Source: Hesseltinella vesiculosa (taxonomy: Eukaryota; Mucoromycota; Mucoromycetes; Mucorales; Cunninghamellaceae). Taken from it: a DNA stretch of 64,000 nucleotides. Below are positions 1 to 64,000 of the stretch, one piece after another (positions within the stretch are counted from its first letter, which is position 1; each line of letters begins with the position of its first letter). Under the pieces are notes generated by a model. The model did not search any database. It was not told the origin of the DNA and worked only from the letters and a program-made list of their open reading frames with translations. The stretch is taken from contig MCGT01000004.1 of NCBI GenBank assembly GCA_002104935.1, forward strand, positions 1,054,001-1,118,000, given 5' to 3'. Both the position numbers and the translations under genes were made by a program.

Positions 1-94
1 CCACCCTCCCAAACCCACTCACTCACGCATACATACCTATCCATATCCCGCAACGACCTGCAGAAACTGACCCCCCTTTCCCTCGCCCTTTTAG

Positions 95-1789
95 GCCCAG
101 CTGATCATCGATGGTAAAAACTTTGGCCCCCACATCTTCATCGTTCCTGTGCGTTCCACAAGTAAGTCGACATGACTGTCCACCCTGTACGACTCTTTAA
201 CTTTTTCTTTTCCTCAGAGGATCGCAAACCTATCAAGGGCGTGACCGTGGGCGAAATTGGTCCCAAGGCGTATGGCGGCTTCAACACCGTGGACAACGGC
301 TGTAAGCGAATGAACGAGGGCACGAGTGTGAGCAGCGATTCACATTCACTTTTTTTTTTCTCCTGGATCAGTTGCCATGTTTGATCAGGTTCGTATTCCA
401 CGAGATAACATGCTGATGCGCTTCGCCAAAGTCACCAACACGGGTGAATATACCAAGCCAGTGCATAACAAGTTGTCGTACGGTAGCATGGTCAAGCTCC
501 GCGTGGGCATGATTGCTGAAGCCGGTATGAAGCTGGGTCGTGCCGCCACCATTGCCACCCGCTACACCACTGTGCGTCGCCAGTTCCATGGCGACGCACC
601 CAACAAGGATGGCCTGGAAAAACAAGTGATCAGCTACTCGTCGGTCCAACACCGTCTGATGCCCCTGATCTCCCTAGCCTATGCCATGGTCTTTGCCGGC
701 CAAACCATCGCCCTCGACTTTCAAGAGATGAATCGCAAACTCATGAACCAAGACGCCAGTATGTTGCCCGACATCCACTTGGCCACCTGCGCTCTCAAGG
801 TCTGGTGCACCCGCCGCTCCACCGACGGCCAAGAAGAATGCCGCAAAGCCATGGGCGGTCACGGCTACTCGATCTTCAGCGGCATCGGCCAGATCTTTGC
901 CACCGCTGTGCCCTCCAACACCTACGAAGGCGATAACTACGTGCTCGCTCAGCAAGTCGGCCGTGGTCTCCTCAAGCATTTAGGCACGATCGCCAAGGGC
1001 GGCAAGGTCAACAATGGCAGCTGCAGTTATATGAACTACCTCGCCTCGGCCGATGCCACCTCGCCTGTTCCTCTCGACAACGCTATGGCCAAGGCCATCC
1101 TTGATCCCCAAGTACAAGAGCACATCTTTGGCCTGCGTGCTGCCCGCCTCGTTGCCGATCTCGGTCAGCAGTTGAAGAGTGGTCGTGCTTGGTCAGACGT
1201 CAACATGGAATGCTGGCACATTGCCTTTGCCCACGCCGAATACACCCTGCTAACTCAATTCCACAAGAAGATCCAATCCTTATCCGCCGATGACAAGATC
1301 GTCGAGCCTGTGCGCCGCCTCGCCAACCTGGTAAACTCACTCAACTGAGGGGGGAAAAAAATGGATTACCTCAGCATCTCACTCCCCTTGTTCTAGTTTG
1401 CTCTGACTCAAATCTGCCATTTCAACACGGCCCCCTTCTTGACCACAGGTGCCATTCGCGTCGCCGATATGGGCGCCATCCAAAGCGTGTACCGTGAACT
1501 GATCGCCGGCGTAGCCCAGGACGCGGTTGCTTACACCGATGCTTTCCACTTCTCCGACAATGAACTCAACAGTGCCTTGGGTGCTTATGATGGTCGCGCC
1601 TATGAACGGCTTTGGGAAGCTGTGCAAGCCAACCCTCTCAACACCGACCAAGGCCGGAAGGACATTGATGTAAGTTGGCCATAAACTGGACGAAACGCCG
1701 AGCTACGCTGACTGACTTTCTCTCTTTAGGAATGTTTGCTCAAGATCTTGCACGAGGGTGAGAACAAGAAGATCGCTGCCAAACTGTAA
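95..1789 (+). CDS. POX1: Peroxisomal acyl-CoA oxidase, 3' part
   Basis: C-terminal 480 residues of an acyl-CoA oxidase, the flavoenzyme that oxidises acyl-CoA to trans-2-enoyl-CoA and passes electrons to oxygen (H2O2) in the first step of peroxisomal beta-oxidation. Exons 95-161, 218-301, 372-1330, 1397-1669 and 1730-1789 join in one frame with GT-AG introns; bases 1-94 read as the end of an upstream intron, so the N-terminal domain lies outside the window. Visible family features are GVTVGEIGPKAYGG with FDQVRIPRDNML (middle beta domain), RRQF, and GGHGYS...NTYEGDNYVL in the FAD/acyl-binding C-terminal domain. The protein ends in Ala-Lys-Leu, a type 1 peroxisomal targeting signal. A poly(A) signal AATAAA lies at 1811. 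Family assignment is firm; chain-length specificity cannot be read. Confidence 0.93.
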
Positions 1790-2185
1790 TTTTCGTATCT
1801 ATTTCCGTGTAATAAAAATAGTCACAAGATGAAATAGAGACTGCGATCTGGCTGGCTGTTGAATGTCACCTACCACACACAGTCTGACCGGGCTGCGGTT
1901 TTAGCAGGAAATGGACATCTCTGGGACATCTGTACCTGCTGAAAGAGGATAGGCTTTTGAACGCTTTTTTTTTTTTCAGGAATGCGAGGAGAGCGAAGAC
2001 TCGCGAGAGAGGTGATGGCTTGACAATATTGGAAATGGTCGTAATGATTGACTGTACTGCTTTATTCTTTTTAATTTTGTCCACAGCTTTTTTGGGACAG
2101 CCAGTGATACTGTAAAAGAGAGGCAAGGGAGGTGTGGATGACAATAGGTGGAGAGTGAGGGGTGGACAGAAAAGGCGGTTGGTTT
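1790..2185. other. Convergent 3' spacer
   Basis: Spacer between the acyl-CoA oxidase stop and the CAF40 stop (convergent genes). It contains the AATAAA at 1811 and AT-rich sequence expected of two 3' UTRs. No gene or RNA was recognised. Confidence 0.5.
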
Positions 2186-3669
2186 TTAATGCATGCCATC
2201 GGCCAGATTGTGCAACAATTGAGAATGACATCGCTTGGTAGTAATATCGTCTTTGAGGACTTGTTGGAACGTGGCATCGCGCAGAGGTTCAGGGAGGCAT
2301 TGACGAAGGGCTTCACGTGCTCTATTGGAACAAGACCAAGAAGAAAATTGAGCCATTGATCCTTCGAAAAGAATACTACAGCTCTGAACTTTACCTTGGG
2401 TTATCTGACAATCTTAAATAGCAACGGATGACATGTTTCAAGAGACGCATGGCTTGCGTTTCGACTAATTGATTCACCATATTGTTGAGCACAGTGGCAA
2501 CGGCGTAGAAGCGTTCATAGGTTTGACAGATATAATACTAAGGGATGCCGTGATAAAATGAGTGTAAAAAGAAAAAAAAAAAAACGAGTTGAGCTTCCAA
2601 GTGAGGCAATGGACCAGTTGACTTACCAAGCCTGTTTCATCCATGAGGATCTTTTGCACGATAAAAATCGCCACGGTTTTGGACAGTTCACTTCCAGTCT
2701 CCATGATGCGCAAACACAAGGGAATGATTTCGGTGGACAGTAAAAAGGTGATCACTTCTGGGTTGTCATTCTACACGAAAGAGAAAAAAGTGAGAACGTG
2801 GGGGGAGTGCATACTTTGGTTTTTTTTTTTTTTTTTTTTTTTTTTGCCTTACTTTGACCAAAGCACCAATGACGCCCAGGCTCGTTAATCGCAAGTATTC
2901 AAAGGGTCTTGTTTTACAAGAAGTGTTGAGGAATGGATACAGGTACAAAGGCATATGAGCTGGAAGAATTAAATTAACAAAATAAACAGTCATTATCCCA
3001 AACATCCTTTTTTTTTTTTTCAAAGGGGTTACCATGAAGGAACAGGGTTCGAGTTTCATTATGATTAGCAACGCATTGTAAAAGGGCCAGGGCATTGCAG
3101 ACACGGTTGGAAGCGACGGTGCTGAGGGTGGGAGGCGTCAAGAGAGGGTAGGCTGAGACAATTTCCTGTAATAGGACAGACATGACGCCGTAGGAGTACC
3201 AGAGCACCAAGGCGAGGTCTTCGTATTGTTCACGGATCTTACTGAGATCCAGCAGAGCTTGATCACGCAGGGCTGGGTTCAGCAGGTCGAGAACCATGGT
3301 GTAAACCTTTTCCTCGTCCATGGGCAGAAGTTTTTGTTGGGGTGTGGCGGCCTGGGCAAGGTCGGGTTGCATGAAGGACAGGGAGTTCGCGCCATTGCCG
3401 TTGGTAGCCGAGGCATTGTTGGACGAGGTCGACAGGCCAGCAGCGACAGGATTGTTGGCCATCATGGCGGCATAGGCACTAAATGACTCGGCACTGTTGG
3501 CGGCTCGAGAAAGGCCAGGATGTTGCTGTTGGCCCAAGGATGGGTAATGCTGCGACATGAAGTTGCTGGAGCCAGAGCCAGACTGTAACACGGCTGCCAG
3601 TGGATTGCTGTTGGCAGTAGCGGTCATGGGTGATTGCAAATATTGATGAAGTTGTGAGTTCATATGCAT
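2186..3669 (-). CDS. CAF40: CCR4-NOT subunit 9 (CAF40/CNOT9/Rcd1)
   Basis: Subunit 9 of the CCR4-NOT deadenylase complex, an armadillo-repeat adaptor that binds NOT1 and recruits mRNA-decay or silencing factors. Minus-strand exons 3033-3669, 2853-2959, 2627-2770, 2395-2537 and 2186-2321 splice in frame to 388 residues. About 110 N-terminal residues are Asn/Gln/Ser/Ala-rich and poorly conserved, as in fungal orthologues. The Rcd1 fold follows, with [45 protein letters not shown] and [22 protein letters not shown] blocks that match the family almost position for position. The start is the first in-frame ATG at 3669; another ATG lies two codons on. The protein ends HNLADGMH. Confidence 0.95.
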
Positions 3670-4117
3670 TTTGTTGTTGTTGTTCTTTTCTGGCGGCAAG
3701 GTCGAAGTTGGGGTCGAAACGTATAAAATAAAGGAGTTAATGAGGAGGGGAAAATAAACTATGTATAATCACAAAGGAGTGGTAACAGCAATAATAAAGA
3801 AGAAGAAGAAAAAAAAAATAAAGGTGGATGGTGGTGTATGTACGTGGAAATGAATATGTGACAAAAGGGGGAGAAAAGGGGGGGATATAAATGACAAAGC
3901 AGATGCGATGATTATTTTTTTTTTGGTGATTTTTTATATGTATAAAAAAAAGTGGTATGAGTGCTGGAAAACACAAAAGTATGGGACAACAGTGATAGAG
4001 AAAAAGTACAAGATTAGAATGTTACGAAGAAGAAAGAAAAAAATAGACAAAAGCTCAAAGGGGGGAAATTTATTATTTTCATCATTTTTTCAGCCAATCA
4101 GAAGAAGAGATCGAGAA
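3670..4117. other. CAF40 upstream region / 3' spacer
   Basis: AT-rich spacer containing the CAF40 promoter and 5' leader plus the 3' flank of the next minus-strand gene. It is dominated by A and T runs. No gene seen. Confidence 0.4.
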
Positions 4118-4613
4118 CTAGTTGAGTTTGTCCTTCAGGCGATGGACGGCGTCCATGGCTTCTTGTTCAAGCCGATTAGGTTGGCTAGGTGGGGTGTTCT
4201 TGGTGGTATGGATGCCAATGGAATCACGAGCGGCTATGAAGGCATCTTGCATTTGATCCAGAGCCGACTCCAGCTTGCCTTTGGTATGGTGAGGTTGGCA
4301 GCTGGCCATTCTTTCTTGAGTCATTTGGTGCCACTCCATGGTGGTTTTTTGTTTTGCAAATTCGTTCATTTCGTTTGGTTTTGTGCGGTGCAGCGGGTTG
4401 CTCTTACCCAGTTTTATATGCAATAAGTCACCCATTTCCTTGCTGCCTTGACCCATAGATCGAGCTTTGTCGACAAAGGGTCCTGCCTAGGATGATCAAC
4501 AAGTGAGCCAAGGCCACCCATTGCTTCCGATCTTTTTTTTTCTTTTTATTTACCTGGCCGGAAGTGGTATGAACATAGTGACGCAGTTGTCGAGAGAAGT
4601 TATTCATCATCAT
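4118..4613 (-). CDS. Small hypothetical protein, putative mitochondrial
   Basis: Two exons (4554-4613, 4118-4486) joined by a 67-nt GTAAAT...CTAG intron give 142 residues. I do not recognise the family. The first 20 residues (MMMNNFSRQLRHYVHTTSGQ) are basic and hydroxylated with no acid residue, as in a mitochondrial presequence. The rest is hydrophilic and mostly helical, with a coiled-coil-like stretch near the C-terminus (ALDQMQDAFIAARDS and RLEQEAMDAVHRLKDKLN). No Cys pairs or membrane span. The correct phase across the intron and the plausible presequence argue that it is a real gene; its role is unknown. Confidence 0.6.
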
Positions 4614-5140
4614 TTTGAAAAAGAAAGAGAAAAAATGTTGAAAATTGTAGACGGTGGTCATGTGTTTATAAAAGAAAAGCTCACAGGGAAAGTGACATTA
4701 TGCGAAACTTGTCCATCAAATTTGCATGGGTGTTCACCTTGTTATCGTCCAATCGTTGGCTGTCAACATGATCGACAAGACCCCATTTTCCATTCTTTTT
4801 TAACAGATTGGGTCGGTCTTGCCACGTTTTGCGATAAAAGGAAAGCACGGCATAACATTGCATCAGCTGACCTCGACGTTTTGTTGTCACCGTCAAAACC
4901 TGTTTCAAAATTGTACCGAGGCAGATAGTCAACGGGACAACCAATTTAGGCTCTAGGGAAAGCTGAATGTGAATATTCGATGATTGAAGAGAAAACCAAA
5001 GGAAATGCACTGGCCAACCTGCTGTGTCACAAGGAATGGGATGTTCCCATCAGGCTGAAACACATCCCTTCTTGATGACAAGAAAAATCTGCATGAGCAC
5101 GAACTTTTTTTTATTTGAAGATGAAAGACGATGAAAGCCA
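4614..5140. other. Intergenic spacer
   Basis: Promoter/5' leader of the putative mitochondrial gene on one side and 3' flank of DGAT1 on the other. Short open frames here have no coding character. Nothing else recognised. Confidence 0.4.
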
Positions 5141-6813
5141 CTATGGCAATTCAATATGACGATGGGTGGTTGTCCATTGATAGTAATACATGAGGGCGAT
5201 GGTAGGCTGACCAACCACACAAAATGTGATCCTAATAGACCGATGAAAAAAACCGATGAATCAACTGCTTGTTTTTTTTTTTTCACAAACTCACCAGAAG
5301 ATGGTGTTGCCCAAGGCACTTCCTTTGCCACGCCATTTTTCCAATGGTTTGGTAACGGCAATCAAGGGGATCTGACCAAGCATACCCCAGAAAGCAAAAC
5401 CATTGACCGAGTGGGTGGGAATGCCGACCATGTATTCATGCAGGACGGCAGAAATCAAGAAGACAAGAAGCTGGCCAACATAAGGAGGTAGGCCACATCG
5501 GACGCTGGGCAGGTAGACATGACGCTTGAAGAACAAGTACACCGGCCGGTTCCACAGACGCCAGTAGGTGGCCAGGTTGCCGGAGTTCCACCAAGCCAAG
5601 TAAAAGGTCCGGTCGCCGAATCGGAGGACTTCGCTCAGGGCGTTGAGATAGGCGTGGAACAGGGCATAGAACATGAGCAACCAGATAACAACCGCCGTCG
5701 TCGACAACTTCAGCACCCGTTCCACAATCACCACAAAGTTGTTTTCCTCCAAGGCCTTGAGCGAGTTGGCAAGCGTGGGTTTGGCGTACTGTTCTGTCAA
5801 GACGTACATCATCACCAAACACACCACCAATTCCAATACCCGTTTCAGGAAAAAAGTGGGACGGAAGGCTGGGCTGCGAGGATACGAAGGCTGATAACAC
5901 AGAGTCGGGGCCATGAAAAAATACAGCAGGTTGCCGAGGCTGATGTTGTTGGGATAGGCGGCAGATTCGTCATAAAAGTCGTCATGGTGACCTTGCACGT
6001 ATTGTTGTCGTAGTTCCCGGTTCACCAGCGCAAAAGAGGTCAATTTCAGAAAAGTGATCAAACAGATAATCAATACAGCAGATCCCACTGTAAACAAGAG
6101 TTTGAGGATGGTTGTGCCTTCTTTTTTTTTTTCTTACCAAGAGGGTGGTAGATATGGTTGTATACAATGTAGGAGGAAAAGGCCAACAAGAAAGACAGAT
6201 GGCCCAGATGAGTGAAGTTGGCTACGCGCTGGACGGAGGCCAGCTTGTTAAGAAAGTCGGGTTTGGCGTCTTGGGCTTGGATGGCTAGTTTGGACAGACC
6301 ATACTCGACAGTGTAGGAGAGGGTAAGACTGAGAGGGACAGTGAGCCAGGCCAGGAAGAACAGGCTGTAATCTTGCACGGGGATGTAGCTATGAGGTAAC
6401 CGGATCAACAGGCCATACTTCATCCAGTTTTCAATGATTAGACGGATATTGCTAGCACCAAGCACAAGCACTACAAAAAAAAAACCTAAGGTCCGGCTTC
6501 CCTCCTTTTATCTCCCCTTACTGCCGAGTCGAATGAAACCACTGTAGTTTTCGGGGGGCGCTTCTTTGGAGAGAACAGAGGCCTTGGTGTTGGTATGAAT
6601 GGGAATGGTATGATAAGGGCCTTGATACGCCTTTTTCTTCTTGTCGTCAACTTTGATTTCCTTGGCAAGCGAATGCTTACTGGTGAGACGCAGATCGCGT
6701 CGTTGTCTTGGCTCGGATTGATCATCTTCACTGTCAGTGACAACCTTGGCTGACCGACGATAGGCTGTTGTCATGTTTCCTATTGATGTTGGTTGAGTTA
6801 CAGTCACATTCAT
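5141..6813 (-). CDS. DGAT1: Diacylglycerol O-acyltransferase type 1 (MBOAT)
   Basis: Multi-span ER acyltransferase of the MBOAT family that transfers acyl-CoA to diacylglycerol to form triacylglycerol; the sterol acyltransferases ARE1/ARE2 are its nearest paralogues. Exons 6522-6813, 6138-6470, 5295-6087 and 5141-5231 join in phase to 502 residues. The N-terminus (about 95 residues) is hydrophilic and basic. Diagnostic blocks are GNLLYFFMAPTLCYQ, FYLAWWN, TYWRLWNRPVYLF, the catalytic-His motif AVLHEYMVGIP and the final helix FCVVGQPTIALMYYY. The last exon completes the conserved GQP helix, which supports the model. Oddity: the family FYxDWWN motif has Ala for Asp (FYLAWWN). ARE-type sterol acyltransferase is the main alternative; the APTLCYQ and overall pattern favour DGAT1. 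Confidence 0.9.
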
Positions 6814-7254
6814 CGCTTCCCTATCTCCTTTACCTGATTAAGACGTACCTGAATAAGAGGTCGATGATAAAAAAAAAAAAGAGAGAGAGAAACGAAAAAA
6901 AAAAAAGGAAAAAAAGGGCGGACATGTTTGAAAGAATTTTCTAGCTTTGATCATTGTGCATCAATTCCTTTTTTTGCCTCAAACTGTCACATGCATATTG
7001 AATATTATATTACACTATTTTTTATTTATTTCAGGTTTCATCGTATCAAAACGTTTGAAGTCAGTAATCGTTTATTCATCTCCAAACCACTTTATCTGTT
7101 GAAAAAGGGGGGCCGTGTTCATTTTTTTCCTTTTGACCATGGCCCATGCTTTTTCGCAGGGCGGCGGAGTAGAAATGGGTCAAAAAACGAGGACCGGGGA
7201 CCTGCCATGTTTCTCTTTTTTTTTTTTTTTTTTTTCTCTTGTCACTTTTTTGAA
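6814..7254. promoter_or_regulatory. Divergent promoter region DGAT1 / SDHAF4
   Basis: Shared upstream region of two divergently transcribed genes. It contains A-runs and (GA)n near 6870-6920 and a 17-nt T-run just before the SDHAF4 start. No specific factor site can be named. Confidence 0.4.
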
Positions 7255-7536
7255 ATGTTACGCACAGGTCGACGCTTCTACACATCGCTTAATCGCTCTG
7301 GCCCAATCCCTTTGGGCAACAAAAAACAACACAAGCAAATGCTGGATATGATCCGTAAAAAGCAGCAGCAAGTCGAAACTGCCAGTGCTGGCGATCGCCA
7401 CGAAGATGCCCGTGTGCCCTTGACGCCCGAATTCGATGGCGATGTCAATCCCAAGACAGGTGAAGTGAATGGGCCCAAGAACGAACCTTTGAAGCATGGG
7501 GACTGGAGTTTTGGTGGCCGAGTCACCGACTTTTAG
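7255..7536 (+). CDS. SDH8: Succinate dehydrogenase assembly factor 4
   Basis: Mitochondrial chaperone that binds the flavinylated SDHA subunit and promotes complex II assembly (SDHAF4/Sdh8 family, DUF1674). Single exon of 93 residues. The start is set at ATG 7255, giving a basic presequence MLRTGRRFYTSLNRS; the longer open frame upstream runs through a T-tract and is not coding. The C-terminal signature is clear: PLTPEFDGDVNPKTGEVNGP followed by KHGDWSFGGRVTDF, ending in the invariant GRVTDF. Poly(A) signal AATAAA at 7619. Length is normal for the family. Confidence 0.93.
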   Translation: MLRTGRRFYTSLNRSGPIPLGNKKQHKQMLDMIRKKQQQVETASAGDRHEDARVPLTPEFDGDVNPKTGEVNGPKNEPLKHGDWSFGGRVTDF

Positions 7537-7690
7537 TGCCTTTTTTTTTTGCTGTGCAATGGTATGGATGTGGTTTTATTACGATTGTTTTAACCCGCTG
7601 TGAATATGAAAAACTGTAAATAAAATTAGCTGTATGTGCAAAAGGTTAGGTGGGGTATGTACATGGAGCTCATGTAGGGATGTCCAATGG

Positions 7691-8412
7691 CTATGCTGAT
7701 TTGGTCTTATTGGCTGCTCTTGCCTTTTTCCGCGCGTAGTATTGTCGTCGATAGCGTTCATAACCATCAGCCAATTCCTTGGGCACCGTGGGATAGAAAT
7801 GCAGCTCGCCCGATTCTCCACGACGAGAGAATTGCAAATTAAAAGACTGCAGTGCTCGATTGCAATGAGGAAGAAACCTGACATTGGCGTAAAAAAAAAA
7901 CATGAATGGTCAACGATAAAATTGTCACAGGGTGACTCACTCGGCTGCATAGACAATTTTTTCAGAATACATGCCAGATCGGTAGAAAAACACCAGGCTG
8001 CCAGCCACCACAAGCAATGCCAAGGTGTTAAAAAGGTGATGGACAAATGCCTGTCGTCAATAAGTCAATGGTAGGAATGGAAAAAAAGGTTAGAGATTTT
8101 CCGGGGGCCAGAGCAGCAGTTAACTACCTTGCTTGGGTCGACAAAAACAGCATAAAAAAAATAACACAGCAGCACTAGCAACGTTGCAAGAAAGGCTAGA
8201 AGAAACAATGCAAGAGAGTCAATGTGGGCATTCCCTAGAATGGTGACTTGGATGCTTTTTTCATTTTTACCTTCAAACTTCCTCTTGCGTTTTCTTAATC
8301 GCACCATGTTTCCTCGGAGCCTTTCTTCAAAGATGACAAGATCTCGGTAGGTGATTTGTTCCATTTGCTTTGGCGTCAGCGGCTCTGGAGTAGGTGACGA
8401 TGTTGATGCCAT
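7691..8412 (-). CDS. SPO7: Spo7-like regulatory subunit of Nem1-Spo7 phosphatase
   Basis: Membrane subunit that activates Nem1, the phosphatase that dephosphorylates lipin (Pah1) at the nuclear envelope/ER and so steers phosphatidate toward storage lipid. Exons 8271-8412, 8128-8195, 7941-8050 and 7691-7877 join in phase to 168 residues. Order: a helix YRDLVIFEERLRGNMVRLRKR, two hydrophobic hairpin segments (LATLLVLLCYFFYAVF and LLVVAGSLVFFYRSGMY), then the conserved FLPHCNRALQSFNLQF block and a basic tail. The two membrane segments and the FLPHxNRxLQxFN block are typical of Spo7. It lies close to DGAT1, another triacylglycerol gene, but is separately transcribed. Confidence 0.88.
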
Positions 8413-10507
8413 GACCTGTATTCAATATAAAAAAAGGGGGTGAAGGAAGAGAAAAAAAAAAAAAAGCGCTAGTCAATTTTCTCTTCCCCCAATGGCGTGG
8501 TCATGGGGCATCGTGGCGCGAACTTGAAAGAGAGGGCCAATGTCTGCTGCATCAATGATTGTATCGGCATCTTTGCCTCCCCTTTGAATAGCAAGACACT
8601 TGAGGGAATTTTGAATAGCGGCGGGTTTTTGAAGGGGGCTGGCTTGACTTCACTTGTAAGCAGTCATTGGGGGCGTGCTTTGGAAAACGGATCATTGTGC
8701 ACCAGGAAAGGTGACAAGCAACCAAAAAGTCGCGGCATTTCATTAGACCAAAATAAGTGACTGACGAGGAGCAGATGTGAGAAACGAGTCAGCTTGGTGT
8801 CGTCGTCGGGAAAATGTGCCTAAGAGGCGCAAAGATTCATGTTAAGCCTCACGAAAGGTCGAGTGTTGCTAAGTCTGGAAACGTGATAAGCAAGCGGATG
8901 CAAGACAATTTGTTATGAGAAATGACTTCCATGGCTCAACAAAACTTTGCAGGAACTTTCCCGGTGACAAAAAGAGTAAAACACAACCAGGGCTGGACTG
9001 GTCATTCAATCAGACGACATTCATCGCCATGCGCCAGCCAACTTTGGCTGCAAGGAGGTGCGAGAAAAAGAAAAAGAAAAAAATTGTAGGGTAGCTGATG
9101 AATTTTCTTTGAAACCACCAATAGAAGATATATTTTGTAGGTGACAGCCCAATTTTCAGAAGGATTGAATAACAACTGCGAGCTTTCACCCATGACAACG
9201 GGTGAAAGGCAGAATTCCCGATTTGGGAAGAGAAGGTCAACAGAAAAAATGGCAGAGTGAGCGAATGACGAGAGGTATAACGGATTGTATAGGCTGTCAA
9301 CGTAGAGTCAGGGTGGATGAGTAAAGTCATCGTTTTACCAGGTTTCTACAATGACTGGTTGAGTAGATATGGCTAGGAAGGGCTGTGGGCTTGTAAGCTG
9401 AGTAAGAGCCAAAATAGGTAGGTCAGAGAGGGTGTATGCCAGCGTTTTTGACGCAAGTGATGTTTGGCAAATGAAGGGGAATACCGCGTGGTTGCCACCA
9501 CGAACAATGGCACAGTGTCTGTTGATAATACATCATCACCGCTGAGGGAGAAAAAAAATAAAGAGAGGTGGGTTAGGTTAGGCCATTGACTTGTCAACGA
9601 AAGACGCAGCTATGCATAAAGTCGACACCAGCCTGTGGGTATCCTTGCGTTTGGTAATGGCGTCCTTGCGACTTCGTGAATGTATTAATGTGACGTGACT
9701 TGTAAGTGAGGCATTTCATGTGCCTTTTCACAGATTGTTGGAAGTGGCTTGTTGTTTAGATGACAAAGGCAAAAAGCAGTAGATTAGGTGCCAGAATAAA
9801 AAACGAAAGCAATTGCGCGGAAATTGAATATGGCAATCTCTCGTTTCGTAAAAAAAAAAAAAAAAAAAAAATGCAAATACTGCATAGCACTTTTGGGTGA
9901 TCAGATCAATGTGAAATTATGCAAAAGTACCCAAATCAATGAGTGACGATGATGCTGAAAAACTTCACGTCGATTGATGAAGATCTCTCAGCCAACTTTT
10001 GAGTACTTTCGTTTTGACATCTCCGATCCACCAGCTAAAAAAATGCCATTTTCATTAGGGAAACAAACCCCTTGGCCATCTCGATCAAAAATCACGGCGC
10101 AAAATGGATCTAGTGAGTTCATCCTAAATTTTCCATGCTATTACAAAATGGTGAAAAATGGCCGTTGTAAATATTGTCACTCTCTCAGGCACCGCAGGGA
10201 AGAATGACTAGGCATTCTGTGAATTTTCTGAACCTCCTCGTTCATTTCGAATATCATCGAAAACCGATTCACCTCAAATTTTACATTCGAGTACAAAATG
10301 GTGAGGAATTACAGTACCATAAGAACCAGTCTGGCCATTCAGACACGGTGGTGATGAGCAGTGATCACCCAACCAAAAATAAAGCGGTGGAGAAATCACT
10401 GGAGCATGATTTCATCGGTGGTTTATTCTCACAGAGAGATTTAGAAGATATGGAATGGGGTTCATCAAAAAAAAAAAAAAAAAAGGTATACTGCAAAAAG
10501 GTTTGCG
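8413..10507. other. Gene-poor 2.1 kb spacer
   Basis: No convincing gene between SPO7 and SNX4. It contains a long A-run near 9850-9872 and a diverged dispersed repeat (9794-10105, listed separately). Open frames in 8497-8760 and 9974-10569 lack family similarity, usable starts or consistent splice context. Confidence 0.5.
9794..10105. repeat. Dispersed repeat, copy A
   Basis: Aligns by eye with 60669-60915 in the same orientation at roughly three identical bases in four, with small indels. Shared blocks include TTGAATATGGCAAT followed by GTTTCGTAAAAA, then GATGATnCTGAAAAA...CGTCGATTG, and CACCAGCTAAAAAA...GCCATTTT. On the minus strand both copies can be read as a related C-terminal peptide (N-G-x-F-L-A-G-x-S-E-x), suggesting decayed coding sequence. 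The matching copy B lies inside the candidate mobile element, so this is probably an old fragment of the same family without the 22-bp arrays. Confidence 0.75.
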
Positions 10508-12626
10508 CTAGTTTAATGGTGGGCTGGGATATAGCTCGTCGTCAGGCAGTTGGATTTTGGTGTCACTAGCATTGATGGATTCTAAGGCAGGAACGATGTT
10601 CTCCCAAATCGCCAAGCTCTAATAATGAAAGAGGGAGGGAGAGAGGTTGAGTCAGCTGGGGTGAGAGGGGGTTCATTTACCTTTTCATAAAATTGAATAT
10701 GGCAGTCAGCATAGGCTGACAAAGACGACTTGATCTCGTTGGTTTTTGTGTGCTGAAATAAAGAGTATTCGTCTTTGACTTGTTCGGAGAAGTCTTGGGA
10801 GATGTCACTGGTGCGGGCTACTTCTTCCTGAAGTTCCTTGATCTTCAGCTCCAGCCGCACGAGTTTTTCGCGGCGTGCTTGTTCTATGTCGACCCCGCGT
10901 ACCTGATTCAGCTTATCCATCAGCATCTCGGTCAGATGTACAGATCCGTCTTGGAATGCCCGGTCCGGATGCTTGATGCGTTCCTTGTCCTGCTCCGTCT
11001 GCTGCAAATACAATGATAGTTCTTCAAAATCCATTTGCTTTTGGTCGCGTGCTCGTAGCACAGCCTAGAACAGAATAATTTGAGCATAAGTTATTGCCAT
11101 GGTGCCTTTTGCACTCCAGTTTTTCTATTTTACCTTGGCTGATCGACAGTAAGCCAGCAGTTCATGCAGGTGGTTGAGGTAAAGCATGTCTTCTTGGTCC
11201 GACTGTCAAGAACCCCCCCCCCCCTCGAGTCAGCGACAGGTTGTGGTTCGGGAAAAGAAGAGACTTACCATAGTTTTCATGGCTTTGGCATAGGCTTTGG
11301 AAGTTTCGGCAAACTGGTGCAAAGGCTGGTGGATATTTGATTCTAAAGCTGAGAGACCTTGTACACTTTGACCAAAACCAGCGTAGTCTTGCTGCAGGTC
11401 TAACCAAGAGAAGCACAAAAACGTATGAGAGAGCGGCGGGGTAAGTGTAGCTCTCTATGTACCAAATTGTCGTTTGCCGATACGGGAATACAAGCGAAGT
11501 ACTGTGGTGAGATTATCTTCCAACTTGTCGATGCTGTCCTTCATCTGGACAAACTGGTCCTCGGGCTTCTTCAACTTGGTAAACGCATTGAGCAGCGTGT
11601 CGCTTAAGGATTCCAGCACGGTGGCGGAAGGAGGGGCGTGTTTTGCCTGTGATCGTTTGTCGTTTTTCTAAAAAGAGGGCCAAGACGGTCAGGTACAGAT
11701 CCCAAAGGTATCGACTTACAAAATCCATGGATTCCAAAAAGATCCTGGTGCTTTCAGTTTGCTGTAACACGGGATGGTGAGCTATCCTATCCAGGAACCA
11801 CTGCAATCTAGCAAAAGCTGGGTTAAATCCAACCGTACCTTTCTTTTTTTTTTTTTTTACCCCAAGGACCGGCGTTCAATAAATTCTGGACTGAATCGAT
11901 CTCCCTTGATGTATTCTAAATAGAGAAAAAGGCATCAGTAAAAGGATCCTTGGGTCAGCAAGTTCGGATTGACATCCTACCCAGCCTGTGTTTCTCTGGT
12001 AAAGGCGGGATGATACAAGCGGGATATTCCAAGGTCAAGGCGTTGTACAGCCACACGAAATCTTGGAATCTACGGCGTACAGGTCGAGGGTTGCTCGAAG
12101 TAAACGATTCGACACGGGTCTAAGCTCAAGCCAAAGGGACAAGGAGAGAAGAAAAAAAAAAAGAGTTAGCAGGGTTAATAAAAATAAATAGGAATCTCGC
12201 CCAGGGGAGACAGATTGGATTACCATGGTGGTGAGTAAATACGAGACGTAGGCGCCTTGGGTCCCATCCGAGTGTTTCTGGGCATCACCAATGAGGATTT
12301 CCATAGGCTTGGCATGTTCAGAGGGAGGCGGCAAAGCATCATATTGCATCATGCTGTGGGAATACACAGGATCGCTGGCCACAAGTGATTTCGACGACGA
12401 TGGATAGGCTGCGCTATCATACTATCATGAGTATTGTGTTGGACGTGAGATTGCTTTGGCCAAAAAAAAAAAAAAAAAGGGTAGCTTCATTCTTTTTTAC
12501 CTGATATGGCTGATTGGCAACGTTCTCCAAGGATGGTTCTCGCTCTTCTTCTTGCCAAGGGTGATCTACGGATGGTGCTGGTTTTGGTACATCCCATTCA
12601 ATTTGCTCATATTGAGAATCGGTCAT
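10508..12626 (-). CDS. SNX4: Sorting nexin-4 (SNX4/Atg24)
   Basis: PX-BAR protein that binds phosphatidylinositol-3-phosphate on endosomes, recycles SNAREs to the Golgi and supports selective autophagy. Ten exons splice in phase to 501 residues: 12501-12626, 12224-12421, 11981-12119, 11861-11915, 11720-11807, 11463-11667, 11269-11399, 11134-11202, 10681-11064, 10508-10618. The N-terminus is acidic and disordered. The PX domain (about 65-205) shows the PI3P-binding RRRFQDFVWL and PPLPEKHRL, followed by FIERRSLGLQWFLDRI. The BAR region (about 230-465) has the SNX4-like GFGQSVQGLSALES and ELLAYCRSAKAVLRARDQKQ. The many small, exactly phased exons make the model reliable. Confidence 0.94.
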
Positions 12627-12924
12627 GTTCGTTCAATAAAGTCTGGTTTGGAAAAAAAAAAAAAAAAAAAAAAAAGAAAAGGAAAAGGAGACCTTCAAAA
12701 AGAACGCCGCTGCCAAGTTTTTTTTTAAAAATCCATGCCTGATCTGTGATGACCACGCGCATGTTCTCTATTGCTTTTTGCGTAGGAAGCGTCAACGTTT
12801 TATTTATTTTTTCTACAAGAGTAAAATTAAAGTGCATCAAAAAGAAATGAAAAAAGAACTGCAAAAGGATATGAGCTGTCCCTCGACAATGAAGATAAAA
12901 AGAGAAAGAAAGAAAAAAGGTGCT

Positions 12925-15900
12925 CTAGACAGCACGACTGCTTGTTGCTTGACCACTCAAAATACGTGAGGCATCATTGGCCTATAGCAAAAAAGTGAGC
13001 CATCAGGTTTTAACAGACACCCTATTTTTTTTTTTTTTTACCTGGACAATGGATAAACGGCGCATTTCCTTGGGATCCATGGACACGTTACGGCCGCTGC
13101 CAAAAATACGGCGGCGCCAGGTATTGGGCGTTTCTAGCACACGAAGCGAACGGGTGCGGTTGCGGTAGTAGCGGGCCGAGTTGGAGGGGGTGGTCAAGCC
13201 CGACATTTGGGAAGAGCGGCGACGGAGTGAGCTGACAGCACCCTTTTCTTGAGCCTCCTTTCCAGGACGGAAGTACCACTGCAAGCCAAACTTGATCCAA
13301 TCCAAAGGAATGAACCACACAAAGTTCCAGATCCACACAATACCTGCCCACGACCAGCCACAGCCTTCGATTTGAGTGAAGCCCCAGTTAGCGTACACGG
13401 CAATAAAGGTCGCGACCAGCTGAGCCACCACGAAGGCAATCATCAACAGGATCGAGGGCCGTTCCATGAAGAAGAAACCTTGGGAACGGGTGACAAAGAT
13501 GAGGGCTTGGCTGATGGTGCTGACTTGGAGGTAGATGATGGAGTGCAGAGGGAAGTCGTTGGGGTCGTGGAAGGTCGATACATGGAAGTGAGTTTGGAAA
13601 AAGGTGGTTTTCCAGATGGTGGCGAAGAAAGCAATGGTCGAGGCAGCCAGGTAGATGCCATACACGATGGCACAAAAGAAGATTTCGAACAGGTTCCATT
13701 GGTCAGGGTGAGGCGAGGGCTTGACGCGATCGGTAGAGATGGTCATGATGGTGCCGTCGTTGAGGATGGCAAGGATAAGCACCATGAAGGGCGGGAAGTC
13801 GAATTTGAAAGCGAAACACAGAATGGCAAAGCCCACAACGATACGGATGGTGACGGAGCAGGTGTAGATGGAGTAATTGCGCATGCGCTGGAAGATCTGG
13901 CGGGAGTGGAGCAAGGCTTCGATAATCACGGACAAGCCAGGTTCGGTCAGCACAATATCAGCAGCAGCACGGGCAGCATCGGAGGCATCGGCCACAGCCA
14001 CGCCCACATTAGCCTTGGACAGAGCAGGGGCGTCATTGACACCATCGCCGGTCATGGCGACCATGTGACCGAGGTTCTGCAGTCGTTCGACAATTTCATA
14101 CTTGTGTTCGGGGTAGACACCAGCAAAGCCATCGGCGCCGAGCACAAGGTCATCGACGTCGCTGTAACCAGAGCCAGGGGGTGGGCCATTCTTCAGCGTG
14201 GTAGACAGGAACATGTTATCGCCCATGCCAAGACGACGGCCGGTTTCCTTGGCAATAGCGAGCTGGTCACCCGTGATCATCTTCACTTGCACACCAAGGG
14301 CAATGGCGCGGTCGATGGTCTCCTTGGTGTCAGAGCGGGGAGGATCGTAGATGGGCAGGAGGCCGATCAGTTCAAAGCCTTTGCCTTCGTCGGTAGGGTT
14401 GCCGGAGGGGATCTCGTCGATGGCGACGGCCAGAGAACGCAAACCACGGCGGGCAAACTCGTCGACGTCGTCGTTGAGGGCTTTGATGGTGTCGTCGGTT
14501 TTGTTGCAGGTGCAGAGATCCAAGATGAAATGGGACATGCCCTTGGTGGCCTTGTACAGCTTTCCATCCTTGCGGTAGGTGATTTCGGTTCGCTTGATGA
14601 CAGGGTTGAAGGGCTTGAACTCGAGTTCTTCAATATCGCTGCGGGCCATCTTGGGATCAGGCAGCGAATTGACAATGCAGTAGTCAATCGCATCCTGGTT
14701 TTCGATACGCGAAGCATAGGCGGAGATCAGAATGACGGCGTCCGCATCATAATCCTTGCTGTAGGTCTTGATGGTGGGCTTGTCGACAATGAGCTTGTTG
14801 AGAGTGAGGGTGCCGGTCTTGTCGGAGCAGAGGATGGTGACGGCCGCCATTTCTTCGATGGCCGTAATGCGAGTGACGATGGCCTTGTGTTCGGCCAGCT
14901 GCTTTGCGCCGATCGCAAGCGTGACTGACAGGACGGTGGGCATGGCAATAGGAATGCCACCGATCAAAAGCACAAGGATGTTGTTGATCCCACGGCGGTA
15001 ATGGTACCGGAAGCCTGCATACATGACAAGGATCTCCACCACGATGAAGATCCCAATGGACACCAAGCAAAAGTTACCAATCTTGGCCAGAATCTGTTGC
15101 AAATGACCCACATCATCACCCGCATCACCGACGAGCTTGGCCGCACGACCGAAAAAGGTGTTGGCGCCCGTGCCAATCACCACAGCTTCGGCTTCACCCT
15201 GCTTGACAGTGGAACCAGAGAAGATTTCGTCGCCTGCTTCTTTGCTGACAGGTAAGGATTCGCCGGTCAAGGCGGCTTGATCGATCGACACATCACCGTG
15301 GGCGCTGATCAGGCGACCGTCGGCAGGAATGACATCGCCCAGCTTGGTGCTAATGACATCACCGGGCACCAGTTCAGAAGCTTCCATGGTTTTCCAAGCA
15401 CCGTCACGCTTGACTTTACATTCGGGGGCCAAGGATTCCATGAGGGCTTTGACAGCGTTCCCGGCGTTTCGTTCTTCCCAAAAGCCAATGGTCGCGTTGG
15501 CCAACAACAGCAGAATGATACCAACAAAATCTGGCCAGTCAGGCGGCTCGCCACCGCCGTTGGATAAGGCAATGGCGACGATGGCTGCGGCTTCCATCAC
15601 CCAAGACAGCGGGTTCCACATAAACCCAAGGAATTGTAAAAATGGGTTGATTTCTTTATGCTCCAGCTTATTGGCACCAAATTTTTCCGTGCGGGCAGCC
15701 GCTTCTTCCGTCGTCAAACCTTCGGGGGTTGTTCTATGCGTAAAAAAAAAAGAAAAAAAAAGGTCGGCACAGCCGTCAAGAAACGTGAATACACACTTAC
15801 TGTAATAAAGTAAATACATCGCCAGTCGCCATGGTGGACAAGTCAAATTGGTCCTTGTCATAGAGTTGCTCCACAGTTAATGACTTCATGCTGGGCATGT

Positions 15901-16114
15901 TGCCTTGGGCATCGGGCTGCAGAGGCTCGGCTTTCCTTGCATGTTCCTCCATTCCATCTTGCATATCAGAGGCAGGAGGCTTTTCGCTGTTGAGTGCATT
16001 GTTTGCAGCAGTGGCTGCTGCTTCAACGGTTTCCTTGGTGGATGTATCATTGCTGGGCACAGCTGCATTTGGAGGTTGCCCCGTTGGGATCTCCGGGTGG
16101 TCGTTCGCAGCCAT
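12925..16114 (-). CDS. PMA1: Plasma-membrane H+-ATPase (P3A-type)
   Basis: Proton pump that energises the plasma membrane by ATP-driven H+ export. Exons 15801-16114, 13042-15733 and 12925-12981 join in phase to 1020 residues. After about 100 hydrophilic residues come the ten-helix core and cytosolic domains: LTGESLPV (actuator), [13 protein letters not shown] with the phosphorylated Asp near residue 408, KGMSHFIL (nucleotide-binding Lys), MITGDQ, and [18 protein letters not shown]. The C-terminus is basic and Ser/Thr-rich ([26 protein letters not shown]), as expected for a phosphorylation-controlled autoinhibitory tail. Length exceeds the usual 920 residues of yeast Pma1, mainly at the N-terminus and tail. 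Long open frames on the opposite strand are codon-bias shadows. Confidence 0.97.
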
Positions 16115-16433
16115 CGCGACAAGTAATCAAGAAAGGGATGGGTGATAAAAAATAAAAAAAAAAAGAGAAAAAAGAAAAACTTCGAGTGACATACTTCCAT
16201 TCCCCTACACTTTTACTAGAATGACACAGCAAAAACAGTGAAGAAACCCTTTCAAAAGCATGGGTTTTTCACCAAGCAAAAAAGAGAAGCGCCAGTTCCC
16301 AAAAAGGAAAACGAAAAAATCGAAGTGGCGTGCGGAAAAAAGAGCGACCGCCAGCAAATATTTTTTTTTCTCTCTCTCTTTCTCTCTCTCCCTCTTTCCT
16401 TTTCAAAGCGTGTCTCTTACGTTATTATACAGC
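16115..16433. promoter_or_regulatory. Divergent promoter PMA1 / MYSM1-like
   Basis: Region between two divergent start codons. It holds a pyrimidine microsatellite, T9 then (CT)n, at about 16361-16402, shortly upstream of the MYSM1-like ATG. No other motif can be assigned. Confidence 0.45.
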
Positions 16434-18552
16434 ATGACGACAATGGAAAGCCCACATGCGAAGGTCGATGGTAAATAACACGTGTGTATCTCATTCAGGT
16501 CAATTGCTACCGGGAAGTGTGGCTATGTTTCACTGGGTTTCAAGCAATCGCCCTCCTATGCTCATGCTTTTCTCCTTTGGAGGGGTCTCTGAAACAAAAT
16601 AGGCACCGAGAATACGGAAGTAAACACACCAACCCCACCGGTCGTCAAGGTTAGTGGTTTTTTCTTCGACATGGATGCTGTGGCTTTTTTTTTTTTTACA
16701 GCTTCCTCTTCCTTTTTTTTTTTTTTTTTTGGTTGCTAGGATGCAGCCGATACAACCATGGCCGCTGAAATATTGTCCGATCCGGCTGACAAGGATCAAG
16801 ACATGCCTGAGGCGATGGTTGCAGCGGATAGCCAACTCATGGAGGCCCTTGCTGTGAAACATTCCATGACGCAAAAGGTAATTCAAGGGAAACCCTGTTG
16901 CTTGGGTAAAAGCGATCTGCGCAAAAAGTCGCGCTTGTACTGAATGTTTTGTTTTAGATATTGGATACCACTATTATCACGGATCGTGAGAAGGCTTCCC
17001 TACCGCGTTGGTTTGAAAACCCCATCTACTCGGAACGGTATATGTCCATGCGCAACCGAGTGTGGGATATCTGGCAAAAACGCAAACCCCGCTATGTCAA
17101 AAAGTCTTCCGCCATCAAAAGCATTGGCAGGGTTGGCAGCTCTGGCATGTTTGGCGACCTATTCAAATTTCTGGAAAGAGAAGGATACATCAATGTCAAT
17201 CCCATCAAGGATACCAAAAGAATGGCTGCCAAACCCATCCGGAAAAGCCAAATTTCAAAAGTGCAAGTGATGGGCACCGATTTTTTCCCCAACTCATCAT
17301 TTTCACTTTAGCCCCCCAGGCTATCAAAGGACAAAGATGAAAAAAATGCTGGCAACCTGGTAATGCAGATCTAGCCCACTGTGAGAGACTCAACCTTTTT
17401 TTTAAACACAGGGCCGATCCCGATTTGTCACAACGTCAAAGTAAGTGACAGTCGCTTTGTCACTCTCTTTTTGTCTGATGCGCTTTCTAGACATCCAAGA
17501 AAAACGCGATGCCCCTGTTGCCTTTTACAGCTTGGATGAACAGGATGACGATGAGCTCTTCCAGTTGGTACCATTGAAAGCATACTCCTCGTCATACCCT
17601 GCGCCTTTTAAAGTCGTGCTCAAGGCGGATGTCATGGTAAAAAAAGGGTCTCAAAAATTCACCGAGGTTGATCATACTCCCGCCTTCCTCTAGGCCGTGA
17701 TGGATTTCCACGCCCATTTGGTTACGACCGAAGTCATGGGTTTGCTAGGCGGTTCTTTTAGCATAAATGACCAAGGCGAAAAGACACTGGCCGTGAAACG
17801 CGTATTCCCATGTAAGAGCTCCAGTACTGATATCCAAGTAAGTCGGAAAGAAAATAACCATGACCCGCTCATTCCTTTTTTTTTGGGGGGGGGATAGTGT
17901 GAAATGGATGAACAGTCGCATGTGGATGCGTTGAATGATTTTGAAGAACGAGGATTATGCGTTGTTGGCTGGTATCACTCTCATCCAACCTTTCGACCGT
18001 CACCAAGCATTCAAGACGTCAACACCCAAATGTCCTACCAAGAGCTCTTCAAAGACAAACTCACAGGCGATGAACCTTTCATTGGCGTCATTATCAATCC
18101 TTATCGTGACGACATGGCTGCCAGTTCTTGGTTTTCCTATGTCCATATCAGTCCCAAGCCTAACCCATCCAAGACTGATCGTGCGTAAAAAGAAGCCGTG
18201 TTCCTTCCTACTCACTCTTACTTTAGGCCAGCCATTTGCATGTGACAAGGTCATCACTCCCTTCACTTTTGACGAATTGGACGGCATGATGGAGTTGTTT
18301 GGAACCCTGGTAGACCGCTATCGTGACAACCAGGAGTAAGTCTTTCTCATGGTTGTATCGCATTGACCCTTTTGTTATCGTTGATATCCCTTTAGAAAAG
18401 TGGACATGTCAAGTCGCTATGGAGCCATGCTCAACTTGGATAAGCTGCTTGCATCTCTGAAGGAATTTGTGGTTGAGGAAAATGCCTGGCATCTCCTGCG
18501 CGCTAGAGTCGTCGATCTGATGCAGACCCGTTTCCAAACGTCACCTAAATAA
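16434..18552 (+). CDS. MYSM1: MYSM1-like SWIRM + JAMM histone deubiquitinase
   Basis: Predicted nuclear metalloprotease of the MYSM1 type, which removes ubiquitin from histone H2A. Exons: 16434-16470, 16603-16649, 16740-16877, 16958-about 17268, 17312-17359, 17412-17440, 17491-17636, 17694-17837, 17898-18180, 18227-18335, 18396-18552 (about 480 residues). The SWIRM domain (LPRWFENPIYSERYM...FKFLEREGYINV) lies in exon 4. The JAMM/MPN+ domain spans exons 8-9 with the catalytic Glu in TTEVMGLLGG and the zinc motif HSHPTFRPSPSIQD. The SANT domain of animal MYSM1 is not evident. Phases agree everywhere except the linker (exon 4 to exon 6, 17268-17440), where no canonical GT-AG combination keeps the frame into the JAMM exons. 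Stop and AATAAA overlap at 18548-18553. Confidence 0.82.
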
Positions 18553-18669
18553 AAATAGTAAAGCTGTATGTGATTATTTACTGAATGTAAGGATGCTTAG
18601 GAAGTAGCGAAGGTAGATGCAAGCAAAAAATAATAAAATAATAATAATAATAATAAATGTATACAAGAA

Positions 18670-19903
18670 CTAGAGCGAATACACCGAGTCAAACGGTTTG
18701 CCAGATCTTGGCTTCTTGATAAAATAGCTAGCTGCGCCGGTCAAGGATACCACAAGACAAATCAAATCCTGTAAAATTAAAAATTTATCAGTGATATGCT
18801 CTCATCGTTTGCCCATCACCTACGTAAAAGTCAATCGGCTGCCCAAAGAAAAAGGCGGTCACCAACGGCTGAAGACAGATCTAGTACAAATCGACAAAAG
18901 ATGTGAGCGCTTTCTGAAGGCATGCATTTTCTGGTCTCACCTTGGCAGTCACAGCGACGACAAAAGCCATGGCCGATGCATACTTGATCACCAGCAACAT
19001 TAATATATGCAATGTCAATCCTAACAAAGCACCGATCACCTACAAGCATTCAAAAAAAAAAGTTAGCCTGGAACCTGGTCAGGCATCGTCGTTCCTACTT
19101 GATGCAACCAAAACGCCGGCTCGTCCAAAAACAAAACGGATGTCAACACCGCGTACAGTTCACCAGAGAAAATCGATACAGGAATCAACAGCAGACAGGT
19201 CAATCGAAGGAAACGCGAGAGGAACGTCGTCATGTCGTAGTGCAAATCCAACAGCGCCTTTTGCACGGCCGATCCGTACGCAGCAGTAAAGACAGCATAT
19301 GCCATACCTCTACAGAGCACGCCCCATTGCATACTGTGGATTGGATCAATCAACCAGGCACCTAGAAATTGGATCAGACAGCCCAAACTGACCCAGTTGC
19401 CGGCATCAATCATCCCTCGCGATCGCGACCATTGGCTCCATGTGTACATCACCGGGATGCTGAAAGCCTTCAGCGGAATATACAAGGTCGACGGCACATG
19501 AGTAGTAAAATACGGATCAAACACAACCAAGACAATGTACATCAAGCTAACAGGAAGTACTAGCCGCCAAGGTGATGATCGTGGCCGACGAAGCCGACGA
19601 GGCTCAGACCATCGCATCCTAAAAAATAAGCCTTGAGCCCAACCCAAGTCATCCATGGGACGACATCACATACCTTGATTGCCACAGATGAACAAGGACA
19701 TATCCAATGGCAACTTGCATAAGCGTAGTGGTGTAGGGATATGGGAATTTGTATTCGGACACGGTGGAGATGTACTTGCTGAGAAGCGTGGCAAAAACGG
19801 CAAAAATGACATAGGTGTTGGTGATCAGGTGTACCAGATTATCATTGCGCCGCACTGCATGCACAGTCGTTGGTAGCGGCAGATCTGGACTGTGCAATGA
19901 CAT
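18670..19903 (-). CDS. Nucleotide-sugar-transporter-like membrane protein (DMT superfamily)
   Basis: Exons 19674-19903, 19099-19618, 18941-19039, 18824-18880 and 18670-18768 join in phase to 334 residues. The protein has about nine or ten hydrophobic segments and the pattern of the drug/metabolite transporter superfamily, nucleotide-sugar/triose-phosphate branch: YKFPYPYTTTLMQVAIG in the first repeat, MYTWSQWSRSRGMIDAGNW midway, then WLHQVIGALLGLTLHILMLL and VVSLTGAASYFIKKPR. C-terminal basic residues (IKKPRSGKP) resemble an ER/Golgi-type tail. No GALNK substrate motif of GDP-mannose carriers was found, so the substrate is open. An ER or Golgi location is inference. Confidence 0.72.
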
Positions 19904-20613
19904 GAGGTGACTAAAGGATAGGATCAAGAAATAATAAGGTGAAGGAGTGGGAGGGGAAAAAAGGCACACCCAAAAAAATGACGACGAAAAAAAAAAAATT
20001 AAAAATCCGGCGGCTCTTGAAATATTTTGACTAGTGGCGGCAGGACAATGTCGAATTTGCAGAGGCAAGAGCCTTCCATTCAGCAAAGACAATCGATTAC
20101 TGTCAAGCTGTACATGCTTGATTGTTGCTGTAGCAAATGAATTGCCCTTTTATCTCGATTTTTTTTTTCGGCTGGCACGCAAAGGTCCACTCAGCAAAGC
20201 CGTAGCAAGAAGCAGAGATCCAATATTGAGCTTCACCAGGCTACCCCCCGCTTGTAGGAGCCTCTACAGTATACAACAGATGAAACCACGTCTCTCCTGC
20301 ATACACCAAGTCCCTAATGACTGTGATCCTTCAGAAATACTGTAGGAACAGGCTCGAGGATGTTAAAAGAAGCATTCAAATTAGGTTTTTTATATTTTTT
20401 TTTTGGGGGGGGGGAATCTGCAAACAAACAGCTGCATACTGTAAAGAGTCAATCAAATCAATGCGGGATATATACAAATTTCAACAAGAACGGCAAAGAG
20501 CATGCTTCCTTGAAAAGAGGGGGTGGGAAGCTATATAAAAATAATAATACGTCGTAGAAACGATGTAGCTGGGATGGATTTGTTGGAGATATGTTTGTTA
20601 CATCTGAGGCAGT
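19904..20613. other. Intergenic spacer
   Basis: Upstream region of the transporter and downstream flank of the HP1-like gene. A T9G9 run occurs near 20397-20415. No gene or structured RNA recognised. Confidence 0.4.
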
Positions 20614-21956
20614 CTACACAGATGAGAAAATAAGGTGCTTTTGATAAAAATCAAGCAACTATAGCCAGATAAAAAAAAAAAAAAAAAGTCAAGTCAGCCA
20701 ACTTGTATCATGCACCTCTCGTCATGGTGGGATCCTCTTACCTTTTCCGGGCACTTTTCGCGGATGAGGTCAACATCGTGCAAACTATAATCACCGTTGT
20801 TCCTATGGGAATAAATGAGAGAAAGTTTGAGCACAAAGAGGCAAAAGTAGAGAGCTTGTTGCCTCTATGCATAGAGATCTTTGACACGTACCATTCGACA
20901 ATAATGGCAAATTCGTCCTTGTCTTTAATGGCGGCTATCACCTTTTTAATGTCGTGTGTCCAGGCACGAGGGGACACAGGATAAGCGTCATCGATGATGA
21001 CAGTGACGCTTTTGATTTGATTGCCGACTTTGATGATCCTGTCGGTGGATTCCCAGTGGACTTGCTTTGATCGCTTTGAGTGTCCATGCTTGTGATCTTC
21101 GTCGCTGTCGCTTGATCCATCCTCGGTATCGCGTGCGGTTGACAAACGAGCTGACAATCGGGTAGGACGTTCGTCTATGACAGATTTCTGGCTGCTCCGG
21201 GTGACAATCACATCACTGTCATACTGTTCATCCGATTCATCTTCGGAGGAGGCGCTGGTCTGATCATTTTCGAATTCGTGATCAGACGAGACAACGTGGA
21301 CGTCAGAGTCGTTCCGGTTGGGGGCTTCTTCCTCTTCGTCGCTACTGCTACTGCTCTCTTCTTTGGCTGATGTCTTTCGCGTCGTTTTGCTTGGCTTTGG
21401 CGCTAACAAGGCTTTGACTTTGTCAGCTTCGGGAATCTTTTTACGCTCTTCATATTCTTCAATGCTGGACAAGGCACTGAATGAATAAAAAAAATAACAA
21501 ACGAGGTGCTTAACACATCATAGTCCAAGAGAAAAATGTCGGCCATCGAGATCTTACCCATCTAGGAGCATTTCAAGAGGTTCCCAGCTGTTGTCATTCT
21601 TTCCATCATAGCCCTTCCATTTTACAAGGTAGTGCATCTGGCCCTTCTATAAAATATCGCAAGCGTTACGTCTTGTCTACATCGAATTGATTTCTTACCT
21701 TTTTCGTATGCTTCAGAATGGCTTCGACTTCATAGACTTCATCATCGGTCTTATCGTCATCATCAGGTGCGGCTGTCTCGCTTTGGTCTGCGTCAGCAGG
21801 ATCATCCCTCTCGACGACTACATCAAGAGGGTCGATTTCGGTGGGATGTATTTCACCATGGTCTGATTCGGTAGGATCAGACTCGGTAGGATCAGACTCG
21901 GTAGGATTGGGCTCGATGGGGTCCACTTCCGTTGACTCTGGTTTGTTGCTACGCAT
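20614..21956 (-). CDS. HP1-like chromo / chromoshadow protein
   Basis: Heterochromatin-protein-1-type reader of methylated H3K9. Exons 21699-21956, 21558-21646, 20892-21476, 20742-20802 and 20614-20658 join in phase to 345 residues. The N-terminus is acidic with a degenerate T-E-S-D-P repeat. The chromodomain (about 73-120) has the aromatic-cage pattern VYEVEAILKH...YLVKWKGYDGKNDNSWEP. A long acidic/Ser-rich hinge follows (ESSSSSDEEEE, several SDSDED runs). The C-terminal segment FAIIVEWNNGDYSLHDVDL then EKCPEKLLDFYQKHL matches a chromoshadow dimerisation domain; the last two small exons supply its CPxKLLxFY end. The hinge is much longer than in animal HP1. Confidence 0.88.
21862..21915. repeat. 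Short tandem repeat in HP1-like N-terminus
   Basis: About three copies of a 15-bp unit (TCGGTAGGATCAGAC and variants) on the plus strand, coding for repeated T-E-S-D-P on the minus strand. It is in frame and probably length-variable. Confidence 0.7.
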
Positions 21957-22265
21957 TGATTTAGCACGAGATTACGCGAGAAGTGAGAGAGAAAAAAAAA
22001 AAAAAAAAAACAGACGTAACCGGAGAGTGAAAAAGAGCAGCGCTTTGGCTTGCTTTTGCTTCATTTTTCTAGCTACCAGATTGATTGGCACATTGTTCAT
22101 CAATGGCGTAACGACTGTTTTTCAACAACTTCGTTGGAACTTCCTTTTTTATGTTTGGCAAACACGTTGCCTTGGAAACGCCGAGGACAATGGATATTTT
22201 TGAAGAGATTTTTATTCATTCAGTGACAAAATGGATATACAATTTTTTTACAATGGAGAACCCGC
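21957..22265. other. Intergenic spacer
   Basis: 5' flank of the HP1-like gene and 3' flank of the CipC-like gene; an A-run occurs at 21992-22010. Nothing else recognised. Confidence 0.4.
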
Positions 22266-22711
22266 TTATTGGAGTTCTTGGTCATAGTAGGAGTGGAGTT
22301 GTTCTTCAGCGTGACGCTTGGCCTTTTGCTTGTCAACAAAGTCCAAACCCTTGGTTTCAATGCTAAAAAGGAGACAGATGAGACCCTGAGCATACACGCG
22401 CCTATCCCTTCTACTTACAGCTTGTCAAGAGCGGCACCAGCGAAACCAGCAAGGATTTGCTTACCCTTGGCGTGGCTGACGGGCTTGCCTTCACGTTCGC
22501 AGTGTTGGTTGTAGGCCTTGAGGGCTTCATAAGCGGCAGCACCGGCAATGGCTTCGTGGGTCAAGGAACCCTTGTGTTCATGAGAAGCGTTGTTCACTTC
22601 TTCGTGGTTCTTGCCAAAAAGACTGCTGAGACCCCTTTTAAAAAAAAGACAGTCAACATCACGTCAAAAAAAAAGAGAGAGAGAGGGACCAAAAGAAGCC
22701 AAGACTTACAT
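22266..22711 (-). CDS. CipC-like stress/antibiotic-response protein (DUF3759)
   Basis: Small cytosolic protein of the CipC family, first noted as induced by concanamycin in Aspergillus and common in stress transcriptomes; the biochemical role is unknown. Exons 22710-22711, 22419-22634 and 22266-22362 give 104 residues starting MGLSSLFGKNHEEV, a classic family N-terminus. Other features are HEAIAGAAAYEALKAYN, KGKQILAGFAGAALDKLIET and the basic, helical KAKRHAEEQLHSYYDQ end. The start codon is interrupted: the first exon contributes only AT, and the G comes from exon 2 after a GTAAGT...AAAAG intron. No other upstream ATG gives this N-terminus. Confidence 0.85.
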
Positions 22712-22942
22712 GTTTGATATATTTAGTTTTTAGTTGTGAAAAGAAGAGGAAAAAGGAACAGAAAAAAATGGTAGGCCTTTTTATATTTTCTGGGAGGCCA
22801 GCTTGCTTGGCGCTTTTTTTTTGTTTTACCTTTTCTCAGTTACACAAAGCAAAGTAGTGCATTTAACCTTCTTATTTTTGACATGCTTTTTTTCTCATCA
22901 CGCTGAAACCGAGTCACCAAGTGTGTTTATTATTCATACGAA

Positions 22943-23472
22943 TCACGGATGACGCCATGATAGTTTTAGTACTAGGGCTTTTTCTTCGAGCCCGTTGGCT
23001 TGATCTTGGCACTTGGCAAAAAAAAAGAGAGGGTGCGTGATTTTGAACGAGATGAGCCCCTTGAGGATTCCACATTGGGGTGAAGCACCGAAGGCAATGG
23101 GGTTCGTGGCAAAAAAATGGCTCTGAGTTTTGCGGGCTTTTCTATTTAGTTCATTCCTTTTATGAACTATGGACCGATCTAAAAAAAATGAATGAAACGG
23201 TCTTCATGAGTACTAAATAGCATCATACCCTTTTTGTTTGGTGTCACTTTTTTCAATTCGGGCCCATCGACTCCCACTTGCTTGGCAGTCATTGGCTGTT
23301 GGGATCCAGGTAAAGAACGGTCCAGGACGCCAGTGCCCAGGCACAGGCTTCCCATTGGCTCACAGCTCTTTGGGTCTTGTGTGACCGATGATGAAACGTC
23401 GTTTTTGTCGTCATCTTTAAAAATGAAATGGTGACTTGATCGTGGGGAGTGGTCCATTGGCTGCCCAGCCAT
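22943..23472 (-). CDS. Hypothetical protein, low confidence
   Basis: An open frame from ATG 23472 to a donor at 23228 (GTATGA) can be spliced to 22943-23178 (acceptor TTTTTTTTAG) in phase, giving about 158 residues: MAGQPMDHSPRSSHHF... then ...RKARKTQSHFFATNPIAFG... The protein is hydrophilic, Ser/Lys-rich, and no domain is recognised. A TATA-like ATATAA lies shortly upstream. A different 3' splice choice is possible (acceptor in the T-run before 23010). It could also be non-coding; only the consistent phase supports it. Confidence 0.3.
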
Positions 23473-24028
23473 TTGCTTATATCGTGCTGGATTGTGTCAC
23501 CGCCTCAATGTCAAGAAAAAATCGTTCCCGTCCTTCCACTCCAGCATAAGAAATAAAGCTGCACTTACTATTTTTTGGTGCTAGAACGGATAATAGGGTG
23601 AAAAGACGCGTCTGATGCACAAGTCAAGAGCCTTGTCATCCCCACCGACCTTCCTTGCATTCCCTTCTCTCCTTTTTTTTTTTTTTGCAGAAGCACTGGG
23701 TAAAAAATGGGGGAGGCAGTTTTTCAACGATGATGTTGACGGAGAAGTGAACAAAAATAACACCATCCTCGGTCATGCTTTTTTAGAATTAGAAAGTGTC
23801 GGCGTTGGGGTCGCACCGAGGTCATAAGCCAATGAGTGGCCATGGTTGTCCACTGAGAATAAGTTTGGGGTCCCCTCTCCCATGGTGCGAAAAAAAAAAG
23901 AAACGTAATAGAATCATGCGAAGAAGGACGACAACAAACAAACAAGGACGGGTATAAAATTTTTCTCTTCTTCCTGCAGGAAAATTAAAAAGGATGGGTT
24001 GGCGTCTGATGGTTCTTTTATTTTTTTT
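23473..24028. other. Intergenic spacer
   Basis: No gene recognised between the hypothetical gene and the CDS1-like stop; several A/T runs. Confidence 0.4.
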
Positions 24029-25246
24029 TCAAGCTGCTGCCTGGGCTGAACAAGATTGAAGGTACAGGTGGGTAAAAATAGCCATCAACAGCTGGCAGTC
24101 CATCCGATCCGTGAATCCACCATGACCTGGGATCGCATCGGCAAAATCCTTGACATGTTTTGCCCGCTTCAAAGCACTGGCGAAGAAACCGCCAAACGGA
24201 GCCATGAACGATGCAAACCCCGCCAGCACCAACGCATGCATACGCGTCAACCCCTTTCCACAGAAAAAAAAAAAAACCGTAAATATACAAGGTGGACACA
24301 AGTGTTTTTTCATGGTTTTTGGGAACCTCACCACCACATCTTTGTCAACAACCAGCCACGGCGCACACAGACCCGCCACCAGAATAGTCAAAAAAGCCGC
24401 ACCGATGAAACCTTCCCACGTCTTTTTCGGACTGATGGTCACCAACTGTGTCACACCAAAAGCCTGGCCACAAAGAAAAGCAAAGATATCATTGCAAATC
24501 ACAAGAACACATGGTAAAATCAACCTTGGAAAAATCAATTGGTCCCGAGTTGAGTACCTTTTTCTGATTTTTTTTTTACCACACAGAGCCAAACTGGAGG
24601 TTGGCATATAAAAAATAGACTTGACTGGTCGTATATAACTGGATGACATGCTGCCAGCAAAAATGAGCCAATTGGTCTTTCAGCATCGGCACTCGGAACA
24701 AAGCAATCGAGCAGGCAAACCCTTGAGGAGAGAGGATAAAAAAAAAAAAAAAAAAGTGAGATGAGGCTAGGCTTTCTTTTTTTTTTTTTTGGGAGCCCCC
24801 ATTTTACACAAGCAGTATGCCAGGACACAGCCGAGACGAAATGTTGCCACCCATTGAAAGGAACAGCTCTTGGCAAAAGTTTCGGCAAGGATCCATGCGT
24901 TCGCCAAGAAAAACAACCAGCTAATTGGCTAGGTCAGTCTTCAGACCTTTATTTTTTTTTCTTACGCACTTGTCCAAGGCACATTGGCATTTCTGGGCTG
25001 GCTGCACACCAAAGAGCGATAACGCCTGCAGCTCCTACTCAGATAAAGACATGATAAGATAAGGAAAAGGAGAATCATTCCTTTTACTCGATAGACTTTG
25101 CACTGCACAAACAGAATCCCAAGCACGATGACAGGTGGGCCATGATACACCACGCCTGCAAACAACCCCAACATGATGCAGGTCATGCCACTGCGATACA
25201 TTAGCTGTGATGTTAGCATCGTCATTTTTGAAAATTCAAGGAGCAT
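24029..25246 (-). CDS. CDS1: CDP-diacylglycerol synthase-like, shortened
   Basis: Membrane cytidylyltransferase family that converts phosphatidate plus CTP to CDP-diacylglycerol for phospholipid synthesis. Exons 25088-25246, 24966-25034, 24808-24928, 24580-24721, 24332-24524 and 24029-24253 give 302 residues. Diagnostic blocks: VICNDIFAFLCGQAFG, ISPKKTWEGFIGAAF, FGGFFASALKRAKHVKDFAD and the signature IPGHGGFTDRMDCQLLM. It is clearly shorter than usual Cds1 (about 440): the N-terminal cytosolic domain is missing, and the loop between WEGF and the signature is reduced to a few residues. Around 24985-25000 the expected conserved Pro-Trp lies in another frame (see findings). It may be a reduced paralogue or a decaying copy. 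Confidence 0.75.
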
Positions 25247-25513
25247 TAAAACCTATCTGGACATCACAAACACCGAGTTTTTTTTAAAAGAGATACATCT
25301 GGTGTCATATCATTGACACCAAGGAGGTCGAGGGATGAACCTCCTTTTTGTGTGGTTGCCAGGATGACCATGACCAAAAAGGAAAATTTGACGGATCGTG
25401 ACGAATCATGACAGCGGAGGATTCCTGCAAGAATTGGTCACCTTCTTTTCTCGTTCCTTTTGATCCTTTCCCCTCTTTTCTTTTTTTTTTTTTTCAAAAC
25501 AAAAATTAACACC
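25247..25513. promoter_or_regulatory. Divergent promoter CDS1-like / GlnRS
   Basis: Upstream region shared by two divergent genes; pyrimidine-rich on the GlnRS side with a long T-run just before its ATG. Confidence 0.4.
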
Positions 25514-28144
25514 ATGGATGAACTGATTCCAGTTTTTGTAAAGATTGGCCTTTCAGAACAAAAGGCCAAGGAAACAGCCAAGAACAAAAAGCTGGCTCCC
25601 ATGTTGGCCACTGTGATTGACGATGCTCAGGTCGGCGATGGTTGCGACAAAGACATTGGCATTCTCCTGTACCATTTGGCCAGTACGATCACCAAAGATG
25701 CGGCTCCTCATCGTGCGTATCTCGTGAACAAAATCACCAATGGCGACCTCAAATCCAACGATCAAATCACAGGCAAGTGATCTTATGAACATCAAGCCCA
25801 TGCCTATCTACGGCGTGACTGAAAAAAAAAAGTTTTTTATTCTTACACTTTTTTTTTTTTTTTGACATGGATTAGCTGGGATCAAGTTTGTGGACGACTT
25901 GCCTTCCATTGATGAAAAGGCATTTGATGAAGCCACGGGTGTTGGTAAGTTTGCGGTGGGATTGAAAAAAATGGAACTTCTTGCTGATTTTTTTTTCTGG
26001 CGGTCCTAGGCGTGGTGGTGACGGCCGAACAAGTAAAGGACTTGGTGACAGGTTTTATCAATGACAACAAGGACAACATTAGCGCCAACCGATACAAGAC
26101 GTTGGGCCCCAACTTGGCTGCGGTGCGCAAATTGGAGGCCTTGCGTTGGGCTGACGGGGGTGTGATCAAAAAGGAGCTGGATGATCAGTACCTGGCTTTG
26201 CTGGGACCCCGCGATGAGCGTGATGTACCCCAAAAGAAGAAGAAGGAACCCAAGGCTGCCAAGAAGGAAGCTGTCCAAGTGGAAGCGGCGCGCCCTGTGG
26301 ACCCCATGCGCATGTTCTATGAAGGAGAATTGGCCCGTCTGCATAAGCCTGGCGGCAACAAGCAAATCAAGCCCGAGCTGATGGATGAGCATTTGAAGAC
26401 GACCGGCGGCAAGGTCATGACGCGTTTCCCTCCTGAACCCAACGGCTACCTGCATATTGGCCACGCCAAGGCCATCAATGTTAACTTTGGCTACGCCAAG
26501 GCCCACAATGGCGTCACCTACCTGCGCTACGACGACACCAACCCCGAGGCTGAAGAAGAAAAGTACTTTACCTCCATCATCGACACCGTGCGCTGGCTCG
26601 GCTTTGAGCCCTGGAAGGTCACCTACTCTAGCGACTATTTCCAACAATTGTATGAACTCGCTCTTCAACTGATCCGCAAGGGTCTGGCCTATACCTGTCA
26701 ATGTACTGGTGAAGAAATCCATGCCCACCGTGGTGGCGACGACGGCGGTGCCCGTACAGCCTGTGTCCACCGTGACCGCCCAGTCGAAGAAACCCTCGAC
26801 CAATTCGAAAAGATGAAGCAAGGTCGCTACAAGGAAGGTGAAGTCACCCTGCGCATGAAGATGGATCTGGAAAACGGCAATCCCCAGTTCTGGGACCTGA
26901 TTGCCTACCGTGTGCTTTACACCCCTCACCACCGTACCGGCTCGGATTGGTGTATCTATCCAACCTACGACTATACCCATTGTTTGGTCGATTCGTTTGA
27001 AAACATCACCCACTCGCTCTGCACCACTGAATTCATCCAATCCCGTGAAAGCTACTACTGGCTTGTCGATGCGTTGGAAGTCTACAAGCCTGTTCAATGG
27101 GAATATGGTCGTCTCAACGTGACCGGCACCATCATGTCCAAACGTAAAATCCTCAAGATGGTCACTAACAAATTGGTCAACGACTGGTAAAAAAAAAAAA
27201 AAAAAATACGTGCTGGGTATACTCATTCAGGGAATCTATGACGTTTGGCTTGTAGGGATGACCCTCGTTTGTTCACGTTGGTGGGCATCCGTCGTCGCGG
27301 TGTGCCTCCTGAGGCGATCAACAACTTTGTGCTGGAATTGGGTGTGACCACCAACAAGACCGTGATCAACACCACTCGCTTCGATGCCAAGGTGCGCGAA
27401 CACTTGGACAACACGGCTCCTCGTTTGATGACGGTGCTGGAGCCTCTCAAGGTGGTGCTGAAGAACTTGGCCGACGATTTTGTGGAAGACATTGTGGTGC
27501 CCAACAAGCCTCGTGACGCCGCCATGGGTGAACACACGGTGCCCTTTACCAAGGTTCTTTACATTGACCGCGCCGATTTCCGTGAACAAGACTCCAAGGA
27601 TTACTACCGCATGGCGCCTGGCAAGTCGGTGGGTCTGTTGCACGTCAAGCACCCTGTGCGTTGTGTGGACATAGAAAAGGATAGCCAAGGCAATGTGGTC
27701 ACCGTCATTTGTGAGTATGAAAACGACGTGGCCTTCAAAAAGCCCAAGACCTACATCCACTGGATTGCTGACTGCCCTGCTCGCGGCTCGCCTGTGAAAC
27801 TGGACGAGGTGCGTGTGTACGAGCCTTTGTTCAAGCACGAAAACCCCGAAAAGGCGGAGGGTGGCTATCTCAACGACCTCAACGAGTTGTCTCTGTCTGT
27901 GGTCAAGGGTGGTCTTGCTACTGTTGGCATTTACGACCAAGTGGCTGACTGGGTCAATAAGACTGGGGGTAAGGACAAGGAAAGCATGCGATGGCAATTT
28001 GTGCGCACAGGCTACTTTTGTTTGGACAAGGATACCGACCTGGATCTCGACCTGGTCAAGAAGGGCAATGTCAAGGAAGCCCTGCGTCATATTGTCGTCA
28101 ACCGCACCGTCACCCTCAAGGAAGACGCCGGCAAGTCCTCTTAA
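25514..28144 (+). CDS. GLN4: Glutaminyl-tRNA synthetase, cytoplasmic
   Basis: Class I synthetase that charges tRNA-Gln. Exons 25514-25772, 25876-25944, 26010-27186 and 27256-28144 join in phase to 797 residues. The N-terminal eukaryote-specific domain (about 1-170) contacts tRNA; a Lys-rich linker follows (QKKKKEPKAAKKEA). The catalytic core has the HIGH-type motif PPEPNGYLHIGHAKA, YLRYDDTNPEAE, and the KMSKS-type IMSKRK. The C-terminal beta-barrel anticodon-binding domain ends at KSS. Intron 1 uses a GC donor (GCAAGT at 25773) and TTAG acceptor; the only nearby GT donor breaks the frame. Codon use is strongly biased, consistent with high expression, and the reverse strand therefore shows long spurious frames. 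Confidence 0.96.
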
Positions 28145-28831
28145 TTTATATTTTTTTTTAATATCAAAGTAAAAAAAAAAAAAGCACGGCCATAGAGCCT
28201 ATGTCTGACCTGGAAGCCCACTTTCTTATTTTTGGCCGAGCTTCTCCTGGCTTGAAAGAGTGAGTCTGAGCCTCTCCCTACAAGGTCGTGCATTTTAGTG
28301 TGTGAGAGGTCTGCTCGTATGTGAGTAGCAGCCTTATCTGCTGTGGCCAGTTTCAGACGCCGATCACCCCCGCTCACTTCAAGCTTGCCAGGGCCAAGCA
28401 TACGACCTGCCATGGCCCTGTTTGGTCGTCGAGGTAGCTCTCGTTTTGGACACGAATACTGTCCAAAAGGTTTCAACGGCAATCAACCGAAAGAACACTT
28501 TCACTCGCCTCCCGCCAGCCTCCATTTGTGCGTGGCCCAGCTGTCAAGGGTTGGTCATGCCCTCCATTGTTCAGGTGTGCGTGTGTTAACTGTGTTAACG
28601 AAAGGAGCGTGGGTTTATTTTCTTTGTTGCAATGAGCAAAAATAGGTCATTAGGCGGGGTGAGAAAGAAGGAGGGTAAAAAAAACATAAGCAATGAAAAA
28701 AAAAGGAGGGGAGGGAGAGGGCAAATGAAAAAAATGAGAGAGATCATGGAGTCTATGTGTCTAAGAGAAAAGAGCAGGTCTATAGCTGGGGTATCCAAGA
28801 AAGTCGTGTAAAAAAGAAGGTGTATCGGCTT
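28145..28831. other. Convergent 3' spacer
   Basis: Between the GlnRS stop and the stop of the minus-strand zinc-ribbon gene. AT- and GA-rich in its second half. No gene recognised. Confidence 0.4.
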
Positions 28832-29220
28832 TTAGACATAGGGCAAGGAATGAAGGCTGGGGTTGGGATGGATCAAATGCTTTTTTCGGGTGGGCAGGCT
28901 GAAGAGACTTGGCGATTGGGCCAAGCGGTCGCGTGGTTTGTCATCCGCCCAGGTCTCGGGCAAAGATCTATTTTTCCAGTCGCAAGCATGGCATTCATAT
29001 CGTACAGTGGCGGTGTCTTTGATTCGTCTGTTGAAAAGGATCAACTGACGTTCGGTTCGGGTCAATTGCACGGTGGCCAATGCCTTGCATTTGGGACAAG
29101 GATGCCCTAAATGTTCCAATACCACCTTTTTCCCGGATCGGCCAGCTGGAAAAAAAAAATCAGCAAGACACGTAACCGCCTCGATGCATCTTTACCAACG
29201 ACAAAGAGGTTCTTCTCCAT
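28832..29220 (-). CDS. Small zinc-ribbon protein
   Basis: Exons 29196-29220 and 28832-29145 join in phase to 112 residues. After a short start (MEKNLFVVAGRSGKK) come two Cys pairs, CPKC and CHAC, about 40 residues apart with an aromatic/basic stretch between (RTERQLILFNRRIK). This spacing resembles fungal small zinc-ribbon (zinc-ribbon_15-like) proteins of unknown function. The tail after the second pair (KPRDRLAQ...) is low in conservation. Zinc binding is inferred from the Cys pattern only. Confidence 0.65.
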
Positions 29221-30107
29221 ATTGGCATAAGTTTTAAACGGGGGGAAAAGTAAAAGGAAGAAAAAATGAAAGGTGGATAATGAAAGGCCACTTTTATTTG
29301 ACGGGTTCTAAAAAAGGGCAAATGGATCTGCCTCTGGAACGAGATGGTTCCTTTTTTACAGGGTTTGCTATGAGCCACGTTGTTTTGGGGATAAAAAAAA
29401 AACATCTGGTTGGTTTATTAATTCATAATCAACCCATCCATCGACCCACATCCTTTTTAAAGTCATCGGATTATGATGAATGGTGACTTGAACCGTCGGG
29501 AAAACCCCAACAACCCCTCCTTTTTTTTTTCTAGATTTTCAGAATTTTAAAGCTAGTCCTTTGCTATTCATTATCCTCTGAAAAGAACAAAGAAAAGTGA
29601 ATGGATGGCATTTGAGACATGCATGTAGAAGAACTCAGCACATCTCTTCAAAAAGACCCTTTTTTTTGGGATGGCCATGATTTAAACCCCGGCGTTGCTC
29701 CCTTGTATCTCTTTTCAAATGTAAGCATGTTGTATTTTTTTAAACAAAGAGACTAAAATTGGAGCCTTTTTTTTTGAAGAGCAAGTCAAAAGTTGATGAC
29801 AATACAAAAAAAAAAAAGATCTTTTTATCGCCAGGCGTGTGCCCCTTGGTCTCCTGCTTGGTTTCTGATGTTTCTTTTTCTTTCTTAGACGCCCCTGATG
29901 CTCTCCCTTTAAGAGGTGCTCTATTGAACCCGGGTATCTCCTTTTTGTTACAAACATGGTTACATACAAATATGGATGAAAAGCAAGCTTAAAATTATCC
30001 AGGCAAGTCCTCTCACTCTTTTTTTTTTTTTTTACTCCCTTTTTTTTTCTTCTCTTTTTTTTTTTTATTTATTTCCATTCCTTTTTTTATATGCCATTGG
30101 TTACTAT
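29221..30107. other. Intergenic spacer with T-runs
   Basis: Divergent spacer before the disordered-protein gene. T-runs increase toward 30019-30070, just before the start codon. An upstream ATG at 30091 opens a short frame overlapping the main start. No gene recognised. Confidence 0.45.
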
Positions 30108-31484
30108 ATGTCTAATACAGCCCATGAAGTTACCTTTGACCTATCTCATAGCAACGTCAATACGGTGACTGGCCAGCCAATGGAAGACCATGATACCCCA
30201 GTGAGCTATCGATCGGCCCTCTTGTCCAAAGTCAAGGATGGCCTGTTTCGACTGGTGGGCAAGCGTCACACTTCACTTGTTCATTCCTTACGACCCAAAC
30301 GAACCAATCCACCCCCTACTCAGCTGGATGACCCCGACAACGCGCCTGTGGATCAGACCAGTCTCTCGTCTCCTTTACCATCGCAACCCTTGTATGACCG
30401 ACCGATCGAGGAGCTGCGTCATTTGCATAAAGACAACGATGTTGAACGATCTCGCTATGAGCGAAAACAGCATGTGCGGCGAGCGTCGCTTGCATCGCTT
30501 CAAGCCTCCGGGTCGCCCCTGATCCCAAAAAAACTGACCCGACATCGTCACACCGGCAGCCTGCAGCACTATACCTCCTCCTCGCCTGCACCTCCTCAGC
30601 CCATTCTGAATCCCCATTTCAATCCCAGCAACAACGCCAGCATCCTGACCACTTCCAGTGCCAGCTCGATTTCCGGTGGCCCTGCCTCGTTGCAGCCTCT
30701 GCAGCCTTCCGGCCATCGGCCTTCTCACTATGGCCATACCCGCCATTACTCTCAGTTGTCGTCGTCCAACATCACCGTCAATTCCGAAGATCTGACAGCC
30801 AAAGAGTTTGCCGACATGGCCGGCATCCGCATTTTGGCCGAGACCGACGACATGGACGACCAGGAAGACACCCACACCTCCTCCATCTCGCCCTTGACCC
30901 AGCATGCCGCCACCCTACCCTACCCACGCCATCCCCATCCATCCTTCCACCCTGCCTCCTCCTCCTCTTCTTCTTCGGTCACTACCCCCAATCAGGACGA
31001 CATCCATCATTGGTCAGTGCTCAGCACCAGCTCGCTTCATTCTCAACAAAGCGTCCGTATCTGGGATCAAAATTTCTGGCGTCGCCCAAGCTTCGACGAA
31101 GCCAAGCCGCCTCTCCCTCCCTCCTTGTCTCCCTCCACCCTTCCTCCACCCTTGCCCACCTCCACCTCGTCTTGTGGGCTTTTGAACACCAATCATCTGT
31201 TACCACCTCTTCCCGAGCCCTCCAATGGTCGGGTTCCTTTACGCAAGCACCGTTCTGCTCTGTTCCAGCATCGCGCCACCCTTTCCCTCCCTCCACCTTT
31301 GCCAGCCCCCTCGAAAGTCAAGACGCAGCATACCAAGAGTAAAAGCACCACCACCTGTGAGCTTCCCATTGTCCATGAACTTCGTCGCATTCAATCCATG
31401 TCAGCCGACAAGAAAGAAAAGACCGATCAGCAAGTCCTTCGTAAAGGTCGGTTCGAAATCCAGTTACGTTCTGCCACCTCTTGA
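30108..31484 (+). CDS. Disordered hypothetical protein
   Basis: Single-exon open frame of 458 residues starting at ATG 30108. I do not recognise it. It is rich in Ser, Pro, His and Thr with poly-Ser (eight residues), poly-Pro/Leu stretches and several basic-Ser sites (RRASLAS, RRPSFDE) that look like kinase targets. Two more conserved-looking spots are the DLTAKEFADMAGIRILAETDD helix and a C-terminal LRKGRFEIQLRS. The RKGRFxI-type ending recalls short docking motifs for kinases (RFx[IV]); this is only a pattern. A uORF at 30091 could dampen translation. Confidence 0.7.
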   Translation: MSNTAHEVTFDLSHSNVNTVTGQPMEDHDTPVSYRSALLSKVKDGLFRLVGKRHTSLVHSLRPKRTNPPPTQLDDPDNAPVDQTSLSSPLPSQPLYDRPIEELRHLHKDNDVERSRYERKQHVRRASLASLQASGSPLIPKKLTRHRHTGSLQHYTSSSPAPPQPILNPHFNPSNNASILTTSSASSISGGPASLQPLQPSGHRPSHYGHTRHYSQLSSSNITVNSEDLTAKEFADMAGIRILAETDDMDDQEDTHTSSISPLTQHAATLPYPRHPHPSFHPASSSSSSSVTTPNQDDIHHWSVLSTSSLHSQQSVRIWDQNFWRRPSFDEAKPPLPPSLSPSTLPPPLPTSTSSCGLLNTNHLLPPLPEPSNGRVPLRKHRSALFQHRATLSLPPPLPAPSKVKTQHTKSKSTTTCELPIVHELRRIQSMSADKKEKTDQQVLRKGRFEIQLRSATS

Positions 31485-32037
31485 CCTTTTTTTTTTTTTT
31501 TTTTTGTATCCATGTTCCTCACTTCCTCTCCTTTTTATTAAAAAAATCCTTTTTTTTTTTTACTGTCTATCTATGGGTAAAAACCGCCTGCTTGTCTGTG
31601 CTCCTCTTGGAAAAAGGAGTTCGTCTTTTTTTTTTTTTTTTTACCCTTGGTCAGGAAATGCAAATTTCCCGTTGGTGCAGTTTTTTGTCCTCCCCCATTT
31701 TTTTCCCACGGCCCCTTCCTCGGTTTAATTTTGTATCCATGTTTTGATGGGATCCTCCAAGCCATTGTCTTGCCCACCATTGAAAGAAGACGGACAAGCC
31801 AAGTGGATTCATGCAAAAAAGAGCACCGTCTAAAATGTTAGTCATTGTTCATCCAAGGGTCATGATTGGCCGATAGATCGCGGGAGAACAAAAAGAAACC
31901 AGACGGACTTTTTTTGATGCTCGCAGTGACATGATGAGTCAAGTTTTCCGCTACAAAAAAGCGCAAAAAAAAAAAAAATCACTTTTTTTTCCTTTTTCCT
32001 TCCACGTTACTTTTTTATATTTCTATTGTGCTCGTCC
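31485..32037. other. Intergenic spacer
   Basis: 3' flank of the disordered-protein gene and promoter of threonine deaminase; four T-runs over 10 nt. Nothing else recognised. Confidence 0.4.
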
Positions 32038-34119
32038 ATGGCCCCACCAAGAACAGAAGCTGAACATACAAATGGGCATCAACCACCACCATTGACCAAC
32101 GACAAGGACCAGCCCGACTATCTCAGGTTGATCTTGACAGCTCGAGTTTACGACATTATCAAAGAAACGCCCTTGACCGAGGCTGTCAATCTCAATGGCA
32201 AGCTGAATGGCGGACGGGTCTATCTGAAGCGTGAAGATCTGCAACCTGTCTTCTCATTCAAGATCCGGGGGGCCTATAACAAGATGGCCCATCTCACTGA
32301 AAAGGAAAAAAACGCTGGCGTGATTGCTTGTTCTGCAGGTAAAAAAACGTGGTTGCGGTTGATCCTCGTTCACCCTTGAATTCCCGTGGCCTCCCACTAA
32401 AAATCAAGCAACATTAGGGTTCAAGAGTACAAAAAACGTTAAAAGGTATTGATTTGGAATATTCGTTTTATTTAGGAAATCATGCCCAAGGTGTAGCCTA
32501 TGCCGCCAAACATCTGGGAATCAAAGCCAAGATCGTCATGCCCATTCCGTCTCCTTCCATCAAAGCAAGTTTTTTTTTTTTTTTTTTTTTCCTCAAACTG
32601 AACTGTTTTATTTATTTGTTTACAGTGGCGTAATGTCAAACGACTTGGTGGCGAAGTGGTATTGTATGGCAATGACTTTGATGAAGCCAAGGTAGAATGT
32701 GCAAGACTGATGGAAAAAGAAGGCTTGACCAACATCCATCCTTACGATGACCCCTATGTTATTGGTAAGGAAAAAAAGATGGGCGGCGATTCCCAGATTA
32801 TTTTTAACGGAAGGACAAACACTTTTTTTTTTATATTATATTATATTTATAGCTGGCCAAGGAACGATTGGGTTGGAAATCCTTCGTCAACATGATTTGG
32901 CTGACATTGCTGCCATTTATGTATGTGTGGGTGGAGGTGGGTTGATTGCTGGGATCGGTAGTTATGTGAAACGTATTGCCCCACACATCAAAATCATTGG
33001 CTGTGAAGCCAGTGACGCCAACGCGATGACCCAATCGATGCAAGTCAAGGAACGTGTCATGCTCAAGGAAGTCGGCCTGTTTGCCGATGGTGCAGCTGTA
33101 CGATTTGTAGGGGAAGAAAACTTTCGAGTGGCCGAGCCTTTGATCGATGATATGATCAATGTCAGCAACGATGAAATCTGTGCTGCCATCAAAGATGTGT
33201 TTGAAGGCAAGTGCAATAGGAGATCCAAAGCACTCCCCCCTCATTTTTTTTTTCTGCAGACACTCGAGCTATCTGTGAACCCACAGGAGCTGTGTCGGTC
33301 GCGGCGATCAAGAAATATTTGCAATTGCACCCCGAAGAAAAAGACCGAGGCATCCATGTGGCTGTGATCTCTGGAGCCAATGTGAATTTTGATCGATTAC
33401 GGTTCATCAGCGACCGAGCGGAGCTGGGGGAGCAGACCGAAGCCTTTTGCACAGTGATTATTCCCGAGCAGCCTGGTAGCTTCATGACCATGGTTGAACA
33501 AGTCTTGCCTCGCAACATCACCGAATTCTCCTATCGCTATGCCTCTCCAGAAAAGGCCCGTATCTACATTAGCTTCAAAGTCAACCAGCTGGCCACCGAG
33601 GTCGAGGAAGTCCTGGGCAAGTGGAAAGAGCATGGGATGCGTGGCTGGGACGTCAGTCACAATGAACTGGCCAAGACACATGCAAGGTACATGATTGGCG
33701 GGCAGCTCAAGGATGGGCACGAACGTGTCTTTAGATTCAGTAAGTACAAAAAGACCAGATAATTAAAGCTAACATGGCACTTTTTTTTTTTTTTACTCTT
33801 TCTTTCCACATTGGATTTAGTTTTCCCTGAGCGACCTGGTGCCTTGATGAAGTTTTTGAATGCGTTGCGTATTTCATGGAATGTCTCCTTGTTCCATTAT
33901 CGAAACCATGGCGACGGTAAAAAAAAACCTGCGATTTTTTTTTTTCGTCTATTCATGCAAACTTTCTTGGTCATAGACATGGGCAAGATTTTCGTTGGCA
34001 TTCAAGCTCCTCCAGAAGAGAACGAAGCATTGACGGCTGCTTTGGATCAACTTGGTTATACCTATGTGGAAGAGACCGACAATGTGGTCTACCGGGCATT
34101 TTTGTTAGATGAAGAGTAA
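32038..34119 (+). CDS. ILV1: Threonine deaminase (threonine dehydratase)
   Basis: PLP enzyme converting threonine to 2-oxobutanoate, first step of isoleucine synthesis. Exons 32038-32338, 32476-32564, 32626-32764, 32853-33206, 33260-33739, 33821-33916 and 33977-34119 join to 533 residues. The PLP lysine is in [23 protein letters not shown] and the phosphate loop [13 protein letters not shown] follow. The C-terminus has two ACT-like regulatory domains ([19 protein letters not shown] and [17 protein letters not shown]), the site of isoleucine feedback in the family. Introns 2 and 4 (donors at 32565 and 33207) are GC-AG with GCAAGT. No strong mitochondrial presequence is seen in the first 30 residues, although fungal Ilv1 is usually mitochondrial. 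Confidence 0.95.
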
Positions 34120-34704
34120 AATAAAATATAAAGACTTGGAACAAAAGAGGAGGCAAAAGGAGGCGGGACCCTTGACAGGATGGAATGTCTTTTCTGATCC
34201 AGCGGACTCTGAAACCTGGTGCTCGTGCCTGTTTTCCTGTCTTCTTATTATTACTTTTTTGATTTCCACACGGAACGATGGTTGCGTGACCGATTGGCAT
34301 GAGGTTCTTTCCTCTAGATGTGCTGCTCAAAAGCAAGTGGAGGATAGGTCCGAGATAGGTCGGTTGAGGTCGCATTTTGGGCGATGATTGTAACTTGTTT
34401 CGTGGCATGTGAAAAAAGGAGTTCAAAAAATAGGAGGGCGTCAAATCTTTTTTTTTTCTTGCTGGTCTTTCCCTTTCTTTTCTTTTTTTCTTCCATTGTC
34501 CATCAACATCATTGACCCATCTTCTTGTACATTATTGTACTGCCGATCAGCCTTTTTATATATATATATTGTGTATGTTATTTGCAGAGATCCAGATGGG
34601 CAACGCAATAACCCACTCTTTTTATTGTGTATAGGTCTGCAACACACACCACTCACATACCCCCTCACGCTTTTCTCCCTGATATCCTACCTGTCTAAAG
34701 AACG
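34120..34704. other. Intergenic spacer
   Basis: 3' flank of ILV1 and promoter of the J-domain gene. A TATATATATATT stretch lies at about 34558-34569. No gene recognised. Confidence 0.4.
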
Positions 34705-35916
34705 ATGCCATTTATTAATCCATTATCTTTCATGGGCACACCTCCTTCAACCACGAACGATATCACCTCCTCTACCACCAAACGAAGTGTCAATTTCAAC
34801 CGCTCGTCAGCACCCAACAACGACCATTTGAACGGCCAGGAACGAGAAAAATACCGTTATGTCGAAGCCATCCTCAAAGCACAAGATTATTATCAAGTGC
34901 TGGACGTGACCAAAACCGCCACACCTGAAGACATTCGACGAGCCTATATCAAGGTATTGGCTTTGACATGAAACAATGCACAAGCTGACACATGTTTTTC
35001 TGACACACCTTTTTTTAGCGCAGTAGGGTCTGTCATCCTGATAAATTTGTTCCACCGTATGAACCAGCTACCGAAAGTTTTCAATGTAAACCTCTCTAAA
35101 CCTCACCCAACTGTTATTGACGCCTCGTTCTAGTGCTTTCCCTTGCCTACGAAACCTTGTCGGATCCTTCCACCAAATTAATGTATGATTTATCCTCCAA
35201 CAAACAACAATCCTTTACTCCCAATGGCAGCAGGAATCCAAATGACACTCTTCAGCGAGTTTTGCATCAGGTACACACATCGAAAACGAGGTCCTTTGAC
35301 TCACTTTTTTCTATCCCAGCTCTTTCAAGAAATGATGGAGGGTGAATTCCAAACCATGCGGGCCTTCATCCGTAAGTGAGACGGCGCAGCTCTCACCTCC
35401 TCTCACCTCCCCTCTTTAGATGCCATGAATGAAACCAATCCTGGCATGCATATCAGCGATGATGCCATTGCACATATTGAAGTGGGTTTTCGCAAGATGC
35501 GGGAACTCTTCATGTGTATGTTTTTTTGGGAAGCGGATCGGGAGCAAAAAAAAACGGCCAACTGATTTTATTTTTTTTTTCACATGCTTGGCTCGCTTTT
35601 GACTTTAGCAACACAGCACTATTATCATGTGGTACAGTTCGACTTGATGCGACTGTATGAACTGCAGCAAGAACTAAGAAGCCTGTCGTATTTCAATGTC
35701 TGGGGCCGTATGCAACTATCCATCACCATGTGCAAAACCCTACTACAGTTGCCCATCTCCATCAATATGGAATCTCGACTCAAACATCAACGCCGAATTG
35801 AAGACGACAAAGACTCCGATGACTCCCAAGGCATTCTGGGCATCCGAGTCGAAAATGCCCTGAAAATGGCTGTTGGCTTACTGGAAACCGGTGAACGCTA
35901 CACCACCTGGCGATGA
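34705..35916 (+). CDS. J-domain (DnaJ-like) protein
   Basis: Hsp70 co-chaperone candidate. Exons 34705-34953, 35019-35085, 35134-35270, 35320-35371, 35420-35515 and 35609-35916 give 302 residues. The J-domain is at about 62-128: DYYQVLDVTKTATPEDIRRA, then the HPD tripeptide in RVCHPDKF and LAYETLSDPSTKLMYD. Upstream are 60 disordered Ser/Thr/Asn residues. The remainder is helical and unlike the G/F, zinc-finger or peptide-binding parts of class A/B proteins, so it is class C. No membrane span. Its client is unknown. Confidence 0.85.
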
Positions 35917-36240
35917 TCCCCCCCCCCTCTCTTTTTTTAACAGCCTTGTAGATACCCCTTTCTCTCTCCACACCTTTTATATAAATATATATTCTATTTA
36001 TTGACTTGATGTCAATCGCCACCTCTGACGATGCTGCTGCCCTTTTTTTCAGGATGCTGTCCAATAGGAGCCTCCCTTGGCCGAGTTTTAAAAATAGATG
36101 GAAAATCAGATGCAGCAGCGCACTACAGTAAAAGAGCGAGTTTTTTTTCAGCCTCAGTTTTCCTTTTCCTTGCTGTTGTTTTTTCTCCCCCTTTTTCCCT
36201 TTTGTTTTCATCCTTTTCCTTTAAAATTAATTAATCCAGC
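35917..36240. other. Intergenic spacer
   Basis: Terminator region of the J-domain gene and promoter/5' leader of the syntaxin gene; C-run at 35919-35926 and T-rich tract at 36139-36200. No gene recognised. Confidence 0.4.
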
Positions 36241-37191
36241 ATGAACGTTGATCGATTAGGTGAACTGAACAGCCGCACGCAACACAACAATGAGAATAAT
36301 GGACGCTATGAAATGCGTCCGTTGCTGGCCACACCCTCGGACCCTACCTCCATGCAAGGCTTCTTGGACAACGTCAGCCAAATCCAAGACATGATCAAGA
36401 CCATCAACGACAATGTCCAGCGGGTGCAGACCCACCAGGCCGCCATGCTGCAGACCGCCGACGCCCAGGAGCTTGGTCGTCATCGTGGTCAGGTGGAACA
36501 ATTGACCAACGACACCCAGATGCTCATGAGCCGAGTCAAGAAACAGCTCAAGGACATTGAGCCCACTTCGCGCCATTCTGACCTGGCGGTGCGCAAGAAC
36601 CAGTTTGCCAGTGTGACCAAATCCTTCATGGATGCCATCGAACGCCACCGCACCACCGCCCTGGATTTCCAACGGTCCGAAGCCAAACAGATGGAACGCC
36701 AGATCCGGATCGCCAACCCCAGCGCCACCGAACACGAGATTGAACAGGCCATCGCCCAGGCCGAAGAAGGCCGCCCCGCTGTCTTTGCCCAGCAACTGCT
36801 CCAGTCCGTCTCTCAAGACCAACGCCGCTACGATGCCCAGAACACCCTCGAGGCTGTTCAGGAACGCCACAACGACATCCACCGCCTGGCCAAGAGCGTG
36901 CAAGAGCTGACGGACCTGTTCCAGGAAATGCAATTCCTGCTGGAAAACCAAGCCAAGGTCTTGGGCGAGATCGAAGTCCACTCTTACGACGTTGTCGAAA
37001 ACCTCGAACATGGCGAGAAACACATCAGCAATGCCATCCAGTCTGCCAAGGCTACCCGACGAAAGAAATGGATCTGTTTTGGTATCTTTATGACCATTCT
37101 CATCATTGTCGTCATTGTCGTTGTCGTCAAGTTTGTGCCCCAAAACAAGGGTAGCGGCGGCAGTGCTCCCTCTCCCAGCCCCACCGCCTAA
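36241..37191 (+). CDS. SSO1: Plasma-membrane syntaxin (Sso1/Psy1 type t-SNARE)
   Basis: Qa-SNARE acting in exocytic vesicle fusion at the plasma membrane. Intronless, 316 residues. The N-terminal Habc bundle is at about 40-160 (FLDNVSQIQDMIKTINDNV). The SNARE helix is at about 205-265 with AVQERHNDIHRLAKSVQELT and the central Gln layer in DLFQEMQFLLENQ. The basic juxtamembrane KATRRKKWI is followed by one C-terminal membrane anchor (about 278-298). A short luminal/extracellular tail rich in Gly, Ser and Pro follows, longer than in yeast Sso1. Codon bias suggests good expression. Confidence 0.93.
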   Translation: MNVDRLGELNSRTQHNNENNGRYEMRPLLATPSDPTSMQGFLDNVSQIQDMIKTINDNVQRVQTHQAAMLQTADAQELGRHRGQVEQLTNDTQMLMSRVKKQLKDIEPTSRHSDLAVRKNQFASVTKSFMDAIERHRTTALDFQRSEAKQMERQIRIANPSATEHEIEQAIAQAEEGRPAVFAQQLLQSVSQDQRRYDAQNTLEAVQERHNDIHRLAKSVQELTDLFQEMQFLLENQAKVLGEIEVHSYDVVENLEHGEKHISNAIQSAKATRRKKWICFGIFMTILIIVVIVVVVKFVPQNKGSGGSAPSPSPTA

Positions 37192-37905
37192 AGCATCCCC
37201 ACCTCTTTGCTCTGATATCCCCCCTTTCCTTCTCTTTTTCGTGCCCCTTCATCTTCCATTTGTTTTTTTTAGATCTCCATACCAGATGCTTGTGTAGTTT
37301 TAACCTCGATAATAAACCTTTTTTTTTTTTTTACTTTGTGGCTGCCTTGGTGACACCAGCGGGTACAAAAAATAAAACTTCCTTTTTGCCTTGCCAAGCT
37401 TGTCCAATTGCGTTTTTTTTTTTTTTCATCTTGACCCACGAAGATGGCATCAAAGAAGATGAGCATTTTACAGGCTCAAGGCCTTTTCTTTTTTTTTTTT
37501 TTTGGTATAATCATGTCGACGCCACATTTATTTTTTTTTTCGGGTAGATATTCTTTATTAAAGCTCTGATCTGCATAGGGGTGGGGGGGGGGATGAAAAA
37601 AATGGATGAGGCTCATCCAAAAAAAGTGGTGGTAATAAAATAAAACAGAGGTAACCAAAAAAGTGTGTACAATCAGAAAAAGGGGTATAAGAAAAAGGCG
37701 AAAAAAAAAAAAGTAAGTTTCTATAGATCGGCTATCAACAAACAAAAAATAATCATCATCATTGAATACGATAGAGGGGACGTAAGGCGCATACAAGTTA
37801 AAAAAAAAAGAGAGGGCGGAGATTCAATGGCGAGAGAGAAGAGCGGTGATGGGTGATAAAATAATTATTAGATGGTAGGAGAGGGTGGCAGCGAAGCTAG
37901 TCCAT
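37192..37905. other. Convergent 3' spacer
   Basis: Between the syntaxin and bHLH stops. Contains AATAAA near 37310 and several T/A runs; no gene recognised. Confidence 0.4.
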
Positions 37906-38972
37906 TTACAATGGATTTCCCATGGAGTACATGTTTTCCAAAGCTTGTTTTTGCAAGACACTTTGTTGGAAACTAAGAAAGAGTGAGCCACACAAGGTCA
38001 GGAGCATGAGGAAAATAAAAACTTACGAGCGAAGTTGTTCGTTTTCATGAACGAGACGTTCCAATTCAGCCAGAATGGTGGTTTGTGTAGATTTCAAATG
38101 TTGAATATGTTGCACAGCTATAAAAAAAAGGCGTCAAATTTGATTGGCTCGGAAGGAGCGAGACTTACTGCGATGCAACAAGGCAACCTTGCTCATCTTC
38201 TTGTTCAAACAGGCAGGCAGTTCAGCTCGGAGTTCTTCAAAACCATCCTTGATTTGAGCACGACGCTTTTGTTCAGATTGAATATGAATTTGACGACGCA
38301 TTTCGGCAGTGTTGGCATTGCTATCAAAGAGAAGGTGGTGAGAAGAGAAGCGGAGATAGAAACAAGACTTACCCATCCAAGTCATCACCGAGAACTTCAA
38401 TAAATTGCTTCTTGGTTTTGGGGTCTTGCAGGGTAAAAGGAGATTTGCGCTTTTTGCCGGCAGGCAGACGACCAGAGGATTGCTCATAGGATTCCTTGGA
38501 ATATTGCAAAAACTCGGGGTAGAATGCTTCGGGTAACGAGGAAGCCTTGGCAATGGTTTCATTCAAGGAGGACTGGGTGCTTGAGGAGTTGGATTGCACA
38601 AGGACAGGAGGCTCTTGCAAGGCGGCTTGGAAAGGAGGCGTGGTGGGAATGGAGGCCAGCGAGTCAGGGCTGCCAGGGTGGAATTGCGTGGGCGAGGTGG
38701 TGATGGAGGAAGTGGAGGCGTTGCTGGGCAAAGAGGCCGTGGCCATCACTGGGTCATACATCACCGCACTGGTGGGTGGGGTCATGCAATAACCTAATAT
38801 TTGAAAAAAAAAAAAAAAAAAAAGTCAGTCAAAAATGGCCAGATTTCCCCCCCCCCGGTGTCTTCTTACCAGGATACATGATAGGCGAATCGACCCATTC
38901 GATTTTGGTGGAGTCGTAGGGACCAGTGGGATATTCATTGGTATATTCAGGAGACATTTTGCACATGGACAT
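37906..38972 (-). CDS. bHLH(-zipper) transcription factor
   Basis: DNA-binding regulator. Exons 38870-38972, 38373-38793, 38169-38320, 38027-38117 and 37906-37972 join in phase to 277 residues. The N-terminal 170 residues are Ser/Thr/Pro-rich. The basic region RRQIHIQSEQKRRAQIKDGF carries the H...E..RR pattern of E-box binders. Helix 1 and the loop LRAELPACLNKKMSKVALLH lead to helix 2 TVQHIQHLKSTQTTILAEL, which runs on as a short leucine-repeat coiled coil (ERLVHENEQLRS). It is most like the Max/Mlx or insulin-responsive bHLH-Zip groups; the precise orthologue is unclear. Confidence 0.88.
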
Positions 38973-41401
38973 TGTGATATTAAAAGATTGGAAGTGGAAG
39001 GGAATGTAGTGGGTGGGTAAAAAGTGCAGTCAAAAAAGGAATGTGGTTGTTAAAGGAAAGTATTGGAGCAAAAAAAAAAAAAAAGCGACACGAAATGAAG
39101 TGCTGGTTCTGGTCCTTGATCAAAGAGGAGTAATACGACACAAAAAGAAAAAGTGTTGAAGATAAAAAAAATTGAGATACGTGATTAAAGAAGAAAAGAA
39201 GGAAAAAATAAAAAAAAAAATACTGGTTTTTATGTGCCTTGCGTTAATTAGGACAGTGACAAGATGATCATGCAATCATTGGGGGGGGAAATCTTTTGGC
39301 TCAAGCGGGGTTTGGAAAGCGGGTTTTGGGGCTCCGACAAAGTATTCTCATGGCCTTGATCCAACTTGTTGTGTGACAAAGCCTTGGGTATACCCTAATT
39401 TTACCTCTTGGAGGTGGAGATTCAAAGCAAAAAAAAAAAAAAACAAAGCAGCCATCTTTTGCCAAACCATCACGTTTACCCGAAAACCCAACTCGCGGAC
39501 AGACCAGGATATAAGAGCGAAGGAAAAAAAAAAAAAAGCCGAAGCTGAGTTTGTGTTGAGAAGGAGACGAGGGTCAGCAAAGACGTGACCGTGTTTTTGA
39601 TGAGGGATTTTCATTTTGGGACCAAAGTTTTTGGTGTCAGGGAAAAAAAACGACATGTTTTGGATGGTGAAGAGGTAATTGCCCATACTGTTGGGTTCAA
39701 CGTCCGTTGACAGAAATTTTTCTCAGTGCAAGCTTGACTCTCATGTGTTCCTGAATGGAAAGTATTTGTTGAGGTTGTGGCACAATGTCTTGCATAAGGC
39801 TAGGCGGGGATTCAATGCACGCTTTTCATTTAAAAAACAAGGTTTTTGTCTGCCATCCCACAGACGTTTTGCTAAAAACACCACCCAATCAGGCTAAATG
39901 CAAAAAGCTGTGCCTTTATTTTTTTATTGCTGCAGTCCAACCATCAAAAACTGTTAGAGCAACGCAAGCTTTAAATCACTCCAAAGTGGGTTTGGCTAGA
40001 TGATTGCCCTCTTCGTCTATAAATAGGGTTGGACTCATCTAGATCACTTTTTTTTTTTTCATTGTTACATTACACCACATCCCTCGACCTTGCTCAATCA
40101 TTGGCGCTCGAAAAAAAAAATAGCACGGCACTTTTTTTTTTTTTACGTTTGACATGTTTGAAATCTTTGGGGTTCGTGAGATAAAAAAAATTTACGTGTA
40201 ACCCACCTCTACCCACGATCAACAAATATGGAGATGGGTTTTCTATTTTCAAACTTGTCCCAGTGCGCCGTAAACTTTACAAATGGCTGACGGGGGTATT
40301 ATTTTTGACTCCTTCAAAAAAAAAAGGTCCAAGACCAAATGATGATTTTCTTCATTTTTATTTGTTGTATGCCAAAAGATAAAGGTAGAAGGCAAGCGTC
40401 GTACGAGATCAAGTGCAACCTCATGTCAAGTTCCATCTTTTTTTTTTTTAAAAAAAAAAAGAGTTTCTTTGGCTGCCATTCGTTTTTCTCATGCTCTGCT
40501 ATTTTTCATTCAAGGGAACTGAAAAAAAGTGGGGGCAAACGAGCTGGCTTTTGGTTTGCCAGATACGCAAGCGGAGATCAACTGATTCATATGCTCACGA
40601 GAAAAGATTCGATATGAGATCGTCGCACGAGAACGCGTCACTTTTTTTTTTTTAAATGTCAAACTAGACTCAATGGATGTTCTCTGGGTAGTGACACCAT
40701 TGTTCACGGTCGCCAATGATGAAAATGGATGACAAGGATGAAAATGTCCAACATCCGAGAACATGAAGCTTCACCGATGACCAATGGGCTTCTCGACTTT
40801 TTTAGTCAAGCATGCATGGACTATACCCATAAATTATACATGCCAAGAACCACCTTTCCAGTGCACAAAAAACAACAAAGCGAGCGCTGTTTCCTCATCT
40901 GACAAGAAAAACAAAGTTTATCGCCAATCGAGATAGCAGGGGAAAATCATGAGCGGGCATTGTGATAGTTTACGTTTGCGTATCCTGGATTTCCACACAT
41001 GCATATCATGCACCCGAGGAAATCCAGTTGATCTGTTCACCTGCGTGCAAATGATCATTACCAAAACGAGGCAAAAAAAATCAAAACAGTCGGTCATCCA
41101 AAACACTTTGCATGTGCAAGTTGATTCCACCAGCCTGCCAAAAATAAGAACCAGACGAAACTCCCACCTTTCCTCTTTTGATCAAGATCGTCCTCGGCAT
41201 TTTTAATAAAATAAAAAAAAAACGTGAACCTTGCTCAGCAAGCAACAGCCGCTCATCCTTACTCATTCGTGATGCATCATTGGTAATCCGTTGGCTCTGA
41301 TCTCTTCATCATTTTTTTAAACATGAGGTGTTGGTTTAATTTTTGGTCTATGACATGCTTTAAAAGGGGCGCGTTGGGGGGGGGCGGAAAAAAAGAGCAA
41401 A
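38973..41401. other. 2.4 kb gene-poor spacer
   Basis: Long spacer between the bHLH start and the AVT1 stop. It contains A/T runs and one well-formed TATA-like box, CTATAAATAGG at about 40017-40027. I found no supported open frame, tRNA or repeat shared with the rest of the window downstream of that box. Confidence 0.45.
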
Positions 41402-43505
41402 TTACACGAAAATGCTTGACAGCGTGCCAATGATACACAACATCACAGCGATCGCCAGCAACGTGCCATCCATAAGTTTTTCCATCCGGGTCATCGTCGA
41501 TCCAAACAGGTAAAAGTGACAGGTCAATGGGAAGATACCGGAGATGACAAAGGAGAAAAAGGCACCTGCATAAAAGATAACCCATCAGTCCGCCATGGAT
41601 TCCAGCCCATGCACGACCAAACTTATTTTTTTTTACCTAACAAGCCCATGAGGCGATGGAATTCAGGGAACACGTAGGCTAAAAATACAATGGTGGCACT
41701 GGCCGTCGACTTGCCAATCACCGAGACCAAAGGTTCCAGCCAGCTGTGGTCCTCATACCAGACTTCCCATCGAGGCGACCGGCACAGCCACAGCTGCCAT
41801 GTCAGATTGATGGGGTTCATGTTCAATCCATACTTGGCAATAGGATTGACGGCGATCACCAACAAGGCAAATCGGTTCAGGGTTTGGTGATACTCTGGCA
41901 CCATCATCAAATTCTGCGTGATCTATCAAAAGAAATAGATAAGATGAACAGTCCAACGCGTCATAGGGTTGCATCGACTTGCTTCTTGCATCGTGCCCGA
42001 GCCAAACATCAAGTAGCCAGCGACCCCGACGCCAAAATAGGCCAATGTCGTGATCACATAGGTCAAATTGACCATCGTTGGGTACTTTTTGGTATCATCC
42101 ATATCACGATAGATGGAAGGGAACACAGCATGCCCAGCAAATGACGCCATGTATCTGAATGAGAATGAGATAAAGAAAAAGGTGAGCCCTTATTTTTTTT
42201 GGGGGGAGAGAGATGCTTACAGGCCAAAGCTAAGAGGCACTGCTGACCAATCCAATGGGAGAAACGTGGTTGGCTATTGGAAAGAAACGTGAGATAGCCT
42301 ACCTTAACCCTTTTTCTCCTTACGGCAGGTGTGATCAAACTACCGGGGGCATCGGTTTTGCTGAAGCCGTCGATCAATAGGACAAACAAGATACAAAAGG
42401 CAGACAAGATCCCAAGAATACTGGTGTAAGATAAATGGCGCACAGGCAAGAACAGCATGGGTGTCAATACGCAGAATGTCACCAGCCGGACTTTTTCCAA
42501 CGACCAGGCACCATCAAACAAAATCTCCAAGCCATCGCCAAAAAGAACTACCAGAGCAATACTAAAAAGGATACCAACAACAAATGAGCTTGCGCTTGAG
42601 TCGAGGAAGCTGGGATTACCTGCTTGTCATCAACTCGGTGATAAAGATCATGGTGATGCCGATCCGGCCCTTGTTGCCAAACGTCAAGGCCCCAAGATCC
42701 CCATATGTTTTGGCATCACTTTCGGTATCAAGACATTTGGCCAGCAGTTTCGCCGTATGACAGGTCAGGACACAGCAGTAAAAAAACACGGAAATGCCGC
42801 AGAGCCAACCAGCACACTAAAAAAATAGTCAGCTTTGATCATTGTGTCACCAACACACTTGCTCGAAAACCCATGGGCAGTGCAATGATGCCCACTCCCA
42901 TCAGGATATTGATAGAGTTGAAGACGGACTGGGAAAAGGACGATTTCTTGGTGGGCAAGGCGTCATGGGCAAGGACAGATTGAACATCAGCAATGGTGCT
43001 ATGACGTGACATGACCTGATCCAATTGGGCAAAATACAAAGACGGTCTTTCGACCTGGCTCAACGTGCTTTTGCCTGTTGCATATCTTGTCACGACCGAG
43101 CCGTCATGAGACAGCCGTCGGTAGCTGGATTCCGAAAAAAAAGAAAGGGTGAGGCTCTTTTTTTTTCCTTTTTTGGGGTTTACCCTGATTCAGAAAAGGT
43201 GTCCTAAAGAAGCAGGGAAACAAACAAAGGCTGTCAACAAAAAGAAACAAATAAAATAGATGGGTTACGTTAAACTCATGGTGATGATCTGGAGGAGTGA
43301 CAGCAAGGTTTTCAGCCATAAAGTTCATGGACGTTCTAGAATAAGAATGAACAAAGTTGCCCAGGCGGTCAGAAAACGAACCAGTGTGGTCCACTTCTGC
43401 GCCATATTCTTCACCACTCAAGTTGGAAAGGGCACCATAAGAGAGTTGCGAAGGATGCAAGTTACGAAGTCTAGGTATATTATCCGAAGGTTGTGGTATG
43501 TCCAT
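41402..43505 (-). CDS. AVT1: Vacuolar amino-acid transporter, AVT1-like (AAAP family)
   Basis: H+-coupled amino-acid transporter, probably of the vacuole. Nine exons give 542 residues: 43269-43505, 43184-43203, 42863-43124, 42620-42816, 42324-42561, 42221-42273, 41983-42154, 41637-41922, 41402-41565. After a 150-residue cytosolic N-terminus comes the AAAP entry motif FNSINILMGVGIIALPMGFR followed by CAGWLCG, then PLSFGLYMASFAGHAVFPSI, and YLMFGSGTMQEITQNL; about eleven membrane segments. Introns 3 and 7 (donors at 42862 and 41982, reading leftward) are GC-AG with GCAAGT. Exon 2 is only 20 nt. It shares its upstream region with SEC23. Confidence 0.9.
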
Positions 43506-43933
43506 GGGTAAAACAAAAAAAAAAAAGCTGAAGAATGAAAGAAAAAAGAAAAAAAAAAGGTGAGAAAAAAAAAAAAAAGTAGACCAATAACCTTATTTTT
43601 TCAAACTTCGAAATGCAGCCATTTGAGATCTGAAGCAGTTTCTCTCCTTTTTTTATGTCACCTTGCCTTTTTATGTCACCTTGTTATGTCAAATCCAGCC
43701 TCAAACAAAGGAGTTGTTGCAACTACCCCTGAATCTCCATCCAAGCATTGAAACCCTTCTTCAAAAACTGGCATAGTGATCTTGGAAAGCTACCGCCAAA
43801 AATCACCGTCTGTCATTGGGCCATCAAGACCGTCCGACCTGCCATTTTTTTTTTCTTGTTACTGCTGATTTTTTTCTCTTCTTTTTTTTTTCTTTTTCAT
43901 CTCTTTTTTCATTTCCTCATCTCCTTGCCCCTC
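43506..43933. promoter_or_regulatory. Divergent promoter AVT1 / SEC23 with repeated TATGTCACCTTG
   Basis: Between two divergent starts. At about 43653-43692 there are two direct copies of TATGTCACCTTG about 17-18 nt apart, followed at once by a partial third (TTATGTCAAA). This spacing suggests repeated binding sites, but no factor is known to me for it. Confidence 0.5.
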
Positions 43934-46663
<2,730 letters not shown>

Positions 46664-46855
46664 ACTAATTCTTCTTTAATTTTTTTTTCTTCTTACCTTT
46701 ACTTTATGATTGAGATTTATCCATGTAGTGTATGTAGATTTGCTTTCAAAAATACAACCCAACCATTTAGCCATCTGCGCAAAGGCTGAGCTGACTTTTT
46801 TTTTTTTTTTTTTCCTCTTTCCTTCCCCTCCTTTTCCTTTTTCGCTGTGAGATCG

Positions 46856-48205
46856 ATGGAAAAGTACAAGGATTGGACGAGAGATCAGCTGCTTGAACGG
46901 CTTGTACAGCTAGAACAAAACACAAACGGCAGCAATGCCACCGCTCCACCCATCAGTAAGAAAGCGGCCAAGAAAATGAAAAAGGAATCCAAGAAAAGCA
47001 AGAAGGAACGAGATCAAAAGCCATTCGACATGAGCAAATACCGTCAACGCCATGTTGCCTTCCGCGTGGCTTACCTAGGCTGGCGCTATGCCGGCTTTGC
47101 ATCTCAAGGAGACGAAATCACTTTACCAACCGTCGAGGGCCAGCTGTTTACCGCCTTGGAACAGACCCGGCTGATCGTCGATCGAGACAACTGCAACTAC
47201 AGCCGATGCGGCCGCACCGATCGCGGCGTCAGTGGCCTGGGCCAGGTCATCATGATCAATGTCCGGTCCAACTCGCCCCTCGATCCCGATGCCCCATTCT
47301 CTCCGGTCGACCAAGAATGCCCCTATGTCGACATGCTCAACCGCTCTTTGCCCGACGACATCCGCGTGCTTTCCTGGGCGCCGGTGGCTGACGACCTCAA
47401 TGCTCGCTTCGACTGCCGCTCCCGCACCTACCGCTACCTCTTCCGCATCGACCAGCACCACCCGCTCGACGTCCAGCGCATGCGGGAAGCCGCCCGCTAC
47501 TTTGTCGGTTCGCATGATTTCCGCAACTTTTGCAAACTCGACCCAGCCAAAAACATCACCAACTATCACCGCACCATGATGGCCTGCGACATCTTCCCCT
47601 TGGACAGCCAAGGCTCGCTCACCATCCCTGAAGATACCACCCCCACCGACGATGGCCCCCGCATGTGGACGATGCAGCTGCAAGGCTCTGCCTTTTTATG
47701 GCACCAGGTCCGCTGCATGATGTCTGTGCTGTTCTTGGTCGGCCGAGGCTACGAGGCCCCAACCATCGTCAAGGATCTGCTCGACATTGACAAGTACCCT
47801 GGCCGCCCCGAGTACCCCCTTGCCAGCGACCTGCCGCTGATCTTTTTCGACTGCGCCTATGACAACCCCATTGACTGGACGTCCTGCGCAGCCAACACCC
47901 ACCTGCCTCGGCTATTTTCTCATCTGGACGAACGCTGCTACATGGAAGACGTGCGCTCCCACACCTGCCAACTCTTCTACCAACGTGTCGTTGCCGACTT
48001 CCCTGAACAAGCCGCCAACATCGGCCCTGCGAACGACACCCGCACCATGGTCGTCCTCGGTGGCGGCGCCACCTCCACTCTGCACCGCTATCGCCCACTG
48101 GAAGGCCGGATCCGCTGCCATACCGATGAACAGCGCAAAATCGGCTACCTCAACCGAAAACGAAAACGCGCTGAATTCGAAGCCGAAGCTGAAAAGTCTG
48201 CCTAG
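46856..48205 (+). CDS. DEG1: tRNA pseudouridine(38/39) synthase PUS3/DEG1
   Basis: TruA-family enzyme that makes pseudouridine at positions 38 and 39 of tRNA anticodon arms. Intronless, 449 residues. The start is set at ATG 46856 because the longer frame begins at a non-ATG codon. A Lys-rich stretch (KKAAKKMKKESKKSKK) is a likely nuclear signal. The catalytic Asp is in YSRCGRTDRGVSGLGQV; other family blocks are VAYLGWRYAGFASQ, RSRTYRYLFR, SHDFRNFCKLDP and GSAFLWHQVRCMM. A basic C-terminal tail (RKRKRAEFEAEAE) follows the fold. The gene begins about 190 nt after SEC23 on the same strand; they are separate genes. Confidence 0.95.
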   Translation: MEKYKDWTRDQLLERLVQLEQNTNGSNATAPPISKKAAKKMKKESKKSKKERDQKPFDMSKYRQRHVAFRVAYLGWRYAGFASQGDEITLPTVEGQLFTALEQTRLIVDRDNCNYSRCGRTDRGVSGLGQVIMINVRSNSPLDPDAPFSPVDQECPYVDMLNRSLPDDIRVLSWAPVADDLNARFDCRSRTYRYLFRIDQHHPLDVQRMREAARYFVGSHDFRNFCKLDPAKNITNYHRTMMACDIFPLDSQGSLTIPEDTTPTDDGPRMWTMQLQGSAFLWHQVRCMMSVLFLVGRGYEAPTIVKDLLDIDKYPGRPEYPLASDLPLIFFDCAYDNPIDWTSCAANTHLPRLFSHLDERCYMEDVRSHTCQLFYQRVVADFPEQAANIGPANDTRTMVVLGGGATSTLHRYRPLEGRIRCHTDEQRKIGYLNRKRKRAEFEAEAEKSA

Positions 48206-48471
48206 CCTTTTTTCCCTCTCAAGCATCCCCCATCCCCATCTATCTATTACGACTTAATAAACCATCCCTGTTGCCATGTGCCAGCTCTTTTGGGACAAGA
48301 GTGCAGTGAACGGTGAAAAATACAAGCCGTCCTCACAGTGACAGTTGTCTGTCTCTGGTAGGGTCTTTTTTTTTTTTTTTTTTTTCCTTCGAGGTCTGTT
48401 CGTTTATTTATAAATATTAGGTGTGCAATAATAAAAAAAAAAAAAGGATATGCCGAGAGATTAAAAGAGTG

Positions 48472-50419
48472 TTATTTACTATTCACAGAGGCGCCACTGG
48501 GGTTGGAATCGTCGGCCATCTTCCAGACCCACCAAGGGCCGCCATAATCTTCATCGCCCCAGCGACCACAGATGCCCATGGGCAGAGCAAAGCGGCCAGA
48601 GTATTCCCAGGTTTCGCCGGATTCGATATAGGTTTTTTCCCAAGTGACTTGGCCGTCTTCGGTGTCATCGATCAGCCCGACCACCGTAAAGCTGCCCAAG
48701 TTGTCGACACCGGTGCCTTCGAACTTGGTCAAGGGGCACTGTTTCAGATGGCGATGAGGGAAGGCTGGCTGGGGGACGGCAGCCGAGCGGTCGTTCCTTC
48801 GCTGGCGCTTGCGGCCATGATCAAAGGCATGCTCGTGACCAGAAGGGGGAATGGCACTTGACGACCAGCGGGAGGGCCAAGGGGTGTGTTGGGTGGAGGA
48901 AGAGGCGGCCACGACGGAAGCGGCGGTGGAGGTGGAGATCAAGAAGCTGGAAGAAGCGGCCGTGGTCACTTGCTGACCCTCTTCCAACGGCACAATCCTC
49001 AGGGACATGCGCATGGGGCCATCAAACCAGTCTTCGGTCGTCACGTTGTTGGCTTGTTCGTCTTCCGGGTCAATAAAGGAGTAGTAGCCCAGCCATTCGC
49101 CTTGGATATGGTGCGCTTCGCTGACAAAGTGAGTGGAGGAGGCAAATCCAGAGTCGGCATAGATGTTGATGGACGGCAGGGTGGTGACATGCTCCGCCCA
49201 GGAGTGCGGCGCATCCATGTCCGAGTTGATAAACAGATTACGCTCATATCGGCGCAGGTATTCGACATCAAACATTTCCGATTGCAAAGGGAACAGCGGG
49301 ATGGGGATGCAGGACGGGATGGCATTGTACAGAGACGGATGGGAGGCAAAAAAGGTGGCAAAGAAAAGATGGAGGGCAGCAGCTGGTGCATCCAGGGCAG
49401 GGTAAAAGGTGAGTGGCAAGGCATCGTCCGGGAGGGTTTCGTTGACTTGTTGGGACGAGGCATGGAAGCGGCGCAGCGGCATATGCTTGGTGATGAGCGA
49501 GTCAGCAGCGTCAAAGTTGTAGGCAAAGCTACTCAGTTCGTCAGAAACAATGCGACCATGGATGGTATCTATAGAGGAGGCTTGCGTCAGGAGAGGCGTG
49601 CGAAAATGACTGGTGATACTGAAATCTAGTGAAATGGGCATTTTAAAAAAAAAAAAAAAAAGGAAGCGTGAGCCTCAATTTGCAAAATAATACTAAGAAC
49701 AATAAAATTACCATAGTTGACCAATAATGAGAGAATGGGCAAGACGACTGGGTACAGCCTTCGATCACGATGCTGATCCAACTGGAAAGCAGCAACAGCT
49801 GCCACTTGGACTTGGTGGTTAAGCAAGTGCGCCATGTTCCTTTCATCTAAAAGATCGCCCAAAAAGAGTAAGTTAAATAAGCTCTCTCTTTTTAATGATC
49901 ACGCAACACAATCACCCTTTCCAAATATTGGTCGCACCTGCCACCAATAAAAAACAAAGTCCGTTTGCCCCACCAAACCTCCAAAAAAAAAAAAAAAATA
50001 GGCTTACCATGTTCTGTGATCATATCCCACACAATTTCCCATTGGATCTTGCCCAATAGAGCTTCATTGGTAGGCTGGGAGGCAAAGGATAGACAGGTAT
50101 GGAGAGCCTTGCAGCGTAATTTGATGACTTTCTGCCAATTCCACCTATGAAGCTGACGTCGGTAAATGGCCAAGGTATCAAAGCGCTGCCTAAACGCTTG
50201 AGGCCAAAGGGTATAGAGTCGCCAAGGATCGCGGTGAATCAGGCTGAACAAGTATCGATTGCATTTCGACAGTTCAATCAGTGAATGAGGATAGAGATTC
50301 GTAGGTGATGTGTCTTTAGCTACTTGAGTGACAATATGCTGAATGAGTTCTTTTGGTAACATCAATAAGCGACAAGTCGTAGGTGAATGTTGATTAAGCC
50401 AACGTCGTTCCAAATCCAT
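48472..50419 (-). CDS. F-box protein with beta-rich C-terminal domain
   Basis: Probable substrate adaptor of an SCF ubiquitin ligase. Exons 50008-50419, 49712-49846 and 48472-49625 join in phase to 566 residues. The F-box is near residues 18-60 (LMLPKELIQHIVTQV...LIELSKCNRYLFSLIHRDP). The middle contains long helical stretches. The C-terminal 200 residues alternate Trp/Gly/Tyr strands (GEWLGYYSF, GSFTVVGLIDDTEDGQVTWE, WEYSGRFALPMGICGRWG), like the lipocalin-like domain often found after fungal F-boxes. A low-complexity Ser/Ala insert sits inside it. The substrate is unknown. The open frame upstream of 49625 includes an intron and should not be used as the start. Confidence 0.8.
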
Positions 50420-52031
50420 GTTTGTGAAATGTTTTTCTTTTTTTTAAAAAAAATATTGCAAGAGTAATAAAATAAAATGTAGAGCAACAACAACAATAAC
50501 AACAACAAAAATAAAGAATGAGTGATAAACAGATTTTAATGAAGAGAGCTAGAGAAGAAAAAGGAAGAAGCCATAAAAAAAGGAGTGGTAAAAAAAAAAA
50601 GGACCTTTAGACCCTTCTAAAAACGAATTGGACCACCCAAAAAAGGGAAAGGCCCGCTCAAGTCTTTTTTTTGCATTTTGCGTTGGGCAGTTTTGACCAA
50701 TCATTTGAACGATCTCCAGATTCGCTCCAAGGATTGTTTTGCTCATCTTTCGTTTGATTCACCCACTCTCTCTTTGCACTGCAGATTGGAATATGAAACT
50801 TTCAACCCTCCACCGCCACAGGCTGTTCCAAAATTATGCCAACAGGTTCTTTTCCATCTTTTTTGAATGGTTGAGTTTTCCTTTTTATGCTTGCTTTTCA
50901 TTGGCACATTTTTTTGGATCTTCCAAAACACAAGCGGGCTATGAAATGTGAAAAAAACATCTGCTTTTCGTGTCACTCGAGTTCCAATCCAACCTCAATA
51001 GGGACTCTGTGGTCATTTTTGAAACGATGCATTAAGAACTATCCAGGCCATGACAGCACAGCCTAAAAAGAAAAGGTTCATCATTCAACGGCAAAGGAAA
51101 AAAAATTTTGTTCATAAGCCAGCGTCACTGCACGGATGTTTATTTCTTTTATGGGAGCACATGTGTCCCGTTGGCGAATCCCTGGAACCATGCGTTTCCA
51201 AAAAAAAAACCATCCGCTCTTTTTTCAAAAAAAAACAATTGACACCCCCTGGATGTATTTGGACGCTGGGTCATCTAGGTTATGATCTTTCTCTCACTTT
51301 TTTTTTTTAGTGCTGTTTCACCCTGAGAGCTAATCCACATTTACACATTTCTAAAAAAAGTGAGCACGCACTTACCATTTTTTTTTAAAAAAAATAAATA
51401 AATAAGAGTCACTGTGCTAGCCAGCCATGCAACGGTACATGTTCAGAGGTAGTCAACAAGACCTGGCTACGCAGTATGGCTCGGTTTCAGTCCGGCCAAG
51501 AGAAGGGAGGGATTTGCGGGGGGGGGGGGTTGGTGCGGTTGCCTGGCCGGGCCAAGAAGATGGCGTTCCAGGCAGCAGCAAGCATGTTGCGGGAGGCATA
51601 TTGGTCGGGGTGTCAGTCTGTGTTGCGCGTGTTGCAGTTGCTGGACAGAGTTTGATCAGCCTCTCGACTGCTTGCAGGGACCGTCGTCGTGGTCTCAACG
51701 GGGGTATGGCGGATGTGGGAAGCCGAGGTGAGTCATGGTCCACTGAAGTGGTGCTGCTGTTAGGGGTGTAGTGGTTGTCGTTTACTTTTCCTTGGAAAGC
51801 CCGTCACGGGACACGAGGCAGGTAAATTCGACGGAGACCTCTGGGACTTGCATGATTTGAGAAGCAGTGCCTGTTGGAGGGAGCAGGACAGGCTGAAAGC
51901 ACTTGGCTGGTCATGTACTCGTCGATGTCAACCAACGAAACAAAAAAAACAAAAAAAGACCTAAAAAAAATTCCTGTTTATTTTTAAACCGATGGAAGCG
52001 GGAGAAAGGGAGAGGGGTATATGTATGGATA
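50420..52031. other. 1.6 kb gene-poor spacer
   Basis: Between the F-box gene start and the stop of the Trp-rich protein gene. The stretch 51427-51771 is GC-richer with open frames on both strands, but neither has a recognisable domain or supporting splice context. The rest is AT-rich with A/T runs. Confidence 0.45.
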
Positions 52032-53723
52032 TCATGCAGTTTTTGCTTTTTTGGCCTTGAGGCCGTCGGCCTGTTGTTGCGACCAATCGTTCAAGGTGCG
52101 GTCCAGTGACGCAAACACTAGCGCCCAATGTTCACCGAGGATGCCATGGAACTGCTCTAGGGTGTGGCGAAGACGAGACCAATCCAAATGAAGCTGGAGT
52201 TGTTGCCACGTGATCACGAGCTGCTGACACACAGCCGGCAAGTAGTGCTGAACCAGGGACTGTACATGCATGGTCGCGGCTGTAAAAAGTGCCCAGGAGT
52301 GGCGGAACCAGGATTGCATACCAGTGACCAGGAGTGGCAGCACGCGGCCGAGCTGGCTGTTGACCAAGCGGAGGGCATTTGCAAGCCAAGCGCCGAGAGG
52401 GGTCCACGGCAGATGACTCAACACGGCGCGCCAGCATCGACCAAGAAAGGGTAAAAGCGTGGAATTCTGCCAATGGTCCACTGCCCAAGCGACCACACGT
52501 TGATAAATCCGAGCGAGTTGCGGCTGCATCACCTTCCAATAGCCTTGCCACAGAGGGACGAGGACGCCATCCACAAAGCCTTGGCACACTTGCGCGGTCC
52601 AAGCAGCCACACGCCGGACATTGGCAACAAATCCATGCGCCACAGCTGCACAGCTGTGCAAAAGCCATTGGCACGGTGCTGACTGCAAGACCCACAGAAC
52701 ACCATCACCTGTCCACAAGCACACACGCGTCAGGCCAAGCAGCAAGGGCGAGCACACCACCAGCCCTGCATGGACTAGTTGAGGGACGACCACATGGCGG
52801 CACCAGCCTAGGCATTGGCCCGTCCAGGTGACAACTTGCGTGCTGGCCACCCATGCCACGGCTGCCGGCAAAGCTTCCAGGACCAACCATCGAATGTCTT
52901 GATAGGTCGCAACCAAACCAGAACGGACCCCACTGAACACCAGCTTGAGCAGGTGAGTGATCTGTACCAGCGGTTGCCAGCACAGATCATGGGCCATGGT
53001 TGCCAAGGCCATGCCCAATTGCTTCCAATCATGGCCTTGTCGGAAGGAGCGCCAGGCCTGGGCCATCACGGACACGGCTCGGGCCGCGCCTTGGTAAGCT
53101 TCATACACATTCAAAAAAAAGACGTCCAGAGCAGCGATACAGGCCGGCACTGTATGCTCCTTCCAGTGCTGCGTTTTGGCTTGGCACCAAGGTTGGCCGG
53201 TCACAGCCCACCACACTTCCAGGTCGTCCAGTCGTTTGGGAAGCCGCACCGTCACCAGATCAAAAAGCCACGCATCCAACTTTGGAGCGGCTCGTTCGGC
53301 AGCAAGGAGGCTGTAGTACAGGCCAGATCGCAACGTGTCTAGCAATAGCCGCCCAGCCAAGTAAGCAACAGCCATAGGTGCCATCAAGATATATTGCCAC
53401 AGGGACAAGCGTTGGGGGTGATCCGATGGTTGATCGCGATCGGCCGTGCCCGACTGGCCATTGTCTTTGGGCAATGATGGGGATGGCGGTGGGGACAATG
53501 GTTTGTCGTTGTCGGCCTTTGGCGGGTTGTTGCAGCGGGATCCAATGTCAGGTTGGGTGGGCGGCTGTTGCTGAGCAGATGTCATGGCAAGGTGCTTGTC
53601 CTGCGGATCGGTGTCATGGACTGTGGATGCAAGCTGCTTCTTTCGCCAGGCTGGGAAATCCTTCAAGAGATACCATACAACAAACGCCACGATGCAAACA
53701 GATAACAGAAACTGATAGGACAT
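52032..53723 (-). CDS. Unknown Trp-rich, membrane-anchored protein
   Basis: Intronless, 563 residues; I do not recognise the family. An N-terminal hydrophobic segment (LLSVCIVAFVVWYLL, residues 5-20) looks like a signal anchor. A Pro/Gln-rich linker of about 80 residues follows. From residue 105 to the end the protein is built of many amphipathic, Trp/Leu/Val/Ala-rich helical stretches, often about 30-40 residues apart, with few charges on one face. The C-terminus is basic (LKAKKAKTA). Low sequence complexity is not the explanation, since the composition is even and codon bias is strong. A lipid-droplet or membrane-surface coat role is a guess. Confidence 0.75.
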   Translation of the reverse strand: MSYQFLLSVCIVAFVVWYLLKDFPAWRKKQLASTVHDTDPQDKHLAMTSAQQQPPTQPDIGSRCNNPPKADNDKPLSPPPSPSLPKDNGQSGTADRDQPSDHPQRLSLWQYILMAPMAVAYLAGRLLLDTLRSGLYYSLLAAERAAPKLDAWLFDLVTVRLPKRLDDLEVWWAVTGQPWCQAKTQHWKEHTVPACIAALDVFFLNVYEAYQGAARAVSVMAQAWRSFRQGHDWKQLGMALATMAHDLCWQPLVQITHLLKLVFSGVRSGLVATYQDIRWLVLEALPAAVAWVASTQVVTWTGQCLGWCRHVVVPQLVHAGLVVCSPLLLGLTRVCLWTGDGVLWVLQSAPCQWLLHSCAAVAHGFVANVRRVAAWTAQVCQGFVDGVLVPLWQGYWKVMQPQLARIYQRVVAWAVDHWQNSTLLPFLGRCWRAVLSHLPWTPLGAWLANALRLVNSQLGRVLPLLVTGMQSWFRHSWALFTAATMHVQSLVQHYLPAVCQQLVITWQQLQLHLDWSRLRHTLEQFHGILGEHWALVFASLDRTLNDWSQQQADGLKAKKAKTA

Positions 53724-53941
53724 GGCTAAGGTATATCAAGTAATACGAAAATAAAAATGGAAAGAGATGCTGAAGTACAATGAAAAAAAAACGGGTGGCA
53801 AGAAAAAGACAAGAGAAGCCAAGCTTTTTTCTTCGGCATTTGAAACGCCACGGCCATTTTTAATTGTAGTTTTTTTTTTTTTGTTTTTGCATGAAAAGGT
53901 GTATGAAGTGGGTTTGTGATTGTTTATCAAGATGAGAGAGA

Positions 53942-55656
53942 CTATGAGGGGGTGCCAACATTGCTTGTTGAATGGTTTCTTGAAATAGAACCTCGTCTTT
54001 TTGACCGTTTGAATCGATTTTCTCGGCGAAGCCGTCTGATAAAAAAAAAAAAAGCGGAGTGAGTTTGGCTGTGTTCCACCCTTTGGTCCTCCCTACCTAA
54101 TGTTGCGTTCTTGGGCAATGGAGATCTTTTCCAGCTCGTCGTTGGACAACACATCCAGCTGAGGGGTCCATTCTCCGGCGGTTTCAATGGGCCGAAAGGC
54201 AGAAGGCAACGAATCTTTGACGGTTCCTTCTGACACGTACTGTGATGAGAAAAAGGTGAGGATGCTGACCAGAGGGAAACATGTCTTTTACGTACATCTT
54301 CTACCAGCTGGCGCTTATATCGGTACACTTGTTCACGGATGGCATGGGCAATCATCGGTACAAATTCACCTCCCAACCCCATTTCTGCCGCCAGCTGGCG
54401 ACTGAATTCTTCGGGCGCCTTTGTGTTGACGTTGACCAGATCCCATTCAAAATGGTCTGTAAAGTTGACTTTACCGATCTGCAAATCCAGCTAGGAAAAC
54501 AAAAGAAGGATCGCCCAGGACCGTGTCAATCGACATCCTTTTTTTTTTTTTCACGGGTTTACATTGATATCCACACGCATCTGATCTTCCATAGGCAAGT
54601 TTGTGGCATGGATGACTTCGAAATCCGTGACTTGCAGACGAATGGCATCGGCAATGCTGTTGGCGAATCGGTAAGTTTCCAACCCTACGTCTTGACACAG
54701 CGTCTCAGCAAACATGTCGGGTGTCAACCAGGGCTCTGTCATTCAAAAAATAAAAAATAAATGGTCAACACCAACGTCGAAAATGATCCTTTTTTTTTTT
54801 TTTTTGCTCTACCATTCAAGTTCCATAAAAAGGTATCTCGCAACTTGAACTCTTCCAGATCCAGATCCAAGCGAATGGGGACTAAGATTTCAGGTGCATT
54901 GGCTGCACACTCACGGTTGCTCTGGGTAGGATAGTGATGTGATTTGATATAGGGTGTCTTGAGCAGGCTGGGGTCTTGTTGGACATGGCCGACTGGTAAA
55001 GGGGTGGCAGAGGCGTCTTGTAGGTCGGTGGTTGGGGGAAGAGGTGGGAAGACCTGGGTGGTGGAGATGGCGTTGTCATCCACTTTGCTGGTCACTTCGT
55101 CAAAATCGTCTTCATCGCCAGTGTCGTCCTGGGCGCTGGTGTAGCGTGTCCGAAGGCTGCGCTTGTTGTTCACGTAACTAATGGGGACCACGAGGGCGTT
55201 ATCTTCCGAGAGGCGAAGGCGGGTGGCATAGGTCGAGTAGAATGCTTGTGGCTGATTCACTGGAAGCTCAGAGTCGACAGGATAGAGCTTTTCAGACATG
55301 GTGATGGGCTGCAGCACTTGAATGGTGGGGGGCGGCCGATGATAATAAAGAGGCATGGGCTGGTATTGATTGGAGAAGATGGAGGGCTGCTGTCCTTGAG
55401 GGGGTTGAGGATGCATAGGTGCGTTCGAAGGCATCTGGAGTGACTGTGATGGTGGTGATGTCGTGGACGGTGGATAGGAAGTTTGTTGCTGCGAGGATCC
55501 TTGCTGCTGGCGGATGGCTGTTGATCGTTGGTCGTTGGCAGGTTCTGCTTCAGTAGTCATGCCGCTCTTGTATTTTGGACCTGTTACCCAGCGGATCGTT
55601 GGATTCTGTGCTGTTGGTCCCGTGTAGGTGCGATTGTGAATCGAGTCGTTTGCCAT
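53942..55656 (-). CDS. SNF5: SNF5/SFH1 chromatin-remodelling subunit
   Basis: Core subunit of SWI/SNF- or RSC-type remodellers (SMARCB1 family). Exons 54813-55656, 54563-54735, 54296-54490, 54097-54239 and 53942-54035 join to 482 residues. The N-terminus is Gln/Pro-rich. The SNF5 domain (about 255-410) carries the two imperfect repeats typical of the family: LVPIRLDLDLEEFKLRDTF and LDLQIGKVNFTDHFEWDL, each followed by a helical part (SIADAIRLQVTDF; EEFSRQLAAEMGLGGEFVP). The C-terminus is basic, with SIAQERNIRRLRREN. Whether it is the SWI/SNF or RSC paralogue cannot be decided from this window. Confidence 0.92.
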
Positions 55657-56018
55657 GATGCTTATTTTTTTGTTTTGCTGTGAAGAAAAGAAAGAAAGAA
55701 AAAGGTTAACAATCTAGAGTATATGGAGAAAGATTATGGCCATGAAGCACCATGTTGCGCCAGATCCTACCAATAAAAACCCCCCAATGTGTCTAGTCCA
55801 AGAATGAAATCCAAAAACACGAGAAGAGGTACAAGAAACAAGAAAAGAGAGGCTCTTTTTTTTTTTTTTTTTTTTGAAAGACCGGTTTTTTTTTTTTTTT
55901 GTTCAGAGACAGTAGATTTTATTCGCTAAAGATGATAGAGGAGGGATTTTTTTGAGCTTATTACAAAACGCACCTATCAACAGGCATCTATTGCCTGGAA
56001 TATTGGTAGAGGGGAGGA
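55657..56018. other. SNF5 upstream / Fanzor downstream region
   Basis: Spacer between the SNF5 start and the Fanzor stop. Contains a 19-nt T-run then a 14-nt T-run around 55857-55900 and a perfect hairpin at 55981-55997. It is the place where a Fanzor guide RNA would be expected, but that is only positional inference. Confidence 0.45.
55981..55997. other. Hairpin downstream of Fanzor stop
   Basis: CAGGCA-tctat-TGCCTG, a perfect 6-bp stem with a 5-nt loop, ends 22 nt before the Fanzor stop codon (downstream in gene sense). It could be part of a right-end/omega-RNA structure or a terminator hairpin. Confidence 0.45.
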
Positions 56019-59011
56019 TCATAGGAGGGGATGAGATGGCTTCTGGAAAGGAGGAGGCAGTTTCCGGTCCCTAATATAATACTTGGAGAGTCGATGGATG
56101 TTGTTGGCCGAGTTCTTGTCACGACTCCAAACTGTACGACAACTTTTACATGCTTGTACACTGTGAAGCTTTGTTGACTTGACTTGGACACATTCCAATT
56201 CACCCCAGCAACGGCTGCATTTTTTAGAGGTATTGTGCTCATTGATTTCGGCCACAAACAACAAATCGTTGACGGCCGCCGCCTTGAATACTTTGTAGGC
56301 CCGCTTGGCAAGGCCAGCAGGGCAGCTTCTGAAAGCCGTTCGCCCAAAGGATCGCCAGCCATTACCAAAGACGACCAGATTCAATGGGTCGTAGTTCGGA
56401 CAGGGTCCCAGGGGTTTCCACTTGCGACTATTGTCACGCCATTCGCTACGTAGGCCATCATCTTCAGAGTCTTTCATGTCATGGCGTTTCTTCAATTCTG
56501 GCCAACCATCTGAGGATTGGTCGCCTTGCTCTGGCTGGTCCCAAGGGAGAATGGCATAGGGCCAGTCACTAAAGGAAAGCGGAAAAAAAAAAAAAGGCTG
56601 AATATGCTTGACCCCTCCTCCCCCATTTTTTTTTGTTGCTTTACCCTCGTTTGACATGGGGCATCCTTTTGGGGCGAGTTCTTGGCTCGGTACGGCGGGC
56701 TTTGCGCCTGTGTCGCTTGCGTATGGCCTTTGGGTTTTGTATTTCTTCCGGGGCGTATTTCTTGCCGCCACGGAGAAACATGTTGATGATTTCAGCATCC
56801 GCCCGCTGTCTTCCCATGTAATTGCGCATTCGGAGATCAGCCACATTGTCTTGGTAAAAATGGTCAAAGGTATCTGCATGTTGTAGTACATACTCGACAT
56901 GGGCAAAGTACGTGACAAGATGAGCCGTTTTGGTGGAGGGAATCGCAGATTCCAAGGCATGGATGTCGATGAGTGTTTGCTCCTTGTGCTTGACCTTCAT
57001 TTCCTTGAGCGTGCGGCGGGTGTTCTTGTAGCCTGCGATTGTATAGTATTCAGCAGCAGACATCGACCGATATTCATGGCTGTTCTTGTAGAGCAAGGAA
57101 TTGGCGTCGCGAGGGTTTTCGCGATGACTGGCTTCTTCGGGGTTGTCCGAGCCGTCCGACGCCACAAACACGTTCTTCATCCCAGGATCCAAGCCCCACA
57201 AACGTATGAGATGCTCATCGCCAGCTTCGAAATCCTTGAGTGACAGTTCTGGCATCTGTGGATCAGAAGGTAGACGCCTTGCCTTTACGAGATCACAACC
57301 AAAACCATCGGTCTTGATATATAATAGTGCCCTAGAGGAGAGAGGGGAGGGAAGGTCAGCCAGTTTTTTTTTTTTTTTTTTTTTCATGGAGGAACCTTAC
57401 TTTGCACGGGACACGCTTTTTAAATTGAAAACACGGTCGATCTTGACGCCACCCGGCATTGGGATTCGGGCAGAGGCAAACAAGGCGGCCAAGGTGACTT
57501 TGTTCAGGCAGATGTATTTGCGGGTCAGGGTGGACTGAGGACACAGCGAGAAGGATTTGGTATGCTTAAAGCGGGTGGAGCAAGCAGGGAAGAAGCACTG
57601 AGTCAACGGCACCGACTTGTTATCTTGTAAATAAGCATTGGTATTAGCAATTTGGGCACGGGTGTCGTGGATGAGGTGTTGAAGCTGCTCAATAGCGTCG
57701 CCAGAGAGATACGGCAGGCGACTGTGGTCAAAGGCTACGCCGGGCTGGTTGATCACGGTGCAAAGGGTGTTGGCGATGTTGTGGCGGCGGTGGCGACCAA
57801 GCTCTGACCAGCCAGGGATGTCGGCAGCGACTTGATGGGCCCAAACCATGGTGACAGACGAGGCGGGCTGATCGCTCAAACGCGCAGCAGTGTCTTGGTT
57901 GAAGGATTCAAACAAACGAAGGATGCGGAACATCAAGGTCAGCCAGAGCTCGGGGCGAATGTTGATCAGGCTCTTGTTCAGCTGAAAGTCACCATAGTCC
58001 ATGTTGCTCATCTTGATATCGGCGTCTTCCAACACGTTGTAGATCTTGTCCAAAGTGGCTTGATCCCCCATGGTGGGGCAGTTGGCAAAATACTCGCAGG
58101 CTTGCAGGACGGCTTGGCGAGTGTGGATCAGCTGTTCCTTAATGCGGCGTTTTTTGGCGCGACGGTGGGCATCATCAAAGTCGTCGCACAGGTCAGCCAC
58201 CATGTCATAGCCATCATAAATCAAGTAAACCTGCGTCAAGTCGATCTTCAGGGTGTCGATGGCCCTGATCACATGGCTATCTAGACCATCCCGGTCCAGG
58301 TGGGTAGGCCAAATGGGGGGGAATTTTTCATCAAATGCCACGCTTTCAATGACGAACGTTGCCACTTGCTGCAACTGACCAATGCTGTAGTGCTGAACCA
58401 CCGGGAAAAAAAAAATGAGAAAAAAAAAAAAAAAGATGTCTACTTACTGGGAGTTCCAGACACAAGCGATGCACAACCAAGCGATGCAAGAGAGGAATGG
58501 CATTGTCCAACACATGGGCGCGCATGGCGGTACTCCAGGCCTTGGCACTGGTCATCAGCGTGAACGGGAAGAGATGCCCGTCGCCAAAAGGTGCATGGGT
58601 CTTGAGGGGAGGGAACTTTCGGATCATTTCATGTGTGAAGGATTGCAGCTGAAGGGCCACGTCATCTACCGCCAACAGTGGGCTGGTCACCGGTCGACCC
58701 AGCAGAATCTTGTACACGGCCAAGACAAACTTGCTCGAGAAGAAGGCAGGCGGCACGCGTCTTGGCAAAGTCGTGCCAGACGACGGATCAAGCTTGGCCA
58801 ACAAGAACATGGAGATCACCTTTTCAGCATTGCGCATCAACCGACGATTGAAGTCGAGAAGGGTTGACAGCCCAGTCTGGAATTGCTGCCTTGGCGAGCG
58901 GCCATTAGAGAGCGTGCAGGTAGTTGGCAACTTCAACACACTGGCCATCGAGCGCTTCACTGTGCAAAACAGTTCTGGTTTCTCATCGTCTTCGTCATCT
59001 CCGTCCATCAT
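56019..59011 (-). CDS. Fanzor (eukaryotic TnpB-like RNA-guided nuclease)
   Basis: Exons 58448-59011, 57401-58392, 56645-57331 and 56019-56568 join in phase to 930 residues. The RuvC-like core is recognisable: RuvC-I in RLWGLDPGMKNVFVA (Asp567), a candidate Glu (855 or 858) in VAEINEHNTSKKCSRC, a Cys4 zinc finger (Cys865, 868, 888, 891), and RuvC-III in WSRDKNSANNI (Asp898). The E-x-x-T-S-K-x-C context before the zinc finger is the Fanzor-type arrangement. The large N-terminal half is helical, as expected for the guide/target-binding lobes. No internal stop, so the copy looks intact. Known Fanzors cut DNA guided by an omega RNA from the same locus. The start (ATG 59011) is 78 nt from the adjoining element's end. 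Confidence 0.88.
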
Positions 59012-59088
59012 CTTGTTACGAAAGACAAACAGACGAAAGGAGAGAGATAAACAAAAGTAAAGAGGGTGGGAAAAAAAAAACACAAGGA

Positions 59089-59101
59089 GGGCGCAAACGA
59101 A
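59089..59101 (+). repeat. Left terminal inverted repeat
   Basis: GGGCGCAAACGAA; matches the reverse complement of 61738-61750 at 11 of 13 positions. Confidence 0.5.
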
Positions 59102-59115
59102 CGGGTCATTTCCGG

Positions 59116-59284
59116 CTTAACGATTTTCACCTCCATCTTACCGATTTTCTTGTGCCACCTTACCGATTCTGACGATAGACCTTACCGATTTCTCCTCTAT
59201 CTTATTGATTTTCACGTCCATTTTACCGATTTTCTTCTTTACCTTACCGATTTTCATTGCCCACCTTATCGATTCTGATGACTG
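59116..59284 (-). repeat. Left subterminal array of 21-22 bp repeats
   Basis: Eight copies of the core CTTACCGATT (three exact CTTACCGATT, others one or two changes) at 59116, 59137, 59159, 59181, 59201, 59222, 59243 and 59264, spaced 20-22 bp. Spacer tails match the reverse complements of the right-array tails (for example TTCTTGTGCCAC and CTGACGATAGAC at 59147-59180). The array is more diverged than the right one. Confidence 0.85.
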
Positions 59285-59395
59285 AAACGGAGCCAGGTAA
59301 CCAGTTTTTTTTTTTTTCTTTAAACTCACGATTTTAAAGATTACAATCTCTTTAGCTTTTTAATTCCACCGCAACATAAACCAGGAACCGATCTC

Positions 59396-60494
59396 ATGTC
59401 AAAAACAATGCTTGAGGACACACGAGTGATGAACTTTATTTTGGAAACGGTTGTTGGTGAGCTGTTTAAGACAAGAAGTACCTAGAAGAGAATGCCCGTC
59501 ACTAATCCTCAAAAATTTATGTCTAGGAAATCATGCAAAAGATCAATACGTGCCACGCAACTGCGAATGGATTGATGGTCGTCGCTCAGATATTGTTTAT
59601 GCTCCAATTATGTCGTCGTCAGATACTCTGCCGCCCGTGATTGTAGAAATACAAAATGTTGTTGACAAATCATTCATTCACCGGCTTCAAAAGTATTGCA
59701 ACCACATTTACGATAGATTCAACAACATTGACCCAATTGCTTTAACGCTCTGCGTGAAGACGACAAGAGAAGAGCTCACAATGGATTTCAAGGCTACTGA
59801 TAAGGGTGAATTTTTGAAACAATTACCAAGTGATTATTGGGCAAAGCAGCATCTCATCATGACACCATCCACCATCGAAGACCATTTGAACGACCCTCTT
59901 CACCCCATGGTTGCGTTGGAATATGTGTTGACGAAACAGCAGTGCTCCCTCCTTGGTCTGGATCACAAAAACGATGAAACTGTCAAGATGTTGTATGCCG
60001 TTGCCAAGGAAGCTCTTGACCATGAAATCCGCACCCACGAGGGTACTGTCGATGTGTTGGTTGATGTCTGTGCGCAAACGCAAAAGCAGTTTAAACGAAT
60101 CCTGGAAGCGATGGATGAAGATGGTCCGTCGTTGAAACGGGCACGCGAATTTGCCAGTGCAGGTGTCATTTATACTGAAACATGCCTCCACAAGTACAAG
60201 CGACAAAATACCACCACCCCGTCTATGTCAACCCCACCAGACTTACCAGGAAGTGTTCATCCAACTGTTGGAAGGCAACAAGTAGAAGTATTGCCATGGA
60301 TCGAGCCCCAACCCAAGAAAAAGGACATGGATGTTACTGCAGAGTTCATAGAAGAATGGATGAAACATCATGGGCGAATGGATTGGAAGAAATGCTTTGA
60401 CCAAGGGCGCGCAAATGGCCACTATGAAAAATTCAAAAGTGCTTCAACACTGAAAGCAACTTACAATCAACTCAAATCGAAGAAGAATCATTGA
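59396..60494 (+). CDS. PD-(D/E)XK-like nuclease with C-terminal SANT/Myb-like domain
   Basis: Exons 59396-59456 and 59527-60494 (donor GTGAGC, branch-like CTAATC, acceptor CTAG) join in phase to 342 residues. The N-terminal part fits a PD-(D/E)XK fold: a helix EDTRVMNFILETVVG, then GRRSDIVYAP (Asp42) and a strand PPVIVEIQNVVDKSF with Glu61-x-Gln63. The rest of the domain is mixed alpha/beta. The C-terminal 55 residues (FIEEWMKHHGRMDWKKCFDQ...FKSASTLKATYNQLKSK) have the spaced Trp/aromatic pattern of a SANT/Myb-type DNA-binding helix bundle. AATAAA at 60539. It is the only gene inside the repeat-bounded element, so it is the candidate mobility protein. Fold assignment is by motif only. Confidence 0.65.
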
Positions 60495-60668
60495 TTTTCC
60501 ATATCCTCACAGTATATCATCTTTTTTTCAAAGTCAAAAATAAAAACTGAACATACCACATTTGACAAAATTGAGTTTGTTCTAAGCGACCAGGCAAATG
60601 TTCACAAATATCAATGAAGTGACAACGAATAAAGACCCGCCCTGCGCTTTTTTTTTTCGCTTCTTAGT

Positions 60669-60915
60669 GAAAAATAAAAAAAGAAAGAAGCTTTGCGGAA
60701 GTTGAATATGGCAATATCTTTGTTTCGTAAAAAAAAGCAAAAGTGCACAAAACAAGGAATGATGATGATCCTGAAAAAATAGCGTCGATTGTTGAAAATG
60801 GCTCAGCTAACTTTTGATTAGTTTCGTTTCGGCTCTTCCGATTCACCAGCTAAAAAATTGCCATTTTTATCAGGGAGTCCCAAAGCAATCTGAGCAAAAA
60901 CCGCTGTGCAAAAAA
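60669..60915. repeat. Dispersed repeat, copy B
   Basis: Counterpart of 9794-10105, same orientation, inside the candidate element downstream of the nuclease gene. The minus strand from about 61135 to 60790 reads as a broken open frame (DLTICGNLHGRKDRVKFLAW... and LPDKNGNFLAGESEEPKRN), interrupted by an A-run and a stop; possibly remains of a second gene. Confidence 0.7.
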
Positions 60916-61417
60916 AAAAAAAAAGCACAGTTCCATGCGGTCCAATACCTTTGAAAAGAACATCAGTGCATTGGTATTGAAGCCAGGTGTCACAGAATTG
61001 CCACAGCCAACAAACCATTTGGCAAACGTTCAAGACAGTCATCATGTCCGGCTGGCTTCTGAACATATCCCATGCCAAGAATTTGACACGGTCCTTGCGG
61101 CCATGAAGATTTCCGCAGATTGTTAAGTCACCACCACCTTTGCTTCAAGGCAAAAAAAAATGAGCAATGTTTACGCAAAGGTCGCATTTACGATGTTTAC
61201 GGTATCAAACAAAGCTCAATCGTTTGGTCAATTTGCTCTGGCCAATGGCGTCGCTTTTCTACAAGGCTAAAAATTATGGTGCAAACGTCATAAAAACGGC
61301 GATAGCACCATTCAAAATGATCATTTAGTCAACCTGGTCCGGCCTGGTCACTCTTTGTTTAAGGAAAATGGTGTAAATGATCAACTTGGTCTGGCCAGTG
61401 GAATCAGACAGACAGAA

Positions 61418-61739
61418 AATCGGTAAGATAGAGGTGCAAAATCGGTAAGGTCTATCGTCAGAATCGGTAAGGTGGCACAAGAAAATCGGTAAGATAGAGG
61501 TGCAAAATCGGTAAGGTCTATGGTGGCACAAGAAAATCGGTAAGATAGAGATGAAAAATCGGTAAGGTCTATCGTCAGAATCGGTAAGGTGGCACAAGAA
61601 AATCGGTAAGATAGAGGTGAAAAATCGGTAAGGTCTATCGTCAGAATCGGTAAGGTGGCACAAGAAAATCGGTAAGATAGAGATGAAAATCGATAAGAGA
61701 GAGGTGCAAATCGGTAAGATAGAGGAGAAAATCGGTATT
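61418..61739 (+). repeat. Right subterminal array of 21-22 bp repeats
   Basis: Fifteen copies of the core AATCGGTAAG (13 exact; the second-last-but-one is AATCGATAAG and the last runs AATCGGTATT), starting at 61418 and stepping 22 bp, with 21 bp at the outer end. The 12-nt tails come in three types: a ATAGAGGTGCAA, b GTCTATCGTCAG, c GTGGCACAAGAA, used in the order a-b-c, so the higher-order unit is 66 bp. The fifth copy (61506) is a 29-nt b/c fusion. Orientation is opposite to the left array. Confidence 0.92.
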
Positions 61740-61750
61740 TGTTTACGCCC
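61738..61750 (-). repeat. Right terminal inverted repeat
   Basis: TTTGTTTACGCCC on the plus strand; partner of 59089-59101. Confidence 0.5.
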
Positions 61751-62311
61751 TGGATGAAACACCGTGCCTCATTGGCTCGAGGAAACAGCAGCTCCAGGCT
61801 GTCTTTATTGTCCTCTGTTTGGGCGTGCCAACTAGCATGGGCATTCGTTGGGGAAGCGTAAAGACAAGCAGGATGATTTCTGAGCGATCTTCAAGCATGA
61901 CAGTAGCCTGCTTCGTGGAACTCCGAGTCAGCCAAAGTTGGCTGATTTTTTTCAAGGAGCAGCTACTCCACAGACCTTTGGATCGAACGGATGGCTAGGA
62001 CCTGTTGCATGGGAGCGAATGGTGAAGAGCAGCAATGCTGAAAAAATCAGGGCAGTCGACAAAGGCTTGTCAATTTTTCGGCCATTTTCTCCTAGGCAGC
62101 CCCAACTCGTTTCATTTCAGATGTTCGATACGGGCTCCTTTAGGAAGCAGAGTCGTTCCAAAAGCTTTCGATGCTGCCCAGAGGAGGGGCAGAGGACACT
62201 TGTTACCAGAGGGATGAAGGCCGGATGAATTTCCAGGCAGCGGAGATCACCCTCTCTTTTAAGCGTCGAGCGCAGCTGTTTTTCTTTCTCCCCTCCCACA
62301 TTGTTTAAAAA
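61751..62311. other. INTS4 upstream region
   Basis: Spacer between the element's right end and the INTS4 start codon. No gene recognised; presumably holds the INTS4 promoter. Confidence 0.4.
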
Positions 62312-64000
62312 ATGAAGCGACAGCATGATTTAGTCGAACCTAATGATCTCTCGCCAACCGTGGATGTTGATCCATCGTCAGCCTACACCAGGTAAGCTGT
62401 TGCAAAAGGGACGTTTGTGAGCTAACTTTTTTAATGGCTAGCCAATGGATCGACGTGAAGAAATCCAACTCTTTCATGACAACCATGACCTTGGAGGATA
62501 TTGCAAGGGAGAAGCTTGCCATCATGGGAATCAAGCTAATCTTGTACCTTTTTTATATTTTAGGCCAACTTTGAAGATATGAATGCTGAAGATGATTATA
62601 AGCGCACAACGGTAACGCTCTCTTATTCTGGTGCAATCCGTTATCTCACGCCTATTTTTTTTTTCTAGATCTTAACCGAAGTGGCTCGAGTCATTGTGTT
62701 TCTGGATCGCACCAGCCAAGCCATTGTACTCGACAAAATAGTAGAACGCATTGAAATTGAACCATGCTCTGATCTGACGGTAAAGCAGCATGATGATACA
62801 GCCTGAAGAGCTCTGGTACTCACTCTATTTCAATCTCTTTATTTTGACATTAGACCATGGCTCTCCATGTGCTGGGTAAATATATGGCGTTTCCTTACGT
62901 TGATGGTGTCGCCCTGTTACATCTCCTTATCGACTATATTCCCAAGACAAACTCCACACGAGTCCGAGCCAAAGTCTACGGCTTGATCGCCGCCCTCGTC
63001 TCGGTAATGATTGAAAAAAGAAGAAGAACTGCTCTGATATCGTTTCTACCGTAGTGTCGCCAAGTCATCCATGACCAGCAAAGTCAAAACAAAATGAACG
63101 ACCTACTGACCAATGCCAAACGGGACGTCTATGACTGCCACTTCTGCATCCGCTGCGAATGTTTGACCCTGCTGTCGATCTTGCCTACGGTTTTTGAGCG
63201 CCAAGCTCTCTCCAAACATTCGTCCTCGTCCGTCTGGATGCACAAGGACCACCAAAATATCATCAAGACTTTCCTGACCGATCCATGCCCACAAGTGCGT
63301 GTGGTAAGACAACTGCCGCAGCGCATCAATGTGGCACTCACCTCTCACTTTTCTTCGACAGTCTGCCCTCAAAGCCCTTGTTGCAATGCGCGCCAGGGGA
63401 TATATCCTGGAAAAAGAGTTGTACGGACTTGCTGCTGATTCATTGAAAGATGAAGACGAGCAAGTTCGACTGGTGGCCCTGGACTTGATTAGGTAAGAAC
63501 ACGCGAAAGCCGATCGCTAGGCGCTCATCATCCCCCTCTTAGATTGCTCTCCGCACTCTATTCGAAAACCATGGTTCTCGTTAGCCCCGAGAACCAAGTG
63601 GCCGCTCTACATCACAAGGAGAGGACTCAGATTCGTTTGATCGACGATGCTTTCGCTCGTGTTTGTGATCTTATCAATGATTTGTCTGTCGATGTCCGAA
63701 CAAAAGCATGTACCATGCTTCGTTCCTTCCGTGATGTAGACTCTGGAGTATTGCAACAGGCTTTTAGTAAGCAGATCATCATGCGCTCAAAAGTAAGAAA
63801 ACCCGCGCTTACTGGACCTCCTACCTACGTAAGTAAAAAAAGGCGAGAGGAGAGAAAAGTGAGATGATAGCGGAGAGAGGTGCGCTCATACTACTGACTT
63901 TGCTTCAACAGACCCACAGGAAGCCTGTCGTGGCCTCTGGGGACAGAACGCTGTCGTCTGAAGATTTCCGCATATCTGAATCTGGTGCCTGTGGTGCTTT
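62312..64000 (+). CDS. INTS4: Integrator complex subunit 4, 5' part
   Basis: HEAT-repeat scaffold of the Integrator complex (with INTS9/11 it forms the RNA-cleavage module). Exons: 62312-62391, about 62440-62540 (junction to exon 3 unresolved), 62564-62611, 62669-62779, 62854-63003, 63055-63303, 63362-63492, 63543-63792 and 63912 to beyond the window end. Exons 3-9 are in phase. Family features include TEVARVIVFLDRT, IRCECLTLLSILPTVFE, SALKALVAMRARG, ADSLKDEDEQVRLVALDLI, DDAFARVCDLINDLSVDVRT and ESGACGAF at the end, which align with HEAT repeats of animal INTS4. Between exon 2 (QWIDVKKSNSFMTTMTLED) and exon 3 I find no GT or GC donor that keeps phase. The rest lies outside the window. Confidence 0.82.

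Follow-up and report, generated by a model that had tools for sequence, protein, structure and literature searches.

In the accounts given by the papers cited here, Fanzors are mainly genes of transposons or viruses, and Fanzor1 loaded with an omega RNA cuts DNA beside a short target-adjacent motif (PMC10432273). An apparently intact, intron-containing Fanzor gene in the genome of Hesseltinella vesiculosa (Mucorales, Cunninghamellaceae) raises a simple question: is it a mobile gene, the remains of one, or a gene that the host has kept? We addressed this within a window of 64,000 nucleotides (C34:1054001-1118000 of the 27.05 Mb genome), to whose positions all coordinates below refer unless another contig is named.

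Gene model and encoded protein

The gene lies on the minus strand (59011 to 56019), and its four exons join to 2793 nt encoding 930 residues and ending in a TGA stop. Its introns of 55, 69 and 76 bp each run from GT to AG. The features of the gene, in order of transcription, are as follows.

58448..59011, minus strand: exon 1, residues 1-188, without the N-terminal extension of sister families
58393..58447, minus strand: intron 1, 55 bp, phase 0, present in families A, B and E too
57401..58392, minus strand: exon 2, residues 189-519, pre-RuvC region (REC/WED by analogy)
57332..57400, minus strand: intron 2, 69 bp, phase 2, present in families B, E and D too
56645..57331, minus strand: exon 3, RuvC-I and the LESAIPSTKT stretch
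57187..57189, minus strand: Asp567 codon (DPG, RuvC-I), aligned to SpuFz1 D383
56569..56644, minus strand: intron 3, 76 bp, phase 2, likewise the top-ranked candidate in A, B, D and L042
56019..56568, minus strand: exon 4, RuvC-II glutamate, Cys4 finger (TNB), RuvC-III and TGA stop
56238..56240, minus strand: Glu858 codon (alternative RuvC-II glutamate), aligned to SpuFz1 E541
56139..56219, minus strand: Cys4 zinc finger (C865, C868, C888, C891)
56118..56120, minus strand: Asp898 codon (RuvC-III), aligned to SpuFz1 D606

An open frame alone is compatible with 24 GT-AG combinations in this gene, so that openness cannot choose the exon model; homology to the sister loci, that is, other Fanzor loci of the same genome, does. 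We compared representatives of families A (L044), B (L035), E (L042 and L051) and D (L030). Intron 1 is found in phase 0 at the corresponding place in all four sister loci tested, and intron 2 in phase 2 in four of five (the anchor failed in L044). Intron 3 recurs in phase 2, within the same linker, as the best-scoring candidate in four of five loci, the choice having been made by splice-site score among numerous candidates (94 in L035, 43 in L042); L051 offers poor candidates only. The four-exon, 930-residue model proposed in the earlier note is thus exact in its coordinates and borne out by its GT-AG introns and their counterparts. That note had also suggested that the intact, intron-containing copy may be recent or domesticated, for which the introns offer no argument: since the same introns recur in sister families, including the mobile-looking A and B, they are uninformative on domestication. 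The sole database protein returned for the locus, P0006 (313 aa), uses another start frame and reads through intron 3. It has only exon 4 in common with our model, and the gene is therefore easily missed by annotation.

The residues by which the gene had been picked out, namely Asp567, a Glu in EINEHNTSKKC, a Cys4 finger and Asp898, are all present, and a single pattern covers residues 567-898. GLDPG starts at residue 565 and EINEHNTSKKC at 855; the conserved Glu of the latter is E858, the sister rows having S or D in the E855 column.

Assignment to Fanzor1

The published fingerprint of Fanzors consists of DPG at RuvC1, a catalytic glutamate (Ealt) that precedes the zinc finger by six residues, and a CxxC finger followed 4-8 residues on by the third Asp (PMC10711439). 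The window protein has D567-P568-G569 at RuvC1, six residues between E858 and C865, and six residues between the finger (C865/868/888/891) and D898. In TnpBs, D-hydrophobic-G together with the canonical glutamate is the typical arrangement (PMC10711439), whereas the window protein has the DPG and alternative glutamate of Fanzor. All elements of the Fanzor/TnpB motif of Bao and Jurka 2013, D-X(125,275)-[TS][TS]XX-C4-X(5,50)-RD (PMC3627910), can be located (T861 S862, R897 D898), but a long linker stretches the distance between D567 and T861 to 293 residues, 18 beyond the range given there.

Pfam PF07282 (Cas12f1-like TNB) matches the protein with a score of 30.9 bits, above its cut-off of 26.3, and an E-value of 3.1e-7, which is not a chance match. 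The TnpB models NF040570 and NF038280 match the zinc finger/RuvC-III part weakly (4.6e-5 and 0.0046) and far under their curated cut-offs. When the window sequence alone is compared with the PDB, the only match is mimivirus L79, a Fanzor2, at a non-significant E of 0.54. A profile of the C-terminal piece with five sister sequences places SpuFz1 first (8e-10) and also finds GtFz1 (3.7e-4), and a 26-row profile including window exons 3 and 4 returns SpuFz1 (9.1e-24), PpFz1 (2.9e-10) and GtFz1 (5.3e-9) as its top three, with L79 at 2e-6. In the printed alignments, in which we counted residues, the columns of D567, E858 and D898 hold SpuFz1 D383, E541 and D606 (the numbering offset of 394 is the fusion tag, 1032 minus 638). 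These three residues and N385 are reported to bind Mg (PMC10432273). In an alignment of the window protein with 25 sister loci, D567 is conserved in every one of the 25, E858 in all 19 with letters there (six gaps) and D898 in all 22 with letters there (three gaps). Where the other five sequences agree in the RuvC/TNB columns, the window copy retains 48 of 55 (0.87; the others range from 0.77 to 0.96).

Structure prediction was carried out on proxies. The AlphaFold model of P0003, a metagenome relative for which window exons 3 and 4 served as alignment rows, has SpuFz, GtFz and PpFz as its top Foldseek rows, although whole-chain superpositions are poor (TM 0.21-0.26). A model of the RuvC exon of family A (mean pLDDT 49.5) was set aside.

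Together, fingerprint and profiles strongly support the identification of the gene as a Fanzor, as first proposed, and narrow it to Fanzor1; that it is a new member of this known family is well supported. Its RuvC/TNB core, aligned triad and IPS-KT stretch after RuvC-I are those of SpuFz1 of Spizellomyces punctatus (PDB ID: 8gkh; PMC10432273). SpuFz1 is described there as a single ORF of 638 residues, in many copies and between inverted repeats, whereas the window gene has 930 residues in four exons, a single copy and no inverted repeats that we could find. PpFz1 of Parasitella parasitica (PDB ID: 9cf0; PMC11423790) is likewise a Mucorales Fanzor1, matching second-best by profile and by fold via the P0003 proxy; its RuvC insertion (FRI) domain is, in that paper's account of it, reported only in Parasitella and Rhizopus.

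Other Fanzor families of the genome

The genome-wide copy count that the earlier note called for was made by a six-frame search, which gave at least 64 matches in at least 38 Fanzor loci on at least 29 contigs (49 of 253 candidates scored), the window gene itself having no DNA-level copy. We examined 25 of the 37 other loci, 19 of them as 9-kb stretches and six as shorter ones. At the DNA level, ten of the 19 stretches form family A and eight form family B, two of the latter being a subfamily at about 89%. Over the checked exons (from the KRQR stretch on), four of the ten A copies and three of the eight B copies are without stop or frameshift.

Elements A and B end in TA-CAGT... and ...ACAG-TA, and their terminal inverted repeats are imperfect. 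Judged by these ends, which we read as Tc1/mariner-like, both families look mobile. Fanzor1 genes inside mariner elements have already been published, and some Fanzor1 elements of other hosts are described with mariner terminal inverted repeats and TA duplications (PMC3627910), an arrangement that families A and B seem to share. For Rhizopus, Phycomyces and Mucor, also Mucorales, 3 to 10 Fanzor1 families are tabulated in each genome, and the authors treat them as transposable elements (PMC3627910); the window copy, in contrast, has no visible element ends. Downstream of the E1 Fanzor gene lies a DDE_3 transposase ORF (L042:6094-7137, minus strand; Pfam 5.6e-28), and A and B may hold a transposase too (ORFs of at least 110 aa were listed for one copy each). 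About 58 nt before the right end of A and B (L044, L035) we also read by eye an intron-like stretch, GTGAGT..CTAAC/CTGAC..TTTTYGTAG. It is possibly a 3' UTR intron within the presumed omega RNA, and two intron readings of the post-stop sequence of A and B are possible.

Copy number, flanks and neighbors

Over the RuvC region the window protein has 33-38% identity with the four families compared, A, B, E and D. A search of the genome with 55640-60600 found the gene nowhere else at the DNA level; what recurs is the part from 59116 onward, along with a 59-bp T-rich match. The mariner-like terminus TACWGTNTTTYC, of the kind that A and B carry, is absent from 52001-64000 with up to two mismatches allowed. 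Between the gene flanks there are five inverted 9-mer seeds (1.8 expected in shuffles), all of them on the upstream side in the repeat array, and no direct 9-mer repeats.

The copy is isolated among proteins as well. In a tree it sits on a long branch (end branch 1.57) with no supported partner, its top identity being 42% over 168 columns. The full protein has no match in the protein database at E<=0.001, while a 6-row profile has 20 and a 429-residue piece of the window protein seven. No close orthologue was found in that database, where the best non-self match has 41% identity over 27% of the query. As for the proposed location between SNF5 and INTS4, the SNF5 neighbor stands (Pfam 2.7e-10), and the putative INTS4 exon at 63493-63864 has no Pfam match.

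A missing N-terminal extension and an upstream repeat segment

In families A, B, E1 and E2 the core is preceded by a shared extension of some 90-110 residues, which contains a basic KRQR stretch and a CPTC..CP motif. In the window gene the ATG stands directly before the core, and nothing is missing from the region that corresponds to the sister cores. Among the matches listed by tblastn with three sister N-termini, none is a credible counterpart of the extension in 58400-64000; the short upstream DNA of family D has no match to it either. The description of the copy as intact therefore holds for the core and the open frame but not for the N-terminus, and the protein may be impaired by the absence of the extension that four sister sequences have.

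Immediately upstream lies a repeat segment.

59116..61737, no strand assigned: flanking repeat segment outside the Fanzor gene, with a 353-aa ORF between ATCGGTAAG minisatellite arrays in inverted orientation, starting ~105 bp upstream of the ATG

This segment of ~2.6 kb, in which arrays of the ~22-bp ATCGGTAAG repeat are inverted and the ORF occupies 59433-60494, has a second copy at C31:91124-93818 (in L054; 98% identical) and an array remnant at C12:377 kb. The 353-aa ORF has no Pfam family above cut-off, no NCBIfam match and no PDB sequence match. Its D..E-x-Q stretch presumably recalls PD-(D/E)XK nucleases. It has 55 matching stretches genome-wide including itself (on C40, C45, C25 and others, with repeated inverted pairs on C40) and so belongs to a sizeable gene family without a name. 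We infer that the repeat segment may have caused the loss of the N-terminal extension.

Reading frame and codon composition

In the window gene, 3.4% of single substitutions (2:1 transition weighting) would make a stop. At ~3.1% neutral nucleotide divergence three stops are expected and none is observed, which bounds any unconstrained period rather than demonstrating present selection. GC3 of the gene is 0.617 (95% interval 0.584-0.648); A (0.503), B (0.520) and E1 (0.543) are lower, and the intervals of D (0.585) and E2 (0.558) overlap with it. Among host sequences, 13 long ORFs pooled have a GC3 of 0.619, and 19 mechanically chosen ORFs range from 0.41 to 0.70 with a median of 0.56. By exon, GC3 is higher in exons 1 and 2 (0.67 and 0.68) than in exons 3 and 4 (0.56 and 0.53). 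We considered composition as a proof of domestication and found it too weak, given the scatter of host ORFs and the overlap with D and E2.

A hairpin after the stop codon

Four divergent sister sequences, A, B, E1 and E2 (L044, L035, L042 and L051), have a hairpin with a 7-8 nt loop that starts between -36 and +46 of the stop codon and is closely followed by GTAAG. The window gene has a related feature.

55981..55997, minus strand: hairpin CAGGC-7 nt-GCCTG, 21 nt past the stop codon, in register with the sister-family hairpin

This hairpin has 5 bp (6 with the loop-closing pair), stands in the register of family A, and is followed by GTAA, not GTAAG. A descriptor of hairpin plus GTAAG fits four of six sister rows as against one of 852 background 150-mers from both window strands; it fails in B2 because of a G-U pair, and D1 is without such a hairpin. 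With the rows aligned on the hairpin, the window included, both partners vary in seven of eight pairs, and pairing is kept in 95% of cells. These rows were chosen for holding a hairpin, however, so that the recurrence of its position is the stronger argument. Hairpin plus GTAA, a criterion relaxed after the window had been seen, occurs in 12 of 852 background 150-mers; hairpins as such turn up often (205 of 852 background stretches), and a perfect 6-bp hairpin is expected by chance in 4-6% of 60-mers. Rfam at gathering thresholds has no match in the window, and a 140-nt segment spanning the stop codon and the sequence that follows it folds with no excess structure (z -0.45). The resemblance to the sister hairpins is suggestive, and makes the window hairpin a weak candidate for a retained part of an omega RNA.

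Origin of the gene

The gene has an uninterrupted spliced frame and the Fanzor fingerprint, and it has neither a DNA-level copy nor recognizable ends. On this basis we think it quite probable that it is a single-copy, solo Fanzor1 gene without recognizable transposon ends. A recent insertion of one of the genome's multicopy elements finds no support, given the lack of a DNA copy, the lack of mariner-like termini and the protein identity of 33-38% to the four families compared. The gene could instead lie inside a mobile element of another kind, present once in the genome and with ends that are not mariner-like; neither the gene nor its near flanks have a DNA copy, however, apart from the 59-bp T-rich match and the unrelated repeat segment, and the excess of inverted seeds (five for 1.8 expected) stems from the repeat array while direct ones are lacking, which makes this improbable.

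A solo gene might also be a 5'-truncated relic, one that lost its first exon or exons and its promoter to the repeat segment at 59116 and whose frame is open only because this happened recently. The extension of A, B, E1 and E2 indeed has no counterpart in 58400-64000, and the repeat, which has 98% identity with its C31 copy, starts ~105 bp ahead of the ATG. Yet the core-homologous part is complete with an ATG just before it, the frame holds none of the three stops that ~3.1% neutral divergence would bring, and no trace of a missing part is found beyond the repeat, so that truncation by insertion is deduced rather than seen. We regard such a relic as doubtful, though it deserves to be kept in mind. 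Domestication, with which the single copy and the host-range GC3 are compatible, is possible. In its general form, a Fanzor with a fixed guide that purifying selection maintains for some role in the cell, for example the control of related Fanzor transposons, it would account for the single copy, the open frame, the long isolated branch (1.57; 42% over 168 columns), the absence of ends of the A/B kind and a GC3 (0.617) closer to the pooled host ORFs (0.619) than to A, B and E1 (0.503, 0.520 and 0.543). Against this, GC3 overlaps with D and E2, host ORFs scatter from 0.41 to 0.70, and exons 3 and 4 are not GC3-rich (0.56, 0.53). Open copies are common in mobile-type families (A four of ten, B three of eight over checked exons), so an open frame is not special, and the protein database yielded no orthologue with which to test selection. 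We therefore hold this general form to be unlikely. Its more specific version, an immobilized domesticated Fanzor that would be catalytically complete though short at its N-terminus, that would combine host-like codon use with an omega RNA hairpin still in place, and that would perhaps target the other Fanzors of the genome, appears more unlikely again; in the literature on Fanzor domestication, judged by titles and the openings of abstracts, we found no such case.

Predicted activity and implications

For the solo Fanzor1 gene that we favor, homology suggests descent from a transposon-borne Fanzor1 and a protein that would fold as a RuvC/TNB nuclease, bind an omega RNA derived from the 3' region of its gene and make RNA-guided cuts in DNA. 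This omega RNA would probably start near the stop codon. Mobile relatives would have as their guide the DNA immediately past the right end of the element. The window locus shows no such end, and so its guide, if an omega RNA is made, would be set by the DNA downstream of the post-stop hairpin, towards SNF5.

The hairpin with GTAAG near the stop codon of four divergent Fanzor1 sequences offers a concrete candidate for an omega RNA segment in Mucorales. Because the solo copy shares its genome with four or more other Fanzor families, of which two or more are of mobile type, it allows a direct test of whether a host can retain a Fanzor.
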